40,148 nucleotides of DNA from the IMG/VR virus record IMGVR_UViG_3300030110_003692, positions 1-40,148 of that record; one strand, 5' to 3'. Position 1 is the stretch's first letter. Every line of letters begins with the position of its first letter. Below the pieces are notes generated by a model. The model had not been told where the DNA came from. It did not search any database and saw nothing but the letters and a program-made list of their open reading frames with translations. Origin of the DNA: a virus. The position numbers and the translations under genes are program-made. Shown here piece by piece: positions 1-40,148 of the stretch.

Positions 1-94
1 GTTCTTCCTCAGATAATTCATATAAATTATCTGGTCTTGTTGGTTCTTTTAAGTGTAAGTTTTTTGGGTTCATACCTGTTATATCAAATCCCAT
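1..94 (-). CDS. Hypothetical phage protein, N-terminal part only
   Basis: An ATG with a good Shine-Dalgarno (AGGAG a few bases upstream) opens a frame that runs off the left edge. The visible 31 residues begin MGFDITGMNPKN and continue into an acidic stretch ending ELSEEE. I do not recognise a domain, although short proteins opening this way are familiar from marine phage genomes. It is the last minus-strand gene seen after the small terminase, so the large terminase and head genes would be expected further left, outside the window. Confidence 0.6.
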   Translation of the reverse strand, partial: MGFDITGMNPKNLHLKEPTRPDNLYELSEEE

Positions 95-107
95 TTTTGC
101 TCCTTTA

Positions 108-374
108 TTAGTTTGTTTTATTTATATCAAAAAAATATTTTCCATTTTGAGAAATACTTTTTTGAATTACCTCATATTTATTAACTATATCTTTTTTGCA
201 ACACCAACACAAAGACAACTTAATTAAATCTTTGTAAGATAATTGTTTTTTAATATACTTTAATAAATTCTTTTCTGATTTTAGAGTAGTTTCTTTTACA
301 CTTGTTTCAAACCACTCTTGCTCATGGTTTTCAAATGTTGCAATAACATCTATTTTTAAATTTTCTATAAACAT
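108..374 (-). CDS. Hypothetical protein, 88 aa
   Basis: An uninterrupted frame of 88 residues, rich in Lys, Glu and Ile, with a central LCWCCKKD cysteine cluster (three Cys within four residues) that could bind a metal. No transmembrane segment or known domain is recognised. There is no Shine-Dalgarno in front of the ATG. Instead a promoter-like TTGACA/TATATT pair ends about nine bases upstream, so the transcript could be leaderless. Coding character and base composition match its neighbours. Function is unknown. Confidence 0.6.
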   Translation of the reverse strand: MFIENLKIDVIATFENHEQEWFETSVKETTLKSEKNLLKYIKKQLSYKDLIKLSLCWCCKKDIVNKYEVIQKSISQNGKYFFDINKTN

Positions 375-382
375 ATCCCATG

Positions 383-409
383 AATATAAGATATAGATTA
401 TATTGTCAA
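383..409 (-). promoter_or_regulatory. Sigma70-like promoter for the 88-aa gene
   Basis: The minus strand shows a perfect TTGACA at 409-404, a 15-base AT-rich spacer and TATATT at 388-383. The start codon of the 88-aa gene lies at 374, which would give an almost leaderless message. The 15-base spacer is short, but the same layout (TTGACT, 15 bases, TATAGT) precedes the minus-strand gene starting at 6134. Assigned by eye. Confidence 0.45.
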
Positions 410-413
410 ATGT

Positions 414-512
414 TTATTTTATGCCAAAAAAAGCTATTAAAACAATGATTATTAAGGTGGGTATAGGGTAAAATACGATTAATCTTACTAAAAATGCCAA
501 AAAATTATCCAT
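414..512 (-). CDS. Possible 32-aa membrane peptide
   Basis: A short ATG-to-TAA frame encodes 32 residues made mostly of hydrophobic residues (segments such as FLAFLVRLIVFYP and IIIVLIAFFG), consistent with one or two short membrane passes around a Pro-x-Pro turn. It fills an otherwise empty 177-base gap between two minus-strand genes. No clear Shine-Dalgarno is seen, and hydrophobic codons are favoured by T-rich DNA, so it may be spurious. If real, it is a very small phage membrane protein of unknown role. Confidence 0.35.
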   Translation of the reverse strand: MDNFLAFLVRLIVFYPIPTLIIIVLIAFFGIK

Positions 513-551
513 GATTTGACAGAGATATACGTTAAAAATTTAATTACAAGA

Positions 552-875
552 TTAAAGTTTTATTTTTTTTATTGATTGAATTACTGATGTTGGAATAATT
601 GTAGTATTGCCTATATTGTCAAATGTTGGTTTATCTTTTGTCTCTATATAATCAGTAAATATTCTGGTAATACCTTTTGATTGAGATAATAAATATCCTT
701 TTGAAACGCATATTGGAAGTTTAGAATTTTTTAAATTTTTTGTATCTGACCAACCACTATCCCCCTCTATATCTGCCCATTTAATCTCAACAAATGGATA
801 GTCTAAAATATTATTTCCTAAATTTTTAAAATTAAAATTTAAAATTTTAGATTTTTGTAATTTTTTTGTTTTCAT
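552..875 (-). CDS. Hypothetical protein, 107 aa
   Basis: The frame encodes a basic N-terminus (MKTKKLQKSK) followed by a mixed region containing VEIKWADIEGDSGWSD, which looks like a folded domain, and a Lys-rich end. I do not recognise the family, but the pairing of a WxDIxGDSGW stretch with a later I/V-rich end recalls small phage proteins of unknown role. The frame is open upstream of this ATG as far as a TGA at 888-890, and beyond that TGA it continues in phase into an 11-codon tandem repeat (see 888-971). This gene may therefore be the 3' portion of a longer, interrupted gene. Confidence 0.6.
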   Translation of the reverse strand: MKTKKLQKSKILNFNFKNLGNNILDYPFVEIKWADIEGDSGWSDTKNLKNSKLPICVSKGYLLSQSKGITRIFTDYIETKDKPTFDNIGNTTIIPTSVIQSIKKIKL

Positions 876-877
876 AA

Positions 878-970
878 TTCCCACATATCACTTCAAAGTT
901 TTGAAATTATTTCCCACATACGACTTCAAAGTTTTGAAATTATTTCCCACATGTGACTTCAAAGTTTTCA
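878..970. repeat. 33-bp tandem repeat, about 2.8 copies
   Basis: Three consecutive units begin TTCCCACAT at 878, 911 and 944, an exact 33-base period. The first two units are nearly identical throughout; the third diverges after its AAGTTTTCA. Variation is confined mainly to the 3-4 bases after CCCACAT. Because 33 is a multiple of three, the repeat is also an 11-codon repeat on the minus strand. There is no non-repetitive spacer between units, so it is a tandem duplication and not a CRISPR-type array. Confidence 0.85.
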
Positions 971-971
971 T
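888..971 (-). CDS. 27-aa peptide of 11-residue repeats, ends at in-frame TGA
   Basis: The ATG overlaps the stop of the preceding short frame (ATGA), which would allow coupled reinitiation. The peptide reads MKTLKSHVGNNF, KTLKSYVGNNF, KTLK and then TGA. After the TGA the same frame continues YVGIM and on into the 107-aa protein, and the TGA sits exactly where the repeat has a Ser codon (TCA/TCG). One base change, TCA to TGA, would explain the split. It may be a recent nonsense mutation, a read-through site or a sequence error. Confidence 0.4.
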   Translation of the reverse strand: MKTLKSHVGNNFKTLKSYVGNNFKTLK

Positions 972-1051
972 TTTTTATTTTCAGTTAATACAGAAACAAT
1001 ACCTATAGATGTACTTAAATGGCTATTATGGATTTCATTAAAAACTACCAT
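968..1051 (-). CDS. Possible 27-aa protein downstream of terS
   Basis: A short frame from ATG at 1051 to TGA at 968-970 begins just after the small terminase stop (1065). It overlaps the following repeat peptide by an ATGA junction, giving a chain terS, this frame, repeat peptide. The residues (MVVFNEIHNSHLSTSIGIV and a polar tail) look protein-like but match nothing I know. The Shine-Dalgarno is weak (GATGGAAA). Too short to be certain. Confidence 0.35.
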   Translation of the reverse strand: MVVFNEIHNSHLSTSIGIVSVLTENKK

Positions 1052-1064
1052 AAAATTTCCATCA

Positions 1065-1571
1065 TCAAGTAATTTCTTTTGGCGTAACGTCAATGATATT
1101 TTTGGCTTCTCCGATTTTACCTTCAAGTTCGGATAACCGTTTCTCAAGTTGTTCACGACTCATACCCTCCAATCCAACATGGGTTACTTCTTTCTTGTCT
1201 ACAAAGAATCCTGCCATTTGTCCACTACGATACTCTGCATTTACAGCTACAGAAAATTGTTTTTTGTCTTCTGCTTTTTTACTTAGTGTTTCAAATCTTT
1301 TATATTTTTTAAGCTTATCCCCTTCATGTTTTTTTAATTCTTGATTATATTTCATCTCCATATAACGCACTACATGAGGATTTTTATTTGGATTGGTTAG
1401 TCTACTTGCAATTTCTGTTGGTCCTTCTTTTTTATCAGAAGTATAGCCAGCCCGAGTGGCTGCTTCAGTCTTAGAAATCTCTCCCCAATTACTAACATAT
1501 ATATCTACAAAGGCTTTTTGCTTCAATGTCAGCTCAGATGTTGATTTCAAAGTATTTTTTCTTTTAGTCAT
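1065..1571 (-). CDS. terS: Terminase small subunit
   Basis: A 168-aa protein with the hallmarks of small terminases of the Terminase_2/XtmA type. An N-terminal helix-turn-helix-like segment, LTLKQKAFVDIYVSNWGEIS then KTEAATRAGY (about residues 15-45), is followed by ASRLTNPNKNPHVVRYMEMKY, a Lys-rich coiled region and a C-terminal oligomerisation-like helix REQLEKRLSELEGKIGEA. Such proteins bind the packaging (pac/cos) site and deliver DNA to the large subunit. The large subunit is not in the window and should lie to the left. A non-coding region crowded with TTCCTAG repeats lies directly upstream and could hold the site it recognises. Start: ATG with an AGGT-type weak ribosome site. Confidence 0.8.
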   Translation of the reverse strand: MTKRKNTLKSTSELTLKQKAFVDIYVSNWGEISKTEAATRAGYTSDKKEGPTEIASRLTNPNKNPHVVRYMEMKYNQELKKHEGDKLKKYKRFETLSKKAEDKKQFSVAVNAEYRSGQMAGFFVDKKEVTHVGLEGMSREQLEKRLSELEGKIGEAKNIIDVTPKEIT

Positions 1572-1611
1572 CTTGACCTGTTATATCATAAAATTTTTCC
1601 TAATACGCTTT

Positions 1612-1790
1612 CTTACAAACTTTTTTTATTTTATTTTTTTGCAGAAAATGGCCTCAAGCAGAGTATTTTCCTAGAATTACTAGGAATTTTCCTAGTGTTT
1701 TCCTAGTGTGTTTTGCTCTAGAATTGTTGTATATCAATGTTTTTCCTAGTTTCCTAGAGAAAAACCCTTACAAACTTTTTTTTATTTTTT
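1612..1790. repeat. Two direct copies of CTTACAAAC + T-tract
   Basis: CTTACAAAC followed by seven or eight T and ATTTT occurs at 1612 and again at 1767. In each case a TTTCCTA element lies about 16-17 bases to the left, so the similarity extends over roughly 35 bp. Read on the minus strand, both copies are A-tract, GTTTGTAAG, then (C/T)TAGGAAA. They could be duplicated binding sites or easily melted AT segments of an origin. Confidence 0.5.
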
Positions 1791-1815
1791 TTTTTCTAAG
1801 GAAGTGTACTAGGAA
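1668..1815. repeat. TTCCTAG heptamer cluster (iteron-like)
   Basis: Exact TTCCTAG at 1668, 1689, 1700, 1743 and 1751, and exact reverse complements CTAGGAA at 1680 and 1809: seven copies in 148 bp. The first pair forms an inverted repeat with a 5-base centre (1668-1686). Starts at 1668, 1680, 1689 and 1700 are spaced 9-12 bp, close to one helical turn. CTAG is normally uncommon in bacterial and phage DNA, so the density is striking. Confidence 0.8.
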
Positions 1816-1822
1816 ACCAGCC

Positions 1823-1835
1823 CCGTGAACCGTGG
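1823..1835 (-). promoter_or_regulatory. GC-rich 13-bp motif, site 1 (intergenic)
   Basis: Minus strand CCACGGTTCACGG. This is the only one of seven related sites lying in non-coding DNA, so no protein constraint explains it. It overlaps an inverted repeat GAACC/GGTTC (1827-1838). Confidence 0.5.
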
Positions 1836-1863
1836 TTCTAGTATCATTGACCTAGATAAAAGA

Positions 1864-1892
1864 TTGACGTACCTCGTTCCATGCACTACAGT
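1864..1892 (+). promoter_or_regulatory. Sigma70-like promoter for the membrane protein gene at 1996
   Basis: Plus strand TTGACG at 1864-1869, exactly 17 bases, then TACAGT at 1887-1892. It points at the small membrane protein gene, leaving a leader of about 95 bases. Assigned by eye; the -10 matches the consensus at four of six positions. Confidence 0.4.
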
Positions 1893-1995
1893 TATCTCGA
1901 GTAATGTTTGTTATCATTTTCATTACCTCATTGTTAGTTATATTCTTAGGCTCATGTTTTTAGAATTTCCTTTCTGGTGGGCCTAAGTTTATATT

Positions 1996-2193
1996 ATGCG
2001 AAATCTATTCGAAACACTCATTGATGTCGGCTCAGGATTACTACTTTCAACCTTAGTGCAGCTATATATATTTCCATTTTTCGATATGTACCCAACAGTA
2101 TGGGAGTCTTTCCATATCGCAGTAATATTCACGGCTATTTCAATATGCAGATCATGGTTCTGGAGAACATTTTTTAGACGAAAAAAATCTTGA
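1996..2193 (+). CDS. Small phage membrane protein (DUF7220-like)
   Basis: A 65-aa protein with an N-terminal MRNLFETLIDVGSGLLLSTL, a hydrophobic segment around residues 12-29, a FPFFDMYPT loop, a second hydrophobic segment (about 38-52) and a basic tail RTFFRRKKS. This arrangement matches a widespread family of small two-helix membrane proteins in tailed phages annotated as DUF7220, whose function is unknown. It is one of the few plus-strand genes and stands alone between the repeat-rich terS upstream region and a palindrome at 2255-2298. The recognition is from memory of the family. Confidence 0.75.
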   Translation: MRNLFETLIDVGSGLLLSTLVQLYIFPFFDMYPTVWESFHIAVIFTAISICRSWFWRTFFRRKKS

Positions 2194-2254
2194 AAAAAAA
2201 TTTTTAAGTTATATATTTAACTTACTAACTTAGGAGAAATCATGAGTTAACTGC

Positions 2255-2298
2255 TTTAACCTGCAGTTTGGATTTTGCTCCCTGAACTGCAGGTTAAA
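2255..2298. terminator. 14-bp perfect inverted repeat between convergent genes
   Basis: TTTAACCTGCAGTT and its exact reverse complement flank a 16-base loop. The right arm covers the stop codon of the minus-strand gene ending at 2294. Its position between converging genes suggests a bidirectional terminator, but neither strand has a T-run after the stem, so a regulatory site or processing hairpin is also possible. Just left of it, AGGAG and ATGAGTTAA (2232-2250) form a ribosome site with a two-codon frame. Confidence 0.55.
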
Positions 2299-2767
2299 CT
2301 TCAACATTCAAATCTTTATTAAAATTATCTACATATACATTATCAGCGTCCATTATTTGTCTACGCTTGTTTTCTACATTACGTCTTAATTCTTTTCTTA
2401 AATCTAAGTTTGTTTCACCTTTAAGTCTTTGAAATAATTTATCGTACTCGTACCAAAGAAAATGTTTTCTTTTAAATTTAATATCACCATTCTGTAATGC
2501 TTTGTAATACCGGTACCTAACATTATCTGGTTCCCATCCTGCCCACCAACAAATTTGTTCAAAGTCTTCTGAAGCTGCTATCCAATAATGTGCATCTGTT
2601 TTATGTAATGAAGCTTTACGATCAGCACTTAAAGATCTTGTATCTTCAAACGCATTTAAAATTACATGTCTCCACAATTTCTGTTCATTACAAATATGGT
2701 TCTCTGCAACAATATCAGAAGTAATTTTAATGCCCATAAGTTTTAATAAGTCTACTGAGTAGAGCAC
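2294..2767 (-). CDS. Conserved-type phage protein of unknown function, 157 aa
   Basis: The protein contains EQKLWRHVILNAFEDTRSL, then HYWIAASEDFEQICWWAGW and EPDNVRYRY. This pattern (LW..VI..A..D, then W....DF..IC..AG..PD.VR) recurs in small phage proteins of alphaproteobacterial and other phages, where it is usually unannotated; a DNA-binding role is only a guess. The C-terminal third is very basic. The GTG start used here has AAAGG eight bases upstream and overlaps the preceding gene by 41 bases. An ATG at 2737 would overlap by only 11 bases but lacks a ribosome site. Confidence 0.65.
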   Translation of the reverse strand: MLYSVDLLKLMGIKITSDIVAENHICNEQKLWRHVILNAFEDTRSLSADRKASLHKTDAHYWIAASEDFEQICWWAGWEPDNVRYRYYKALQNGDIKFKRKHFLWYEYDKLFQRLKGETNLDLRKELRRNVENKRRQIMDADNVYVDNFNKDLNVEV

Positions 2768-2942
2768 GGTAATGGCCTTTCGATTTTTTAAAATTTAATC
2801 GAGTGGCGACCTCAAAGTGTTCGTGTACATCATCAATCAAAGTTGTGATGGCTGCGCCTTCTAAACCCTCTTCACTAATGTGTTCAGATAAATCTCTGAA
2901 ATCTAGTTGGGCTTCTGCTTTAGTATAATTATCCGCCATCAT
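2727..2942 (-). CDS. Hypothetical protein, 71 aa
   Basis: Starts at ATG 2942 (AGGA eight bases upstream), overlapping the stop of the preceding gene by a few bases. The frame is open further upstream, but that part is the shadow of the neighbour. The protein is acidic in its first half (EAQLDFRDLSEHISEEGLEG) and basic at the end (NFKKSKGHYRALLSRLIK). No domain recognised. It sits in a run of four overlapping small genes (3454 to 2294) that probably form one operon. Confidence 0.6.
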   Translation of the reverse strand: MMADNYTKAEAQLDFRDLSEHISEEGLEGAAITTLIDDVHEHFEVATRLNFKKSKGHYRALLSRLIKTYGH

Positions 2943-3273
2943 TCGTAACATCCTGCTTGTAGTCGCTAAATTTAATGACGTTGTTTTTAGTTTTAGAAGG
3001 TAATGGTTTTTTAAATTTAGATAATGTCTTTTCAACTTCATCTAATTCTTTATCTATCTCTTCTAAGAATTCATCGTGGTCCTGGTGAACCTCATATATA
3101 TCTGCTGCATCATTTAAAAACCGTTGATCCATTTGATCATAGCCATAACTAACACCATGCAACATAGCAAATACTACTGAACTTAATCTATTGTATTCTG
3201 TTTTTGTAAATTTTTTGGCAGCACTTACTAATAATTTAGTTAGTTCAGTGATACCATCCTTTTTGTTTGCCAT
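2929..3273 (-). CDS. Hypothetical protein, 114 aa
   Basis: A helical-looking, charged protein starting MANKKDGITELTKLL, with an aromatic central segment (HGVSYGYDQMDQRFLND) and an acidic stretch (HDEFLEEIDKELDEVEKTL) that could form a short coiled coil. No recognised family. It overlaps the zinc-motif gene upstream by 29 bases and the 71-aa gene downstream by 14 bases, so the operon is likely translationally coupled. Confidence 0.6.
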   Translation of the reverse strand: MANKKDGITELTKLLVSAAKKFTKTEYNRLSSVVFAMLHGVSYGYDQMDQRFLNDAADIYEVHQDHDEFLEEIDKELDEVEKTLSKFKKPLPSKTKNNVIKFSDYKQDVTNDGG

Positions 3274-3454
3274 TAATATAATCCCACGCTACTTTAAATA
3301 ATAATACTTGTTCTGCTTCTGATGATGAGCCGTTGACCGTGGATCCTGATCCATTGCAAATGATACAAGATACAAACGATTGCGTTGAAGTCATAATATG
3401 ACCCGTTCCTTTACAGTCGGTACATATCTTGTGGTTGCGTAATAGTTTAGTCAT
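3245..3454 (-). CDS. Small DnaJ-type zinc-ribbon protein, 69 aa
   Basis: Two CxxCxGxG-type elements, CTDCKGTGHI and CIICNGSGS, about 20 residues apart, are the signature of the DnaJ central zinc finger; one zinc ion would be held by the four cysteines. Many phages carry such tiny free-standing zinc proteins, with unknown partners. The gene is first in the small operon reading left from 3454 and has a consensus -10 upstream. The second zinc element runs into one of the GC-rich 13-bp motifs (3330-3342), which here encodes STVNG with unusual G/C-ending codons. Confidence 0.7.
   Translation of the reverse strand: MTKLLRNHKICTDCKGTGHIMTSTQSFVSCIICNGSGSTVNGSSSEAEQVLLFKVAWDYINGKQKGWYH
3330..3342 (-). 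promoter_or_regulatory. GC-rich 13-bp motif, site 2
   Basis: Minus strand CCACGGTCAACGG, inside the zinc-protein gene and about 60 bases upstream of the next gene start (3273). It matches the site at 9011 at 12 of 13 positions, and the flanking ATCCTGAT/ATCCCTGAT is also similar. Confidence 0.5.
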
Positions 3455-3484
3455 ATAAAAATTTTACTTGTGTTGCAAGTATTT

Positions 3485-3514
3485 ATTATAAACTAATCAG
3501 TGTCGTGGGTACAA
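3485..3514 (-). promoter_or_regulatory. Sigma70-like promoter of the small-gene operon
   Basis: Minus strand TTGTAC at 3514-3509, 18 bases, then a perfect TATAAT at 3490-3485. Transcription would start near 3478, giving a leader of about 24 bases before the ATG at 3454. It lies in the 70-base gap after the 91-aa gene. Confidence 0.55.
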
Positions 3515-3524
3515 GGGACAGGAA

Positions 3525-3800
3525 TTATTTTTTTATAAAAGCAAAGATACCTTCAGCTTTTAATTTTAAAATATCGTTCTCTAACTTACGTTTTGCTTTC
3601 ATTAATGGAATCCAAACTGCCTTGTCTTTTTTAAATTTTTTCATCCATAACCAATTACAAAATGACATTAAAAATCTATCATTCCATTTTTTATTTTCAG
3701 TGTTGTCTACCTTTTCAATATCATATTCAATACCTAATTTTTTTTGAGCATCTTCACTCAAAGATTTATAGATATAATAAGCAAATTTGTTATATTTCAT
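3525..3800 (-). CDS. Hypothetical protein, 91 aa
   Basis: A basic, aromatic-rich protein (MKYNKFAYYIYKSL; NDRFLMSFCNWLWMKKFKKDK; a Lys-rich helical C-terminus). No domain recognised and no predicted membrane span despite the tryptophans. It follows the PTP-repeat gene by 14 bases, so it probably belongs to the methyltransferase operon. Function unknown. Confidence 0.6.
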   Translation of the reverse strand: MKYNKFAYYIYKSLSEDAQKKLGIEYDIEKVDNTENKKWNDRFLMSFCNWLWMKKFKKDKAVWIPLMKAKRKLENDILKLKAEGIFAFIKK

Positions 3801-3814
3801 AAAGTTATACTACC

Positions 3815-5323
3815 TTATTCCCAATCAGATTCAATTTCAAAAGTCATTTGATAGTCAAATTTTATCTCTTTTAAATAAGGTTTAATTAGGTTCCAGTATT
3901 GGACAGTGGGATATGCAAAGCAATGATCCGATCTTAACCAATGATCAATAGTAGTCTTCTTAATAATGTTATCTTCAACTAATTTTTTCTTATCCAGGTT
4001 CTCTTTTAAATATTTCAAAAATGTTTCTTTAGGTGGTAGGTGTGGTCTCATCTTAAATTTTTCATCGTAAGCTTCTATTAAGTGTTGATTATTTTTTAAA
4101 TGCTCCATGGCCACATCCATAGATAATGTTTTCTGTACTGGTTGCTTAGACTGAGATCTATTTAATTTACCTTTTAATATTTTAGCTGCATACTTAAAAC
4201 TATTATCACCCTTGTCCATTGCAGTGGGTGTTCTATACATCTTCTTTGGTTCTCTTTGTTCTTTACCTTCCATCAATTCTGCTAAACCTCTACCATAACC
4301 TTTTGTAGTTCTACCAGGTTCATTTGCTCTAGGAGTCGGATAAAACTTTTTTGATTGCGAGTCCGAAGATTCTTGCCATTTGTGGGACGATTGCGTTTCC
4401 GAGACTTTTGATTCTGCTTGCTCTATCTTTGTCCAATTCTCTGGAAATCCCATTAGGAACTCCACAAAGGTCGGATTCAATTTGCCACCAGGTTCTATCG
4501 GTTGATTTACTTTGTTCACTACATCGTTTAACTTCGCTCCGAACTTGGTTCCAGTGCCAACCCTCGTTACACTCCAACCTGATGAATTCTTTTTCACTGT
4601 CTCTGGTGGTGCTACTACATCCATCTGACAACTCGCTGATGGTGTTGGAAACATTTGAACGTTTGCCGTCAGATTGTGTTGAGCTGCAGCCTTCTCTCCC
4701 TTTCTCTTGATCAGAGTCTCTGCATCCTCTTGACCCGAGGATCGTGGAGTTGGATACATCCTCACTTGATCTGCTGCTATTCGTTGACCCAAACTGTGAC
4801 CTCTCGTTTTCCCTACTGAAGGTGGTACCTTGTTCACTGAGTCCTTCCAATCTCTTGCGTTCGGTGTTGGATACATTTTCATCGTTTCTGGATCTACTTG
4901 TTCTCTCAGATTCGATGGTTTGGTTCTGCCCTTTCTGTGTCCCTCCATTAATTTTTTTGTCCCTGCTGCGCTTCTCGGCGGCAAGTAATCCATTGTGTTT
5001 GGAGTGGCCCACAATCCAGACTCTAAATCTTTGGTGCCAAGCACCGATGCCTGAAGCTGGTATAAGGAAACATTGGACTTCGAAACCTTCACCTTCCAAT
5101 TCATCTTGCACCTGTCTGAGAACCATGCCGTTTTGGAGGTTAACAAGTCCTTGCACATTCTCCCCAATAACGAACTCGGGTTTGATTTCTTTAATGAGTC
5201 TAAACATTTCTGGCCAGAGATATCTGTTGTCATCTCTCCCTTTTTGTTTTCCTGCGACACTGAACGGTTGACATGGGAATCCTCCCACAATGATGTCTGC
5301 TTCGAATTCTCTTCCTTTGACAT
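3815..5323 (-). CDS. PTP-repeat phage protein, two thirds encoded inside the methyltransferase gene
   Basis: A 502-aa protein whose first about 331 residues are read from the same DNA as the C5 methyltransferase, one base out of phase. It carries repeats of the type (M/F)(Y/F)PTP followed by Ala/Arg/Ser: WATPNTMDY (105), YPTPNARDWKD (151), YPTPRSSG (190), FPTPSAS (225), YPTPRANEPG (328) and YRTPTAMD (363). It also has PGGKLNPTFVEFLMGFPENW (278-297), a signature I know from phage proteins found next to cytosine methylases and often annotated only by association. The last 170 residues have private DNA and are Lys-rich. Translation is supported by AAGGAG nine bases before the ATG, located within methyltransferase codons. 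Its biochemical role is unknown to me. Confidence 0.75.
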   Translation of the reverse strand: MSKEENSKQTSLWEDSHVNRSVSQENKKGEMTTDISGQKCLDSLKKSNPSSLLGRMCKDLLTSKTAWFSDRCKMNWKVKVSKSNVSLYQLQASVLGTKDLESGLWATPNTMDYLPPRSAAGTKKLMEGHRKGRTKPSNLREQVDPETMKMYPTPNARDWKDSVNKVPPSVGKTRGHSLGQRIAADQVRMYPTPRSSGQEDAETLIKRKGEKAAAQHNLTANVQMFPTPSASCQMDVVAPPETVKKNSSGWSVTRVGTGTKFGAKLNDVVNKVNQPIEPGGKLNPTFVEFLMGFPENWTKIEQAESKVSETQSSHKWQESSDSQSKKFYPTPRANEPGRTTKGYGRGLAELMEGKEQREPKKMYRTPTAMDKGDNSFKYAAKILKGKLNRSQSKQPVQKTLSMDVAMEHLKNNQHLIEAYDEKFKMRPHLPPKETFLKYLKENLDKKKLVEDNIIKKTTIDHWLRSDHCFAYPTVQYWNLIKPYLKEIKFDYQMTFEIESDWE

Positions 5324-5495
5324 TTTTTATATCTCCTTCAATTGGTACGTTTGGGTAATTCTTTTTTAAAACCTTTTGGCAAAACTCATCAAACTCTACA
5401 AACTTAATTGTATCAAATATTCCTGTTGAGTGGAGGCCTAACGAGAAGCCTCCAATCCCAGAAAATAAATCTAAAACTTTTAATTTATTTTCCAA
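4329..5495 (-). CDS. dcm: C5 cytosine-specific DNA methyltransferase
   Basis: Transfers a methyl group from S-adenosylmethionine to C5 of cytosine in a specific DNA site, probably protecting phage DNA from host restriction. Motifs appear in the usual order: FSGIGG (11-16, SAM binding), GGFPCQPFSVAG (71-82, catalytic Cys75), GENV (111-114), HQRFRVW (154-160) and SLGNAIVPQM near the C-terminus. Length (388 aa) is normal. Residues about 165-340 are unusually rich in Ser, Arg, Glu and Asn with repeated VSNT, exactly where a second gene is read in another frame (VSNT here corresponds to FPTP there). No partner restriction enzyme is visible, so it is likely an orphan phage methylase. Overlaps the 77-aa gene upstream by 11 bases. 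Confidence 0.92.
   Translation of the reverse strand: MENKLKVLDLFSGIGGFSLGLHSTGIFDTIKFVEFDEFCQKVLKKNYPNVPIEGDIKNVKGREFEADIIVGGFPCQPFSVAGKQKGRDDNRYLWPEMFRLIKEIKPEFVIGENVQGLVNLQNGMVLRQVQDELEGEGFEVQCFLIPASGIGAWHQRFRVWIVGHSKHNGLLAAEKRSRDKKINGGTQKGQNQTIESERTSRSRNDENVSNTERKRLEGLSEQGTTFSRENERSQFGSTNSSRSSEDVSNSTILGSRGCRDSDQEKGREGCSSTQSDGKRSNVSNTISELSDGCSSTTRDSEKEFIRLECNEGWHWNQVRSEVKRCSEQSKSTDRTWWQIESDLCGVPNGISRELDKDRASRIKSLGNAIVPQMARIFGLAIKKVLSDS
5333..5338 (-). promoter_or_regulatory. Internal Shine-Dalgarno for the PTP-repeat gene
   Basis: AAGGAG at 5338-5333, nine bases before the ATG at 5323, embedded in methyltransferase codons for Ile-Glu-Gly-Asp. A near-consensus ribosome site at this exact spot is the main evidence that the overlapping frame is translated. 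Confidence 0.75.
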
Positions 5496-5718
5496 TATAT
5501 TCTTTACGGCTAGCGTCTCTCATTTTTAAGAATTTAAATTTTGCTATCTTTAACATCCTGTCAAACAAAGACTCTGCTTTAAATGTTTTAACAACATTCA
5601 TTATCTTACCATTCACTATAAATGTAAGTGTATTATCTGCATGATCTAACTCTATAGTGAACAACTCTTTAGCTTTAATTCTAGTGTCAACTCTTTTTAG
5701 ATCGTTCTCTGTCATCAT
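5485..5718 (-). CDS. Hypothetical protein, 77 aa
   Basis: Starts at a double ATG with GGAG six bases upstream and overlaps the ribbon-helix-helix gene by 32 bases. The sequence alternates beta-like hydrophobics (ELFTIELDHADNTLTFIVNG) with a basic helical end (LKIAKFKFLKMRDASRK). No recognised family. It directly precedes the methyltransferase and overlaps it by 11 bases, which suggests coupled expression. Confidence 0.6.
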   Translation of the reverse strand: MMTENDLKRVDTRIKAKELFTIELDHADNTLTFIVNGKIMNVVKTFKAESLFDRMLKIAKFKFLKMRDASRKEYIGK

Positions 5719-5914
5719 TACCTTCTCCGTTTAAAAGTTTAGTACGAAAAGCTGCGTTAGGAATTTTTAGTTTCCTTGCTTGATGATCTACATAGTCATT
5801 TAACAATTTAGAGATCATAGCTCCTGGAGCTCTAAACTTTGATTTGCAAAGTGATTTTAAAATTTTATAATCGTTAGCAGGAATTGCTACTGACTTCCAT
5901 TTATTGATGTCCAT
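5687..5914 (-). CDS. Ribbon-helix-helix-like small DNA-binding protein
   Basis: The 75-aa sequence has the layout of a CopG/Arc-type ribbon-helix-helix: a short strand KSVAIPAN (7-14), helix A YKILKSLCKSKF, a turn containing APGAM, and helix B ISKLLNDYVDHQARK. Such dimers bind DNA through the paired strands and act as repressors or auxiliary factors. Here it sits in a divergent regulatory neighbourhood upstream of the methyltransferase, so it could regulate this operon. The assignment rests on pattern only; no exact family is named. Confidence 0.55.
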   Translation of the reverse strand: MDINKWKSVAIPANDYKILKSLCKSKFRAPGAMISKLLNDYVDHQARKLKIPNAAFRTKLLNGEGNDDRERSKKS

Positions 5915-6134
5915 CCTTGACCTCCATATCAGATGTGAGTACTAAAGGTTCTGTTGTTTCTATAATACCCAAAGTATCTTTAAGTCTTTTATTTTCTTCT
6001 TTTAGCTTATCTATATTCTCTTGAAGTAATTTGATGCTGCTCATTAATTTATTAAATGCATTCTGCATTCTTAATAATGAATTTAATTCACCTTCAGGTT
6101 TTTGTCCTAAAGGCAGTAAGTTATCTATGGTCAT
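5901..6134 (-). CDS. Small coiled-coil protein, 77 aa
   Basis: First gene of the leftward methyltransferase operon. Residues about 20-52 (AFNKLMSSIKLLQENIDKLK and on through EENKRLKD) show heptad-like spacing of Leu/Ile and should form a coiled coil. The ends are flexible. A strong ribosome site AGGAG precedes the ATG, and a promoter candidate lies 45 bases upstream. Its stop overlaps the ribbon-helix-helix start. Function unknown. Confidence 0.65.
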   Translation of the reverse strand: MTIDNLLPLGQKPEGELNSLLRMQNAFNKLMSSIKLLQENIDKLKEENKRLKDTLGIIETTEPLVLTSDMEVKDGHQ

Positions 6135-6178
6135 TTTGTCTCCTCATATTGTTGGTTTGTTTTTATTATGCTATCTTA

Positions 6179-6205
6179 ACTATATGGGATATTTTTAAAA
6201 GTCAA
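6179..6205 (-). promoter_or_regulatory. Sigma70-like promoter for the leftward methyltransferase operon
   Basis: Minus strand TTGACT at 6205-6200, 15 bases, TATAGT at 6184-6179, in the 70-base divergent gap. Its -35 touches the ATG of the rightward gene at 6205, so the two directions may compete. The spacing equals that of the candidate at 383-409. Confidence 0.45.
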
Positions 6206-6423
6206 TGACAAAATTTATATTAACAATGTTTTTATGTAGTCAAATCTCTGGAAATGGTTGTAAACCTTTTCAACCAGAATACGTAAATTTTAAAACTTAT
6301 CATGAATGTGCAAGATATGGTTATGATTATGCGTCAGAATTAATGACAGAATTTAGCACAGAATTTATAGATGAATATAGAACTTATATAATTTTTGGAT
6401 GTAAAGAAGAAAGCACTATTTGA
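6205..6423 (+). CDS. Small Cys-containing phage protein, possibly exported, 72 aa
   Basis: Starts with a short hydrophobic stretch MTKFILTMFLCSQ followed by SGNGCKPFQP, FKTYHECARYGYDYA and a C-terminal FGC. This layout (short hydrophobic start, GN.C.PF, Y..C...GY, FxC) is shared by tiny proteins common in marine phages, which I know only as unannotated. The four Cys and possible signal or anchor suggest a periplasmic or membrane location. There is no clear Shine-Dalgarno. It is the first of four rightward genes. Confidence 0.65.
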   Translation: MTKFILTMFLCSQISGNGCKPFQPEYVNFKTYHECARYGYDYASELMTEFSTEFIDEYRTYIIFGCKEESTI

Positions 6424-6426
6424 CAA

Positions 6427-6460
6427 ATACCATAAAATACGTAATTACATCTTATGGTAT
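6427..6460 (+). promoter_or_regulatory. Hairpin enclosing the start codon at 6454
   Basis: ATACCATAA (6427-6435) and its exact reverse complement TTATGGTAT (6452-6460) flank 16 bases. The right arm contains the ATG of the next gene, which has no Shine-Dalgarno. In RNA, the stem would hide the start codon; in DNA, it could be an operator. Confidence 0.5.
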
Positions 6461-6714
6461 TTAAATTTATCTTATTAACATCATTTTGTTTAACTTATCC
6501 AAGTGGAGAGACAAAGTGTGGTCAATACCTTAGAGATAACCTCTCAGATGCCACAGAATGCAGAACTATGGCAAAAGCTATAGGTACAGCTCAAAAACGT
6601 AAGATCGAAGGATTAGGGGGCTCTATGGCCTCTTATAGCATATTTTGTTATGCTATTGACAACCAAGGTATGGATATTGACCAAAGCTTTGAAATATCTT
6701 ATAATATCTTATGA
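6454..6714 (+). CDS. Small Cys-containing phage protein, 86 aa
   Basis: Similar in plan to its upstream neighbour: hydrophobic start MVFKFILLTSFCLTYP, then KCGQYLRDNLSDATECR, a helical middle and FCYAIDN near the end, with four Cys that could form two disulfides after export. It may be a diverged paralogue. The start codon is within a perfect inverted repeat. The stop overlaps the next ATG (ATGA), implying coupling. Function unknown. Confidence 0.65.
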   Translation: MVFKFILLTSFCLTYPSGETKCGQYLRDNLSDATECRTMAKAIGTAQKRKIEGLGGSMASYSIFCYAIDNQGMDIDQSFEISYNIL

Positions 6715-6905
6715 CAACTTATCGTGTCAAAGCATACATGGGAGGTTCGCAAGTAGACCAAGTAGTCGAAGCAGCCGATGGTAAAGAAGCGATATTGAAA
6801 GTGTCAGAACAAGTGGAGGATGGTACTGCTGAAGTTATCAATGATGGCTTCACTGGTAATAAAAGACTTCACGTAACATACGAGGAGATCGTTGATGTTA
6901 AGTAA
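6711..6905 (+). CDS. Hypothetical protein, 64 aa
   Basis: A compact sequence (MTTYRVKAYMGGSQVDQVVE, AADGKEAILKVSEQV) that looks like a small alpha/beta fold; the Y-V-V/A-D-x-x-A pattern resembles several tiny phage proteins of unknown role. It starts at an ATGA overlap with the preceding stop and itself overlaps the following start by 11 bases, so the three genes from 6454 form a coupled unit. Base composition is slightly richer in GC than the neighbours. Confidence 0.65.
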   Translation: MTTYRVKAYMGGSQVDQVVEAADGKEAILKVSEQVEDGTAEVINDGFTGNKRLHVTYEEIVDVK

Positions 6906-7080
6906 AGAAAAATTGGAGTTGCTTAAAAAACTTCAACACAAAGAACATGCTTGGTCAGCTAGTCTTATGACAAATGGAATATGCACTACTGAAATGCTAA
7001 AGACTGAGAGTGAAATTAAATCTCTTAGAAATGAATTAAAGCACCAAGATGTACAAGAACTCTTAGCTGCAACAGGCTAA
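6895..7080 (+). CDS. Hypothetical helical protein, 61 aa
   Basis: Starts at ATG 6895 with AGGAG seven bases upstream. The protein is almost all helix-forming residues (LSKEKLELLKKLQHKEHAWS; TESEIKSLRNELKHQ) and could be a short coiled-coil hairpin. Its stop codon overlaps the stop of the convergent homing-endonuclease gene, so there is no room for a terminator between them. Function unknown. Confidence 0.65.
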   Translation: MLSKEKLELLKKLQHKEHAWSASLMTNGICTTEMLKTESEIKSLRNELKHQDVQELLAATG

Positions 7081-7505
7081 GTTTTATTAGGTTTTAAAAA
7101 ACTAAACTTTTTTCCTAGGGATTCTTTCGGCTTAATAAACTCATAGTGATTTATAATTTTTAAAAGTCTTTCTCTTTTTACAGTACAGTATGGTAAAAAT
7201 AATTTTGCAAGATGCAATGCTTTTTGATGTGAACATCTCCATCTCCATTGGTCTGTTTTTCCTAATGAGCCTTTGCCTATTCCTTTGAAATGAATACTAC
7301 CTACCTTAACAATATCATAAAAATTTTTAATACAATCTAAATCTGTCATTGCAACTTCCATTGCAACATTCCATTTTAAATATGTTTTACCGTTAGGTTT
7401 TTTACATTTGTATTGAGCGTAATTAATGTTACCTTCACCATCAAATAATCCTGCTGCATAAGCTATTAAATCCTTGTTATCATGGGGAAAATTTCTACTT
7501 AGCAT
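7077..7505 (-). CDS. LAGLIDADG homing endonuclease, single motif
   Basis: Residues 17-28 (numbered from the GTG at 7508) read YAAGLFDGEGNI, a clear LAGLIDADG motif with the catalytic acid position occupied by Asp/Glu. With one motif and about 142 residues the enzyme should act as a homodimer that cuts a long DNA target and promotes its own spread. It begins inside the last codons of the DNA polymerase gene (overlap 11 bases) and ends overlapping the convergent gene, so it is a free-standing endonuclease squeezed between two genes with no intron or intein visible. The polymerase reading frame is continuous through its motifs. Confidence 0.85.
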   Translation of the reverse strand: MLSRNFPHDNKDLIAYAAGLFDGEGNINYAQYKCKKPNGKTYLKWNVAMEVAMTDLDCIKNFYDIVKVGSIHFKGIGKGSLGKTDQWRWRCSHQKALHLAKLFLPYCTVKRERLLKIINHYEFIKPKESLGKKFSFLKPNKT

Positions 7506-9369
7506 CACCCCAACTCTTTCCTAATCCAACGTCAACTACTGAAGGTACTTTAAATTCTATTGAGTCTTCCATAATAGTTTTAATTTTTTTAGCATGAGCA
7601 TTATCTTTTACATTGAAACAAAGCTCATCATGTATCTGTAACATTGGTAAGTGACCTGCATTGTAACAATCTAACATTGATTGTTTTGTTTGATCAGCTG
7701 AGGATCCTTGAATTAATCTATTTAAAGCTTTGTATGTATAGGCTCTTTTAATATTATCTTTACCATATTTTGCTACTGCATTATCAAATGTTTCGGCCTG
7801 GTGTAATCCAAAGTCTCTTGTTTCCCACTTATCAAACCTACACTTTCTACCTTTTTTAGTTCTTATCACACCCTTCTCATCTGCTGCCAACTTACATCTG
7901 TCAGATAGTTTTCTTATAAAAGGTACCTTCTTATTATATTTTGTAATTAATTCATCTGCTTCATCTTTAGTTACCCCCAATGATAAAGCTAATTTATTTT
8001 TACCCATACCATACATTATACCAAGGCCAATAGTTTTAGCTTGAGTTCTTTCTATACCTACAAGATCTGCAACTGTTTGATGAAAGTCTGCACTATTATC
8101 TTTATATGCTTCAACTAATTCTTGAGATCCTGCATATCCATTATCTCCAATAGATGCTGCATAATGCACAGTCATTCTTGGTTCTTGTTGTGAATAATCA
8201 AATGAACCCCATTGATATCCTTCTTCAGGAATAAATAGTGATCTAATCTTGGGACCAAGATCCTTATTTCTAGCAGGTACTTGTTGTAAGTTTGGGTTAC
8301 TCATAGACAATCTACCCGATACAGTTCCTCCAGAATCTGATCTTAATTGTTGTATCTCTCCATGGATTCTACCTTTGACTTGGTATCTTAAAATAGAAGA
8401 TAAGAAAGTGCTATGAAATTTATTTACCTCCCTAGCTTGCACAATCAATTGGGCTAGTTTATGTTTGTTATTTATTAACCAATTTTGTGTAAAGGAAGGC
8501 TCTTTTGTTTTTTCAGTTCGTGGATAGTCTAACTTCATTTTGTCAAAAGCTTTGGCAATCTGGCGTGATGCCCAAATGTCTACTTCTATTCCTGATTCTT
8601 TTTTTATGGCCGATAGTATTTCTTTCTCTTGGTTCAACATTTGTTTTTTTAATTTTTCAGCTAATTCCACTTGGACTCTCACTCCTCGTTGACGCATTTT
8701 TATCAACACCGGAATTAATTGTTGTTCTAGATCCCAAACTGTTTCTAGACTTTGAGTTCTTATTTCTTGTTTGAATCTTTGCCATAACTTTAATGTCAAT
8801 ACTGCATCTTGCTCTGCATAATAACCAACATGTTCTGCAGGTAGCTTCCACATCTCTGCTTTAGGATCTATACCATGAGCTGCGGCAGCTTCTCTTAATT
8901 CTGTCTCTGCTTTTATTTCACCAAGATAATCTACTGATAAGGCGTTTAATGAATAACTAAATCTATTCTCATCTATTAATGCTGCAGCTATCATTGTATC
9001 TACTATTTGTCCGTTGACCGTGATCCCTGATGCTTCAAGCCATCCTACATCGTACTGAGCATTATGAAATACTTTAGTGCAAGGTAAGCTACAAACTTTT
9101 TTCATGTATGCTTTAACTTGTTCTGGTATCATGTTACCACCACCTAAGTGACCAAACGGAAAGTATCCTTGCCATCCATCAACGGCTACTGCAAACCCCA
9201 CAATCTCTCCTTTACCTAAAGCCCAACCAGCTCCAAGCTTTTCATTAATACCATCGTCTCTAGTTTCTAAGTCGATTGCTATCTCAGTTGCACTAGATAG
9301 ATCTTTATATTCTGATGGTGTATTCCACATAGATTTTTTAAAAGTTAATGTAAGTTGTAGTCCGTTCAT
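7495..9369 (-). CDS. polA: Family A DNA polymerase with 3'-5' exonuclease
   Basis: Replicative phage polymerase of 624 aa. Proofreading domain: IDLET (Asp33, Glu35), FHNAQYDVGWL (Asp106) and YAEQDAVLT (Tyr183, Asp187). Polymerase domain: motif A SFDYSQQEPRM (Asp390), motif B R440 to Y452 (RTQAKTIGLGIMYG) and motif C QIHDEL (His579, Asp580, Glu581). There is no 5'-3' exonuclease domain, as usual in phages. The residue matching E. coli Phe762 is Leu448, a variant linked in the literature to slower or temperate replication. Start ATG overlaps the DUF3310 stop (TAATG). Site 3 of the GC-rich motif lies in the exonuclease domain and encodes TVNG. Confidence 0.96.
   Translation of the reverse strand: MNGLQLTLTFKKSMWNTPSEYKDLSSATEIAIDLETRDDGINEKLGAGWALGKGEIVGFAVAVDGWQGYFPFGHLGGGNMIPEQVKAYMKKVCSLPCTKVFHNAQYDVGWLEASGITVNGQIVDTMIAAALIDENRFSYSLNALSVDYLGEIKAETELREAAAAHGIDPKAEMWKLPAEHVGYYAEQDAVLTLKLWQRFKQEIRTQSLETVWDLEQQLIPVLIKMRQRGVRVQVELAEKLKKQMLNQEKEILSAIKKESGIEVDIWASRQIAKAFDKMKLDYPRTEKTKEPSFTQNWLINNKHKLAQLIVQAREVNKFHSTFLSSILRYQVKGRIHGEIQQLRSDSGGTVSGRLSMSNPNLQQVPARNKDLGPKIRSLFIPEEGYQWGSFDYSQQEPRMTVHYAASIGDNGYAGSQELVEAYKDNSADFHQTVADLVGIERTQAKTIGLGIMYGMGKNKLALSLGVTKDEADELITKYNKKVPFIRKLSDRCKLAADEKGVIRTKKGRKCRFDKWETRDFGLHQAETFDNAVAKYGKDNIKRAYTYKALNRLIQGSSADQTKQSMLDCYNAGHLPMLQIHDELCFNVKDNAHAKKIKTIMEDSIEFKVPSVVDVGLGKSWGDAK
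9011..9023 (-). promoter_or_regulatory. GC-rich 13-bp motif, site 3
   Basis: Minus strand TCACGGTCAACGG inside the polymerase gene, read as Thr-Val-Asn-Gly with the codons ACG GTC AAC GGA. The G/C-ending codons are unlike the rest of the gene. Confidence 0.5.
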
Positions 9370-9638
9370 TATGTATTCTTCTTTTTTTTGTCATACGTTA
9401 CAGTCTTAAGGTGTTCTTTTTCTAATTCACAATAATGTATAATTTTATTTAAATCTTCTATTGTGGTACCTTTGAATAAGTATCTACACACATATTTAAT
9501 TACATTTGCTTGAAATGGATTTAGACTATTTTTTCTTATAAAAGTCCATGGTTGAATCAAAAAACTTTGATAGTGATTCCCTCCAATTTGTTTTTCATCA
9601 GCATTTTTAGCTTCATCGAACATTGTTTTATTTGTCAT
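9369..9638 (-). CDS. DUF3310 family protein, 89 aa
   Basis: Contains the family signature: GGNHYQ, then IQPWTFI, NPFQANVIKYVCRY and a following KGTTIEDLNKIIHYCE. This family is widespread in tailed phages, is sometimes labelled nucleotide kinase-like without firm evidence, and usually sits with replication genes, as here. Ribosome site AGGA precedes the ATG, and the stop overlaps the polymerase start. C-terminus is Lys-rich (KKKKNT). Confidence 0.85.
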   Translation of the reverse strand: MTNKTMFDEAKNADEKQIGGNHYQSFLIQPWTFIRKNSLNPFQANVIKYVCRYLFKGTTIEDLNKIIHYCELEKEHLKTVTYDKKKKNT

Positions 9639-9652
9639 TTATATCCTACTAT

Positions 9653-10288
9653 TTATTCTAAATTGTTTCCAAAAAGTAATGTATAACTTATTCTCATATT
9701 TTCAAAACCTTCTTTCATAGATACTTCATTTGTTTTATGAAAATAAGAACCATTAAAAAAAATTGCCCTATTACTTTTATACTTAATTTTAACAGGTTCT
9801 ATATTTTTAGATTTAATATAGTCTAAACTTTTTTCTGCATTATTATTCCAATCTTCTCTTGTCCAATCTTTTGGAGGTGTAATTTTGTAAATATTTAATC
9901 CATTCTTTTCTAAGTCTAATACACTGTCATTTGATGAAACCCAGATATTTAAATTTATTACAGATGGATCACAGTGCAGACCTACACCATCCTTATTTTT
10001 TGTGTAAAGAAAACTCCAACCTCTTTGAAACTTTGGAACATCAAATTTTTTATTTATCTCACTTACAATTAAATCTGTTAAATAATCTTCAGTGGGAAAA
10101 TAATCAATTGCAACATAGTCATTATATGTTTTATCAAAATATTTAGCAAACAACATCCTGTGTTTTAATGCTTCTAAACATTCATTTGTAAAAAAATTAT
10201 CTACAACTTTTATATCATCCAAATCTTCGATCATTTGATTTTTATTTAAAATCTTCATTACATTATTTGTCATTTTTTTCTTGGACAT
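9653..10288 (-). CDS. 2OG-Fe(II) oxygenase
   Basis: Iron and 2-oxoglutarate-dependent dioxygenase of 211 aa. The iron triad is visible as His105-Cys-Asp107 (GLHCDPS) with distal His184 (SYFHKT), and Arg199 (NMRISY) is placed to bind the 2OG carboxylate. The fold order (HxD strand, NIWVS, a long insert with TPPKDWTREDW, then NRAIFFNGSYFHKT) is typical of prolyl-hydroxylase-like phage enzymes. The substrate is unknown. It lies between the DUF3310 and helicase genes, away from the 2OG cluster at 29-32 kb. It overlaps the helicase stop by 26 bases; an internal ATG at residue 11 is an alternative start. Confidence 0.82.
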   Translation of the reverse strand: MSKKKMTNNVMKILNKNQMIEDLDDIKVVDNFFTNECLEALKHRMLFAKYFDKTYNDYVAIDYFPTEDYLTDLIVSEINKKFDVPKFQRGWSFLYTKNKDGVGLHCDPSVINLNIWVSSNDSVLDLEKNGLNIYKITPPKDWTREDWNNNAEKSLDYIKSKNIEPVKIKYKSNRAIFFNGSYFHKTNEVSMKEGFENMRISYTLLFGNNLE

Positions 10289-11906
10289 AAATTAAATAGT
10301 CTGACCCAATTGGATAGCTAAACTTATAGTCTGTTCTTAATAAATGTAAAGTTTTTCTTGCTCTTGTTGCACCGGTGTACCAAACTTTTCTCTCATCACT
10401 TTTTTCTTGTTTGTTTTTATTTGCATAGTCAGATGGATAGTTACCTTTACTATAAAGTACAACATGATTTGCTTCACCACCTTTTACACTATGTATTGTA
10501 TCTATTGTTATTAATGGATCTTTATCTAATTCTTTTTGTCCATACCTTCTTAACAATCTTATAAAATGTCTTACTTGTTTAGGTTTAAAGTTTCTTCTTA
10601 ATATCCAATACCATGGTTTATTTTTCTGTGTATCTTTCAATGCTAAACCACACCACTCTTTTAAAGTTTGAAAATCATAATCTCTTAAGTCTGGTTCATT
10701 CCTCCAAAACTTATCTAATCTAAATGCAGGGTCATCAAGTTCTCTTATATACTTAACCATGTTACGTGCTGCTCTCTTATCTATTTTTTTATTCAAACTA
10801 ATAGTTGTCCAAGCTTTAATAGCTTCCCATTGTTTCTGGTCAAAACATTTGGTGCCCTTATTATCTTTGTAATATAGGCCTGCATCCTTAGCTAACATCC
10901 TAAGTTCATTTACAGTTTCATTGATACGACCTAAGATATACCAATCTTCTTTTAACGACTCGAAAGGAATTTCTTTAAATGATAAGTAACTTTTAACAGA
11001 TCCTTTAGATTCTCCTGGTTGATATTCTTTCTCTTCACTATCTCTTATACCTCTTCTAATTACTTGAGAAAATCTATGAATTGCTTCTCCAAACCTTTGA
11101 GTCTTTCTTAGTTTTACTTTTCGACCTGGAAAGAATTTAGTAAAATATTTTGGATCAGCCCCATTCCATTTGTATATAGCTTGATCATCATCTCCTGCTA
11201 GATATATTCTATCTACTTTAGGTGCCATCTTATACAACACTGACCATTGTAACGGGGTACAGTCTTGTGCTTCATCTAATATTAAAACTTTAAGTGGTGG
11301 AAAGTCTACTTCTGTTATTGCTCTTTGAATCATATCATCAAAGTCTATAAAGGATCTCTCTCCTCCTCCTGTCTTGTAATGTTCATAGGTATCTATCTTT
11401 CTTTTAAATACTGTAAGTGAATCTCTTTTATAACTCTCCATCTTGTAGGCTTCTTCTGGATCTATTAATAAATTTCTAGCTTTACTGTAGACTCCTAAAG
11501 ACCAATCCTTATACATGAAGTTATCATCTGCTAATCTTTTATCTGAGGACTTAATTACTTTAGTCTGTAATGCAAAATCAATTGTACAATCTTTAGGATC
11601 AAATACTTCTTCTGGAAAGTATCTACGACAATAAGTATGTAATGTTTTAAACCTTGAAAAGTCTTCTGTAGAATAATTTGGAAAAGACTCCATGGCTCTT
11701 CTAACTGCAGTGTTAACGGCTTTGTTAGTAAATGATAAGTAAGCAATATCATTTGGCCTAATACCTTTTCTTAAATAACTTTTAAGTACCTTCTCAATCA
11801 GTGTGTATGTTTTACCTGTACCTGGAGGACCAAAGATCTTTACTGTCTTATGATAAAGTTCCTTAAGTATTTTAAGTTCTAAACTTTCCTGTGTGGAATT
11901 CGTCAT
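10263..11906 (-). CDS. UvrD/Rep-like superfamily 1 DNA helicase
   Basis: ATP-driven 3'-5' type SF1A helicase, probably the replication helicase. Motifs: Walker A GPPGTGKT (26-33), YLSFTNKAV (Ia), LILDEAQDCTPLQW (II), LAGDDDQAIYKWNGA (III), IDTIHSVKGGEANHVVL (V) and WYTGATRARKTL (VI). At 547 aa it is shorter than bacterial UvrD (about 720), having small accessory subdomains. Start ATG with GGAG five bases upstream, within the last codons of the primase gene (35-base overlap), so the two replication proteins are coupled. Confidence 0.93.
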   Translation of the reverse strand: MTNSTQESLELKILKELYHKTVKIFGPPGTGKTYTLIEKVLKSYLRKGIRPNDIAYLSFTNKAVNTAVRRAMESFPNYSTEDFSRFKTLHTYCRRYFPEEVFDPKDCTIDFALQTKVIKSSDKRLADDNFMYKDWSLGVYSKARNLLIDPEEAYKMESYKRDSLTVFKRKIDTYEHYKTGGGERSFIDFDDMIQRAITEVDFPPLKVLILDEAQDCTPLQWSVLYKMAPKVDRIYLAGDDDQAIYKWNGADPKYFTKFFPGRKVKLRKTQRFGEAIHRFSQVIRRGIRDSEEKEYQPGESKGSVKSYLSFKEIPFESLKEDWYILGRINETVNELRMLAKDAGLYYKDNKGTKCFDQKQWEAIKAWTTISLNKKIDKRAARNMVKYIRELDDPAFRLDKFWRNEPDLRDYDFQTLKEWCGLALKDTQKNKPWYWILRRNFKPKQVRHFIRLLRRYGQKELDKDPLITIDTIHSVKGGEANHVVLYSKGNYPSDYANKNKQEKSDERKVWYTGATRARKTLHLLRTDYKFSYPIGSDYLIYVQEKNDK

Positions 11907-13422
11907 CCATCTCCGATACAGTTTTAGTTGTTTCTTTTTTATCTGCTACTTTATAGTCAACAAACTTAGGCATCATAACTGACCATACATTCTTAACACC
12001 TTCATGATAATCAAGTCTATCACAATTAAGAAGATTCAATGCTTCACTAGCACTCTTAAATGTTTTATCACTACCTAAGAATTTTTCAAAAGTAATTTTT
12101 TTGAAATAACAAATGTTTGATGATGAGTCTAGTATAACATAGTTGTCCTTAAGTTTCTCAAAGTCATCTTCTTCTATATGTGACTCAAAGAATTTTTTAA
12201 GAAAATTATACTTCTCTTCATCTAATGTATCTTTAAATTTCATACTTGCATTCTCTACTGCTTTCCTAACTAAGGTAGCCATAAGCATTTCAAATGGAGA
12301 TGGTCCCGACTTAGGTTTAGGTAGTGTCATCCAATAGATACCATATCTAAGTAACTTAACTCTAAAAGATTTTTCGTCTTTCATATCTTCTGGATTAATT
12401 ATTATTTTTTCATCTTGAAACTTAAATGTGTATTCAATTGATTTAGTAGATCTAATAAACTCTACATCTTCAAAGTCATCAATCATATCTGGTACTTGTG
12501 AACCGATACCAAGCTTTCTTAATTTACATAGATCTTTATTACACAGTGGTGCAATTGCATTTGTTTTAGGTGGACACTTATAAGCATAATCTTTTTTAGA
12601 TATAGACTTTGCAAGTGTTTCTACTTCTTTTGGATCTAATGGTGTTGTAAATATTTCATAGTTCCTTTTCTGTAAAATGTTTTGTATCTCATTAATATTT
12701 AAGCTGCCATCGGCTTTCTTCATTTCAAGAACACCAACATTAAATAACAATTCGTTACGGTGGTTTCCTTCCCATTTTTCTGAAATCATTTTCTGAACAC
12801 AAGGAGGATAATGTTTCCAATCACTCTCTGGTTCATACTCTTTAACTTTAATATTATTTAACTGCTCTAAAGTAACAGTCTTTTTAGTTATCATTTCTAA
12901 AAAATTATTTATCATTACTGGAGTATTGTTATCGTTGTAAGCAAACTCAGTAGTTTGATCCATGTTGAAGTAAGGCATGTTCAAACATTTATTCATTGGA
13001 AATACTTCTTCAGAGTAGAAGAAAGTTTTATTCCAATCATTAAGAACTTTAAGAACTTCTTTAATAGGGTACCAATCATTTAAAAATAAAAATAAATGTA
13101 ACCCACCAGATTTAGATCTTACTGCTATTAATGGTAGTTGATTGTCTCTTATTATATCTACAATTTTCTTTTCTGAAAATGTAGTATAGTTACGAGGATC
13201 AATATCAATACATCCCCATTTACACACGTCACCGTTCTCAGGTTTAATCCCAATCCGTGTCTCTCCTTTTAAATGTTTCTTCCATAGTTCAAGAGTAACA
13301 GGTTCGTGGACCGTGAGTACTTTAACCTGTTTCTTTCCCCGTTCATCTACTTCCCCTGTAAGAGAAGTAGTGATGAACAGTTCAGAATTACCCTCAAATA
13401 TCTTTAAGAGTTTTTGCTCCAT
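11872..13422 (-). CDS. AEP-superfamily primase
   Basis: Primase of the archaeo-eukaryotic type (516 aa). The catalytic metal motif is WGCIDIDPRNY (Asp73, Asp75), followed by AVRSKSGGLHLFLFL, which carries the conserved SGGxH (His109), and further acidic segments. A possible zinc site CPPK...APLCNKDLC lies near residue 290, where many such proteins have a PriCT-like or zinc region. The C-terminal half (LLRYGIYWMTLPKPKSGPSPFE onward, in part) resembles the helical domain found after phage AEP primases, but no Walker motif is present; helicase activity is supplied by the next gene. A GC-rich 13-bp motif lies 106 bases inside the gene. Confidence 0.8.
   Translation of the reverse strand: MEQKLLKIFEGNSELFITTSLTGEVDERGKKQVKVLTVHEPVTLELWKKHLKGETRIGIKPENGDVCKWGCIDIDPRNYTTFSEKKIVDIIRDNQLPLIAVRSKSGGLHLFLFLNDWYPIKEVLKVLNDWNKTFFYSEEVFPMNKCLNMPYFNMDQTTEFAYNDNNTPVMINNFLEMITKKTVTLEQLNNIKVKEYEPESDWKHYPPCVQKMISEKWEGNHRNELLFNVGVLEMKKADGSLNINEIQNILQKRNYEIFTTPLDPKEVETLAKSISKKDYAYKCPPKTNAIAPLCNKDLCKLRKLGIGSQVPDMIDDFEDVEFIRSTKSIEYTFKFQDEKIIINPEDMKDEKSFRVKLLRYGIYWMTLPKPKSGPSPFEMLMATLVRKAVENASMKFKDTLDEEKYNFLKKFFESHIEEDDFEKLKDNYVILDSSSNICYFKKITFEKFLGSDKTFKSASEALNLLNCDRLDYHEGVKNVWSVMMPKFVDYKVADKKETTKTVSEMDDEFHTGKFRT
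13304..13316 (-). promoter_or_regulatory. GC-rich 13-bp motif, site 4
   Basis: Minus strand TCACGGTCCACGA near the start of the primase gene, encoding Leu-Thr-Val-His-Glu. Same codon phase as sites 2 and 3. Confidence 0.45.
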
Positions 13423-13428
13423 GGTTAA

Positions 13429-14244
13429 TTAAAATGGAGTTGCTTCTTTAGGTGCGTTTCCTTGTGATTGATTCTCCTGGGAGAAGTCAACCTTACCAAA
13501 GATATCACTCTTCATTGCACTCTTATAAAATCCTTGAGTAGCCTCTAATACTTTTAAATGATCAGTTGCGTTCAAGAATGAATTAAATTCTATTACCCAT
13601 CCATACCATGAGTTTTTAGAATTAGATTCTTTAGTCGTACTCAATTTATAAGTCGTAGACCAAGACGGTGGATTGTACATACCGTTCTTACCCTGCGCTC
13701 TTCTAGATTGAATCATAGAGTTCCAAGTTTTGGATTTCTTTTTTTGAGTTGACTTTAAAGGTATCAAGGCTTGTTCAATTGGATTTAAATCTTTATCCAA
13801 TATGTAAACAAAATGATTTCCCGTATCCTCGATATAATTACCATTAGGCAATCTATCTTTATTATCTGCAGACCTTGTAGTCTCAGACATAATTGCAGGA
13901 TCCGTGTGTATTGCTACAGGTCTTCCTAAACCTTCACCTTTGTCCTTCCACTCGTTAAATGTGTTTATGTAAAGACATGGTGCTACTATCAGCCCTTCTT
14001 TACCTTTCCACACAGTACCAGATGTTTCACTCCATATATCACCCTGTCTAGCAGACTCGACAAATTTACCATCTGTCTCATCTAACACAGGAGAGTTAGC
14101 ATAAAGTATTTTTAACATTGGAAGTTTTTGATCTCGAGCTGTTGTAAACTCTTGACCTTGACCTGCCATACCCTCTAAATCAAATTGAGCGGGTAGGTTT
14201 TCTTTTTTCTTTACTATCGCTTTTTCTTGTTGCTTTTCTATCAT
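13429..14244 (-). CDS. Conserved-type phage replication protein, possibly ssDNA-binding
   Basis: A 271-aa protein with a flexible charged N-terminus, a middle with beta character (KLPMLKILYANSPVL; EGLIVAPCLYINTFNEW; FVYILDKDLNPIEQALIPL; WYGWVIEFNSFL) and a Gln/Ser/Pro-rich tail ending EATPF. Position immediately before the primase, the beta-rich core and the disordered C-terminal tail are what one expects of a single-stranded DNA-binding protein, but the tail is not strongly acidic and I recognise no OB-fold signature. Function remains inference. Expressed with the 181-aa gene upstream (two-base gap). Confidence 0.5.
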   Translation of the reverse strand: MIEKQQEKAIVKKKENLPAQFDLEGMAGQGQEFTTARDQKLPMLKILYANSPVLDETDGKFVESARQGDIWSETSGTVWKGKEGLIVAPCLYINTFNEWKDKGEGLGRPVAIHTDPAIMSETTRSADNKDRLPNGNYIEDTGNHFVYILDKDLNPIEQALIPLKSTQKKKSKTWNSMIQSRRAQGKNGMYNPPSWSTTYKLSTTKESNSKNSWYGWVIEFNSFLNATDHLKVLEATQGFYKSAMKSDIFGKVDFSQENQSQGNAPKEATPF

Positions 14245-14246
14245 GG

Positions 14247-14792
14247 TTACTCCTTCGTGGTTATTTTAGTTTTATTTGCAACGTAGGTTCCAAACAATTC
14301 TGCAGGAACATCTTTACCTAAATCTGCAATCTGTTCTTTTACGAACGATCTTAGACTACTAGGATGTACTGATGTTTTCTGTTGAACTGCTAGACCTTTG
14401 CTCTTCAACTCTTCTACAAGTGCTTTAGCTTCATTATCTTGTCTCATTTTAAACTCCAAAGATACCTGGTTTTTAATCAGATCTCCATGGCCGTTTGCAC
14501 GTAGCCAATCAAAAGCTTCTTCACTTCTAGATGCTGGTATTCTTGCAGAGTAGAATGGTTTAACCTCTACGGATATTCCACCTTCGAGTTTAATTAACTC
14601 TACACCTGCTTGTTGCATTAAGTTTGGAATTGTTTGCTCAGAAAGATTAGTCTCAACTTCTTTTAACTTTTTTAGTTCTTCTTCAGCCGTTGCTATTTTT
14701 TTCTGAGTTTCCAATAACTTTTTGCAAGAGTCGGTAATGTCAGTCGACATTGCCATATCTATATTTACTATAGATTCTGCTTCTAAGTCCAT
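14247..14792 (-). CDS. Conserved phage protein of unknown function, 181 aa
   Basis: N-terminal coiled coil (KLLETQKKIATAEEELKKLK) followed by a pattern seen in a broad phage family: TIPNLMQQAGVELIKLEGG, then Y-A-x-I-P, FDWLRANGHGDLIK, a beta segment and VHPSSLRSFVKEQI with a final LFGTYV. In other phages it lies beside recombination or ssDNA-binding proteins; no activity is established that I know of. Excellent ribosome site AAGGAGG five bases upstream. It is the first gene of the leftward replication operon and is divergent from the SNF2 helicase across a palindromic 71-base gap. Confidence 0.65.
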   Translation of the reverse strand: MDLEAESIVNIDMAMSTDITDSCKKLLETQKKIATAEEELKKLKEVETNLSEQTIPNLMQQAGVELIKLEGGISVEVKPFYSARIPASRSEEAFDWLRANGHGDLIKNQVSLEFKMRQDNEAKALVEELKSKGLAVQQKTSVHPSSLRSFVKEQIADLGKDVPAELFGTYVANKTKITTKE

Positions 14793-14818
14793 AAGAACCT
14801 CCTTGGTCGAATCAATAT

Positions 14819-14849
14819 ATTATTTATTTGATCTTTGCAAATAAATAAT
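14819..14849. promoter_or_regulatory. 12-bp perfect inverted repeat, divergent operator candidate
   Basis: ATTATTTATTTG and its exact reverse complement flank a 7-base centre in the 71-base gap between the leftward 181-aa gene and the rightward SNF2 gene. A symmetric site placed between two divergent starts is the usual layout of a dimeric repressor operator. No perfect promoter hexamers are seen in the gap. Confidence 0.55.
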
Positions 14850-14863
14850 TTAAATCATTCCCA

Positions 14864-16270
14864 ATGTATAAATACAAAACGGAACCCTTTAAACACCAAC
14901 GACAATCATTAATGGAAGGGGCTAAACCTTATAATTTTGCATACTTCATGGAGATGGGAACAGGTAAGACAAAGGTTGCTATAGATAATGCAGCATACTT
15001 ATTTCAAGACCAAAGAATTAATTTTGCATTTGTTATTGCACCTAATTCTGTTTATCAAAATTGGAAAAAAGAAATTAATGTTCATTGTCCAGAAGATACT
15101 AATATTTATATTTGGAAAGTATCAAAAGATAAAACATTTAGAATGGATCCAGATAAACTTACATTTGTTTTAATGAATGTTGAAGCGTTATCACATGCAT
15201 CTGGTAAGAAGTGGTTAGAATCTAAATTACAAAAACATGGTATGAGAAGTATGATTATATTAGATGAGAGTACATCTATAAAAAATTTAAGAGCATCAAG
15301 GTCTAAAGCTATAATTAAATTAGGTCAACTTGCTAGATATAAAAGAATTCTTACAGGTTCTCCTATTACTAAGTCTCCATTAGATTTGTTTTCACAATGT
15401 GCGTTCTTAGATAAGAAGTTATTAGGGTATGATAATTATACAGTATTCAAAGCTAAGTATGCAGTTATGTTTAGTATAGAACGGGGTGGGTACAATATAC
15501 AAATACCAAAGTATTATGTAAATCTTGAAGAGCTAGAATATAAACTAAAAAACTTTTCATATAGAGTACGAAAAAAAGATTGTCTAGATTTACCCGAGAA
15601 GATGTATGTTCAAAGATATGTAGATCTACCGGATGAACAAAGAAAAGCCTATGAACAATTGAAAGAATCTGCTTTAATGATCTTGAGAGATGCAGAGGTA
15701 TCTTACAATAATAAACTTACTGAACTACTTAAATTACAACAGGTAGCTAACGGCTTTGTCAAAACAAATGAAGGGGACATTGTAGATTTTAAAACTAATG
15801 CCAAGCTAACAGAGCTTATGAATATAATAGGAGAGACAGAAGACAAGTGTATTATCTGGGCTAACTATGTTCATAATATTGAAAGCATTAAAAAAAAATT
15901 AGCTGAGACTTATGGTGTAGACTCAGTCGTATCTATCTATGGTAAAGACTCAGTTGATGCTCGTAACAAAGCAGTAGAAAAATTTCAAAACAATGATGAG
16001 TGTAGATTCTTAGTTGGTAATCCAACTGTAGGTGGGTATGGTCTAACACTGACTGCTGCTAAGTATGTTATCTATTTTAGTAACTCTTATAATCTAGAAG
16101 TAAGACAACAGAGCGAAGACAGGGCTCATAGAATAGGACAGAAGTCTCAAGTAACTTATATTGATATAATTTGTAGAGATACAATAGATCAAATGGTATT
16201 ACACAATCTTGAAAACAAAATTGAATTATCTGCTAAGACTCTTGGGGAACAGGTTCAGAAGTGGCTTTAG
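14864..16270 (+). CDS. SNF2-family superfamily 2 helicase
   Basis: ATPase of 468 aa that would translocate on or remodel DNA during replication or recombination. Motifs: MGTGKT (31-36, Walker A), FAFVIAPNSVYQNW (Ia), IILDESTSIKN (132-142, DExx box), RILTGSPITKSP (III), GNPTVGGYGLTLTAA (V) and QSEDRAHRIGQ (416-426, VI, with the arginine finger). This is the compact phage form with both RecA lobes and no extra domains. It is the only large plus-strand gene, begins opposite an operator-like palindrome, and its 3' end overlaps the convergent nuclease gene by 38 bases. No Shine-Dalgarno is visible. Confidence 0.94.
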   Translation: MYKYKTEPFKHQRQSLMEGAKPYNFAYFMEMGTGKTKVAIDNAAYLFQDQRINFAFVIAPNSVYQNWKKEINVHCPEDTNIYIWKVSKDKTFRMDPDKLTFVLMNVEALSHASGKKWLESKLQKHGMRSMIILDESTSIKNLRASRSKAIIKLGQLARYKRILTGSPITKSPLDLFSQCAFLDKKLLGYDNYTVFKAKYAVMFSIERGGYNIQIPKYYVNLEELEYKLKNFSYRVRKKDCLDLPEKMYVQRYVDLPDEQRKAYEQLKESALMILRDAEVSYNNKLTELLKLQQVANGFVKTNEGDIVDFKTNAKLTELMNIIGETEDKCIIWANYVHNIESIKKKLAETYGVDSVVSIYGKDSVDARNKAVEKFQNNDECRFLVGNPTVGGYGLTLTAAKYVIYFSNSYNLEVRQQSEDRAHRIGQKSQVTYIDIICRDTIDQMVLHNLENKIELSAKTLGEQVQKWL

Positions 16271-16973
16271 TTTTATGATATCGTTCTACTCTCTCTAACC
16301 ATTTCTCTTCATACTCTTTTAATTTATTTTCATTCATTTTAAATTCTTGATAAACTTTATCTTTAGTACAGATACATATTAATCCTTGTGTTATAGGACC
16401 ATACTGTTTCTTATGTGCTAATGAGTATGCACAGATTTGATAGTAATAATCTTCTACATACTCTTCTCTTTTTAATTTGTTTGATTGCTTGAAGTCAATG
16501 ATCGTAGGTTGATCATCATATAAACCAACTACATCTGTTGCACCTGCCCATCTATCTTCGTATGCAAGACTAACTTCATTACCCCATACTTCTTTTAATT
16601 TACCTAGGTTGTCTACAATTTCGTGAGCCATAAGTCGTGGTAAGGCACCCTCTGGTGACAGATTAATATAACCTCTTCCATCAATATAATTCTCAAGAAC
16701 ATAATGCATCTCAGTTCCTCTAGTTGCAGCTTGGTTAGTTATTCTTTGTGCTTCTTGATAACCGACTCTTTCTCGCCAAGCATCAAGTCCAGCTTTCTTA
16801 TCTTCTGATTGTGTAGCTGATAATATAGTAGTTACTGATGGTATTTTTATGTCTCCAACATTATAGTGCCGTGAGCCGAGGTCATTGTCTCTAGTATACT
16901 TAGCATACTCATATTTCTTTTCGAGTTTTAAGTCGGTAATATAAAATGAATTATTTTCTCTAACAAGACGCAC
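16233..16973 (-). CDS. PD-(D/E)XK (RecB/Cas4-like) nuclease
   Basis: Exonuclease-like protein of 246 aa. Features of the family: ATRGTEMHYVLENYI (84-97, the GxxxH element), WAGATDVVGL with Asp147, IIDFKQSNKLK (Asp160, Lys162 of the D-x-K core) and YYYQICAYSLA (Gln179 to Tyr183). It probably degrades or processes DNA ends in phage recombination or host DNA breakdown. The frame starts with GTG just after the small membrane protein gene. A GC-rich 13-bp motif is inside its 5' part. Convergent overlap with the SNF2 gene. Confidence 0.87.
   Translation of the reverse strand: MRLVRENNSFYITDLKLEKKYEYAKYTRDNDLGSRHYNVGDIKIPSVTTILSATQSEDKKAGLDAWRERVGYQEAQRITNQAATRGTEMHYVLENYIDGRGYINLSPEGALPRLMAHEIVDNLGKLKEVWGNEVSLAYEDRWAGATDVVGLYDDQPTIIDFKQSNKLKREEYVEDYYYQICAYSLAHKKQYGPITQGLICICTKDKVYQEFKMNENKLKEYEEKWLERVERYHKTKATSEPVPQES
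16869..16881 (-). promoter_or_regulatory. GC-rich 13-bp motif, site 5 (weaker)
   Basis: Minus strand CCTCGGCTCACGG, near the 5' end of the nuclease gene, encoding parts of Leu-Gly-Ser-Arg-His. Its codon phase differs from the other coding sites, which argues against a shared peptide as the cause. Confidence 0.35.
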
Positions 16974-16981
16974 AAGGTCTT

Positions 16982-17197
16982 TTAGTTTAATTTCAAAATA
17001 AGAGCAACAATTATTCCTAGCATTGTTGTCATTAAAAATCCTGTAGATGCTATCATTATTTTTTCAAGTCTATGTATATCTTGATGAACATCATTTATTT
17101 TTCTATTAGTTTCTTCTTGCATAATTCTACATAACTTCTCATGGTCATCCATTCTTTGATGAGCGAGTATATCTTTACTAGAAGCTTTTTTTGGCAC
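16982..17197 (-). CDS. Small coiled-coil/one-span membrane protein, holin candidate
   Basis: 71 aa with a GTG start preceded by GGGAGG eight bases upstream. A polar helical N-terminal part (about 1-46) that could be a coiled coil is followed by one strong transmembrane helix ASTGFLMTTMLGIIVALILK and a two-residue tail. This plan resembles XhlA-type haemolysin/holin accessory proteins. The endolysin lies far away at 39 kb, so the lysis role is only a possibility; it could equally assist DNA ejection, since its neighbours upstream are internal virion proteins. Overlaps the 875-aa gene by 20 bases. Confidence 0.55.
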   Translation of the reverse strand: MPKKASSKDILAHQRMDDHEKLCRIMQEETNRKINDVHQDIHRLEKIMIASTGFLMTTMLGIIVALILKLN

Positions 17198-19805
17198 TGA
17201 CTATCCCTCCCTTATTAAAAAGGTTTAGGGCCTGTGCTAGTTCTGTATTTGATTGTCCACCCATAGGTAAACTAGATGGTGTTACATTTGGTAAAGGAAT
17301 ATCAGATCCAGATCTTACTATTGATCCTGCTCGTTGTCCTGTACCTTGTTGTTGTACTCCAGATTGTAAGTATGGATCTATTTCTATTGCAGGGGCATTC
17401 TCTGGATCAAATTCTCTTTTGGCAGGAGCACCTGGCATAACACCCGTTTTAAAATATTGTTCATAAGCTTCTTTGTTTCCTTGCACTTTGTCCATAGCTG
17501 CCTTAGCTTCTACAGGACCTACAATACCTTCTGCAACTAAAGCACTACCTAATTGTCCAACATATCTAGTTAGCTTTTCATAACTATCAATTCCTTTACT
17601 ACCTTTACCTAGACCTTCAATTAATGCTCTAGTTGTTGCAGGTCTAGACATTGCATAAGCTAAACCAGCAGGACCTAATACAAAAAATGTTGCAGCACCT
17701 GGATCGATTGTACCTGTACCAAAACCAACTACACCAACTATTTGTGATAATGCACCAGCTTGTTTCATCTGTACAAGCATGTCTCCACTTGTTCCTGCTG
17801 CACCTGGTGGTTTTATTTTACCTTCAATTAATTGTAATCTTCTAACATAATCCTTTATGCCTTTTATTTGACTGTCTTTAAGAAAACCTACTGGTAATCC
17901 TGTTTTAGGATCATTTCCAAATAACCAATCATAGTCTTTCATAAATTTTTCTGCTTTAGGAACACTAAGTTTGTAATACTGTCCTGATTTATCAACACTA
18001 TTTCTTAAAAAATCTTTGAAGAACTGTCCTTGTAATGCTCCTTGAATTGCTTCTCTTTGAGGAAATAAATCATATTGTTTTCCTCCAGCATTTATTTTAC
18101 CATCTTTTAAACTTTTTTGAAAAGCTCTAAAGTAACTTGGCTTACCTGCACCAATAATATTTTTATATAATCTTTCTTGACCAAAGTCAGTTTTTAATAA
18201 ATCACTTACAACTTTACCTTCGAATGCCCTTCCTCCTAATCTTGTAAAATCTGAAGCAGCTCTTCTTGCTCCATTTACTGAAGCTGGTAAAGGAGAGTTT
18301 GCTAACATAGATTCCAGTCTTTTTAATATCTCGGCTTGAACCGACTTTGCTCTTCCTAATGGTCTCATTCCTCCTATTTCTTCATAGGCAACTCTAAAAG
18401 TATTGTAATCTGCTTCATCACCCATTCTAGTTAAAACTCCTAACATTGTAGTTACGTCTGGATTATCAGGAACTATATTATCCTTTGTAGCTTGTTTTAT
18501 GTAAGTATTTAAATTACTAACTACCTCATCTTTACCTAAATATGAATTATAAACATTTATTTTTGCCGGTACTTCAGGGCCTCTAATTTTTACATTGAAT
18601 GCAGGATCATACGAACCATCAGCTCTTCTTGTAGCTTTGTTTACACCATCTGCTAATTGATTCCATAATTTATCCTTCCCTCTTTGATAAATTTTTTGGC
18701 CACCTATAATTTGTCCATTTAAAAAAGCAGTTACACCATCTGCAGCAGTATCATAGTCTATCTTTGGTAAGTCCTTTGTTAATACTTTTGTAAAATTATC
18801 AATAGATTCAATTGTCATTAATCTACTTAAACCTTCTGTTTGTCTAATAAACGCACCACCACCAATAGAGGCAGCAGACAGTGAACTAGCTAATTCAACA
18901 CCAGATTGTTCTGTAACTTTACCTGCAATAATATTAGCATCTTCAAATTTATATTTACCTCTTTTTACATTAAAGAAATCTGGGTTAGCTTTTTGTGCAC
19001 TTAAAAATGCATCATCAATTAATTCTGTACTTTCTAAAATAGTTCTTTGTTCTGGTGTTATAAAAACTTTTTGTGATTCATCTGATAATTTATCTAATAC
19101 TTCTTTACTTGGTAGTTTTCCTGTTTCTTTAAACTTAGCAACTTCCTTGTAAAATAATTTATCTCCATCTAAACCTCTAATAACATCTTGAGCACCATCA
19201 ATTGTTTTTAAAGAAAATCCTGTAACCTTGTTGTATGTTTTAGCTAAGGCTCCTGCCATACCAAAACCAAGTAGTTCACCAAAAGCACCTTGAGCTGTAC
19301 CTCTTGCAACTTCTCTTACAATACTTTCTTTAGGATCAAATGTTTGAGATATAGCTGCACCAGCTCCACCCCCTAATCCAGCACCGGTCACACCTCCGAT
19401 TAATCTTTGTTTATTTTTACTTAAATTTAAAAGTGGTCTTGCTATTCTAGCAACTCTTGCTGCCATTAAACCTGTACCCACTAAAGAAGATCCTCCTGTA
19501 AAAGGAGCTGCCGCAACACCTGCAATACCACCAGCGATAGATAAACCTACCTCTGTTACTATTCTCATAAAGTCTGGGCTTGCTAAAAAACTTTCTGTAT
19601 CTTTGTTGTACTTTCCTTTTTGTGCATCAGATAAAACATCTTCAGGAGTAATCATAAGTTTCATCTCATCATCAAAACTTAGTCCTCCATCTTTACCTGT
19701 AGCACCTTTAGCTGCTAAAACAGAATCGATAGCTACTTGTTCTTTAGGAGTAGGCTCAGTCCCTTTAATTTTAAATGTGTTTCCTTGTACAACTATCTCT
19801 GCCAT
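17178..19805 (-). CDS. Large internal virion/ejection protein, 875 aa
   Basis: A long protein with a Gly/Ala-rich, membrane-active-looking region at about 85-180 (SIAGGIAGVAAAPFTGG; GGVTGAGLGGGAGAAI; GAFGELLGFGMAGALA), long helical stretches, a second Ala/Gly hydrophobic part near 700 and a C-terminal NLFNKGGIVSAKK motif. Internal virion proteins of T7-like phages have such amphipathic helices and form the channel for DNA entry. It is the last and largest of the run of putative ejection proteins 22914-17178. No lytic transglycosylase or peptidase motif was found. Exact family not recognised. Confidence 0.6.
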   Translation of the reverse strand: MAEIVVQGNTFKIKGTEPTPKEQVAIDSVLAAKGATGKDGGLSFDDEMKLMITPEDVLSDAQKGKYNKDTESFLASPDFMRIVTEVGLSIAGGIAGVAAAPFTGGSSLVGTGLMAARVARIARPLLNLSKNKQRLIGGVTGAGLGGGAGAAISQTFDPKESIVREVARGTAQGAFGELLGFGMAGALAKTYNKVTGFSLKTIDGAQDVIRGLDGDKLFYKEVAKFKETGKLPSKEVLDKLSDESQKVFITPEQRTILESTELIDDAFLSAQKANPDFFNVKRGKYKFEDANIIAGKVTEQSGVELASSLSAASIGGGAFIRQTEGLSRLMTIESIDNFTKVLTKDLPKIDYDTAADGVTAFLNGQIIGGQKIYQRGKDKLWNQLADGVNKATRRADGSYDPAFNVKIRGPEVPAKINVYNSYLGKDEVVSNLNTYIKQATKDNIVPDNPDVTTMLGVLTRMGDEADYNTFRVAYEEIGGMRPLGRAKSVQAEILKRLESMLANSPLPASVNGARRAASDFTRLGGRAFEGKVVSDLLKTDFGQERLYKNIIGAGKPSYFRAFQKSLKDGKINAGGKQYDLFPQREAIQGALQGQFFKDFLRNSVDKSGQYYKLSVPKAEKFMKDYDWLFGNDPKTGLPVGFLKDSQIKGIKDYVRRLQLIEGKIKPPGAAGTSGDMLVQMKQAGALSQIVGVVGFGTGTIDPGAATFFVLGPAGLAYAMSRPATTRALIEGLGKGSKGIDSYEKLTRYVGQLGSALVAEGIVGPVEAKAAMDKVQGNKEAYEQYFKTGVMPGAPAKREFDPENAPAIEIDPYLQSGVQQQGTGQRAGSIVRSGSDIPLPNVTPSSLPMGGQSNTELAQALNLFNKGGIVSAKKSF

Positions 19806-19813
19806 ATAAATCC

Positions 19814-20677
19814 TTAATTTGCACTAACATCGTATTTGTTACCATCGTATTGTTTAATACTAACACCTTCACTTAAATCTACATAGTTAGAGGCACCTCT
19901 TCCAGAAGCCTCCATAATCTCAAGTGCAGTTGTAAAGTCTGCATTATTATCTTCTGCAATTGCAATAGCATCTGCAAAGTAACTATCTAATGCTTGTAGC
20001 TTTGCTTCAAATGTAGCTTCAGTATCACCTACCTGTGGAATAAGTTTTGTAATTCTTTCTGCTTCTTGTTCTGATACTGCAGCACCAGAGATTGCTTGTG
20101 TAACGAATGATGTTGCTTGTTGTATTCTACTTTTAAAAGCACCGTAGTCTTTTGAAAATTGTGAGCCACCTACTTTACCAATCGATGCTCTAATTCTTGA
20201 TAGATCACCAAATCCTACAGGCTTACCTAATTTATAATAGTCATCACCTATTCTAGATAAAATAGTTCTTACTCTTTTACTTCCTTGAATTTGTTTTACA
20301 GATTCTGCTGATGGTTTAGATACAACAGTTATCTTTCCCTTACCATCTATTTGAGCAACAGATCCTTTTGGTAAATTATATTGTACTAATTCTTCATCTG
20401 TTAAGGTACGAGAACGATCTAATCCTGTTCCTTTTTGTTTTTCTACAGATAAAATAGTAGCCGGAAGTTTACTAACTCCTTCCCCTAATGCTGTTAATGC
20501 AGGAGCAATTCCTGATCCTTTTGCTTGAAGTAATGGTGCAGCCAAAGTTGCTGCATAAATAGCTTTTTCTTTAGGAGTTAGCCCAGTTATACCTCCTGTT
20601 TGAAAATGTTTTATAGTTGGCTTCAATGACTTGAAGTATCTATCTTTAAACATTTTTCTTGTTAATACTTTATCCAT
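19814..20677 (-). CDS. Probable internal virion protein, 287 aa
   Basis: N-terminal basic segment with HFQTGGITGLTPKEKA, an Ala-rich helix (AATLAAPLLQAKG), an adhesive middle with repeated short motifs and a helical C-terminal half (VSEQEAERITKLIPQVGDTE). The FQTGGI element resembles the (F/Y)xxGG(I/L) motifs in its two neighbours, the 312-aa and 875-aa proteins, which suggests they bind a shared partner in the virion. No enzymatic motif. Two-base gap from the Q-rich protein gene. Confidence 0.55.
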   Translation of the reverse strand: MDKVLTRKMFKDRYFKSLKPTIKHFQTGGITGLTPKEKAIYAATLAAPLLQAKGSGIAPALTALGEGVSKLPATILSVEKQKGTGLDRSRTLTDEELVQYNLPKGSVAQIDGKGKITVVSKPSAESVKQIQGSKRVRTILSRIGDDYYKLGKPVGFGDLSRIRASIGKVGGSQFSKDYGAFKSRIQQATSFVTQAISGAAVSEQEAERITKLIPQVGDTEATFEAKLQALDSYFADAIAIAEDNNADFTTALEIMEASGRGASNYVDLSEGVSIKQYDGNKYDVSAN

Positions 20678-20679
20678 GA

Positions 20680-21540
20680 CTACCTCGGTTGCATCATGTT
20701 ATAAGCAGAATATCCTGCTAAACCAGTTCCCACTGCTTGTGCTAACGGATTAGCTCCGGGAGCCGTGGTTGCTGTAAGTGTACTCTGTGTAGTAGGTAAA
20801 TTAGTCATAATACCTTTTAAGAACTCAACTCTTTGATATGGCTCGTATGCTCTTTGTAATGCAGTTTGTCTTTGAGCTTGAAGAGCTTGTTGTCCAATAC
20901 CTCTTTGTAATGCACCTGCTTGCATTTGAGTATTTATATCAGCTAAAGACATCGCTTGTTGTTGGGCACCCAATTGGCCTAACCCTTGGCCTGCAGCTAA
21001 TTGTGTTGAAGTTTGTAAACCTTGTTGTTGTTGTGCTGCACCTAATGCAGTTTGAAATCCTGCTGCTTGTGCTTGACCCATAGCCTCTAAAGTTCTTTTT
21101 TGTAATTCTGCTTGTTGTACACCTTCTCTACCACCACCAAAAGCTCCTGCATTCACAGCGTTAGCAGCTAATTGATTTTGAGCCATCAATCCTTGTCTTC
21201 CAATTTCATTAGTTACATATTGTTGGTAAGGGTTTAAAAATTGATTTATGTTTGGTCCCGCTGCAGCAGTTTGTTGTGCTCCAGTAAATGCACCAATACC
21301 AGATGTAACTGAACCAGCACCAACACCTGTTTGACCTGCTTGTGTAATACCTGCTCGCTCTAAAGGACTTAGAGGTGCAACTTGAATTCCTGGAAGATTA
21401 ACTGGATTCTTAGCTAAGTTTGCAGCTTCGTCATATAAGGCTAGTTTTCTAGCCTCTACTCCTGGTGCTTCTCTTGCAATACTAGTTTGTGTTCCTGTAG
21501 AGCCTGAACCACCTCCACCTCCACCACTGAATATACTCAT
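20680..21540 (-). CDS. Gln/Ala/Gly-rich virion protein, 286 aa
   Basis: Begins with a Gly-rich stretch SIFSGGGGGGSGSTGTQTS and contains INQFLNPYQQYVTNEIGRQG, NAVNAGAFGGGREGVQQAEL and long Gln-rich helices with AAQQQQGLQ. This block is familiar from marine podovirus genomes in the ejection-protein region, where the function is not established. It probably assembles as a long helical bundle in the virion core or tail. The start overlaps the GNAT-like gene stop (TAATG). Site 6 of the GC-rich motif lies near its 3' end. Confidence 0.6.
   Translation of the reverse strand: MSIFSGGGGGGSGSTGTQTSIAREAPGVEARKLALYDEAANLAKNPVNLPGIQVAPLSPLERAGITQAGQTGVGAGSVTSGIGAFTGAQQTAAAGPNINQFLNPYQQYVTNEIGRQGLMAQNQLAANAVNAGAFGGGREGVQQAELQKRTLEAMGQAQAAGFQTALGAAQQQQGLQTSTQLAAGQGLGQLGAQQQAMSLADINTQMQAGALQRGIGQQALQAQRQTALQRAYEPYQRVEFLKGIMTNLPTTQSTLTATTAPGANPLAQAVGTGLAGYSAYNMMQPR
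20756..20768 (-). promoter_or_regulatory. GC-rich 13-bp motif, site 6
   Basis: Minus strand CCACGGCTCCCGG, about 80 bases upstream of the next gene start (20677), encoding Thr-Thr-Ala-Pro-Gly. Confidence 0.4.
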
Positions 21541-21998
21541 TAGTTTAACTCCTTTTCAAATTCAATATGTCTAGACTTAAAACCATATTTTGGCATAACT
21601 TTTTTATATCCTGGTCTCATATAAGCTTTGACTTTTTTACAACCATTTACCCTAGCAAAAGTTTCTAAAGTATTAATTAATTTTTCTTCCCATAAATTCA
21701 TTTTTTTACCAGTACAAATTAATCCTTGTAATTCCTTAAAGTTTGGGTTCTCAAATACTCGAGTTGTTACAACACCATAAACTTTATTAGATTCATCCCC
21801 CTCTGATCCAAATACTAAAAACAATTGGTTGTCTCCAGATAAAAGTAATTCTTTAATATCATTAGGCTCTGCATAACCTCCACTGTAAACTAAAGCTTCT
21901 TTAATCATAAAATGAACTAAATCCCAAATATCCTCTACCTTAGAAGGAATAATGTGTAATACTTCAATATTGTTTTTAACTATCTTTTGTGCTTGCAT
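21540..21998 (-). CDS. GNAT-like internal virion protein (T7 gp13 type)
   Basis: A 152-aa protein with acetyltransferase-like order: IIPSKVEDIWDLVHFMIKEA, a strand-rich core (NQLFLVFGSEGDESNKVYGV), LINTLETFARVNGCKKVKA and a final YKKVMPKYGFKSRHIEFEKEL, the last matching the C-terminal strand and loop of GNAT proteins. T7 gp13 and relatives in cyanophages carry such a fold and are virion-assembly or ejection proteins. An acetyl-CoA loop (Q/RxxGxG/A) is not evident, so it may be catalytically inactive. Overlaps the 312-aa gene by 23 bases. Confidence 0.6.
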   Translation of the reverse strand: MQAQKIVKNNIEVLHIIPSKVEDIWDLVHFMIKEALVYSGGYAEPNDIKELLLSGDNQLFLVFGSEGDESNKVYGVVTTRVFENPNFKELQGLICTGKKMNLWEEKLINTLETFARVNGCKKVKAYMRPGYKKVMPKYGFKSRHIEFEKELN

Positions 21999-22914
21999 CG
22001 ACTAAATCATAAATTCGTTTTAATTTTTTTTGTTGATCATAAAAGAAACTAGCACCTGCTTTTCTCATGCTTTTATAACTTTTAGGATCTCCCCCAGATA
22101 AAATACCTGCACCTAAAACAGCGTCAGCTCTAGATACAAATTCTCCATCAGCTAATTGTGCAAGCATTGTATCTTCATCCTTGTCACCATTACCTGCACC
22201 ATCTTCAACATAACCTTTAGCTCTAACATAATTGTTGTAATCGTTTTCGTTATGGTCTGTTTTAGATGGTAAATAATTAACTCCACCTTGATTAAACTTT
22301 TTTACTGCAGTAGCTAAACCACCTTGATTTGCATAAAACATATTAGATCCATAAGTCTCATCTCTTGTTGGCATAGTGTTTTCTGCAGGTGTAAAGGCAC
22401 CTTTTAATTTAGCAGATTGTTCTCCATATGCTTTAGCGTAATCTTCTTCAGTAAATGGTGGATCTACTTCCTCTTCTTCTTGTAATAAAGGTAAAACACT
22501 TGAAGCTATAATAGCTGTTTGGAATGGATTTTCTTTTGCTTTTTTTAATAAGTTAGCAGCTATACCTTTTTTTTCTGCTGCCTCTACTACATTTAATCCA
22601 GATAATTCTCCACCTCTTGATACAATATCATTACCAAATTTATCTACACCTATAACTGTACCTTCAGGCATGTTTGCTTTATTTAAAAAACTTGTACCTA
22701 AATTTCCTTTAGGCATAGGTGCTACTGGCTGTGCTCCTCCTAATCCAATACTAGATAATGGAGCATTTTGAAATGATGCAGGCCCAATGCCTGATGCCCC
22801 TAATGCATAAGAACCACCACCAATTAAGGCAGCATCTCTTAATGCTCTCTTTGTTGATTTACCTCTAAGTTTTTGTACACCAAATGTGGCTAATGCTAAT
22901 GTAAATGGATCCAT
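21976..22914 (-). CDS. Virion-associated protein with FNQGGV motif, 312 aa
   Basis: Ala/Gly-rich N-terminal half with hydrophobic segments (IGGGSYALGASGIGPASF), an acidic LLQEEEEVDPPFTEEDYAK, and a C-terminal module reading GGLATAVKKFNQGGVNYLPS, GYVEDGAGNGDKDEDTMLAQ, LADGEFVSRADAVLGAG and KAGASFFYDQQKKLKRIYDL. I know that C-terminal module from many marine phages, where it ends tail or ejection proteins; no function has been proven to my knowledge. It is the first gene of the ejection-protein run and follows a promoter candidate. Confidence 0.6.
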   Translation of the reverse strand: MDPFTLALATFGVQKLRGKSTKRALRDAALIGGGSYALGASGIGPASFQNAPLSSIGLGGAQPVAPMPKGNLGTSFLNKANMPEGTVIGVDKFGNDIVSRGGELSGLNVVEAAEKKGIAANLLKKAKENPFQTAIIASSVLPLLQEEEEVDPPFTEEDYAKAYGEQSAKLKGAFTPAENTMPTRDETYGSNMFYANQGGLATAVKKFNQGGVNYLPSKTDHNENDYNNYVRAKGYVEDGAGNGDKDEDTMLAQLADGEFVSRADAVLGAGILSGGDPKSYKSMRKAGASFFYDQQKKLKRIYDLVDASTKDS

Positions 22915-22938
22915 AGTCTATTTTCCTAATAATAGCAT

Positions 22939-22967
22939 ATAGTATCATTTTACTTGTTAGGTTTCAA
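22939..22967 (-). promoter_or_regulatory. Sigma70-like promoter before the ejection-protein genes
   Basis: Minus strand TTGAAA at 22967-22962, exactly 17 bases, TACTAT at 22944-22939. It overlaps the last codons of the glycosyltransferase gene and points at the gene starting at 22914, separating the modification operon from the ejection genes. Confidence 0.4.
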
Positions 22968-23822
22968 CTCATCTACAAAACGTCCTTCATATTGGTGTTC
23001 CCCAACATGTATAATTTTGTCAGTAATAAAGGCATAGCATTTACCACCTATGTCCTTCCAGAGCTTACAGAATGAAAAGTCTTCTCCTAGATATGTCTTT
23101 GTTTCTGGGTCATGTATACAATCAAAAAAGTTCCACATGTGAGGTTTATCTACATAGGCTCCATTAATTACATTTTTTTGTACAATAGCTTTTTCTGGAT
23201 AATGTTTTATTAACTTATCAAATACAGATCTTTTAATCATCATACATCCTGTTGGGCTGTGAGTTACCTCTATAACCCCATCATTAATCTTTATATTGTT
23301 ATCGTTTTCAACTCTCATTGGATAAGTATTAAAAGAACTTTTTAAATCATTTATATTTTTTATTTCATTGTTTTTAATCCTTTCCATAGTCTTGTCCCAC
23401 ATAATAGTTTTTAAGGGATATGGTATAGATATTATATCCTTGTCTAATTCCAACATTTTAAAAATAGACTTAGAGTTAAAATATATATCTGAATCTATAA
23501 ATACCATATGGGTGTAATTAGATTCTAAAAAACCAGCTACACACAAGTTTCTACCCTGTGTCACTAATGATGATTTTACTAGTGAAAAATTTACTTTTAT
23601 TTTCTTTTCAAAGCAGAGTTTTTGGAACTCTAACAAGGCTTGTGTATAATGAATTGAACACTCACTGTGTACTGGGGTAGCAATATTTATTGATATACCA
23701 GAATACTCTGAGCTAGTATCTTTTGGTTTCCACATAGGAGCAATAGCTTTTTCATGAGTTGCTGAATTTACTTTTACTTCTTTAAGTGTTTGATAAGTAT
23801 CTTTATTTATTGTTTCTTTCAC
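22950..23822 (-). CDS. GT-A fold glycosyltransferase
   Basis: 290 aa. After a polar N-terminus comes a nucleotide-sugar domain: ISINIATPVHSECSIHYTQA (43-62), VKSSLVTQGRNLCVAGFLES (82-101), and HMVFIDSDIYF with the DxD-type motif Asp110-Ser-Asp112 that holds the metal and sugar nucleotide. Later residues (EVTHSPTGCMMIKRSVFDKL, LGEDFSFCKLWKDIGG) resemble acceptor-side motifs of GT2-like enzymes; EDxxFC is a common catalytic region. The sugar and acceptor are unknown; phage DNA, virion or a small molecule are all possible. Overlaps the GT4 gene by 20 bases. Confidence 0.78.
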   Translation of the reverse strand: MKETINKDTYQTLKEVKVNSATHEKAIAPMWKPKDTSSEYSGISINIATPVHSECSIHYTQALLEFQKLCFEKKIKVNFSLVKSSLVTQGRNLCVAGFLESNYTHMVFIDSDIYFNSKSIFKMLELDKDIISIPYPLKTIMWDKTMERIKNNEIKNINDLKSSFNTYPMRVENDNNIKINDGVIEVTHSPTGCMMIKRSVFDKLIKHYPEKAIVQKNVINGAYVDKPHMWNFFDCIHDPETKTYLGEDFSFCKLWKDIGGKCYAFITDKIIHVGEHQYEGRFVDELKPNK

Positions 23823-24738
23823 TAAGGGCTCCTTTCAAAAAACCTGTCCATTCATTTCCCTTTTTTTCCCAACTGTAAAATCTTTTATAAAACTTCTGTT
23901 GTTCTTCTAAATGTTCTTGCATAAATTCAGTATGTAAATAATTAGCAGCAATCTCTATAGCACTTCCTGTAGCTATACCCATACTTTCATAATCATTACT
24001 ATAATTTATATATACTGGCCATTCTGCACATGTTTCGTATAATGCTCCAAAGTTATTTGTAATTACATGAACTCCAGAAGCCAAAGCCTCTAAAGCTGAT
24101 GCACAAGAAGTTTCTTCAAATATAGATGGATAAACAAACATATCATAAGTAGGCATCTTTTCTAAAATATATTCATTTGGTTTATACCCAATATAATTTA
24201 CATTAGGTAATTTTTTAGCTTGTTCATATAAGGGTTCAAATCTTTCATCAAAATCTTTTTTAAATTCATCACCATAAACTTCTGTTGAACTATAAATATC
24301 CATTATAATGTTAGGGTTTTTTATTTCTTGCATTGCACGAAGAACAACATTTAATCCTCTCCATGGTGTACAGTGGTGTATTAATTTTACAGGATCTCCT
24401 TTTTTATAAATTTTTCTTTTTGGAAAATTATCAATACCATTTTTTATTACAATAGATCTTTCTGTTGGGATATCATGAAAGTATCTAAATTTTTCATAAT
24501 TCCAATGACTATTAAATACATACCAATCATATTCTTCATGACGAGATTTATTAGAAAAAAAAGGTTGTAAGTTTCCTTGATCCCAAGAATTTTTTTGCCA
24601 AAGAATATTTAATTTATTTGGATCAATTGGAACCTTACCAGGTATAGATGTACATATTTGTACTTGATCTAATAACTCTTTTGAAACATGTTTCTCCAAC
24701 AGTTCCATTTGTATTTCAGTAGCACCTCTAGGTTTCAT
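23803..24738 (-). CDS. GT4-type (GT-B fold) glycosyltransferase
   Basis: 311 aa. The C-terminal half is a GT-B donor domain: KLIHHCTPWRGLNVVLRAMQ, NVNYIGYKPNEYILEKMPTY, and MFVYPSIFEETSCASALEAL, which contains the E-x7-E nucleotide-sugar motif, followed by ASGVHVITNNFGAL. The N-terminal half has an acceptor-domain layout with YDWYVFNSHWNYEKF. Transfers a sugar from an activated donor, acceptor unknown. It starts at an ATGA overlap with the halogenase stop and overlaps the next glycosyltransferase, so the three enzymes are co-expressed and may share a product. Confidence 0.82.
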   Translation of the reverse strand: MKPRGATEIQMELLEKHVSKELLDQVQICTSIPGKVPIDPNKLNILWQKNSWDQGNLQPFFSNKSRHEEYDWYVFNSHWNYEKFRYFHDIPTERSIVIKNGIDNFPKRKIYKKGDPVKLIHHCTPWRGLNVVLRAMQEIKNPNIIMDIYSSTEVYGDEFKKDFDERFEPLYEQAKKLPNVNYIGYKPNEYILEKMPTYDMFVYPSIFEETSCASALEALASGVHVITNNFGALYETCAEWPVYINYSNDYESMGIATGSAIEIAANYLHTEFMQEHLEEQQKFYKRFYSWEKKGNEWTGFLKGALSERNNK

Positions 24739-26255
24739 TTATGTATATTGGTTTTTAAAAATTTTAATAATGTTGGCTTATTATCTATCACATTATTCCA
24801 TTCTTTTATATCATTATATCTTCTCTTATTTTCTGATAAAATTTCTCTTAATGGTAGGTTTGATTTTGTTAAATTTTTTAAAGTTTGCGAATAAAAATTC
24901 ATACCTGTCATTATATAATGTTCACCATACCGGCTACTGAAATATTGATTATCATTTCCAACATCATAACGAACGGCCATGTCTTTATGTATTTTATCTG
25001 TTTTTGCAAATTGTAAATAATTTTTGTTATATATATCTTTCCAATATTCAGTATCATTCCTTTTTGATAATGCATAATGTTCTGCAACAAAATCTGTGAA
25101 GTTATCAAAAAAATGTGTACATTTTAAATTAAAACAATCTTTGTCATATTGTGTTATAGAATCATGTCTTTCAAATACATCTAATAAATTTAACAAAAAT
25201 TCATGAACAGAAAGCAAACCATTTGATTCCAAAGGTTCTATAAATCCTGCTGCTAATCCTATTGCACATACATTTTTATAAAATATCTTTTCAAAACGAC
25301 CAACTCTCATACTTATATTTTTAAAAGAAGAGTTTGAATAATCATGTTTTTTGTAATCTAAATGTTTTTTAAATTGTTCTAAGGCTTCTTCGTCTGTTAC
25401 ATATTTATCAGAGTAAACATAACCAGTACCTATTCTTTCCCAACTAGGAATATTCCATACCCATCCATTTTCTATAGCTGTGCAATTAGTAAAAGGTTCT
25501 AATTCTTTTTCTTTATTTTTATAAGGTATTCTAGTTGCCCAAGCTTTGTTGTTGGGTAGTAAATCATTGTAACTTAAAAAGTTACCACCTATTTTATGCA
25601 TAAGTAAAGATTTAAAACCAGTACAATCAAAATAAATATCAGCCTCAAAATCATCTAAAGATTCTATACCTTGGTTACTTACTTTTATATTTTTTACATC
25701 TTGAACAATATGTTTTACTCCTTTAGGTATACAATAATTATTTTTTAACCAAGTACCAAATTTTGTAGCATCAAAATGGTAAGCAGTATCTGTTTTAAAA
25801 TCAAATCCAGGTAATTCATTATTTTCATTTTTAAAAAGTTTATTACTGTTTACTAAAGGCATACTAGAACTTATAAAATTTGCATAATCACTGTTAGGTA
25901 AATCTTTATTAAAATACTTTTGAACATACCAATTTTGTTTCCCTAGACCTAAGTTGTTTTCATTTGGTGCACCAAAAGGATAATGAAATCCACCATCATT
26001 CAATTTGTAAAAATTTTCAAAACGAATACTTAATTTATAACTAGCATCTGTATGAGGCATAAAATCTTCATCTTTAATTTCTAAAAATTCTAACCACCTA
26101 TTTATGTATCCTAGTGTGCTCTCACCGACACCTACTGTTGGTGTATCTGGAGACTCAATTAAAAATATTTTTTTAGTAGGGAAAGTTTTAATTAAAGTTG
26201 CAGCAGTCATCCATCCTGCTGAACCACCACCTAATATTATTATATCAGCTTTCAT
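24735..26255 (-). CDS. Flavin-dependent (tryptophan-type) halogenase
   Basis: FADH2-dependent halogenase of 506 aa, the usual family length. FAD-binding GGGSAGWMTA (Gly9, Gly11, Gly14), the Lys74 position (TDASYKLSIRF) that carries the hypohalous intermediate, the halogenase signature WVWNIP (265-270, WxWxIP) and EPLESNG (340-346) with the catalytic Glu343. All key elements are present, so it should be active given a flavin reductase. A viral homologue, VirX1 of cyanophage Syn10, halogenates aromatic compounds with a preference for iodide; whether this protein does so is unknown. It is followed by two overlapping glycosyltransferase genes. Confidence 0.93.
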   Translation of the reverse strand: MKADIIILGGGSAGWMTAATLIKTFPTKKIFLIESPDTPTVGVGESTLGYINRWLEFLEIKDEDFMPHTDASYKLSIRFENFYKLNDGGFHYPFGAPNENNLGLGKQNWYVQKYFNKDLPNSDYANFISSSMPLVNSNKLFKNENNELPGFDFKTDTAYHFDATKFGTWLKNNYCIPKGVKHIVQDVKNIKVSNQGIESLDDFEADIYFDCTGFKSLLMHKIGGNFLSYNDLLPNNKAWATRIPYKNKEKELEPFTNCTAIENGWVWNIPSWERIGTGYVYSDKYVTDEEALEQFKKHLDYKKHDYSNSSFKNISMRVGRFEKIFYKNVCAIGLAAGFIEPLESNGLLSVHEFLLNLLDVFERHDSITQYDKDCFNLKCTHFFDNFTDFVAEHYALSKRNDTEYWKDIYNKNYLQFAKTDKIHKDMAVRYDVGNDNQYFSSRYGEHYIMTGMNFYSQTLKNLTKSNLPLREILSENKRRYNDIKEWNNVIDNKPTLLKFLKTNIHK

Positions 26256-26297
26256 TTTGATTATTAGGACTTTAAAAATTGTCCAGATAATTAAACA

Positions 26298-26495
26298 TTA
26301 TTTTTTTGTGTGTGCTCCTAAAGAAACTCTTGTAACTTTAATTTCAAGGTCTTGTCTAAAGTCATCCACAGTAGTATCAGTATTGGGATCAGCAACATCA
26401 TTATCAAAATCAGTTTTGGTATCATAAACTTTACCTGTTCTTTTATGTTTAATTATTTCTTTTGCTGTTGCAGGAATTTTTGGTAAATCACTCAT
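26298..26495 (-). CDS. Hypothetical protein, 65 aa
   Basis: A small charged protein, MSDLPKIPATAKEIIKHKRT then GKVYDTKTDFDNDVADPNTD and a beta-like KVTRVSLGAH. Good ribosome site GAGGAG in front of the ATG. Many small phage proteins have a GKVY-type start of this kind and no known role. It precedes the halogenase by 42 bases and may be cotranscribed with it, or may belong with the small genes on its right. Confidence 0.6.
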   Translation of the reverse strand: MSDLPKIPATAKEIIKHKRTGKVYDTKTDFDNDVADPNTDTTVDDFRQDLEIKVTRVSLGAHTKK

Positions 26496-26507
26496 AGTTT
26501 TCTCCTC

Positions 26508-26645
26508 TTACTTTTGTCTACGTCCTTGTCTATTGTATTTTTTATTATTTTGCAACTTTTTTTTCTTGTTAGGATTTTTACAGTGTCTTCGAGGCCTTTT
26601 CCTAGGTTTATCTCTTTGAACAAAATCTTTAAATTTTTTAGCCAT
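26508..26645 (-). CDS. Very basic 45-aa protein
   Basis: MAKKFKDFVQRDKPRKRPRR and a second half with KKKKLQNNKKY and RQGRRQK; about half of the residues are Lys, Arg or His. Likely binds nucleic acid or a negatively charged partner. It overlaps the 116-aa gene by eight bases and follows a run of small virion-region genes, so a minor virion component is plausible. Short basic proteins of this kind recur at this place in marine podoviruses, in my recollection. Confidence 0.6.
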   Translation of the reverse strand: MAKKFKDFVQRDKPRKRPRRHCKNPNKKKKLQNNKKYNRQGRRQK

Positions 26646-26988
26646 TCTCCTGTGATCTATCTATTTGTGCATAACTTATTGCACCTTGTATTGTATTACT
26701 GCCTGTTGCTGCTTGCACTGTTATTGCATCTCCAGCTTCTAAATTTAAACCTTGAGGTGTAGCGTTAACTTGTGTTTTTGCAGCCACATCATCTCTAAAA
26801 AATTCGTACTCTGCACTTGAGTCGGACGAATCAACTAAATTCATGTTTACTAAAATAGCTGATGAAGCATCACTGTTAGAACAGTAAACGCTTTTTACAA
26901 TACATGTTGCATCACTAGGGCAAGTAAACACTGTAGTCTTCCCTGTGGTAGCTTGTTTGAAACCTTGATTTTTATATCTAATTGTCAT
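26638..26988 (-). CDS. Small beta-rich virion protein, 116 aa
   Basis: Sequence opens MTIRYKNQGFKQATTGKTTV and alternates hydrophobic strands with Asp/Ser turns: FTCPSDATCIVKSVYCSN, AILVNMNLVDSSDSS, LNLEAGDAITVQAATGSN. This is the pattern of a compact beta-sandwich such as tail-spike or decoration domains. Three Cys lie in the first third. It is coupled at both ends (ATGA with the 54-aa gene, eight-base overlap downstream) and sits just after the tail nozzle-like gene. Confidence 0.6.
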   Translation of the reverse strand: MTIRYKNQGFKQATTGKTTVFTCPSDATCIVKSVYCSNSDASSAILVNMNLVDSSDSSAEYEFFRDDVAAKTQVNATPQGLNLEAGDAITVQAATGSNTIQGAISYAQIDRSQENG

Positions 26989-27149
26989 GTTAAAAAGTAA
27001 TTAAAAGCATCTTGTTCATTTTTAAGTTCTTGTTGATAAGAAGTATTTAACTTATCTTGCATCGTTCGTAAAGACTGTGCTATTTGTCTTTGATTTTCTT
27101 CAGTATAATTTCGTGTTGGTTCTGGTATTACTATATCTACTCTTGCCAT
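26985..27149 (-). CDS. Small helical protein, 54 aa
   Basis: MARVDIVIPEPTRNYTEENQ followed by a Gln-rich amphipathic helix (RQIAQSLRTMQDKLNTSYQQ) and DAFNYFL. Start codon overlaps the tail nozzle stop by one base (TAATG) and its stop overlaps the next ATG (ATGA), so it is tightly coupled in the virion operon. Proteins of this size with a PEP-type start and Gln-rich helix are common after the nozzle gene in marine podoviruses; role unknown. Confidence 0.65.
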   Translation of the reverse strand: MARVDIVIPEPTRNYTEENQRQIAQSLRTMQDKLNTSYQQELKNEQDAFNYFLT

Positions 27150-29302
27150 TATCTCATACCATCTGGTTGTACATCTATTCTAAAAGTTCCAAAACGCCAA
27201 TTTTCTTCGGTAGATGTATTTGCAATTTTTAAACTTGCAAATCTAGCTCTTGCTCTGGTGTCTACTTTTTGTGTTGATCCGGTGACCGTGAATGGTCCAA
27301 GTGGGGACGATGCTTCTGTATCAGAGGGGAAATCTCTAAGTAAAATAGTTACTTGAGCATTACCTTGTATTGTTTTAAAATCTGGAACAAATCTTCTTAA
27401 ACTCATAAATACTTGAGCATTACCTTCTATATTAAGACCAAAATCTCCCGATTCTATAAAAGCAGGTATAGCAGTTTTAACTCCTGTACTACTTACTTCA
27501 TCCACACCAATTTCATGTGCAAAGTATTTAGTTGCACCATTTATATTTGTAACTCCTTGTATAGTTGGAAAAGTTGGAGTTGCAGTTGAGTCAAATTCTG
27601 TAGCATAAGGATTATCATATAGATTTGCGTCCGCCCAAGTTGTTCTCGATAAAGAGCCAGTTACCCAAGTTCCATCTTGATAATTAAAACACACATACCT
27701 ATCATTAAAATCAGAACCAGATTTAGGATAGTACCAACATATTTCTTCGTATAAATGATTTAAACCTGCATATACAGATTCTCCACCTTGATAATTAATT
27801 CCTAAATTATTACCATTTTTAGTTGTAAAAACAAAATCTTCAACTTGGCACGGTAAAGATTTAACAGTACCATCAAAAACAAAAAACCCACCTGATTCTC
27901 CCATCCAATAAACAGCTCCATTAACATATTTAATAGAGTGTTGACCTATAGCTCCACAATTAGAACCAACTTGTCTTATTGAAAAAGTGAATGGGGGACC
28001 AACAAATTGCATTACGTATGCTGAATTATCAGTAAGAATTAAAGTATAGTCTTTTCCTTTTACAGCTCCAACAATTTTAGTTCCAGAGTCAAGCCTAAAA
28101 GTACCAGCAGTGTTAACAGATGTTGGAGTATAATCAGATATATTTTCTTGGTCTGAAAATCTTATAAACATTTTGTCTTGTGTTGTCTCATCACCTATAG
28201 TGGTTTCTGTACCTAACATTACTAAATGTCTATCTCTATCTGAAACTAAGGACATTACTGATTTAGTTGGTGCATTTGAAATAACTACTGCTCTTGTGTT
28301 TAAAGCGTTTGGATTAGAATTAATAGGGTTCCATTCAAAAGATTTACCATTTTTAATAGTTGCAATTAATTTTTCTCCAAAATTATCTAATGACCATGAT
28401 GCTGGATCTTGTTGTAGTGTTTGTGATAAGGAAGCTACACCCCAACCTGTAAATACCTCCACTCCAGCTCCACTAGAATGTGCAGACCTGGTGCCAGCTG
28501 CAGCTCTTGTAATTCCTGTTAGATCATTTGTAGATATACCAGTATAAGAAATAAACTCTGCTCCAACTTTTATTGTTCCGGTAGCAGGAAATCCTGTCGT
28601 TGATGCAAGAGTAATTGAAGTTCCTGATCCACCCGTTCCTGCGGTGTCATCTAACAAAGCTCCATTCAATGTGCTAAATACTTGTTGTCCTCCACCCCAC
28701 AATCCAGTTCCCCAACCAAAACCATAAGTAAAACCTAAAGCTCCTGGTTTTATGTATGGATTAACAACTGCAGATCCACTACCATTAACAGTAGTCCCTG
28801 CTGCACTAGCCATTGTAATTGTAAACTCGTCACTATTTGGAACAGTAACTACTTGAAAAGTATTTGTTGTAAAATTTGCCGCACTATATCCTGCTCCAGA
28901 TGGAGGTGTTACGGATGTAAATGTAAATAAGTCTCCAGGTTCTAAAGTATGTGCTGCTTTATTTACTGTTACTGTAGCCGAAGTGTTTACTGTATCAAAG
29001 GTACATCCTGTTAAAGCTGTGCCTAAAGGTGTAATATCGTAAAAAGCTTCTTCATAATAAATAGCTAATATTTTATTAGTGCCAATTGCACCATATCTTC
29101 TACCATCTAAATCTGCCCAAATAAATTGTTCTCTAGCTGCACCTACTAATGTATTAGTTAAAATTTCTTCCCATCCACCTATTTTTTCTGGAAGACCATA
29201 TCTAAATCTTACAAAATCTCCATCAGTCCATTGTCCCTCAGCTCCTGTCTGAGAAACTTGCTTGTTAAAACCTGGGGCTATTTGTACTTTTGTTAGAGGC
29301 AT
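27149..29302 (-). CDS. Tail nozzle/stabilisation-like structural protein
   Basis: 717 aa with the characteristic opening WTDGDFVRFRYGLPEKIGGW and later FIWADLDGRRYGAIGTNK and VNGAVYWMGESGGFFVFDG, the pattern of podovirus tail tubular B or P22 gp10-like stabilisation proteins, which form the beta-propeller nozzle at the tail tip. Residues about 100-300 have Ser/Thr/Gly-rich inserts (VTPPSGAGYSAANFTTN; SITLASTTGFPATGTIKVGA) like domains found in fibre and tail proteins. The next gene (168 aa) lies 45 bases upstream. Site 7 of the GC-rich motif is near its 3' end. Confidence 0.8.
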   Translation of the reverse strand: MPLTKVQIAPGFNKQVSQTGAEGQWTDGDFVRFRYGLPEKIGGWEEILTNTLVGAAREQFIWADLDGRRYGAIGTNKILAIYYEEAFYDITPLGTALTGCTFDTVNTSATVTVNKAAHTLEPGDLFTFTSVTPPSGAGYSAANFTTNTFQVVTVPNSDEFTITMASAAGTTVNGSGSAVVNPYIKPGALGFTYGFGWGTGLWGGGQQVFSTLNGALLDDTAGTGGSGTSITLASTTGFPATGTIKVGAEFISYTGISTNDLTGITRAAAGTRSAHSSGAGVEVFTGWGVASLSQTLQQDPASWSLDNFGEKLIATIKNGKSFEWNPINSNPNALNTRAVVISNAPTKSVMSLVSDRDRHLVMLGTETTIGDETTQDKMFIRFSDQENISDYTPTSVNTAGTFRLDSGTKIVGAVKGKDYTLILTDNSAYVMQFVGPPFTFSIRQVGSNCGAIGQHSIKYVNGAVYWMGESGGFFVFDGTVKSLPCQVEDFVFTTKNGNNLGINYQGGESVYAGLNHLYEEICWYYPKSGSDFNDRYVCFNYQDGTWVTGSLSRTTWADANLYDNPYATEFDSTATPTFPTIQGVTNINGATKYFAHEIGVDEVSSTGVKTAIPAFIESGDFGLNIEGNAQVFMSLRRFVPDFKTIQGNAQVTILLRDFPSDTEASSPLGPFTVTGSTQKVDTRARARFASLKIANTSTEENWRFGTFRIDVQPDGMR
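27280..27292 (-). promoter_or_regulatory. GC-rich 13-bp motif, site 7
   Basis: Minus strand TCACGGTCACCGG, about 130 bases upstream of the next gene start at 27149, encoding Phe-Thr-Val-Thr-Gly with G/C-ending codons ACG GTC ACC. Confidence 0.45.
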
Positions 29303-29347
29303 ACTGAATTATACCTTATATTACTTATTTTGTATAGAATTGAGAGA

Positions 29348-29854
29348 TCAAATAAAAGTAAAAAGAGCCACTTTTCTTAAACCTAAATTTGGATAATAAA
29401 AAAAATGTGGATAATCTTTAAAGAAAAAACCTCTATATTTTTTAGGCTCTACTAGTTGTAACACAGTCTCGTGTGACTGATCAGTAACACCAGTGTCTCC
29501 AGAAGAATCATTTAAATATATTAATAATTGATTATGTGTAAAAGGGTGGTCTGTGTGTATACCACATTTGTAGCTATCCTTAATTGGTGGAAAAACATTA
29601 ATTGTGCATCTAAATATTTTTGAACAACTAATATTATGCTTTCTACAAAAAGTATATAATATGTGATAAAGGCCATCTTTTAATGGACTACCTTGATCTC
29701 CCCTTCTATCTAAAACAATATGTTGAAAATGATTTGCATTATCGTTTTCTTTATCTGCAGATCTTACAAATTCAAATTTATATCTTCTCGATTCAAATAT
29801 ATGATCTAACCATTTCTTTTGGTCATCATGTAAAAAATTATCATCAATTATCAT
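29348..29854 (-). CDS. 2OG-Fe(II) oxygenase, 168 aa
   Basis: Iron triad His100-Thr-Asp102 (CGIHTDHPF) with distal His150 (KDYPHFFYYP) and Arg160 (GLRKVAL) for 2OG, in the usual order. Between them lies LLIYLNDSSGDTGVT and a beta segment. The protein is short, as in phage enzymes with a bare double-stranded beta-helix core. Substrate unknown. Last gene of the module 32398-29348; starts by TAATG coupling after the degenerate paralogue. Confidence 0.8.
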   Translation of the reverse strand: MIIDDNFLHDDQKKWLDHIFESRRYKFEFVRSADKENDNANHFQHIVLDRRGDQGSPLKDGLYHILYTFCRKHNISCSKIFRCTINVFPPIKDSYKCGIHTDHPFTHNQLLIYLNDSSGDTGVTDQSHETVLQLVEPKKYRGFFFKDYPHFFYYPNLGLRKVALFTFI

Positions 29855-30336
29855 TACATATACTTATCTGCAAAATATTCTATTTCAATATAGGCTTTGT
29901 ATTTCTCATCAGTACAACTATAATTTTGAATATCTAAATTAGAATGAATTGAAAACATTCTATTTTGCTCTGGGTAAACATCACCAACTTTAAATAAATT
30001 TATATGACCATTATTTTTATTTAAAAAATAATAACATTTTTCTGTAGAGTGAATTGCAAGAACATCTTCATTTTTTTTAATTAGTTCTATTTTTTTTTCT
30101 GTTCTAGGGACAACACAAATTTTAGCATTAATTATGGATCTATCTAAAAAATTTATAAGTGGCTTTATTGTATGTGCAAAAGTACTAGACATTTCTCTTT
30201 TATAAAATAACATATGATAAAAAATCAAACAATCTTGACTATCATCAATACTAAATGAAAAAATTGGATTTTTAATTAACTGTTCTAGTATTTTAAAACT
30301 ATTATTGCTAATAGCATTATTTTGTAATTTTATCAT
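29854..30336 (-). CDS. 2OG-oxygenase-like protein without iron ligands
   Basis: The C-terminal half aligns by eye with the intact enzyme at 39543-40028: AKICVVPRTEKK (compare RANLFLQNENP), YYFLNKNNGHINLFK (compare LYINESNGPTVFK), PEQNRMFSIHSN and YKAYIEIEYF (compare VVVNLNYY). The HxD pair is missing (sequence KKNEDVLAIHSTEK in that region), the distal His is replaced, and the Arg before the last strand is Ala. It is therefore probably a non-catalytic paralogue, perhaps a partner or binding protein. This is inference from the pattern, not from a search. Confidence 0.5.
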   Translation of the reverse strand: MIKLQNNAISNNSFKILEQLIKNPIFSFSIDDSQDCLIFYHMLFYKREMSSTFAHTIKPLINFLDRSIINAKICVVPRTEKKIELIKKNEDVLAIHSTEKCYYFLNKNNGHINLFKVGDVYPEQNRMFSIHSNLDIQNYSCTDEKYKAYIEIEYFADKYM

Positions 30337-30547
30337 CTATTTTAACTTTGCCAGACATTGTTTTAAGATTTTTATCTTCTTCATTTAAACCTACATGCCA
30401 CATAGCAATAATATTCATTAAGTTATTACTAAAATGTCTTAATCCAGTTGATGTAAGAATTAGTTTCTTGTTTTTTTTAATTATTTCTATTTCCTTATCC
30501 TCAAATACAATATCACATCCACCATCATCTAATTGTTTAAAAATCAT
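30317..30547 (-). CDS. Hypothetical protein, 76 aa
   Basis: MIFKQLDDGGCDIVFEDKEI then IIKKNKKLILTSTGLRHFSN and MNIIAMWHVGLNEEDK. Short, mixed, without known motifs. It overlaps both neighbours (4 and 20 bases) in the oxygenase module, so it is co-translated with them; it could be a small accessory protein. Function unknown. Confidence 0.6.
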   Translation of the reverse strand: MIFKQLDDGGCDIVFEDKEIEIIKKNKKLILTSTGLRHFSNNLMNIIAMWHVGLNEEDKNLKTMSGKVKIDDKITK

Positions 30548-31086
30548 TCTTTTATCATACCTAACATATTTCTTTGATCAAATTTAAAATTTGCATTTAC
30601 ACCATCTTGATCTACATAATGTAAAAATACTTGACTTTGAAAATCATCATTTAACATTTCTCTTTTGTGTTTTAAATCAATTCCATAATACATCACTGCA
30701 TCTCCAGGCTCAGTAAAAATTTCAGTATCGTCTACAGTAATTGGCCATCTATTTGGTGCACCGTCTATATGAGCTGTAATACTTATTTCACATGAAGGTC
30801 TATCTGTATGTTCTGGTAAAACTGCTCCATAAGTATACATTCTCCAATAAGAGTAAGTAGGATATAATTTTTTTCCAGATTCTTTTTCTACTAAGTTTTT
30901 TTTATTTAATAAAATTGATTCCATTAAAGGATCCGCATAATATCCTGGATCTCCATGAGGGTATAAATCATTTGAAGGTGGATCACAGGTGGGTATGGTA
31001 TTCCTATGTCTATACTCACAATATTTAGAAAATATTGCAAGTTCTGTTTCAGTAAAGAAATTTTTTATTTTTTTAAATTTTTTCAT
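30544..31086 (-). CDS. 2OG-Fe(II) oxygenase, 180 aa
   Basis: Start ATG at 31086 by ATGA overlap with the preceding stop. Iron ligands His93-Thr-Asp95 (LPEHTDRPSCEISIT) and His140 (DLKHKREM); WPITVDDTEIFTEPGDAVMY between them is the typical strand-loop segment with the PGD turn. FLHYVDQDG closes the core. This arrangement is common in a phage/cyanobacterial 2OG family in which residues after the HTD motif bind the substrate, which is unknown. Intact as far as visible. Confidence 0.8.
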   Translation of the reverse strand: MKKFKKIKNFFTETELAIFSKYCEYRHRNTIPTCDPPSNDLYPHGDPGYYADPLMESILLNKKNLVEKESGKKLYPTYSYWRMYTYGAVLPEHTDRPSCEISITAHIDGAPNRWPITVDDTEIFTEPGDAVMYYGIDLKHKREMLNDDFQSQVFLHYVDQDGVNANFKFDQRNMLGMIKE

Positions 31087-31691
31087 TGTGCCCATGCTAC
31101 TATTGAATATCTCTCTCCCTCTGTAACCGGATTTATAAAATGTGGATACATAAAATTTGAAGGAAAAATAATTAATGTATTTTCTGTGTCATTTATTTTT
31201 AAAAAAGATTTTGAATTATTTGGTAAAAAAAATTCAAGTTCACCACCCTTGTAGTCTTTGTTAATTAAAAAAACAAAACTTAAAGCTCTGTTAGATGCAT
31301 GTCCGTGGTCTAAATGCCTTTCAAAATAAGATCCTTTATCATACCTTAGTAAATCAATTTGATTAATTTTTAAATGCACATGATCTATTGGTAAAACTGC
31401 ATTTATATATTTACTCGCATACAAATTAAAATAACTTATAATTCGATTTGTAATTCTTACATTTGTCATACTATCAGTTTCAAAAGAATTCATAAATTCT
31501 GATTTACTAGTTCTTGAATCATCAACCTTGTTATCAGCACTTCTGTCTACCTTATATACTGTTGATTTATTAATTTTTGCAAAAGAAGGTTTGTCTTTTG
31601 CATATTTTTTTATTTTATTGAAGGTTGGTTTATCCAACACATTTTTATATATTCTAATATAATCTGAAACGTAATGACCTTCTAATTCCAT
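31083..31691 (-). CDS. Prolyl-4-hydroxylase-like 2OG-Fe(II) oxygenase
   Basis: 202 aa from the ATG at 31691. Iron ligands His126-Leu-Asp128 (RHLDHGHASNRALSF) and His184 (MYPHFINPV), with Arg194 (GERYSIVAWAQ) for 2OG: a complete P4Hc-type core. GGELEFFLPN and TLIIFPSN are the expected strands, and NQIDLLRYDKGSYF precedes the motif. Substrate unknown. Located between the DUF6065-like gene and another 2OG enzyme, with 10- and 4-base overlaps, which argues that they are made together. Confidence 0.85.
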   Translation of the reverse strand: MELEGHYVSDYIRIYKNVLDKPTFNKIKKYAKDKPSFAKINKSTVYKVDRSADNKVDDSRTSKSEFMNSFETDSMTNVRITNRIISYFNLYASKYINAVLPIDHVHLKINQIDLLRYDKGSYFERHLDHGHASNRALSFVFLINKDYKGGELEFFLPNNSKSFLKINDTENTLIIFPSNFMYPHFINPVTEGERYSIVAWAQ

Positions 31692-32398
31692 GATCTTTTT
31701 TTCCAAACTTTGTCTTTATAAAATTTGAAATAATGTAAAAAAAATTTTAAATCAAAAGACTTTTTATGTTTATTTTCTTTTGTTTCCATAACCCAATTAT
31801 CTCTTTTAAATGGAATAACTTGTGCATAGGGAGTACCTTTTAACAATGTGGTATTTAGTACTGGATATTTATCTCCATTAAAAACTATAGGAAAATTAAT
31901 TTCACCTTCATAAGTATCTGTTTCTACTATGCCAGAAATTATAGAAAATCTATCATCAGTATTATTTAAAGGTGACACAAATAAACAAGAATATCCAGGA
32001 GGTGTTTTTATAACCCAAGGATTCATTATTTTATGTACACCAAAATTTAAATTTTTATTTAATAGTGGAGAACCTTTTACTTGATCAACACCATGAGGCC
32101 ATTGTCCAGATTTATTTAAATTTAAACCTTCGTCATGATTTTCAGTTCTTATGTTACTAAATCTTTTTCCCTCATTATCTATAACATTGTGCTCAACATA
32201 TAAATCTTTAGGTATTTTTAACACGTATCCTGTAGTTAAAGCTTCTAAAAAGGGCATACATTTTTTTACAGTATTTGCTTTATCAGAGTTGTCTAATGTT
32301 TTAAACCATTTTGGAATGTTTATTTTAATAGGTTGAGGGTAATCTTCTTTGAGCAAAAGATATTCTTTTGGGCAACTAAATTCTATTTTTTTGACCAT
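31682..32398 (-). CDS. DUF6065-like protein, 238 aa
   Basis: Opens with IEFSCPKEYLLLKEDYPQP then KWFKTLDNSDKANTVKKCMP, followed by FLEALTTGYVLKIPKDLYVE, NPWVIKTPPGYSCLFVSPLN and VIPFKRDNW. This order (P.W.K, TVK.CMP, GY.L..P.D, I.TP.GYS..F..P.N, G.P..Q.IPF.R) matches the DUF6065 family of phage and cyanobacterial proteins as I remember it; function is unknown, although it often sits beside 2OG oxygenases. First gene of the six-gene module. No clear ribosome site. Confidence 0.7.
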   Translation of the reverse strand: MVKKIEFSCPKEYLLLKEDYPQPIKINIPKWFKTLDNSDKANTVKKCMPFLEALTTGYVLKIPKDLYVEHNVIDNEGKRFSNIRTENHDEGLNLNKSGQWPHGVDQVKGSPLLNKNLNFGVHKIMNPWVIKTPPGYSCLFVSPLNNTDDRFSIISGIVETDTYEGEINFPIVFNGDKYPVLNTTLLKGTPYAQVIPFKRDNWVMETKENKHKKSFDLKFFLHYFKFYKDKVWKKRSWN

Positions 32399-32438
32399 AG
32401 TAAATCTATAGATGATTTACATTTATAAGTAAATAAAT

Positions 32439-32903
32439 TTATTTTGTAGGTAATTCTAATAAATTTTTATAAGTAATAGAATTGTTTTGACAGTATTCTT
32501 CCCAACATAAACCTAACGGCCAAGTAACTGAATTTACATCAAAATTATTAAGATAATTTTTGTAATCAGTCCATTCTGAAGCTTTTGCATGATCTGCATT
32601 AAGTTCAAGCCATGAAGCTATATTAGTAGATAAGTCATTCATATAAGCTACTATGTTTTCTTGTGTTCCTCTTTCCTCTACTGGAATAACAGGATCAACA
32701 TGTGTAAAAGTAAAATTAGTTCCATCATAAGATGTAATTGTGCTATTGAAAGATTTTACTTTTATAAAATCTTCTGAGCTAACTTCTATTATACTAACAT
32801 TTGGTTGATCAGTATAATATTGTTGATCTGAACTATTTTCTACAATAGAGATTAAACTTGAAGAGTTTATTGGTTGTAAAGAGTCAAAATAAAAATAAGC
32901 CAT
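32439..32903 (-). CDS. Tail-fibre-associated protein, 154 aa
   Basis: Sequence with SIISxV-like strands (SIIEVSSEDFIKVKSFNS, ITSYDGTNFTFTHVDPVI), a helical part and the ending TWPLGLCWEEYCQNNSITY, a block I associate with small genes downstream of marine podovirus tail fibres. It may be a fibre-assembly or tail-tip chaperone-type protein. A ribosome site AAGGA precedes the ATG, 11 bases after the fibre gene stop. Function inferred from position only. Confidence 0.6.
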   Translation of the reverse strand: MAYFYFDSLQPINSSSLISIVENSSDQQYYTDQPNVSIIEVSSEDFIKVKSFNSTITSYDGTNFTFTHVDPVIPVEERGTQENIVAYMNDLSTNIASWLELNADHAKASEWTDYKNYLNNFDVNSVTWPLGLCWEEYCQNNSITYKNLLELPTK

Positions 32904-32914
32904 AATTAATTTCC

Positions 32915-34165
32915 TTAAGCAGTTATAAGAATTACTCCAGCTGAACCACCGCCTCCGCCACCGAGACCTCCGCCAGCGTTTCCACCTGCTCCACCATTTG
33001 ATGGACCATAATTTGAGTCATTAGCATTTCCAAAACTTTGACTTGATCCAGGTGCACTACCTGAAGAGCCCGTGTTACCAGTACTTGGACCGTGTCCATT
33101 TCCGCCACCGCCACCGTTTACTGTAGCAGTTCCACCATTGTAAGCTAAAGTTGATGCATTGCCAGAACCTCCTGGGTTTCCATAACCTACACCACTATTA
33201 TAAGGTCCCGCATTTCCTCCATTACCAACGGCATAAGCATAACCCGTAGACGCAGCAGTAGGTACTATGTAATAACCGTAACCTCCTCGACCTCCAGCTC
33301 CACCATTTTTATTAGGAGTGTGGCCACCGCCACCGCCTCCGCCTCCGCCAGATTTTATAAAAGCACCCATGTCTTTTCCAGCTGATGGTGATGTAAATGT
33401 TCCGCTACCACTTGTGTAGTAAGCTCTAACTAAAGTTGGGTCTCCACCGGATGCACCAGATGAAGCAGCAGTAATTCTACCTTGTGCATCGACTGTGATT
33501 GCTGATGAAGTGTATGATCCTGCGGTTACAGCAGTGTTAGCTAATTGATCTGCACCTACTGCATCGTCTGCTATCTTAGCTTGAGTCACATTATCGTCTA
33601 CAATTGAAGCAGTCACTACAGCGCTTGCTGCAAGTTGGTCTGCACCTACTGCATCATCGGCAATCTTAGCTTGCGTTATTGCGTCATCGGCAATTTGTGC
33701 AGTTGCTATAGTTCCAGAAATATTAGCAGCAGCAACAGTGCCACCTAAAGTGTCTAATGAAATTTCATTTAAATTTGTTCCATCAGAATATGCAGCATAA
33801 ATTTTTGCTTGGTCTAAAGTAAATCCTGTTCCAGATGCAGTTTTAATTGTAAGGTTTGTAGGATTTGTCAAACCTGTTGCATCAAAAATATAAAATTTTT
33901 CTATTGAATCTGGGATCGTACAGATTGTGCTTGAAGCTATTGAAGCTGTAGCAAATTTAATTACCATGTTTCTAGCGTTAGAAGCAGCACCATCACTCAT
34001 TGCAAGAGCTAAAGTACCACCACTTGAAAGTGTTACTTGTTCAAATCCTGCTACGGCTTGTTGAATTAAATTTAAATTAGTATTTGTTTTATCTCCCCAT
34101 GTACCAGCATTTTCACCGGTTACCATTAGTTCGAGTTTTAAATCTGCGGAATAACTAGATGTCAT
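32915..34165 (-). CDS. Tail fibre with glycine-rich tip
   Basis: 416 aa. N-terminal SYSADLKLELMVTGENAGTW begins a fibre domain common in marine phages, then a central region with two copies of TQAKIADDAVGADQL (about 163 and 193) that probably form a trimeric stalk. The C-terminal 140 residues are Gly-rich with Asn/Ser/Pro turns, including a ten-Gly run and NGGAGGRGGYGYY. Gly-rich tips of this sort in T4-like adhesins (gp38-type) pack as polyglycine-II helices and expose receptor-binding loops, so this region likely decides host range. Ribosome site GGAGA precedes the ATG. Confidence 0.75.
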   Translation of the reverse strand: MTSSYSADLKLELMVTGENAGTWGDKTNTNLNLIQQAVAGFEQVTLSSGGTLALAMSDGAASNARNMVIKFATASIASSTICTIPDSIEKFYIFDATGLTNPTNLTIKTASGTGFTLDQAKIYAAYSDGTNLNEISLDTLGGTVAAANISGTIATAQIADDAITQAKIADDAVGADQLAASAVVTASIVDDNVTQAKIADDAVGADQLANTAVTAGSYTSSAITVDAQGRITAASSGASGGDPTLVRAYYTSGSGTFTSPSAGKDMGAFIKSGGGGGGGGGHTPNKNGGAGGRGGYGYYIVPTAASTGYAYAVGNGGNAGPYNSGVGYGNPGGSGNASTLAYNGGTATVNGGGGGNGHGPSTGNTGSSGSAPGSSQSFGNANDSNYGPSNGGAGGNAGGGLGGGGGGSAGVILITA

Positions 34166-34202
34166 AAATTTTATCTCCTAAATAATTATAATTTTACCTT
34201 AT

Positions 34203-35564
34203 TTATGCAGCCCGATCAACCTCTGTCCAAATATTGTTTACACCAGGGTTTATCTCTGCCCATGCAGTAATATTAGGGCTTCCAACGGATGATGTAAATT
34301 GTATGCCTGTAACATCTACAATTGAACTACCTACTGCTGTAACAGAACCGACTGAACTTGTTAATTGAAGACCTCCTACACCTATTATTTGACCTGGAAT
34401 TTCATCATGTTGACCGAGTGACATCGCTAACTGTTGTCCAGTAACAGGTTCAATAGTAGTTTGTTGAAGGGTAATTGTGCCTATAGTTGATGTTAGCTGT
34501 ATACCAGTTACATCCACAGGTGTTTTTAAACCTCCTGCAGCATTTCCTACTTGAGAAGTTATCGAACCTGCACTTGTTACTGTAACATTTGCATCTGCTT
34601 CAAAACTTACAGAACCAATTGTAAAATCTAATTGATCTTCTGCAGGTAAAACAACTATTCCAAAATCTCCAACTAATGAAATTATTCCTTGTGTAGATGT
34701 TAAAGAAGAACCTGTAACACTGACGGTTACATCAGTAAATCCTGCTTCTTCCCCAATTGATGATGTTAATGTTTGTCCTGTTAAAGCAACTGAATAATTA
34801 ACACCCCATGCAAATTCTCCCCATGCTGCTCTTCCCCAACCTTCTCCTGTTAGTGTAGATTCATCTACTGTTGCAGCTCCAATAGATGAGGACATTGAAA
34901 CTCCAGAAGTGATTGCACCAATACCTACAAGAGTTTGTCCAACTGCCATAGACTCTAAACTTCCTGTTACTGAGACTAAAGCTGAAGTACCTCCAACTGG
35001 AGTACCTATAGAAGAAGTTAGTTGTTGTCCAACTGCAGTTACTTGATGATCAATGACGTGAGTTTCATTTCCAATAGTTGATGTTAATGATATTCCTGTT
35101 ACCGATACATCAACGTGACCTTGGTCTCCCCAAACACCATTACCCCAAGATAATCCACCCCAAACATTTGATTCAATATCAAATATTCCACCCATGCCAA
35201 TACCATGAACATAACAAAGATAATAAAAATCAGTTGCTGATGATGGTGTTACTTCTACATAACGAGTAGTAGCAGCATTAAAGGTTGTTGTGTTTACGTA
35301 GTTTGCATAGTTAGAGGCACCATCTAAATAATATGTTACCCCTGATGTAAGGTATTGATCTCTGCTTGTAGTTGTAGAAAAAATTAATGGGTGATTGTCA
35401 TTTGATGAAGCACTTTGTTCAAATCTTAGAGTTCCACCTTGAACCCAATTTACAGTTCCAGGACCAGTTGAATTTCTAGCACCGTTTAAATAATAAACAT
35501 TACCAGTCCCACCACCGTATAGGTTTCCTGAAGCTACGGTTACTGTATAAGTATACTCTGCCAT
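34203..35564 (-). CDS. Virion protein: cupredoxin-like domain plus VTG repeats
   Basis: Residues 1-130 look like a cupredoxin: DNHPLIFSTT (His58) and YYLCYVHGIGMGGIFDI with Cys117, His120 and Met124, the four ligand positions of a blue copper site. The rest (to 453) consists of 10-12 repeats of about 20 residues of the type VTGxxLTSSIG (for example VTGISLTSTIG, VTGSSLTSTQG, VTGIQLTSTIG), interrupted by WGNGVWGDQG and GWGRAAWGEFAWG. Such repeats form beta-solenoid or chaplet structures in virion surface proteins. The role of a copper site in a phage particle is unknown. Confidence 0.65.
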   Translation of the reverse strand: MAEYTYTVTVASGNLYGGGTGNVYYLNGARNSTGPGTVNWVQGGTLRFEQSASSNDNHPLIFSTTTSRDQYLTSGVTYYLDGASNYANYVNTTTFNAATTRYVEVTPSSATDFYYLCYVHGIGMGGIFDIESNVWGGLSWGNGVWGDQGHVDVSVTGISLTSTIGNETHVIDHQVTAVGQQLTSSIGTPVGGTSALVSVTGSLESMAVGQTLVGIGAITSGVSMSSSIGAATVDESTLTGEGWGRAAWGEFAWGVNYSVALTGQTLTSSIGEEAGFTDVTVSVTGSSLTSTQGIISLVGDFGIVVLPAEDQLDFTIGSVSFEADANVTVTSAGSITSQVGNAAGGLKTPVDVTGIQLTSTIGTITLQQTTIEPVTGQQLAMSLGQHDEIPGQIIGVGGLQLTSSVGSVTAVGSSIVDVTGIQFTSSVGSPNITAWAEINPGVNNIWTEVDRAA

Positions 35565-35581
35565 AGCTCCAGGACCTTAAA

Positions 35582-36025
35582 TTATGCTAATCTTAATATA
35601 GCTGCCGAAGTTGTGAAAGCTGGGAACTGAATAGTAAATGTTCCAGAAGTTGCAGTCTTGTCACCACCAAAATCTAATACAGCAACTGCATCAGTAGTAT
35701 TTGAACCACCGTTTGTAGTTGTGTTATAAATTAAAGCACCTCTTGCAGTAAGAGTTACGTTTTGAAAACTTAAATCAGCAAAATCAGTAATAGCTACTGA
35801 AGATGAAACTTTTACACCTTGGTTTACTAAAGCACTTCCACCAGCTGAATAGTTTGATGAAGATACTTCATTTGCAGTTGCATAGTTTGTTGTTGATTTT
35901 CCTAAAGTTGCCGAACTTGTGTACATCGCTAATTTGTATGTATCAGTTGATGCATCAAAATCGTGACTTCCTTGTAGTAATTCTTTTTTAAAAGAATCAC
36001 AGATTGCGTTTGTTGTTATTGCCAT
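35582..36025 (-). CDS. Small structural protein, 147 aa
   Basis: Beta-rich: MAITTNAICDSFKKELLQGS then HDFDASTDTYKLAMYTSSAT, Asn/Ser/Thr-rich loops and VLDFGGDKTATSGTFTIQF ending in AAILRLA. The opening (AI.DSFK.ELL.G.HDF......YKLALYTSSA) recurs in phage tail or decoration proteins of many marine siphoviruses and podoviruses, where it is an unproven virion component. Ribosome site AAGGAGA precedes the ATG. It sits between adaptor and fibre-region genes. Confidence 0.65.
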   Translation of the reverse strand: MAITTNAICDSFKKELLQGSHDFDASTDTYKLAMYTSSATLGKSTTNYATANEVSSSNYSAGGSALVNQGVKVSSSVAITDFADLSFQNVTLTARGALIYNTTTNGGSNTTDAVAVLDFGGDKTATSGTFTIQFPAFTTSAAILRLA

Positions 36026-36043
36026 AATTATTCTCCTTTAAAA

Positions 36044-36721
36044 TTATTGGTTTGGAGAAGGAGAAGGTACTACCACTCTAGGTACACCGTCATCAAACTC
36101 CCCTCGTCTTCTTCTACCCATTTGTTGTAGGGCAAAATTCTGTACCTCTTCAGTATACTTTGTTTGATATAGATTGTATAGATTGTCTGGTCCTTTTAAA
36201 AATCTAAATGCTTCTGCTAATACTCCATGCAATAGCATAGATTCTTGATGTTGAGATAAATAAGTATTATTTGTACTGGTAAAATTAGGTGGATCTTTTA
36301 CATAATTTATTTGAACAGTTGAAGCACTTCCTGGAGTTGGTGCTACTAAAATAATATTACCTGTTTGAACATTATCCTCCCAATTAGCATAATATTTTGG
36401 TGTACCAGTTGTTGAATCATTTGGTGCAAATTCTGAAATAAAACTAGTATCTCTTTTTTCTAAAAATGTTCTGTTATTAGATCCATCTATAACTTGAACA
36501 GATCTAATTATTAAAGCATCAGATGGTAAAGAAACATATCTATTATTAGCAGTAAAAGTTGAAGTAGCATATTTTCTTAAATCATCATAATCTACTCTAC
36601 CAGCAATATCTAATTCAATATTTCTAATAAAATCTTGAATAATAGCATCGGTTAAAACATTACTACTTACTTCAGTATAATTTCTTACTTGTGTTAAAAA
36701 ATTTGAATGAGTTATTGCCAT
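36044..36721 (-). CDS. Head-tail adaptor/tail-tube-like protein, 225 aa
   Basis: Helix-rich N-terminus with NFLTQVRNYTEVSSNVLTDA, IQDFIRNIELDIAGRVDYDD; then beta segments (RYVSLPSDALIIRSVQVIDG, TGNIILVAPTPGSASTVQIN) and a C-terminal helix with LLHGVLAEAFRFLKGPDNLY, a layout typical of podovirus adaptors (gp11/T7 or P22 gp4-like). It begins at an ATG overlapping the preceding stop by one base (TAATG). Exact homologue not identified. Confidence 0.65.
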   Translation of the reverse strand: MAITHSNFLTQVRNYTEVSSNVLTDAIIQDFIRNIELDIAGRVDYDDLRKYATSTFTANNRYVSLPSDALIIRSVQVIDGSNNRTFLEKRDTSFISEFAPNDSTTGTPKYYANWEDNVQTGNIILVAPTPGSASTVQINYVKDPPNFTSTNNTYLSQHQESMLLHGVLAEAFRFLKGPDNLYNLYQTKYTEEVQNFALQQMGRRRRGEFDDGVPRVVVPSPSPNQ

Positions 36722-37158
36722 TATGTAATACTAACCTCTACAGAACCCATTATTGATATAAGTTCTCTTCTTCTATTTTGTAATGATGGATCTTCTGGAA
36801 CCATACTGTGAATTGTTGTTGTAATTCCATTTGATGTAACATTAAAGTCTTGTGTTTTAAAAGCAAAATCTCCTGGTAATGATAAATTAGCAACTCCAAC
36901 ATGAATACCACCAGAATCTGAAATAGTTTGATCATTTGAAAATTCTTGAGTTGGTTGTTGGAATTTCATCACTCTTGGATTTCTTAAAGCTATAGCATCT
37001 GCTTTATGATATGGTGGATCAAGTTGTGGATGTTTTGGTTCGTACTCAGATATATGTACTAATGATCCATTCCATTCTTTGACCATTTCTTTGTAAGGAA
37101 ACGCTTGTCCAGATCTATCAGAAATAGCTTTTGATCTTTTACCTGTTGCAAATGACAT
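36721..37158 (-). CDS. Conserved structural protein, 145 aa
   Basis: Begins with SFATGKRSKAISDRSGQAFP, then YKEMVKEWNGSLVHISEYEP and KHPQLDPP, a strongly conserved block in marine phage genomes that I know as an unannotated head-tail connector-region protein. The C-terminal part is beta-like with GIHVGVANLSLPGDFAFK. It is bounded by one-base TAATG overlaps on both sides, so it is coupled with the two adaptor-like proteins. Confidence 0.65.
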   Translation of the reverse strand: MSFATGKRSKAISDRSGQAFPYKEMVKEWNGSLVHISEYEPKHPQLDPPYHKADAIALRNPRVMKFQQPTQEFSNDQTISDSGGIHVGVANLSLPGDFAFKTQDFNVTSNGITTTIHSMVPEDPSLQNRRRELISIMGSVEVSIT

Positions 37159-37853
37159 TATACTCCGTCTCCAAAATATGTTTGAGGTGAAATATAAACA
37201 GAAGCTCTTTGACCGTCTTCATTTAAAGCTCTAAGTAATTCATCTTCATATAATTGTTTTAATATTTGTATTCTATCTGGTGCTCTTTTTATTGATAAAT
37301 AATATGCAAGACCAGAACACATACATGGTAAAAATCTATACGCTACATCTGCTTGATTTGAATATACTCCAGCGTCTTCAATTCTATTTATAGTATAAAA
37401 TTTTAATGTAGTGTAAGTAGTTGCATCTGGTGCAAGATATAAACTTATAGTTGGTGTTGTTTGTCTATCAACAAAATACTGAGAAGGTTGTCCTGTTTGT
37501 AATTTATTTGGAAGTGCAGCATAAGCAGATCTATCAATTTTAGTTAATGCAATATCATTTGTTGATGAAGCATTTCCTGCTGCATTTGTCGTAGAGATGT
37601 ATGCTTCTAAAACATCATTTACATTAGCATCTACTGTATATGTAGCTGTGCCTGCAACTAAGGCTTTTTCGTTTAATTCAACTTTCCAAAGATGTACACC
37701 TCTGTTTCCCCACTCTGAAAATAAAAGATTTAAACTTCTTCTTGCACTACGTAAGTCATTTCCACTATTAGTCCGCATACCACATCGTTCATATGCTTCT
37801 TCAATAATATCATCGATATTTAAATCGAATGTTGTAGTTCCTGACGTAGCCAT
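37158..37853 (-). CDS. Head-tail adaptor-like protein, 231 aa
   Basis: Opens with TFDLNIDDIIEEAYERCGMR, then SARRSLNLLFSEWGNRGVHL and YTVDANVNDVLEAYI. This is the pattern of podovirus adaptor proteins (the DIIEEAxxR.G...G.....R..L..L...W..RG..LW family), which connect portal and tail tube. The C-terminal half has FLPCMCSGLAYYLSIKRAPD and a helix near the end. Its neighbours share one-base overlaps. I cannot name the subfamily. Confidence 0.7.
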   Translation of the reverse strand: MATSGTTTFDLNIDDIIEEAYERCGMRTNSGNDLRSARRSLNLLFSEWGNRGVHLWKVELNEKALVAGTATYTVDANVNDVLEAYISTTNAAGNASSTNDIALTKIDRSAYAALPNKLQTGQPSQYFVDRQTTPTISLYLAPDATTYTTLKFYTINRIEDAGVYSNQADVAYRFLPCMCSGLAYYLSIKRAPDRIQILKQLYEDELLRALNEDGQRASVYISPQTYFGDGV

Positions 37854-37859
37854 AATTCA

Positions 37860-38081
37860 TTACATTATGTCTTTGTAATAATCCAAAGACTTTCCTGGTA
37901 TTAAGTTTTCATCTTGAAGGCCTTCACCTTGAGTTCTGGCTGCACCATAACCTTTAGCTTCATCACCTTTATAAGCTTTCATCATCTTACCTGATTTAGC
38001 CTGCATCATCTTAAAATCTTCACCAGATATTTTACCATCTTTGTTTTTATCTAATTTTACTTGATCACCTTTTAATGCCAT
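37860..38081 (-). CDS. Small EF-hand-like protein, 73 aa
   Basis: Residues 11-22, DKNKDGKISGED, form a canonical EF-hand calcium loop: Asp, Asn, Asp, Gly, Ile and a final acidic residue in the right places, followed by a helix FKMMQAKSGKMMKAYKG. Only one loop, so it may be a calcium-binding switch or a structural motif like the dockerin type. C-terminus GKSLDYYKDIM. Strong ribosome site AAGGAGA. Situated among tiny basic genes before the adaptor genes; function unknown. Confidence 0.65.
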   Translation of the reverse strand: MALKGDQVKLDKNKDGKISGEDFKMMQAKSGKMMKAYKGDEAKGYGAARTQGEGLQDENLIPGKSLDYYKDIM

Positions 38082-38099
38082 AATTTTCTCCTTAAAATA

Positions 38100-38369
38100 T
38101 TATACGTCTATCATACCACCATAGTATCTCTTGGTAAAGGTACTGACGTTTGTTGGTTTGCCTCCAGTATTACCGGCTTGTCTCTTTCTTGCAACAGCAG
38201 AACGCTTTTGCGAGTCTGTCATTCGGGCGGCTTTTGCAGCAGGCACGCATTTGGGGTATTTTCTTTTTGATCCACTTGCAGATTTTCTTCCACATTTTTT
38301 AAAACCTCCGCCTTTTTTAGGTGATCCTATATCAACCCATTTTTCATTGAACCATTTTTTAAGACTCAT
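38100..38369 (-). CDS. Basic protein with GGGFKKCGR start, 89 aa
   Basis: From the ATG at 38369 (TAATG overlap with the preceding gene): MSLKKWFNEKWVDIGSPKKG, GGFKKCGRKSASGSKRKYPK and CVPAAKAARMTDSQKRSAVA. This Lys/Arg-rich form, with Cys in the pattern CGRxSAxGSKRKYPKCVP, is a module I know from phages and some large DNA viruses (DUF5872-like). The upstream part of the open frame is not coding. Probably a small virion or nucleic-acid-binding protein. Confidence 0.7.
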   Translation of the reverse strand: MSLKKWFNEKWVDIGSPKKGGGFKKCGRKSASGSKRKYPKCVPAAKAARMTDSQKRSAVARKRQAGNTGGKPTNVSTFTKRYYGGMIDV

Positions 38370-38857
38370 TAAAATACGCCTTTGAAACCTTTGCCTCTTA
38401 TCGCTGCTCCTGATCCACGTACCTCGCCACCACACATCATTTTATTTGCAGAGGAGCCAGTCATGTTTGTTGTTGTATCTATTTGTAAGCCTCTAGGTAA
38501 ATCTTCTAATCTATTGTCGTATTTATCTCTTGCCTTCTTTTTCTTTTTTTTCTTAGCACCCATGTCTTTTCCACCACCATATTTAAGCTTCAGAGTGCTT
38601 AAAGTTTCTGCTTGTGCAGCATGTGTTTTAGATGCTTTTTTTAAACCTTTTATTACTTCATTTACTTTTACTTTAGTTTCTCCACCAAGTTTTTTACCTG
38701 CTGGTTTGGGTCCTTTAAAATCTTTTCTTTTTACACCCGATGGATCTTTGATTTTACCAGCACAAATTTTACTTGCGTATGCATTTGCATATGCGCTGGG
38801 GTAAACACGAAATTTTCTTTTAGCAGCAGCTTTGCCTCTTGCACATAATTTAGTCAT
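38369..38857 (-). CDS. DUF5872-like basic protein, 162 aa
   Basis: Starts MTKLCARGKAAAKRKFRVYP then SAYANAYASKICAGKIKDPS: the LCxxGKxAAKRKFxVYPSAYANAxASK pattern is the DUF5872 signature as I remember it. A Lys-rich middle contains a run of seven Lys (GAKKKKKKKARD), and the C-terminus is Gly-rich (GGEVRGSGAAIRGKGFKGVF). Binding of DNA or packaging-related roles are guesses. Coupled to the next basic protein by TAATG. Confidence 0.7.
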   Translation of the reverse strand: MTKLCARGKAAAKRKFRVYPSAYANAYASKICAGKIKDPSGVKRKDFKGPKPAGKKLGGETKVKVNEVIKGLKKASKTHAAQAETLSTLKLKYGGGKDMGAKKKKKKKARDKYDNRLEDLPRGLQIDTTTNMTGSSANKMMCGGEVRGSGAAIRGKGFKGVF

Positions 38858-38880
38858 GCAAGAATTATATCATTTTTTAA

Positions 38881-39024
38881 TTAAACAGTAAACGTCTTGG
38901 CTAATGGGTTTTTCTTCTTTTTTTTAATAGATAACTTAACTCTTTTCTTTTTTTCTTTTTCATCTCTTGCACCTCTTAATTTACCATCAATTTGTGCAGG
39001 AATTTGTCCTCTAGTTATTGTCAT
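38881..39024 (-). CDS. Very basic 47-aa protein
   Basis: MTITRGQIPAQIDGKLRGAR then DEKEKKKRVKLSIKKKKKNP and a short tail FTV. The start overlaps the endolysin stop by one base (TAATG). Nearly 40 percent Lys/Arg. Small proteins beginning TRGQIPAQI occur next to other tiny genes in marine phages, role unknown. Two long A-tracts encode the Lys runs and could be slippery. Confidence 0.6.
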   Translation of the reverse strand: MTITRGQIPAQIDGKLRGARDEKEKKKRVKLSIKKKKKNPLAKTFTV

Positions 39025-39500
39025 TATAATATATCCTTTGCTTTACCTAGTATTGGTTTATACTTTGTTTTTCCTTCTTGTCTATAAGCTAATAAGTATT
39101 GTTCTCTTCTATTTTCAGGAATCCAACTTGCGTGGATCCAGCCCGAGTTGGGTTCTCCAGGAGTGTAGTACTCGAGAATCAATTGATCTGTTTCAAGGTT
39201 CTTTTTTACCCAATCAGCTACTTCAGCATTATCAACTCCTACACATTCGAAATCACAAGCCTCAGCTTTTGCATGTTGTGAATTTCTAGAGCTGCCAATA
39301 GCTAGACATAAATCCTCACTACGAAATCCACTAGTCACTTTTACTCTGCCGAAATGGTCTCGTACCGGTTGCAGTATATTTTCACAAAGATCTTTTAATT
39401 TTTCTATTTGCCCTGCATTAGGATTATTATTAATACCCTTCCTAACGGCTGTATCTGATTTTATCAGCTCCAGTAAAGTAAAGTTACGAGATAAGTTCAT
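39024..39500 (-). CDS. M15-type peptidase endolysin
   Basis: Peptidoglycan peptidase of 158 aa with the M15A layout: NFTLLELIKSD at the N-terminus, PVRDHFGRVKVTSGFRS, then SSRNSQHAKAEACDFE carrying His76 and Asp83 and a final SGWIHASW with His123, the zinc ligands. It should cleave cell-wall peptide bonds for lysis. No export signal is seen, so a holin is needed; the only candidate is the one-span protein at 16982-17197. It precedes the run of small basic genes and follows an oxygenase gene. Confidence 0.88.
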   Translation of the reverse strand: MNLSRNFTLLELIKSDTAVRKGINNNPNAGQIEKLKDLCENILQPVRDHFGRVKVTSGFRSEDLCLAIGSSRNSQHAKAEACDFECVGVDNAEVADWVKKNLETDQLILEYYTPGEPNSGWIHASWIPENRREQYLLAYRQEGKTKYKPILGKAKDIL

Positions 39501-39542
39501 ATTGATATTATAATTAAATTTATATTAAAATACAATCCATGG

Positions 39543-40028
39543 TTAATTTTTTTCATAGTAGTTTAAATTTACCACAACTCTTCTTTTTGTATCAGTTTGT
39601 GAATATAATGCATGGTATGTATCACCTTCCATAATTAATATTTTATTTTTTTTAGGAAAAACTTTTAAATTTTTATCTTTAAAAACAGTAGGTCCATTTG
39701 ATTCATTAATATATAATATAGCAGTTTTAAAGTTTTTATAAGGGTAGTCTATATGCCAACCAGTTCTTACAGGATTTTCATTTTGTAAAAATAAATTAGC
39801 TCTTACTTGAATTATAGAAGAATAATTTAATTTATTTAATATAGGTTTAATTAAATTAAAAGAATTAGAATTTATTCTATCTTCATTAAAAAAAGAATGT
39901 GTAAAATATGGAATTTGATCAGTATATTCAGTACTACCTCTATAATACCATGGAAGTTCTTTTTCTAATAAATAATTCTCTAAATTTAAAAAATCACTCT
40001 CATCTAAAAAATTTTCTATAACTTTCAC
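39543..40028 (-). CDS. 2OG-Fe(II) oxygenase, 161 aa
   Basis: GTG start overlapping the preceding stop by one base (TAGTG). Iron ligands His92-Ile-Asp94 (GWHIDYPY) and His139 (GDTYHALY), with Arg149/Arg150 before the final strand (RRVVVNLNYY). The core contains AILYINESNGPTVF and KVFPKKNKILIMEGDTYH, the standard order. This is the closest intact relative, by eye, of the degenerate protein at 29854-30336. Substrate unknown. Together with the enzymes at 9653, 29348, 30544 and 31083 it makes five apparently active members. Confidence 0.83.
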   Translation of the reverse strand: MKVIENFLDESDFLNLENYLLEKELPWYYRGSTEYTDQIPYFTHSFFNEDRINSNSFNLIKPILNKLNYSSIIQVRANLFLQNENPVRTGWHIDYPYKNFKTAILYINESNGPTVFKDKNLKVFPKKNKILIMEGDTYHALYSQTDTKRRVVVNLNYYEKN

Positions 40029-40148
40029 TATTCAATTATTAGCTTTTTTATAGACAAAGATCCATCAATATTTTCTTCTAACTCTGCCTTACCCTTATAG
40101 CATTTATAAGATACAGTTTCACTGTATTGTCTTTCTGCTGTAAGTTTA
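40028..40148 (-). CDS. Hypothetical protein, C-terminal part only
   Basis: The last 40 codons of a frame that enters from the right edge: TAERQYSETVSYKCYKGKAE then LEENIDGSLSIKKLIIE and TAG. The stop overlaps the GTG of the oxygenase gene. The visible part is beta-strand-like with one Cys; nothing is recognised. The frame is open to the window edge, which supports its being a real gene. Confidence 0.55.
   Translation of the reverse strand, partial: KLTAERQYSETVSYKCYKGKAELEENIDGSLSIKKLIIE

Follow-up and report, generated by a model that had tools for sequence, protein, structure and literature searches.

The DNA analysed here is IMG/VR record IMGVR_UViG_3300030110_003692, a viral stretch of 40 kb (40,148 nucleotides, hereafter the window), in which two overlapping genes lie on the minus strand (Table 1). 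One of them, alpha, encodes a protein of the C5-cytosine DNA methyltransferase family, while the other, beta, occupies the +1 frame of alpha and encodes a 'PTP' protein. Both open reading frames (ORFs) and the stretch that they share are present as an earlier interpretation made from the letters alone (the sequence-only reading) had described them, and so are the AAGGAG 9 nt before the beta ATG and the linked repeats, in which VSNT of the alpha frame corresponds to YPTP or FPTP in the PTP frame. Beta runs 515 nt past the alpha stop, and this tail is coding and conserved. At its 5' end, the TTG start of alpha overlaps the stop of an upstream ORF (5485–5718, minus strand) by 11 nt (5485–5495), and alpha may therefore be translationally coupled to that ORF.

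Table 1. Features of the alpha/beta locus (window positions) and, in the last row, nested ORFs of MM1-type loci (positions within those loci).
Feature	Position	Strand	Remarks
Alpha, C5 methyltransferase ORF	4329..5495	minus	388 aa; TTG start; PF00145 2e-52; phrog_363 3e-74; motifs I–VIII and X, without IX
Beta, 'PTP' ORF	3815..5323	minus	502 aa; ATG start; +1 frame of alpha; phrog_1008 9.5e-30; N-domain, modules, IX-like block, C-terminal domain
Alpha/beta overlap	4329..5323	minus	995 bp; GC 45.3%
Beta Shine-Dalgarno AAGGAG	5333..5338	minus	within alpha codons E53–G54 of IEGDI
Alpha motif IV PCQPFSVAG	5250..5276	minus	catalytic Cys75; invariant
Alpha motif VI ENV	5154..5162	minus	
Alpha motif VIII QRFRVW	5016..5033	minus	
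Alpha motif X SLGNAIVPQ	4380..4406	minus	
Beta N-terminal domain	5012..5323	minus	aa 1–104; wholly over the alpha catalytic core; moderate model confidence
Beta module type 0 (WATPNTMDYLPP...)	4874..5011	minus	aa 105–150
Beta module type 8 (YPTPNARDWKD...)	4757..4873	minus	aa 151–189
Beta module type 1 (YPTPRSSGQED...)	4652..4756	minus	aa 190–224
Beta module type 2 (FPTPSASCQMD...)	4490..4651	minus	aa 225–278
Beta motif-IX-like block GGKLNPTFVEFLMGFPENWT	4430..4489	minus	aa 279–298
Beta module YPTPRANEPGRTTKGYG...	4238..4342	minus	aa 328–362; almost all past the alpha stop
Beta C-terminal domain	3818..4132	minus	aa 398–502; high model confidence
MM1-type nested ORFs	L114 1457–1882 (MM1 gp14); L117; L301–L380; L381 904–1398		

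The match of M.HhaI to the alpha family profile extends from motif I to motif VIII and ends there. A search of the 388-residue alpha frame for motif IX found none, and no target-recognition domain (TRD) was recognisable in this frame, where only low-complexity sequence lies between motifs VIII and X, at the place expected of a TRD. The single-chain plan, which puts every motif, IX among them, on one chain, is seen in control enzymes (L156–L158) but not in alpha; because motif IX is missing, the alpha frame is incomplete, and the sequence-only reading had been mistaken in describing it as a complete C5 methyltransferase.

Beta is built around modules of ∼35 residues that open with [YFW]PTP or a similar sequence, and its most conserved block is GGKLNPTFVEFLMGFPENWT. 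No Pfam domain was found in the PTP protein. The module YPTPRANEPGRTTKGYG, unlike its position in the window, lies inside the overlap in a related locus (L042), and 90 close relatives together hold 36 module types in 58 distinct arrays of 2–7 modules per protein, most of the common types occurring at several positions of the array. By analogy, this pattern fits exchangeable recognition units such as those of multispecific phage methyltransferases. In a Staphylococcus phage, a relative of the C-terminal domain sits inserted within an N4/N6 methyltransferase, as would suit a function in DNA modification. A contig of a Lokiarchaeota MAG (L063, 3001–3570) encodes the IX block and the C-terminal domain with 51% identity to the window protein; its upstream sequence reads as N, and either a provirus or an error of binning could explain the match.

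Several other genes of the window, all on the minus strand, deserve mention. A LAGLIDADG endonuclease ORF (7077–7508; PF00961 3e-6) has a start that overlaps the 3' end of the DNA polymerase A gene (7495–9369), as expected of a homing endonuclease. A primase (11872–13422; phrog_21866) weakly matches the archaeo-eukaryotic primase domain of TOTE conflict systems (PF22548 9e-7). The window also encodes a tryptophan halogenase (24735–26255; PF04820 4e-93; phrog_2928) and a protein matching phrog_2954, which is named ferrochelatase and placed in the auxiliary metabolic class (30544–31095).

Constraint on both frames of the overlap

With the alpha protein held fixed and codons drawn according to the phage's own usage, the 331 codons of the +1 frame should contain 20.9 stops; none is seen, and the lowest count in 20,000 draws was 9. 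When synonymous codons were instead shuffled within the overlap, the mean was 5.5 stops, and zero stops occurred in 0.01% of draws. In this phase, each third position at which alpha can change silently falls on the second position of a PTP codon, and double coding therefore predicts a drop of variation at four-fold sites. Such a drop was found: among 23 sequences (the window and its close relatives) the pairwise difference at four-fold sites was 0.48 in the alpha-only upstream part, 0.16 in the overlap (catalytic part) and 0.46 in the PTP-only tail, so that the synonymous-site comparison proposed by the sequence-only reading came out in favour of double coding. The outcomes that this reading had named as damaging, a second frame broken by stops or conserved at chance level only, did not turn up, as far as a non-systematic look at the 262 pairs described below can tell.

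The start signals point in the same direction. The Shine-Dalgarno sequence (SD) of beta is either GAAGGAGAT (E-G-D in alpha) or GAGGAGGAT (E-E-D), that is, the SD is kept though the alpha residue changes from EGDI to EEDI. In a broader set, an SD precedes beta in 72 of 123 cases, compared to 25% in matched stretches, the signal being less regular outside the close relatives of the window. Alpha starts with TTG, GTG or ATG and shows little or no SD in the alpha/beta group, and beta may therefore be made in excess over alpha. Judged from the sequence, both frames are constrained and the second gene is real. The overlap is indeed richer in GC than its surroundings, as had been noticed (compare Table 1 with 30.8% in the alpha-only 5' part, 31.5% in the beta-only tail and 32.6% in the whole window), and it is plausible that double coding, the cause offered at the time, accounts for this.

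Spread of the gene pair and partition of the motifs

A scan of IMG/VR with a single protein returned 59 loci and a profile scan 474 matching contigs. Pairs occur also in Paenibacillus, marine, Bacteroides, Salmonella, mycobacterial and Arthrobacter phages. Among sampled genomes, the beta family turned up in 27 of 399 from the class Bacilli and in 3 of 201 from a phylum-level sample centred on a Dehalococcoidales genome. The sequence-only reading had left it to a search whether the pair recurs in the same overlap elsewhere: the PTP frame is in the +1 phase in all 262 pairs in which it was detected, in phages and bacteria alike. These pairs were drawn from 280 methyltransferase loci, with the MM1-type set (see below) left out, and include many near duplicates (∼63 alpha cores and 82 beta regions after rough clustering). 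Some of the 18 loci without a detected partner are LHTSCC-like or Corndog-like and probably diverge too far for the profile to match. The catalytic frames are interrupted in L141–L143.

The motifs are not always divided as in the window. A pattern search placed IX in beta and X in alpha at 172 loci, both IX and X in beta at 23 loci (a partition seen in mycobacteriophages and Bacilli), and both in the alpha frame at three loci (L111 and the single-frame L206 and L214); at the remaining loci one or both motifs were uncalled, often because of contig ends or a divergent IX. In mycobacteriophage LHTSCC, gp81 stops after motif VIII, and gp80, in the +1 frame, contains modules, RLNAAFSEWMMGW and then motif X (KIIGNGVVVQQ), a partition similar to that of gp8/gp7 of the Corndog-type phage Ryadel. 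The alpha frame of Arthrobacter phage 1191A has both IX and X, the +1 frame encoding only the N-terminal domain and modules, and in two loci from Bacilli (L133 and L139) the same motif X is found in opposite frames. Finally, L206 (361 aa) and L214 (420 aa), which are metagenomic, so that a sequencing frameshift is possible, carry motifs I–VIII, PTP modules, IX and X in a single frame. In L109, L110, L130–L134, L206 and L214, a homologue of the IX-like block lies ahead of motif X within one frame, and in a single pairwise comparison the IX–X block of beta from relatives aligned with its counterpart in ordinary C5 enzymes (E = 6e-5). The place of the block before X, this alignment and the single-frame relatives suggest that both frames together make up one methyltransferase, and the varying partition of the same motifs makes a single split C5 methyltransferase, with a nested subunit bearing exchangeable TRDs, the most likely reading of the two frames. 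As far as can be told from motif order, the PTP modules occupy the place of TRDs; the overlap does span the target-recognition region, as had been proposed.

Structure prediction bears mainly on the catalytic part. The PTP protein alone gave a predicted model of pLDDT 61 and pTM 0.35, with mostly disordered modules, and neither this model nor the PTP sequence found a match in the PDB. The L206 fusion was modelled with a pLDDT of 81 and a pTM of 0.75, its IX and X segments confidently and its modules mostly not, and the best Foldseek matches of this model were M.HhaI and M.HaeIII, chiefly over the catalytic domain. The prediction thus supports the catalytic part of the putative enzyme.

The C5 methyltransferases of MM1-type phages were considered as controls and set aside as not clean, since they have a nested +1 ORF of their own (MM1 gp14, phrog_16143). 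In 41 MM1-type loci the segment LSDILEDxVDEKYFLS, or a close variant, lies near the end of the nested ORF; in the ordinary enzymes L156 and L158 it lies in the methyltransferase frame, and no locus has it in both frames. An MM1-type nested ORF is present in phage SpSL1, for whose m5C enzyme methylation of 102 of 113 sites is reported (PMC6755750).

A methyltransferase probably divided between two frames

We propose, with a probability of about 0.8, that the two frames encode two subunits of one C5-cytosine DNA methyltransferase in which beta would choose the sites and alpha would methylate them. Alpha would contribute the AdoMet-binding and catalytic core (motifs I–VIII) and motif X. Beta, translated from its own strong ribosome-binding site, would contribute the N-terminal domain, the tandem modules as putative TRDs, and motif IX. 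The two would assemble into an enzyme that probably shields the phage DNA from host restriction, and exchanging or adding a module would change the set of sites. The double coding, the conserved phase, the motif partition, the shuffling of modules and the colinear single-frame relatives are read from the sequences; that beta is produced, that it binds alpha and DNA, that one module corresponds to one site and that the role is protective we infer.

A conserved protein lends some conservation to the other frames of its gene, and in MM1-type genes the +1 frame is nearly open across the catalytic core, at 0.31 stops per 97 codons, though it is itself an ORF. The PTP frame could in principle be such an untranslated, stop-free shadow of a conserved methyltransferase gene. 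We rejected this explanation, which is almost certainly wrong, on the grounds of the missing stops and the threefold fewer changes at four-fold sites, the conserved SD and ATG, the conserved coding tail beyond the overlap, and the in-frame fusion of PTP-frame modules and IX in L206 and L214. Programmed ribosomal frameshifting, by which both frames would be fused into one long methyltransferase, finds its best case in loci of the LHTSCC and L130 types, where one +1 shift near the alpha stop would chain I–VIII, modules, IX and X. In the window type, however, two opposite shifts would be needed, because motif X returns to the alpha frame, and beta has a conserved SD–ATG of its own as well as an N-terminal domain that the shift product would skip; such a mechanism is very improbable here.

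The sequence-only reading had treated the PTP protein as a protein apart, and it might be one (e.g. a regulator, an anti-restriction factor or a nuclease) overprinted on a self-sufficient methyltransferase, as would agree with its lack of a Pfam domain and with the finding of its N-terminal domain also in the MM1-type nested ORF (MM1 gp14 against phrog_1008, E = 5e-4). Yet IX and a TRD are missing from alpha and have their candidates in beta, and relatives split the same motif set in three other ways. We therefore judge a separate protein quite unlikely, and the PTP protein is better seen as a subunit with TRD-candidate modules and an IX-like block. The enzyme may, on the other hand, be split as proposed but have its true TRD in the middle region of alpha, with PTP modules that merely modulate: the predicted TRD of M.EcoHK31I sits in the large subunit (PMC3404938), and the modules here are largely disordered in the predictions. 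This seems unlikely, given that the middle region of alpha is of low complexity, that it is missing where alpha ends soon after motif VIII (L109, L110, L130–L134), and that the modules fill the slot between VIII and IX in the single-frame L206 and L214. As for the two-subunit enzyme that we prefer, we lean towards the further view that the separately translated +1-frame specificity subunit forms a combinatorial multi-target array, with modules swapped between phages both inside and outside the overlap.

Split methyltransferases have precedents. The gene for the small subunit of M.EcoHK31I is nested in that for the large one in another frame, M.EaeI being similar, and the second gene of the window is likewise nested in the first in another frame. 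PMC3404938, describing the work of Lee et al. (1995), gives M.EcoHK31I (YGGCCR) as a C5 methyltransferase naturally made of two polypeptides, the large one with motifs I–VIII, X and the predicted TRD and the small one with only IX. The same source gives M.AquI (CYCGRG) as having I–VIII in alpha and IX–X in beta. By this motif plan the window resembles M.EcoHK31I, with I–VIII and X in alpha and IX in a second polypeptide. The nested subunit here is, however, longer (502 aa), with an exchangeable module array and a C-terminal domain in addition; members of the group come mainly from phages, and IX and X move between frames among relatives. The M.EcoHK31I sequence itself was sought among plasmids and not found, the matches L156–L158 being ordinary enzymes, and no sequence of M.EaeI was found either. 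The M.AquI partition, split after motif VIII, recurs in the LHTSCC, Corndog, L109, L110 and L130–L134 relatives. The window differs from it in having X in alpha, an overlap of ∼1 kb and several modules in beta. Tandem TRDs are a feature of the multispecific C5 methyltransferases known from Bacillus phages (cited in PMC8936443), and by position and shuffling the tandem variable modules between VIII and IX are comparable to these; those enzymes are single chains, whereas here a second, nested frame encodes the modules. A Bacillus prophage enzyme, M.BatI, whose TRD is unusually short and whose toxicity is not explained by methylation (PMC8936443), was suspected to be of the type described here, but searches of the phage and plasmid collections yielded no homologue. 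The two-polypeptide split plan is thus already known. In the literature searched, which covered subscription journals thinly and some sources in part, neither the nested modular array nor its spread or shifting partition was found described.

Hundreds of other phages share the arrangement, with the genes labelled as two unrelated or duplicate ones. In PHROG, both phrog_363 (alpha) and phrog_1008 (the window PTP protein and mycobacteriophage beta) are labelled 'DNA methyltransferase', and the label of phrog_1008 is silent on a separate subunit without catalytic core that is usually nested in another gene. If correct, our reading would fix a common annotation error, in which two 'DNA methyltransferases' are listed or one is dropped as an overlapping ORF, and any cloned gene of the split type would carry both proteins, which would affect how cloning and mutation results are read. 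It would also provide a clear and conserved case of long same-strand double coding and an example of the several ways in which two frames can share out the motifs of one enzyme. Through the module array, sequence would be tied to methylation targets across hundreds of phages, and the array could supply parts for site-selectable cytosine methylation. Should the array prove combinatorial, these phages would have a natural modular multi-site methyltransferase and, in a widespread same-strand overlap of ∼1 kb, one enzyme laid over two frames of the same DNA.
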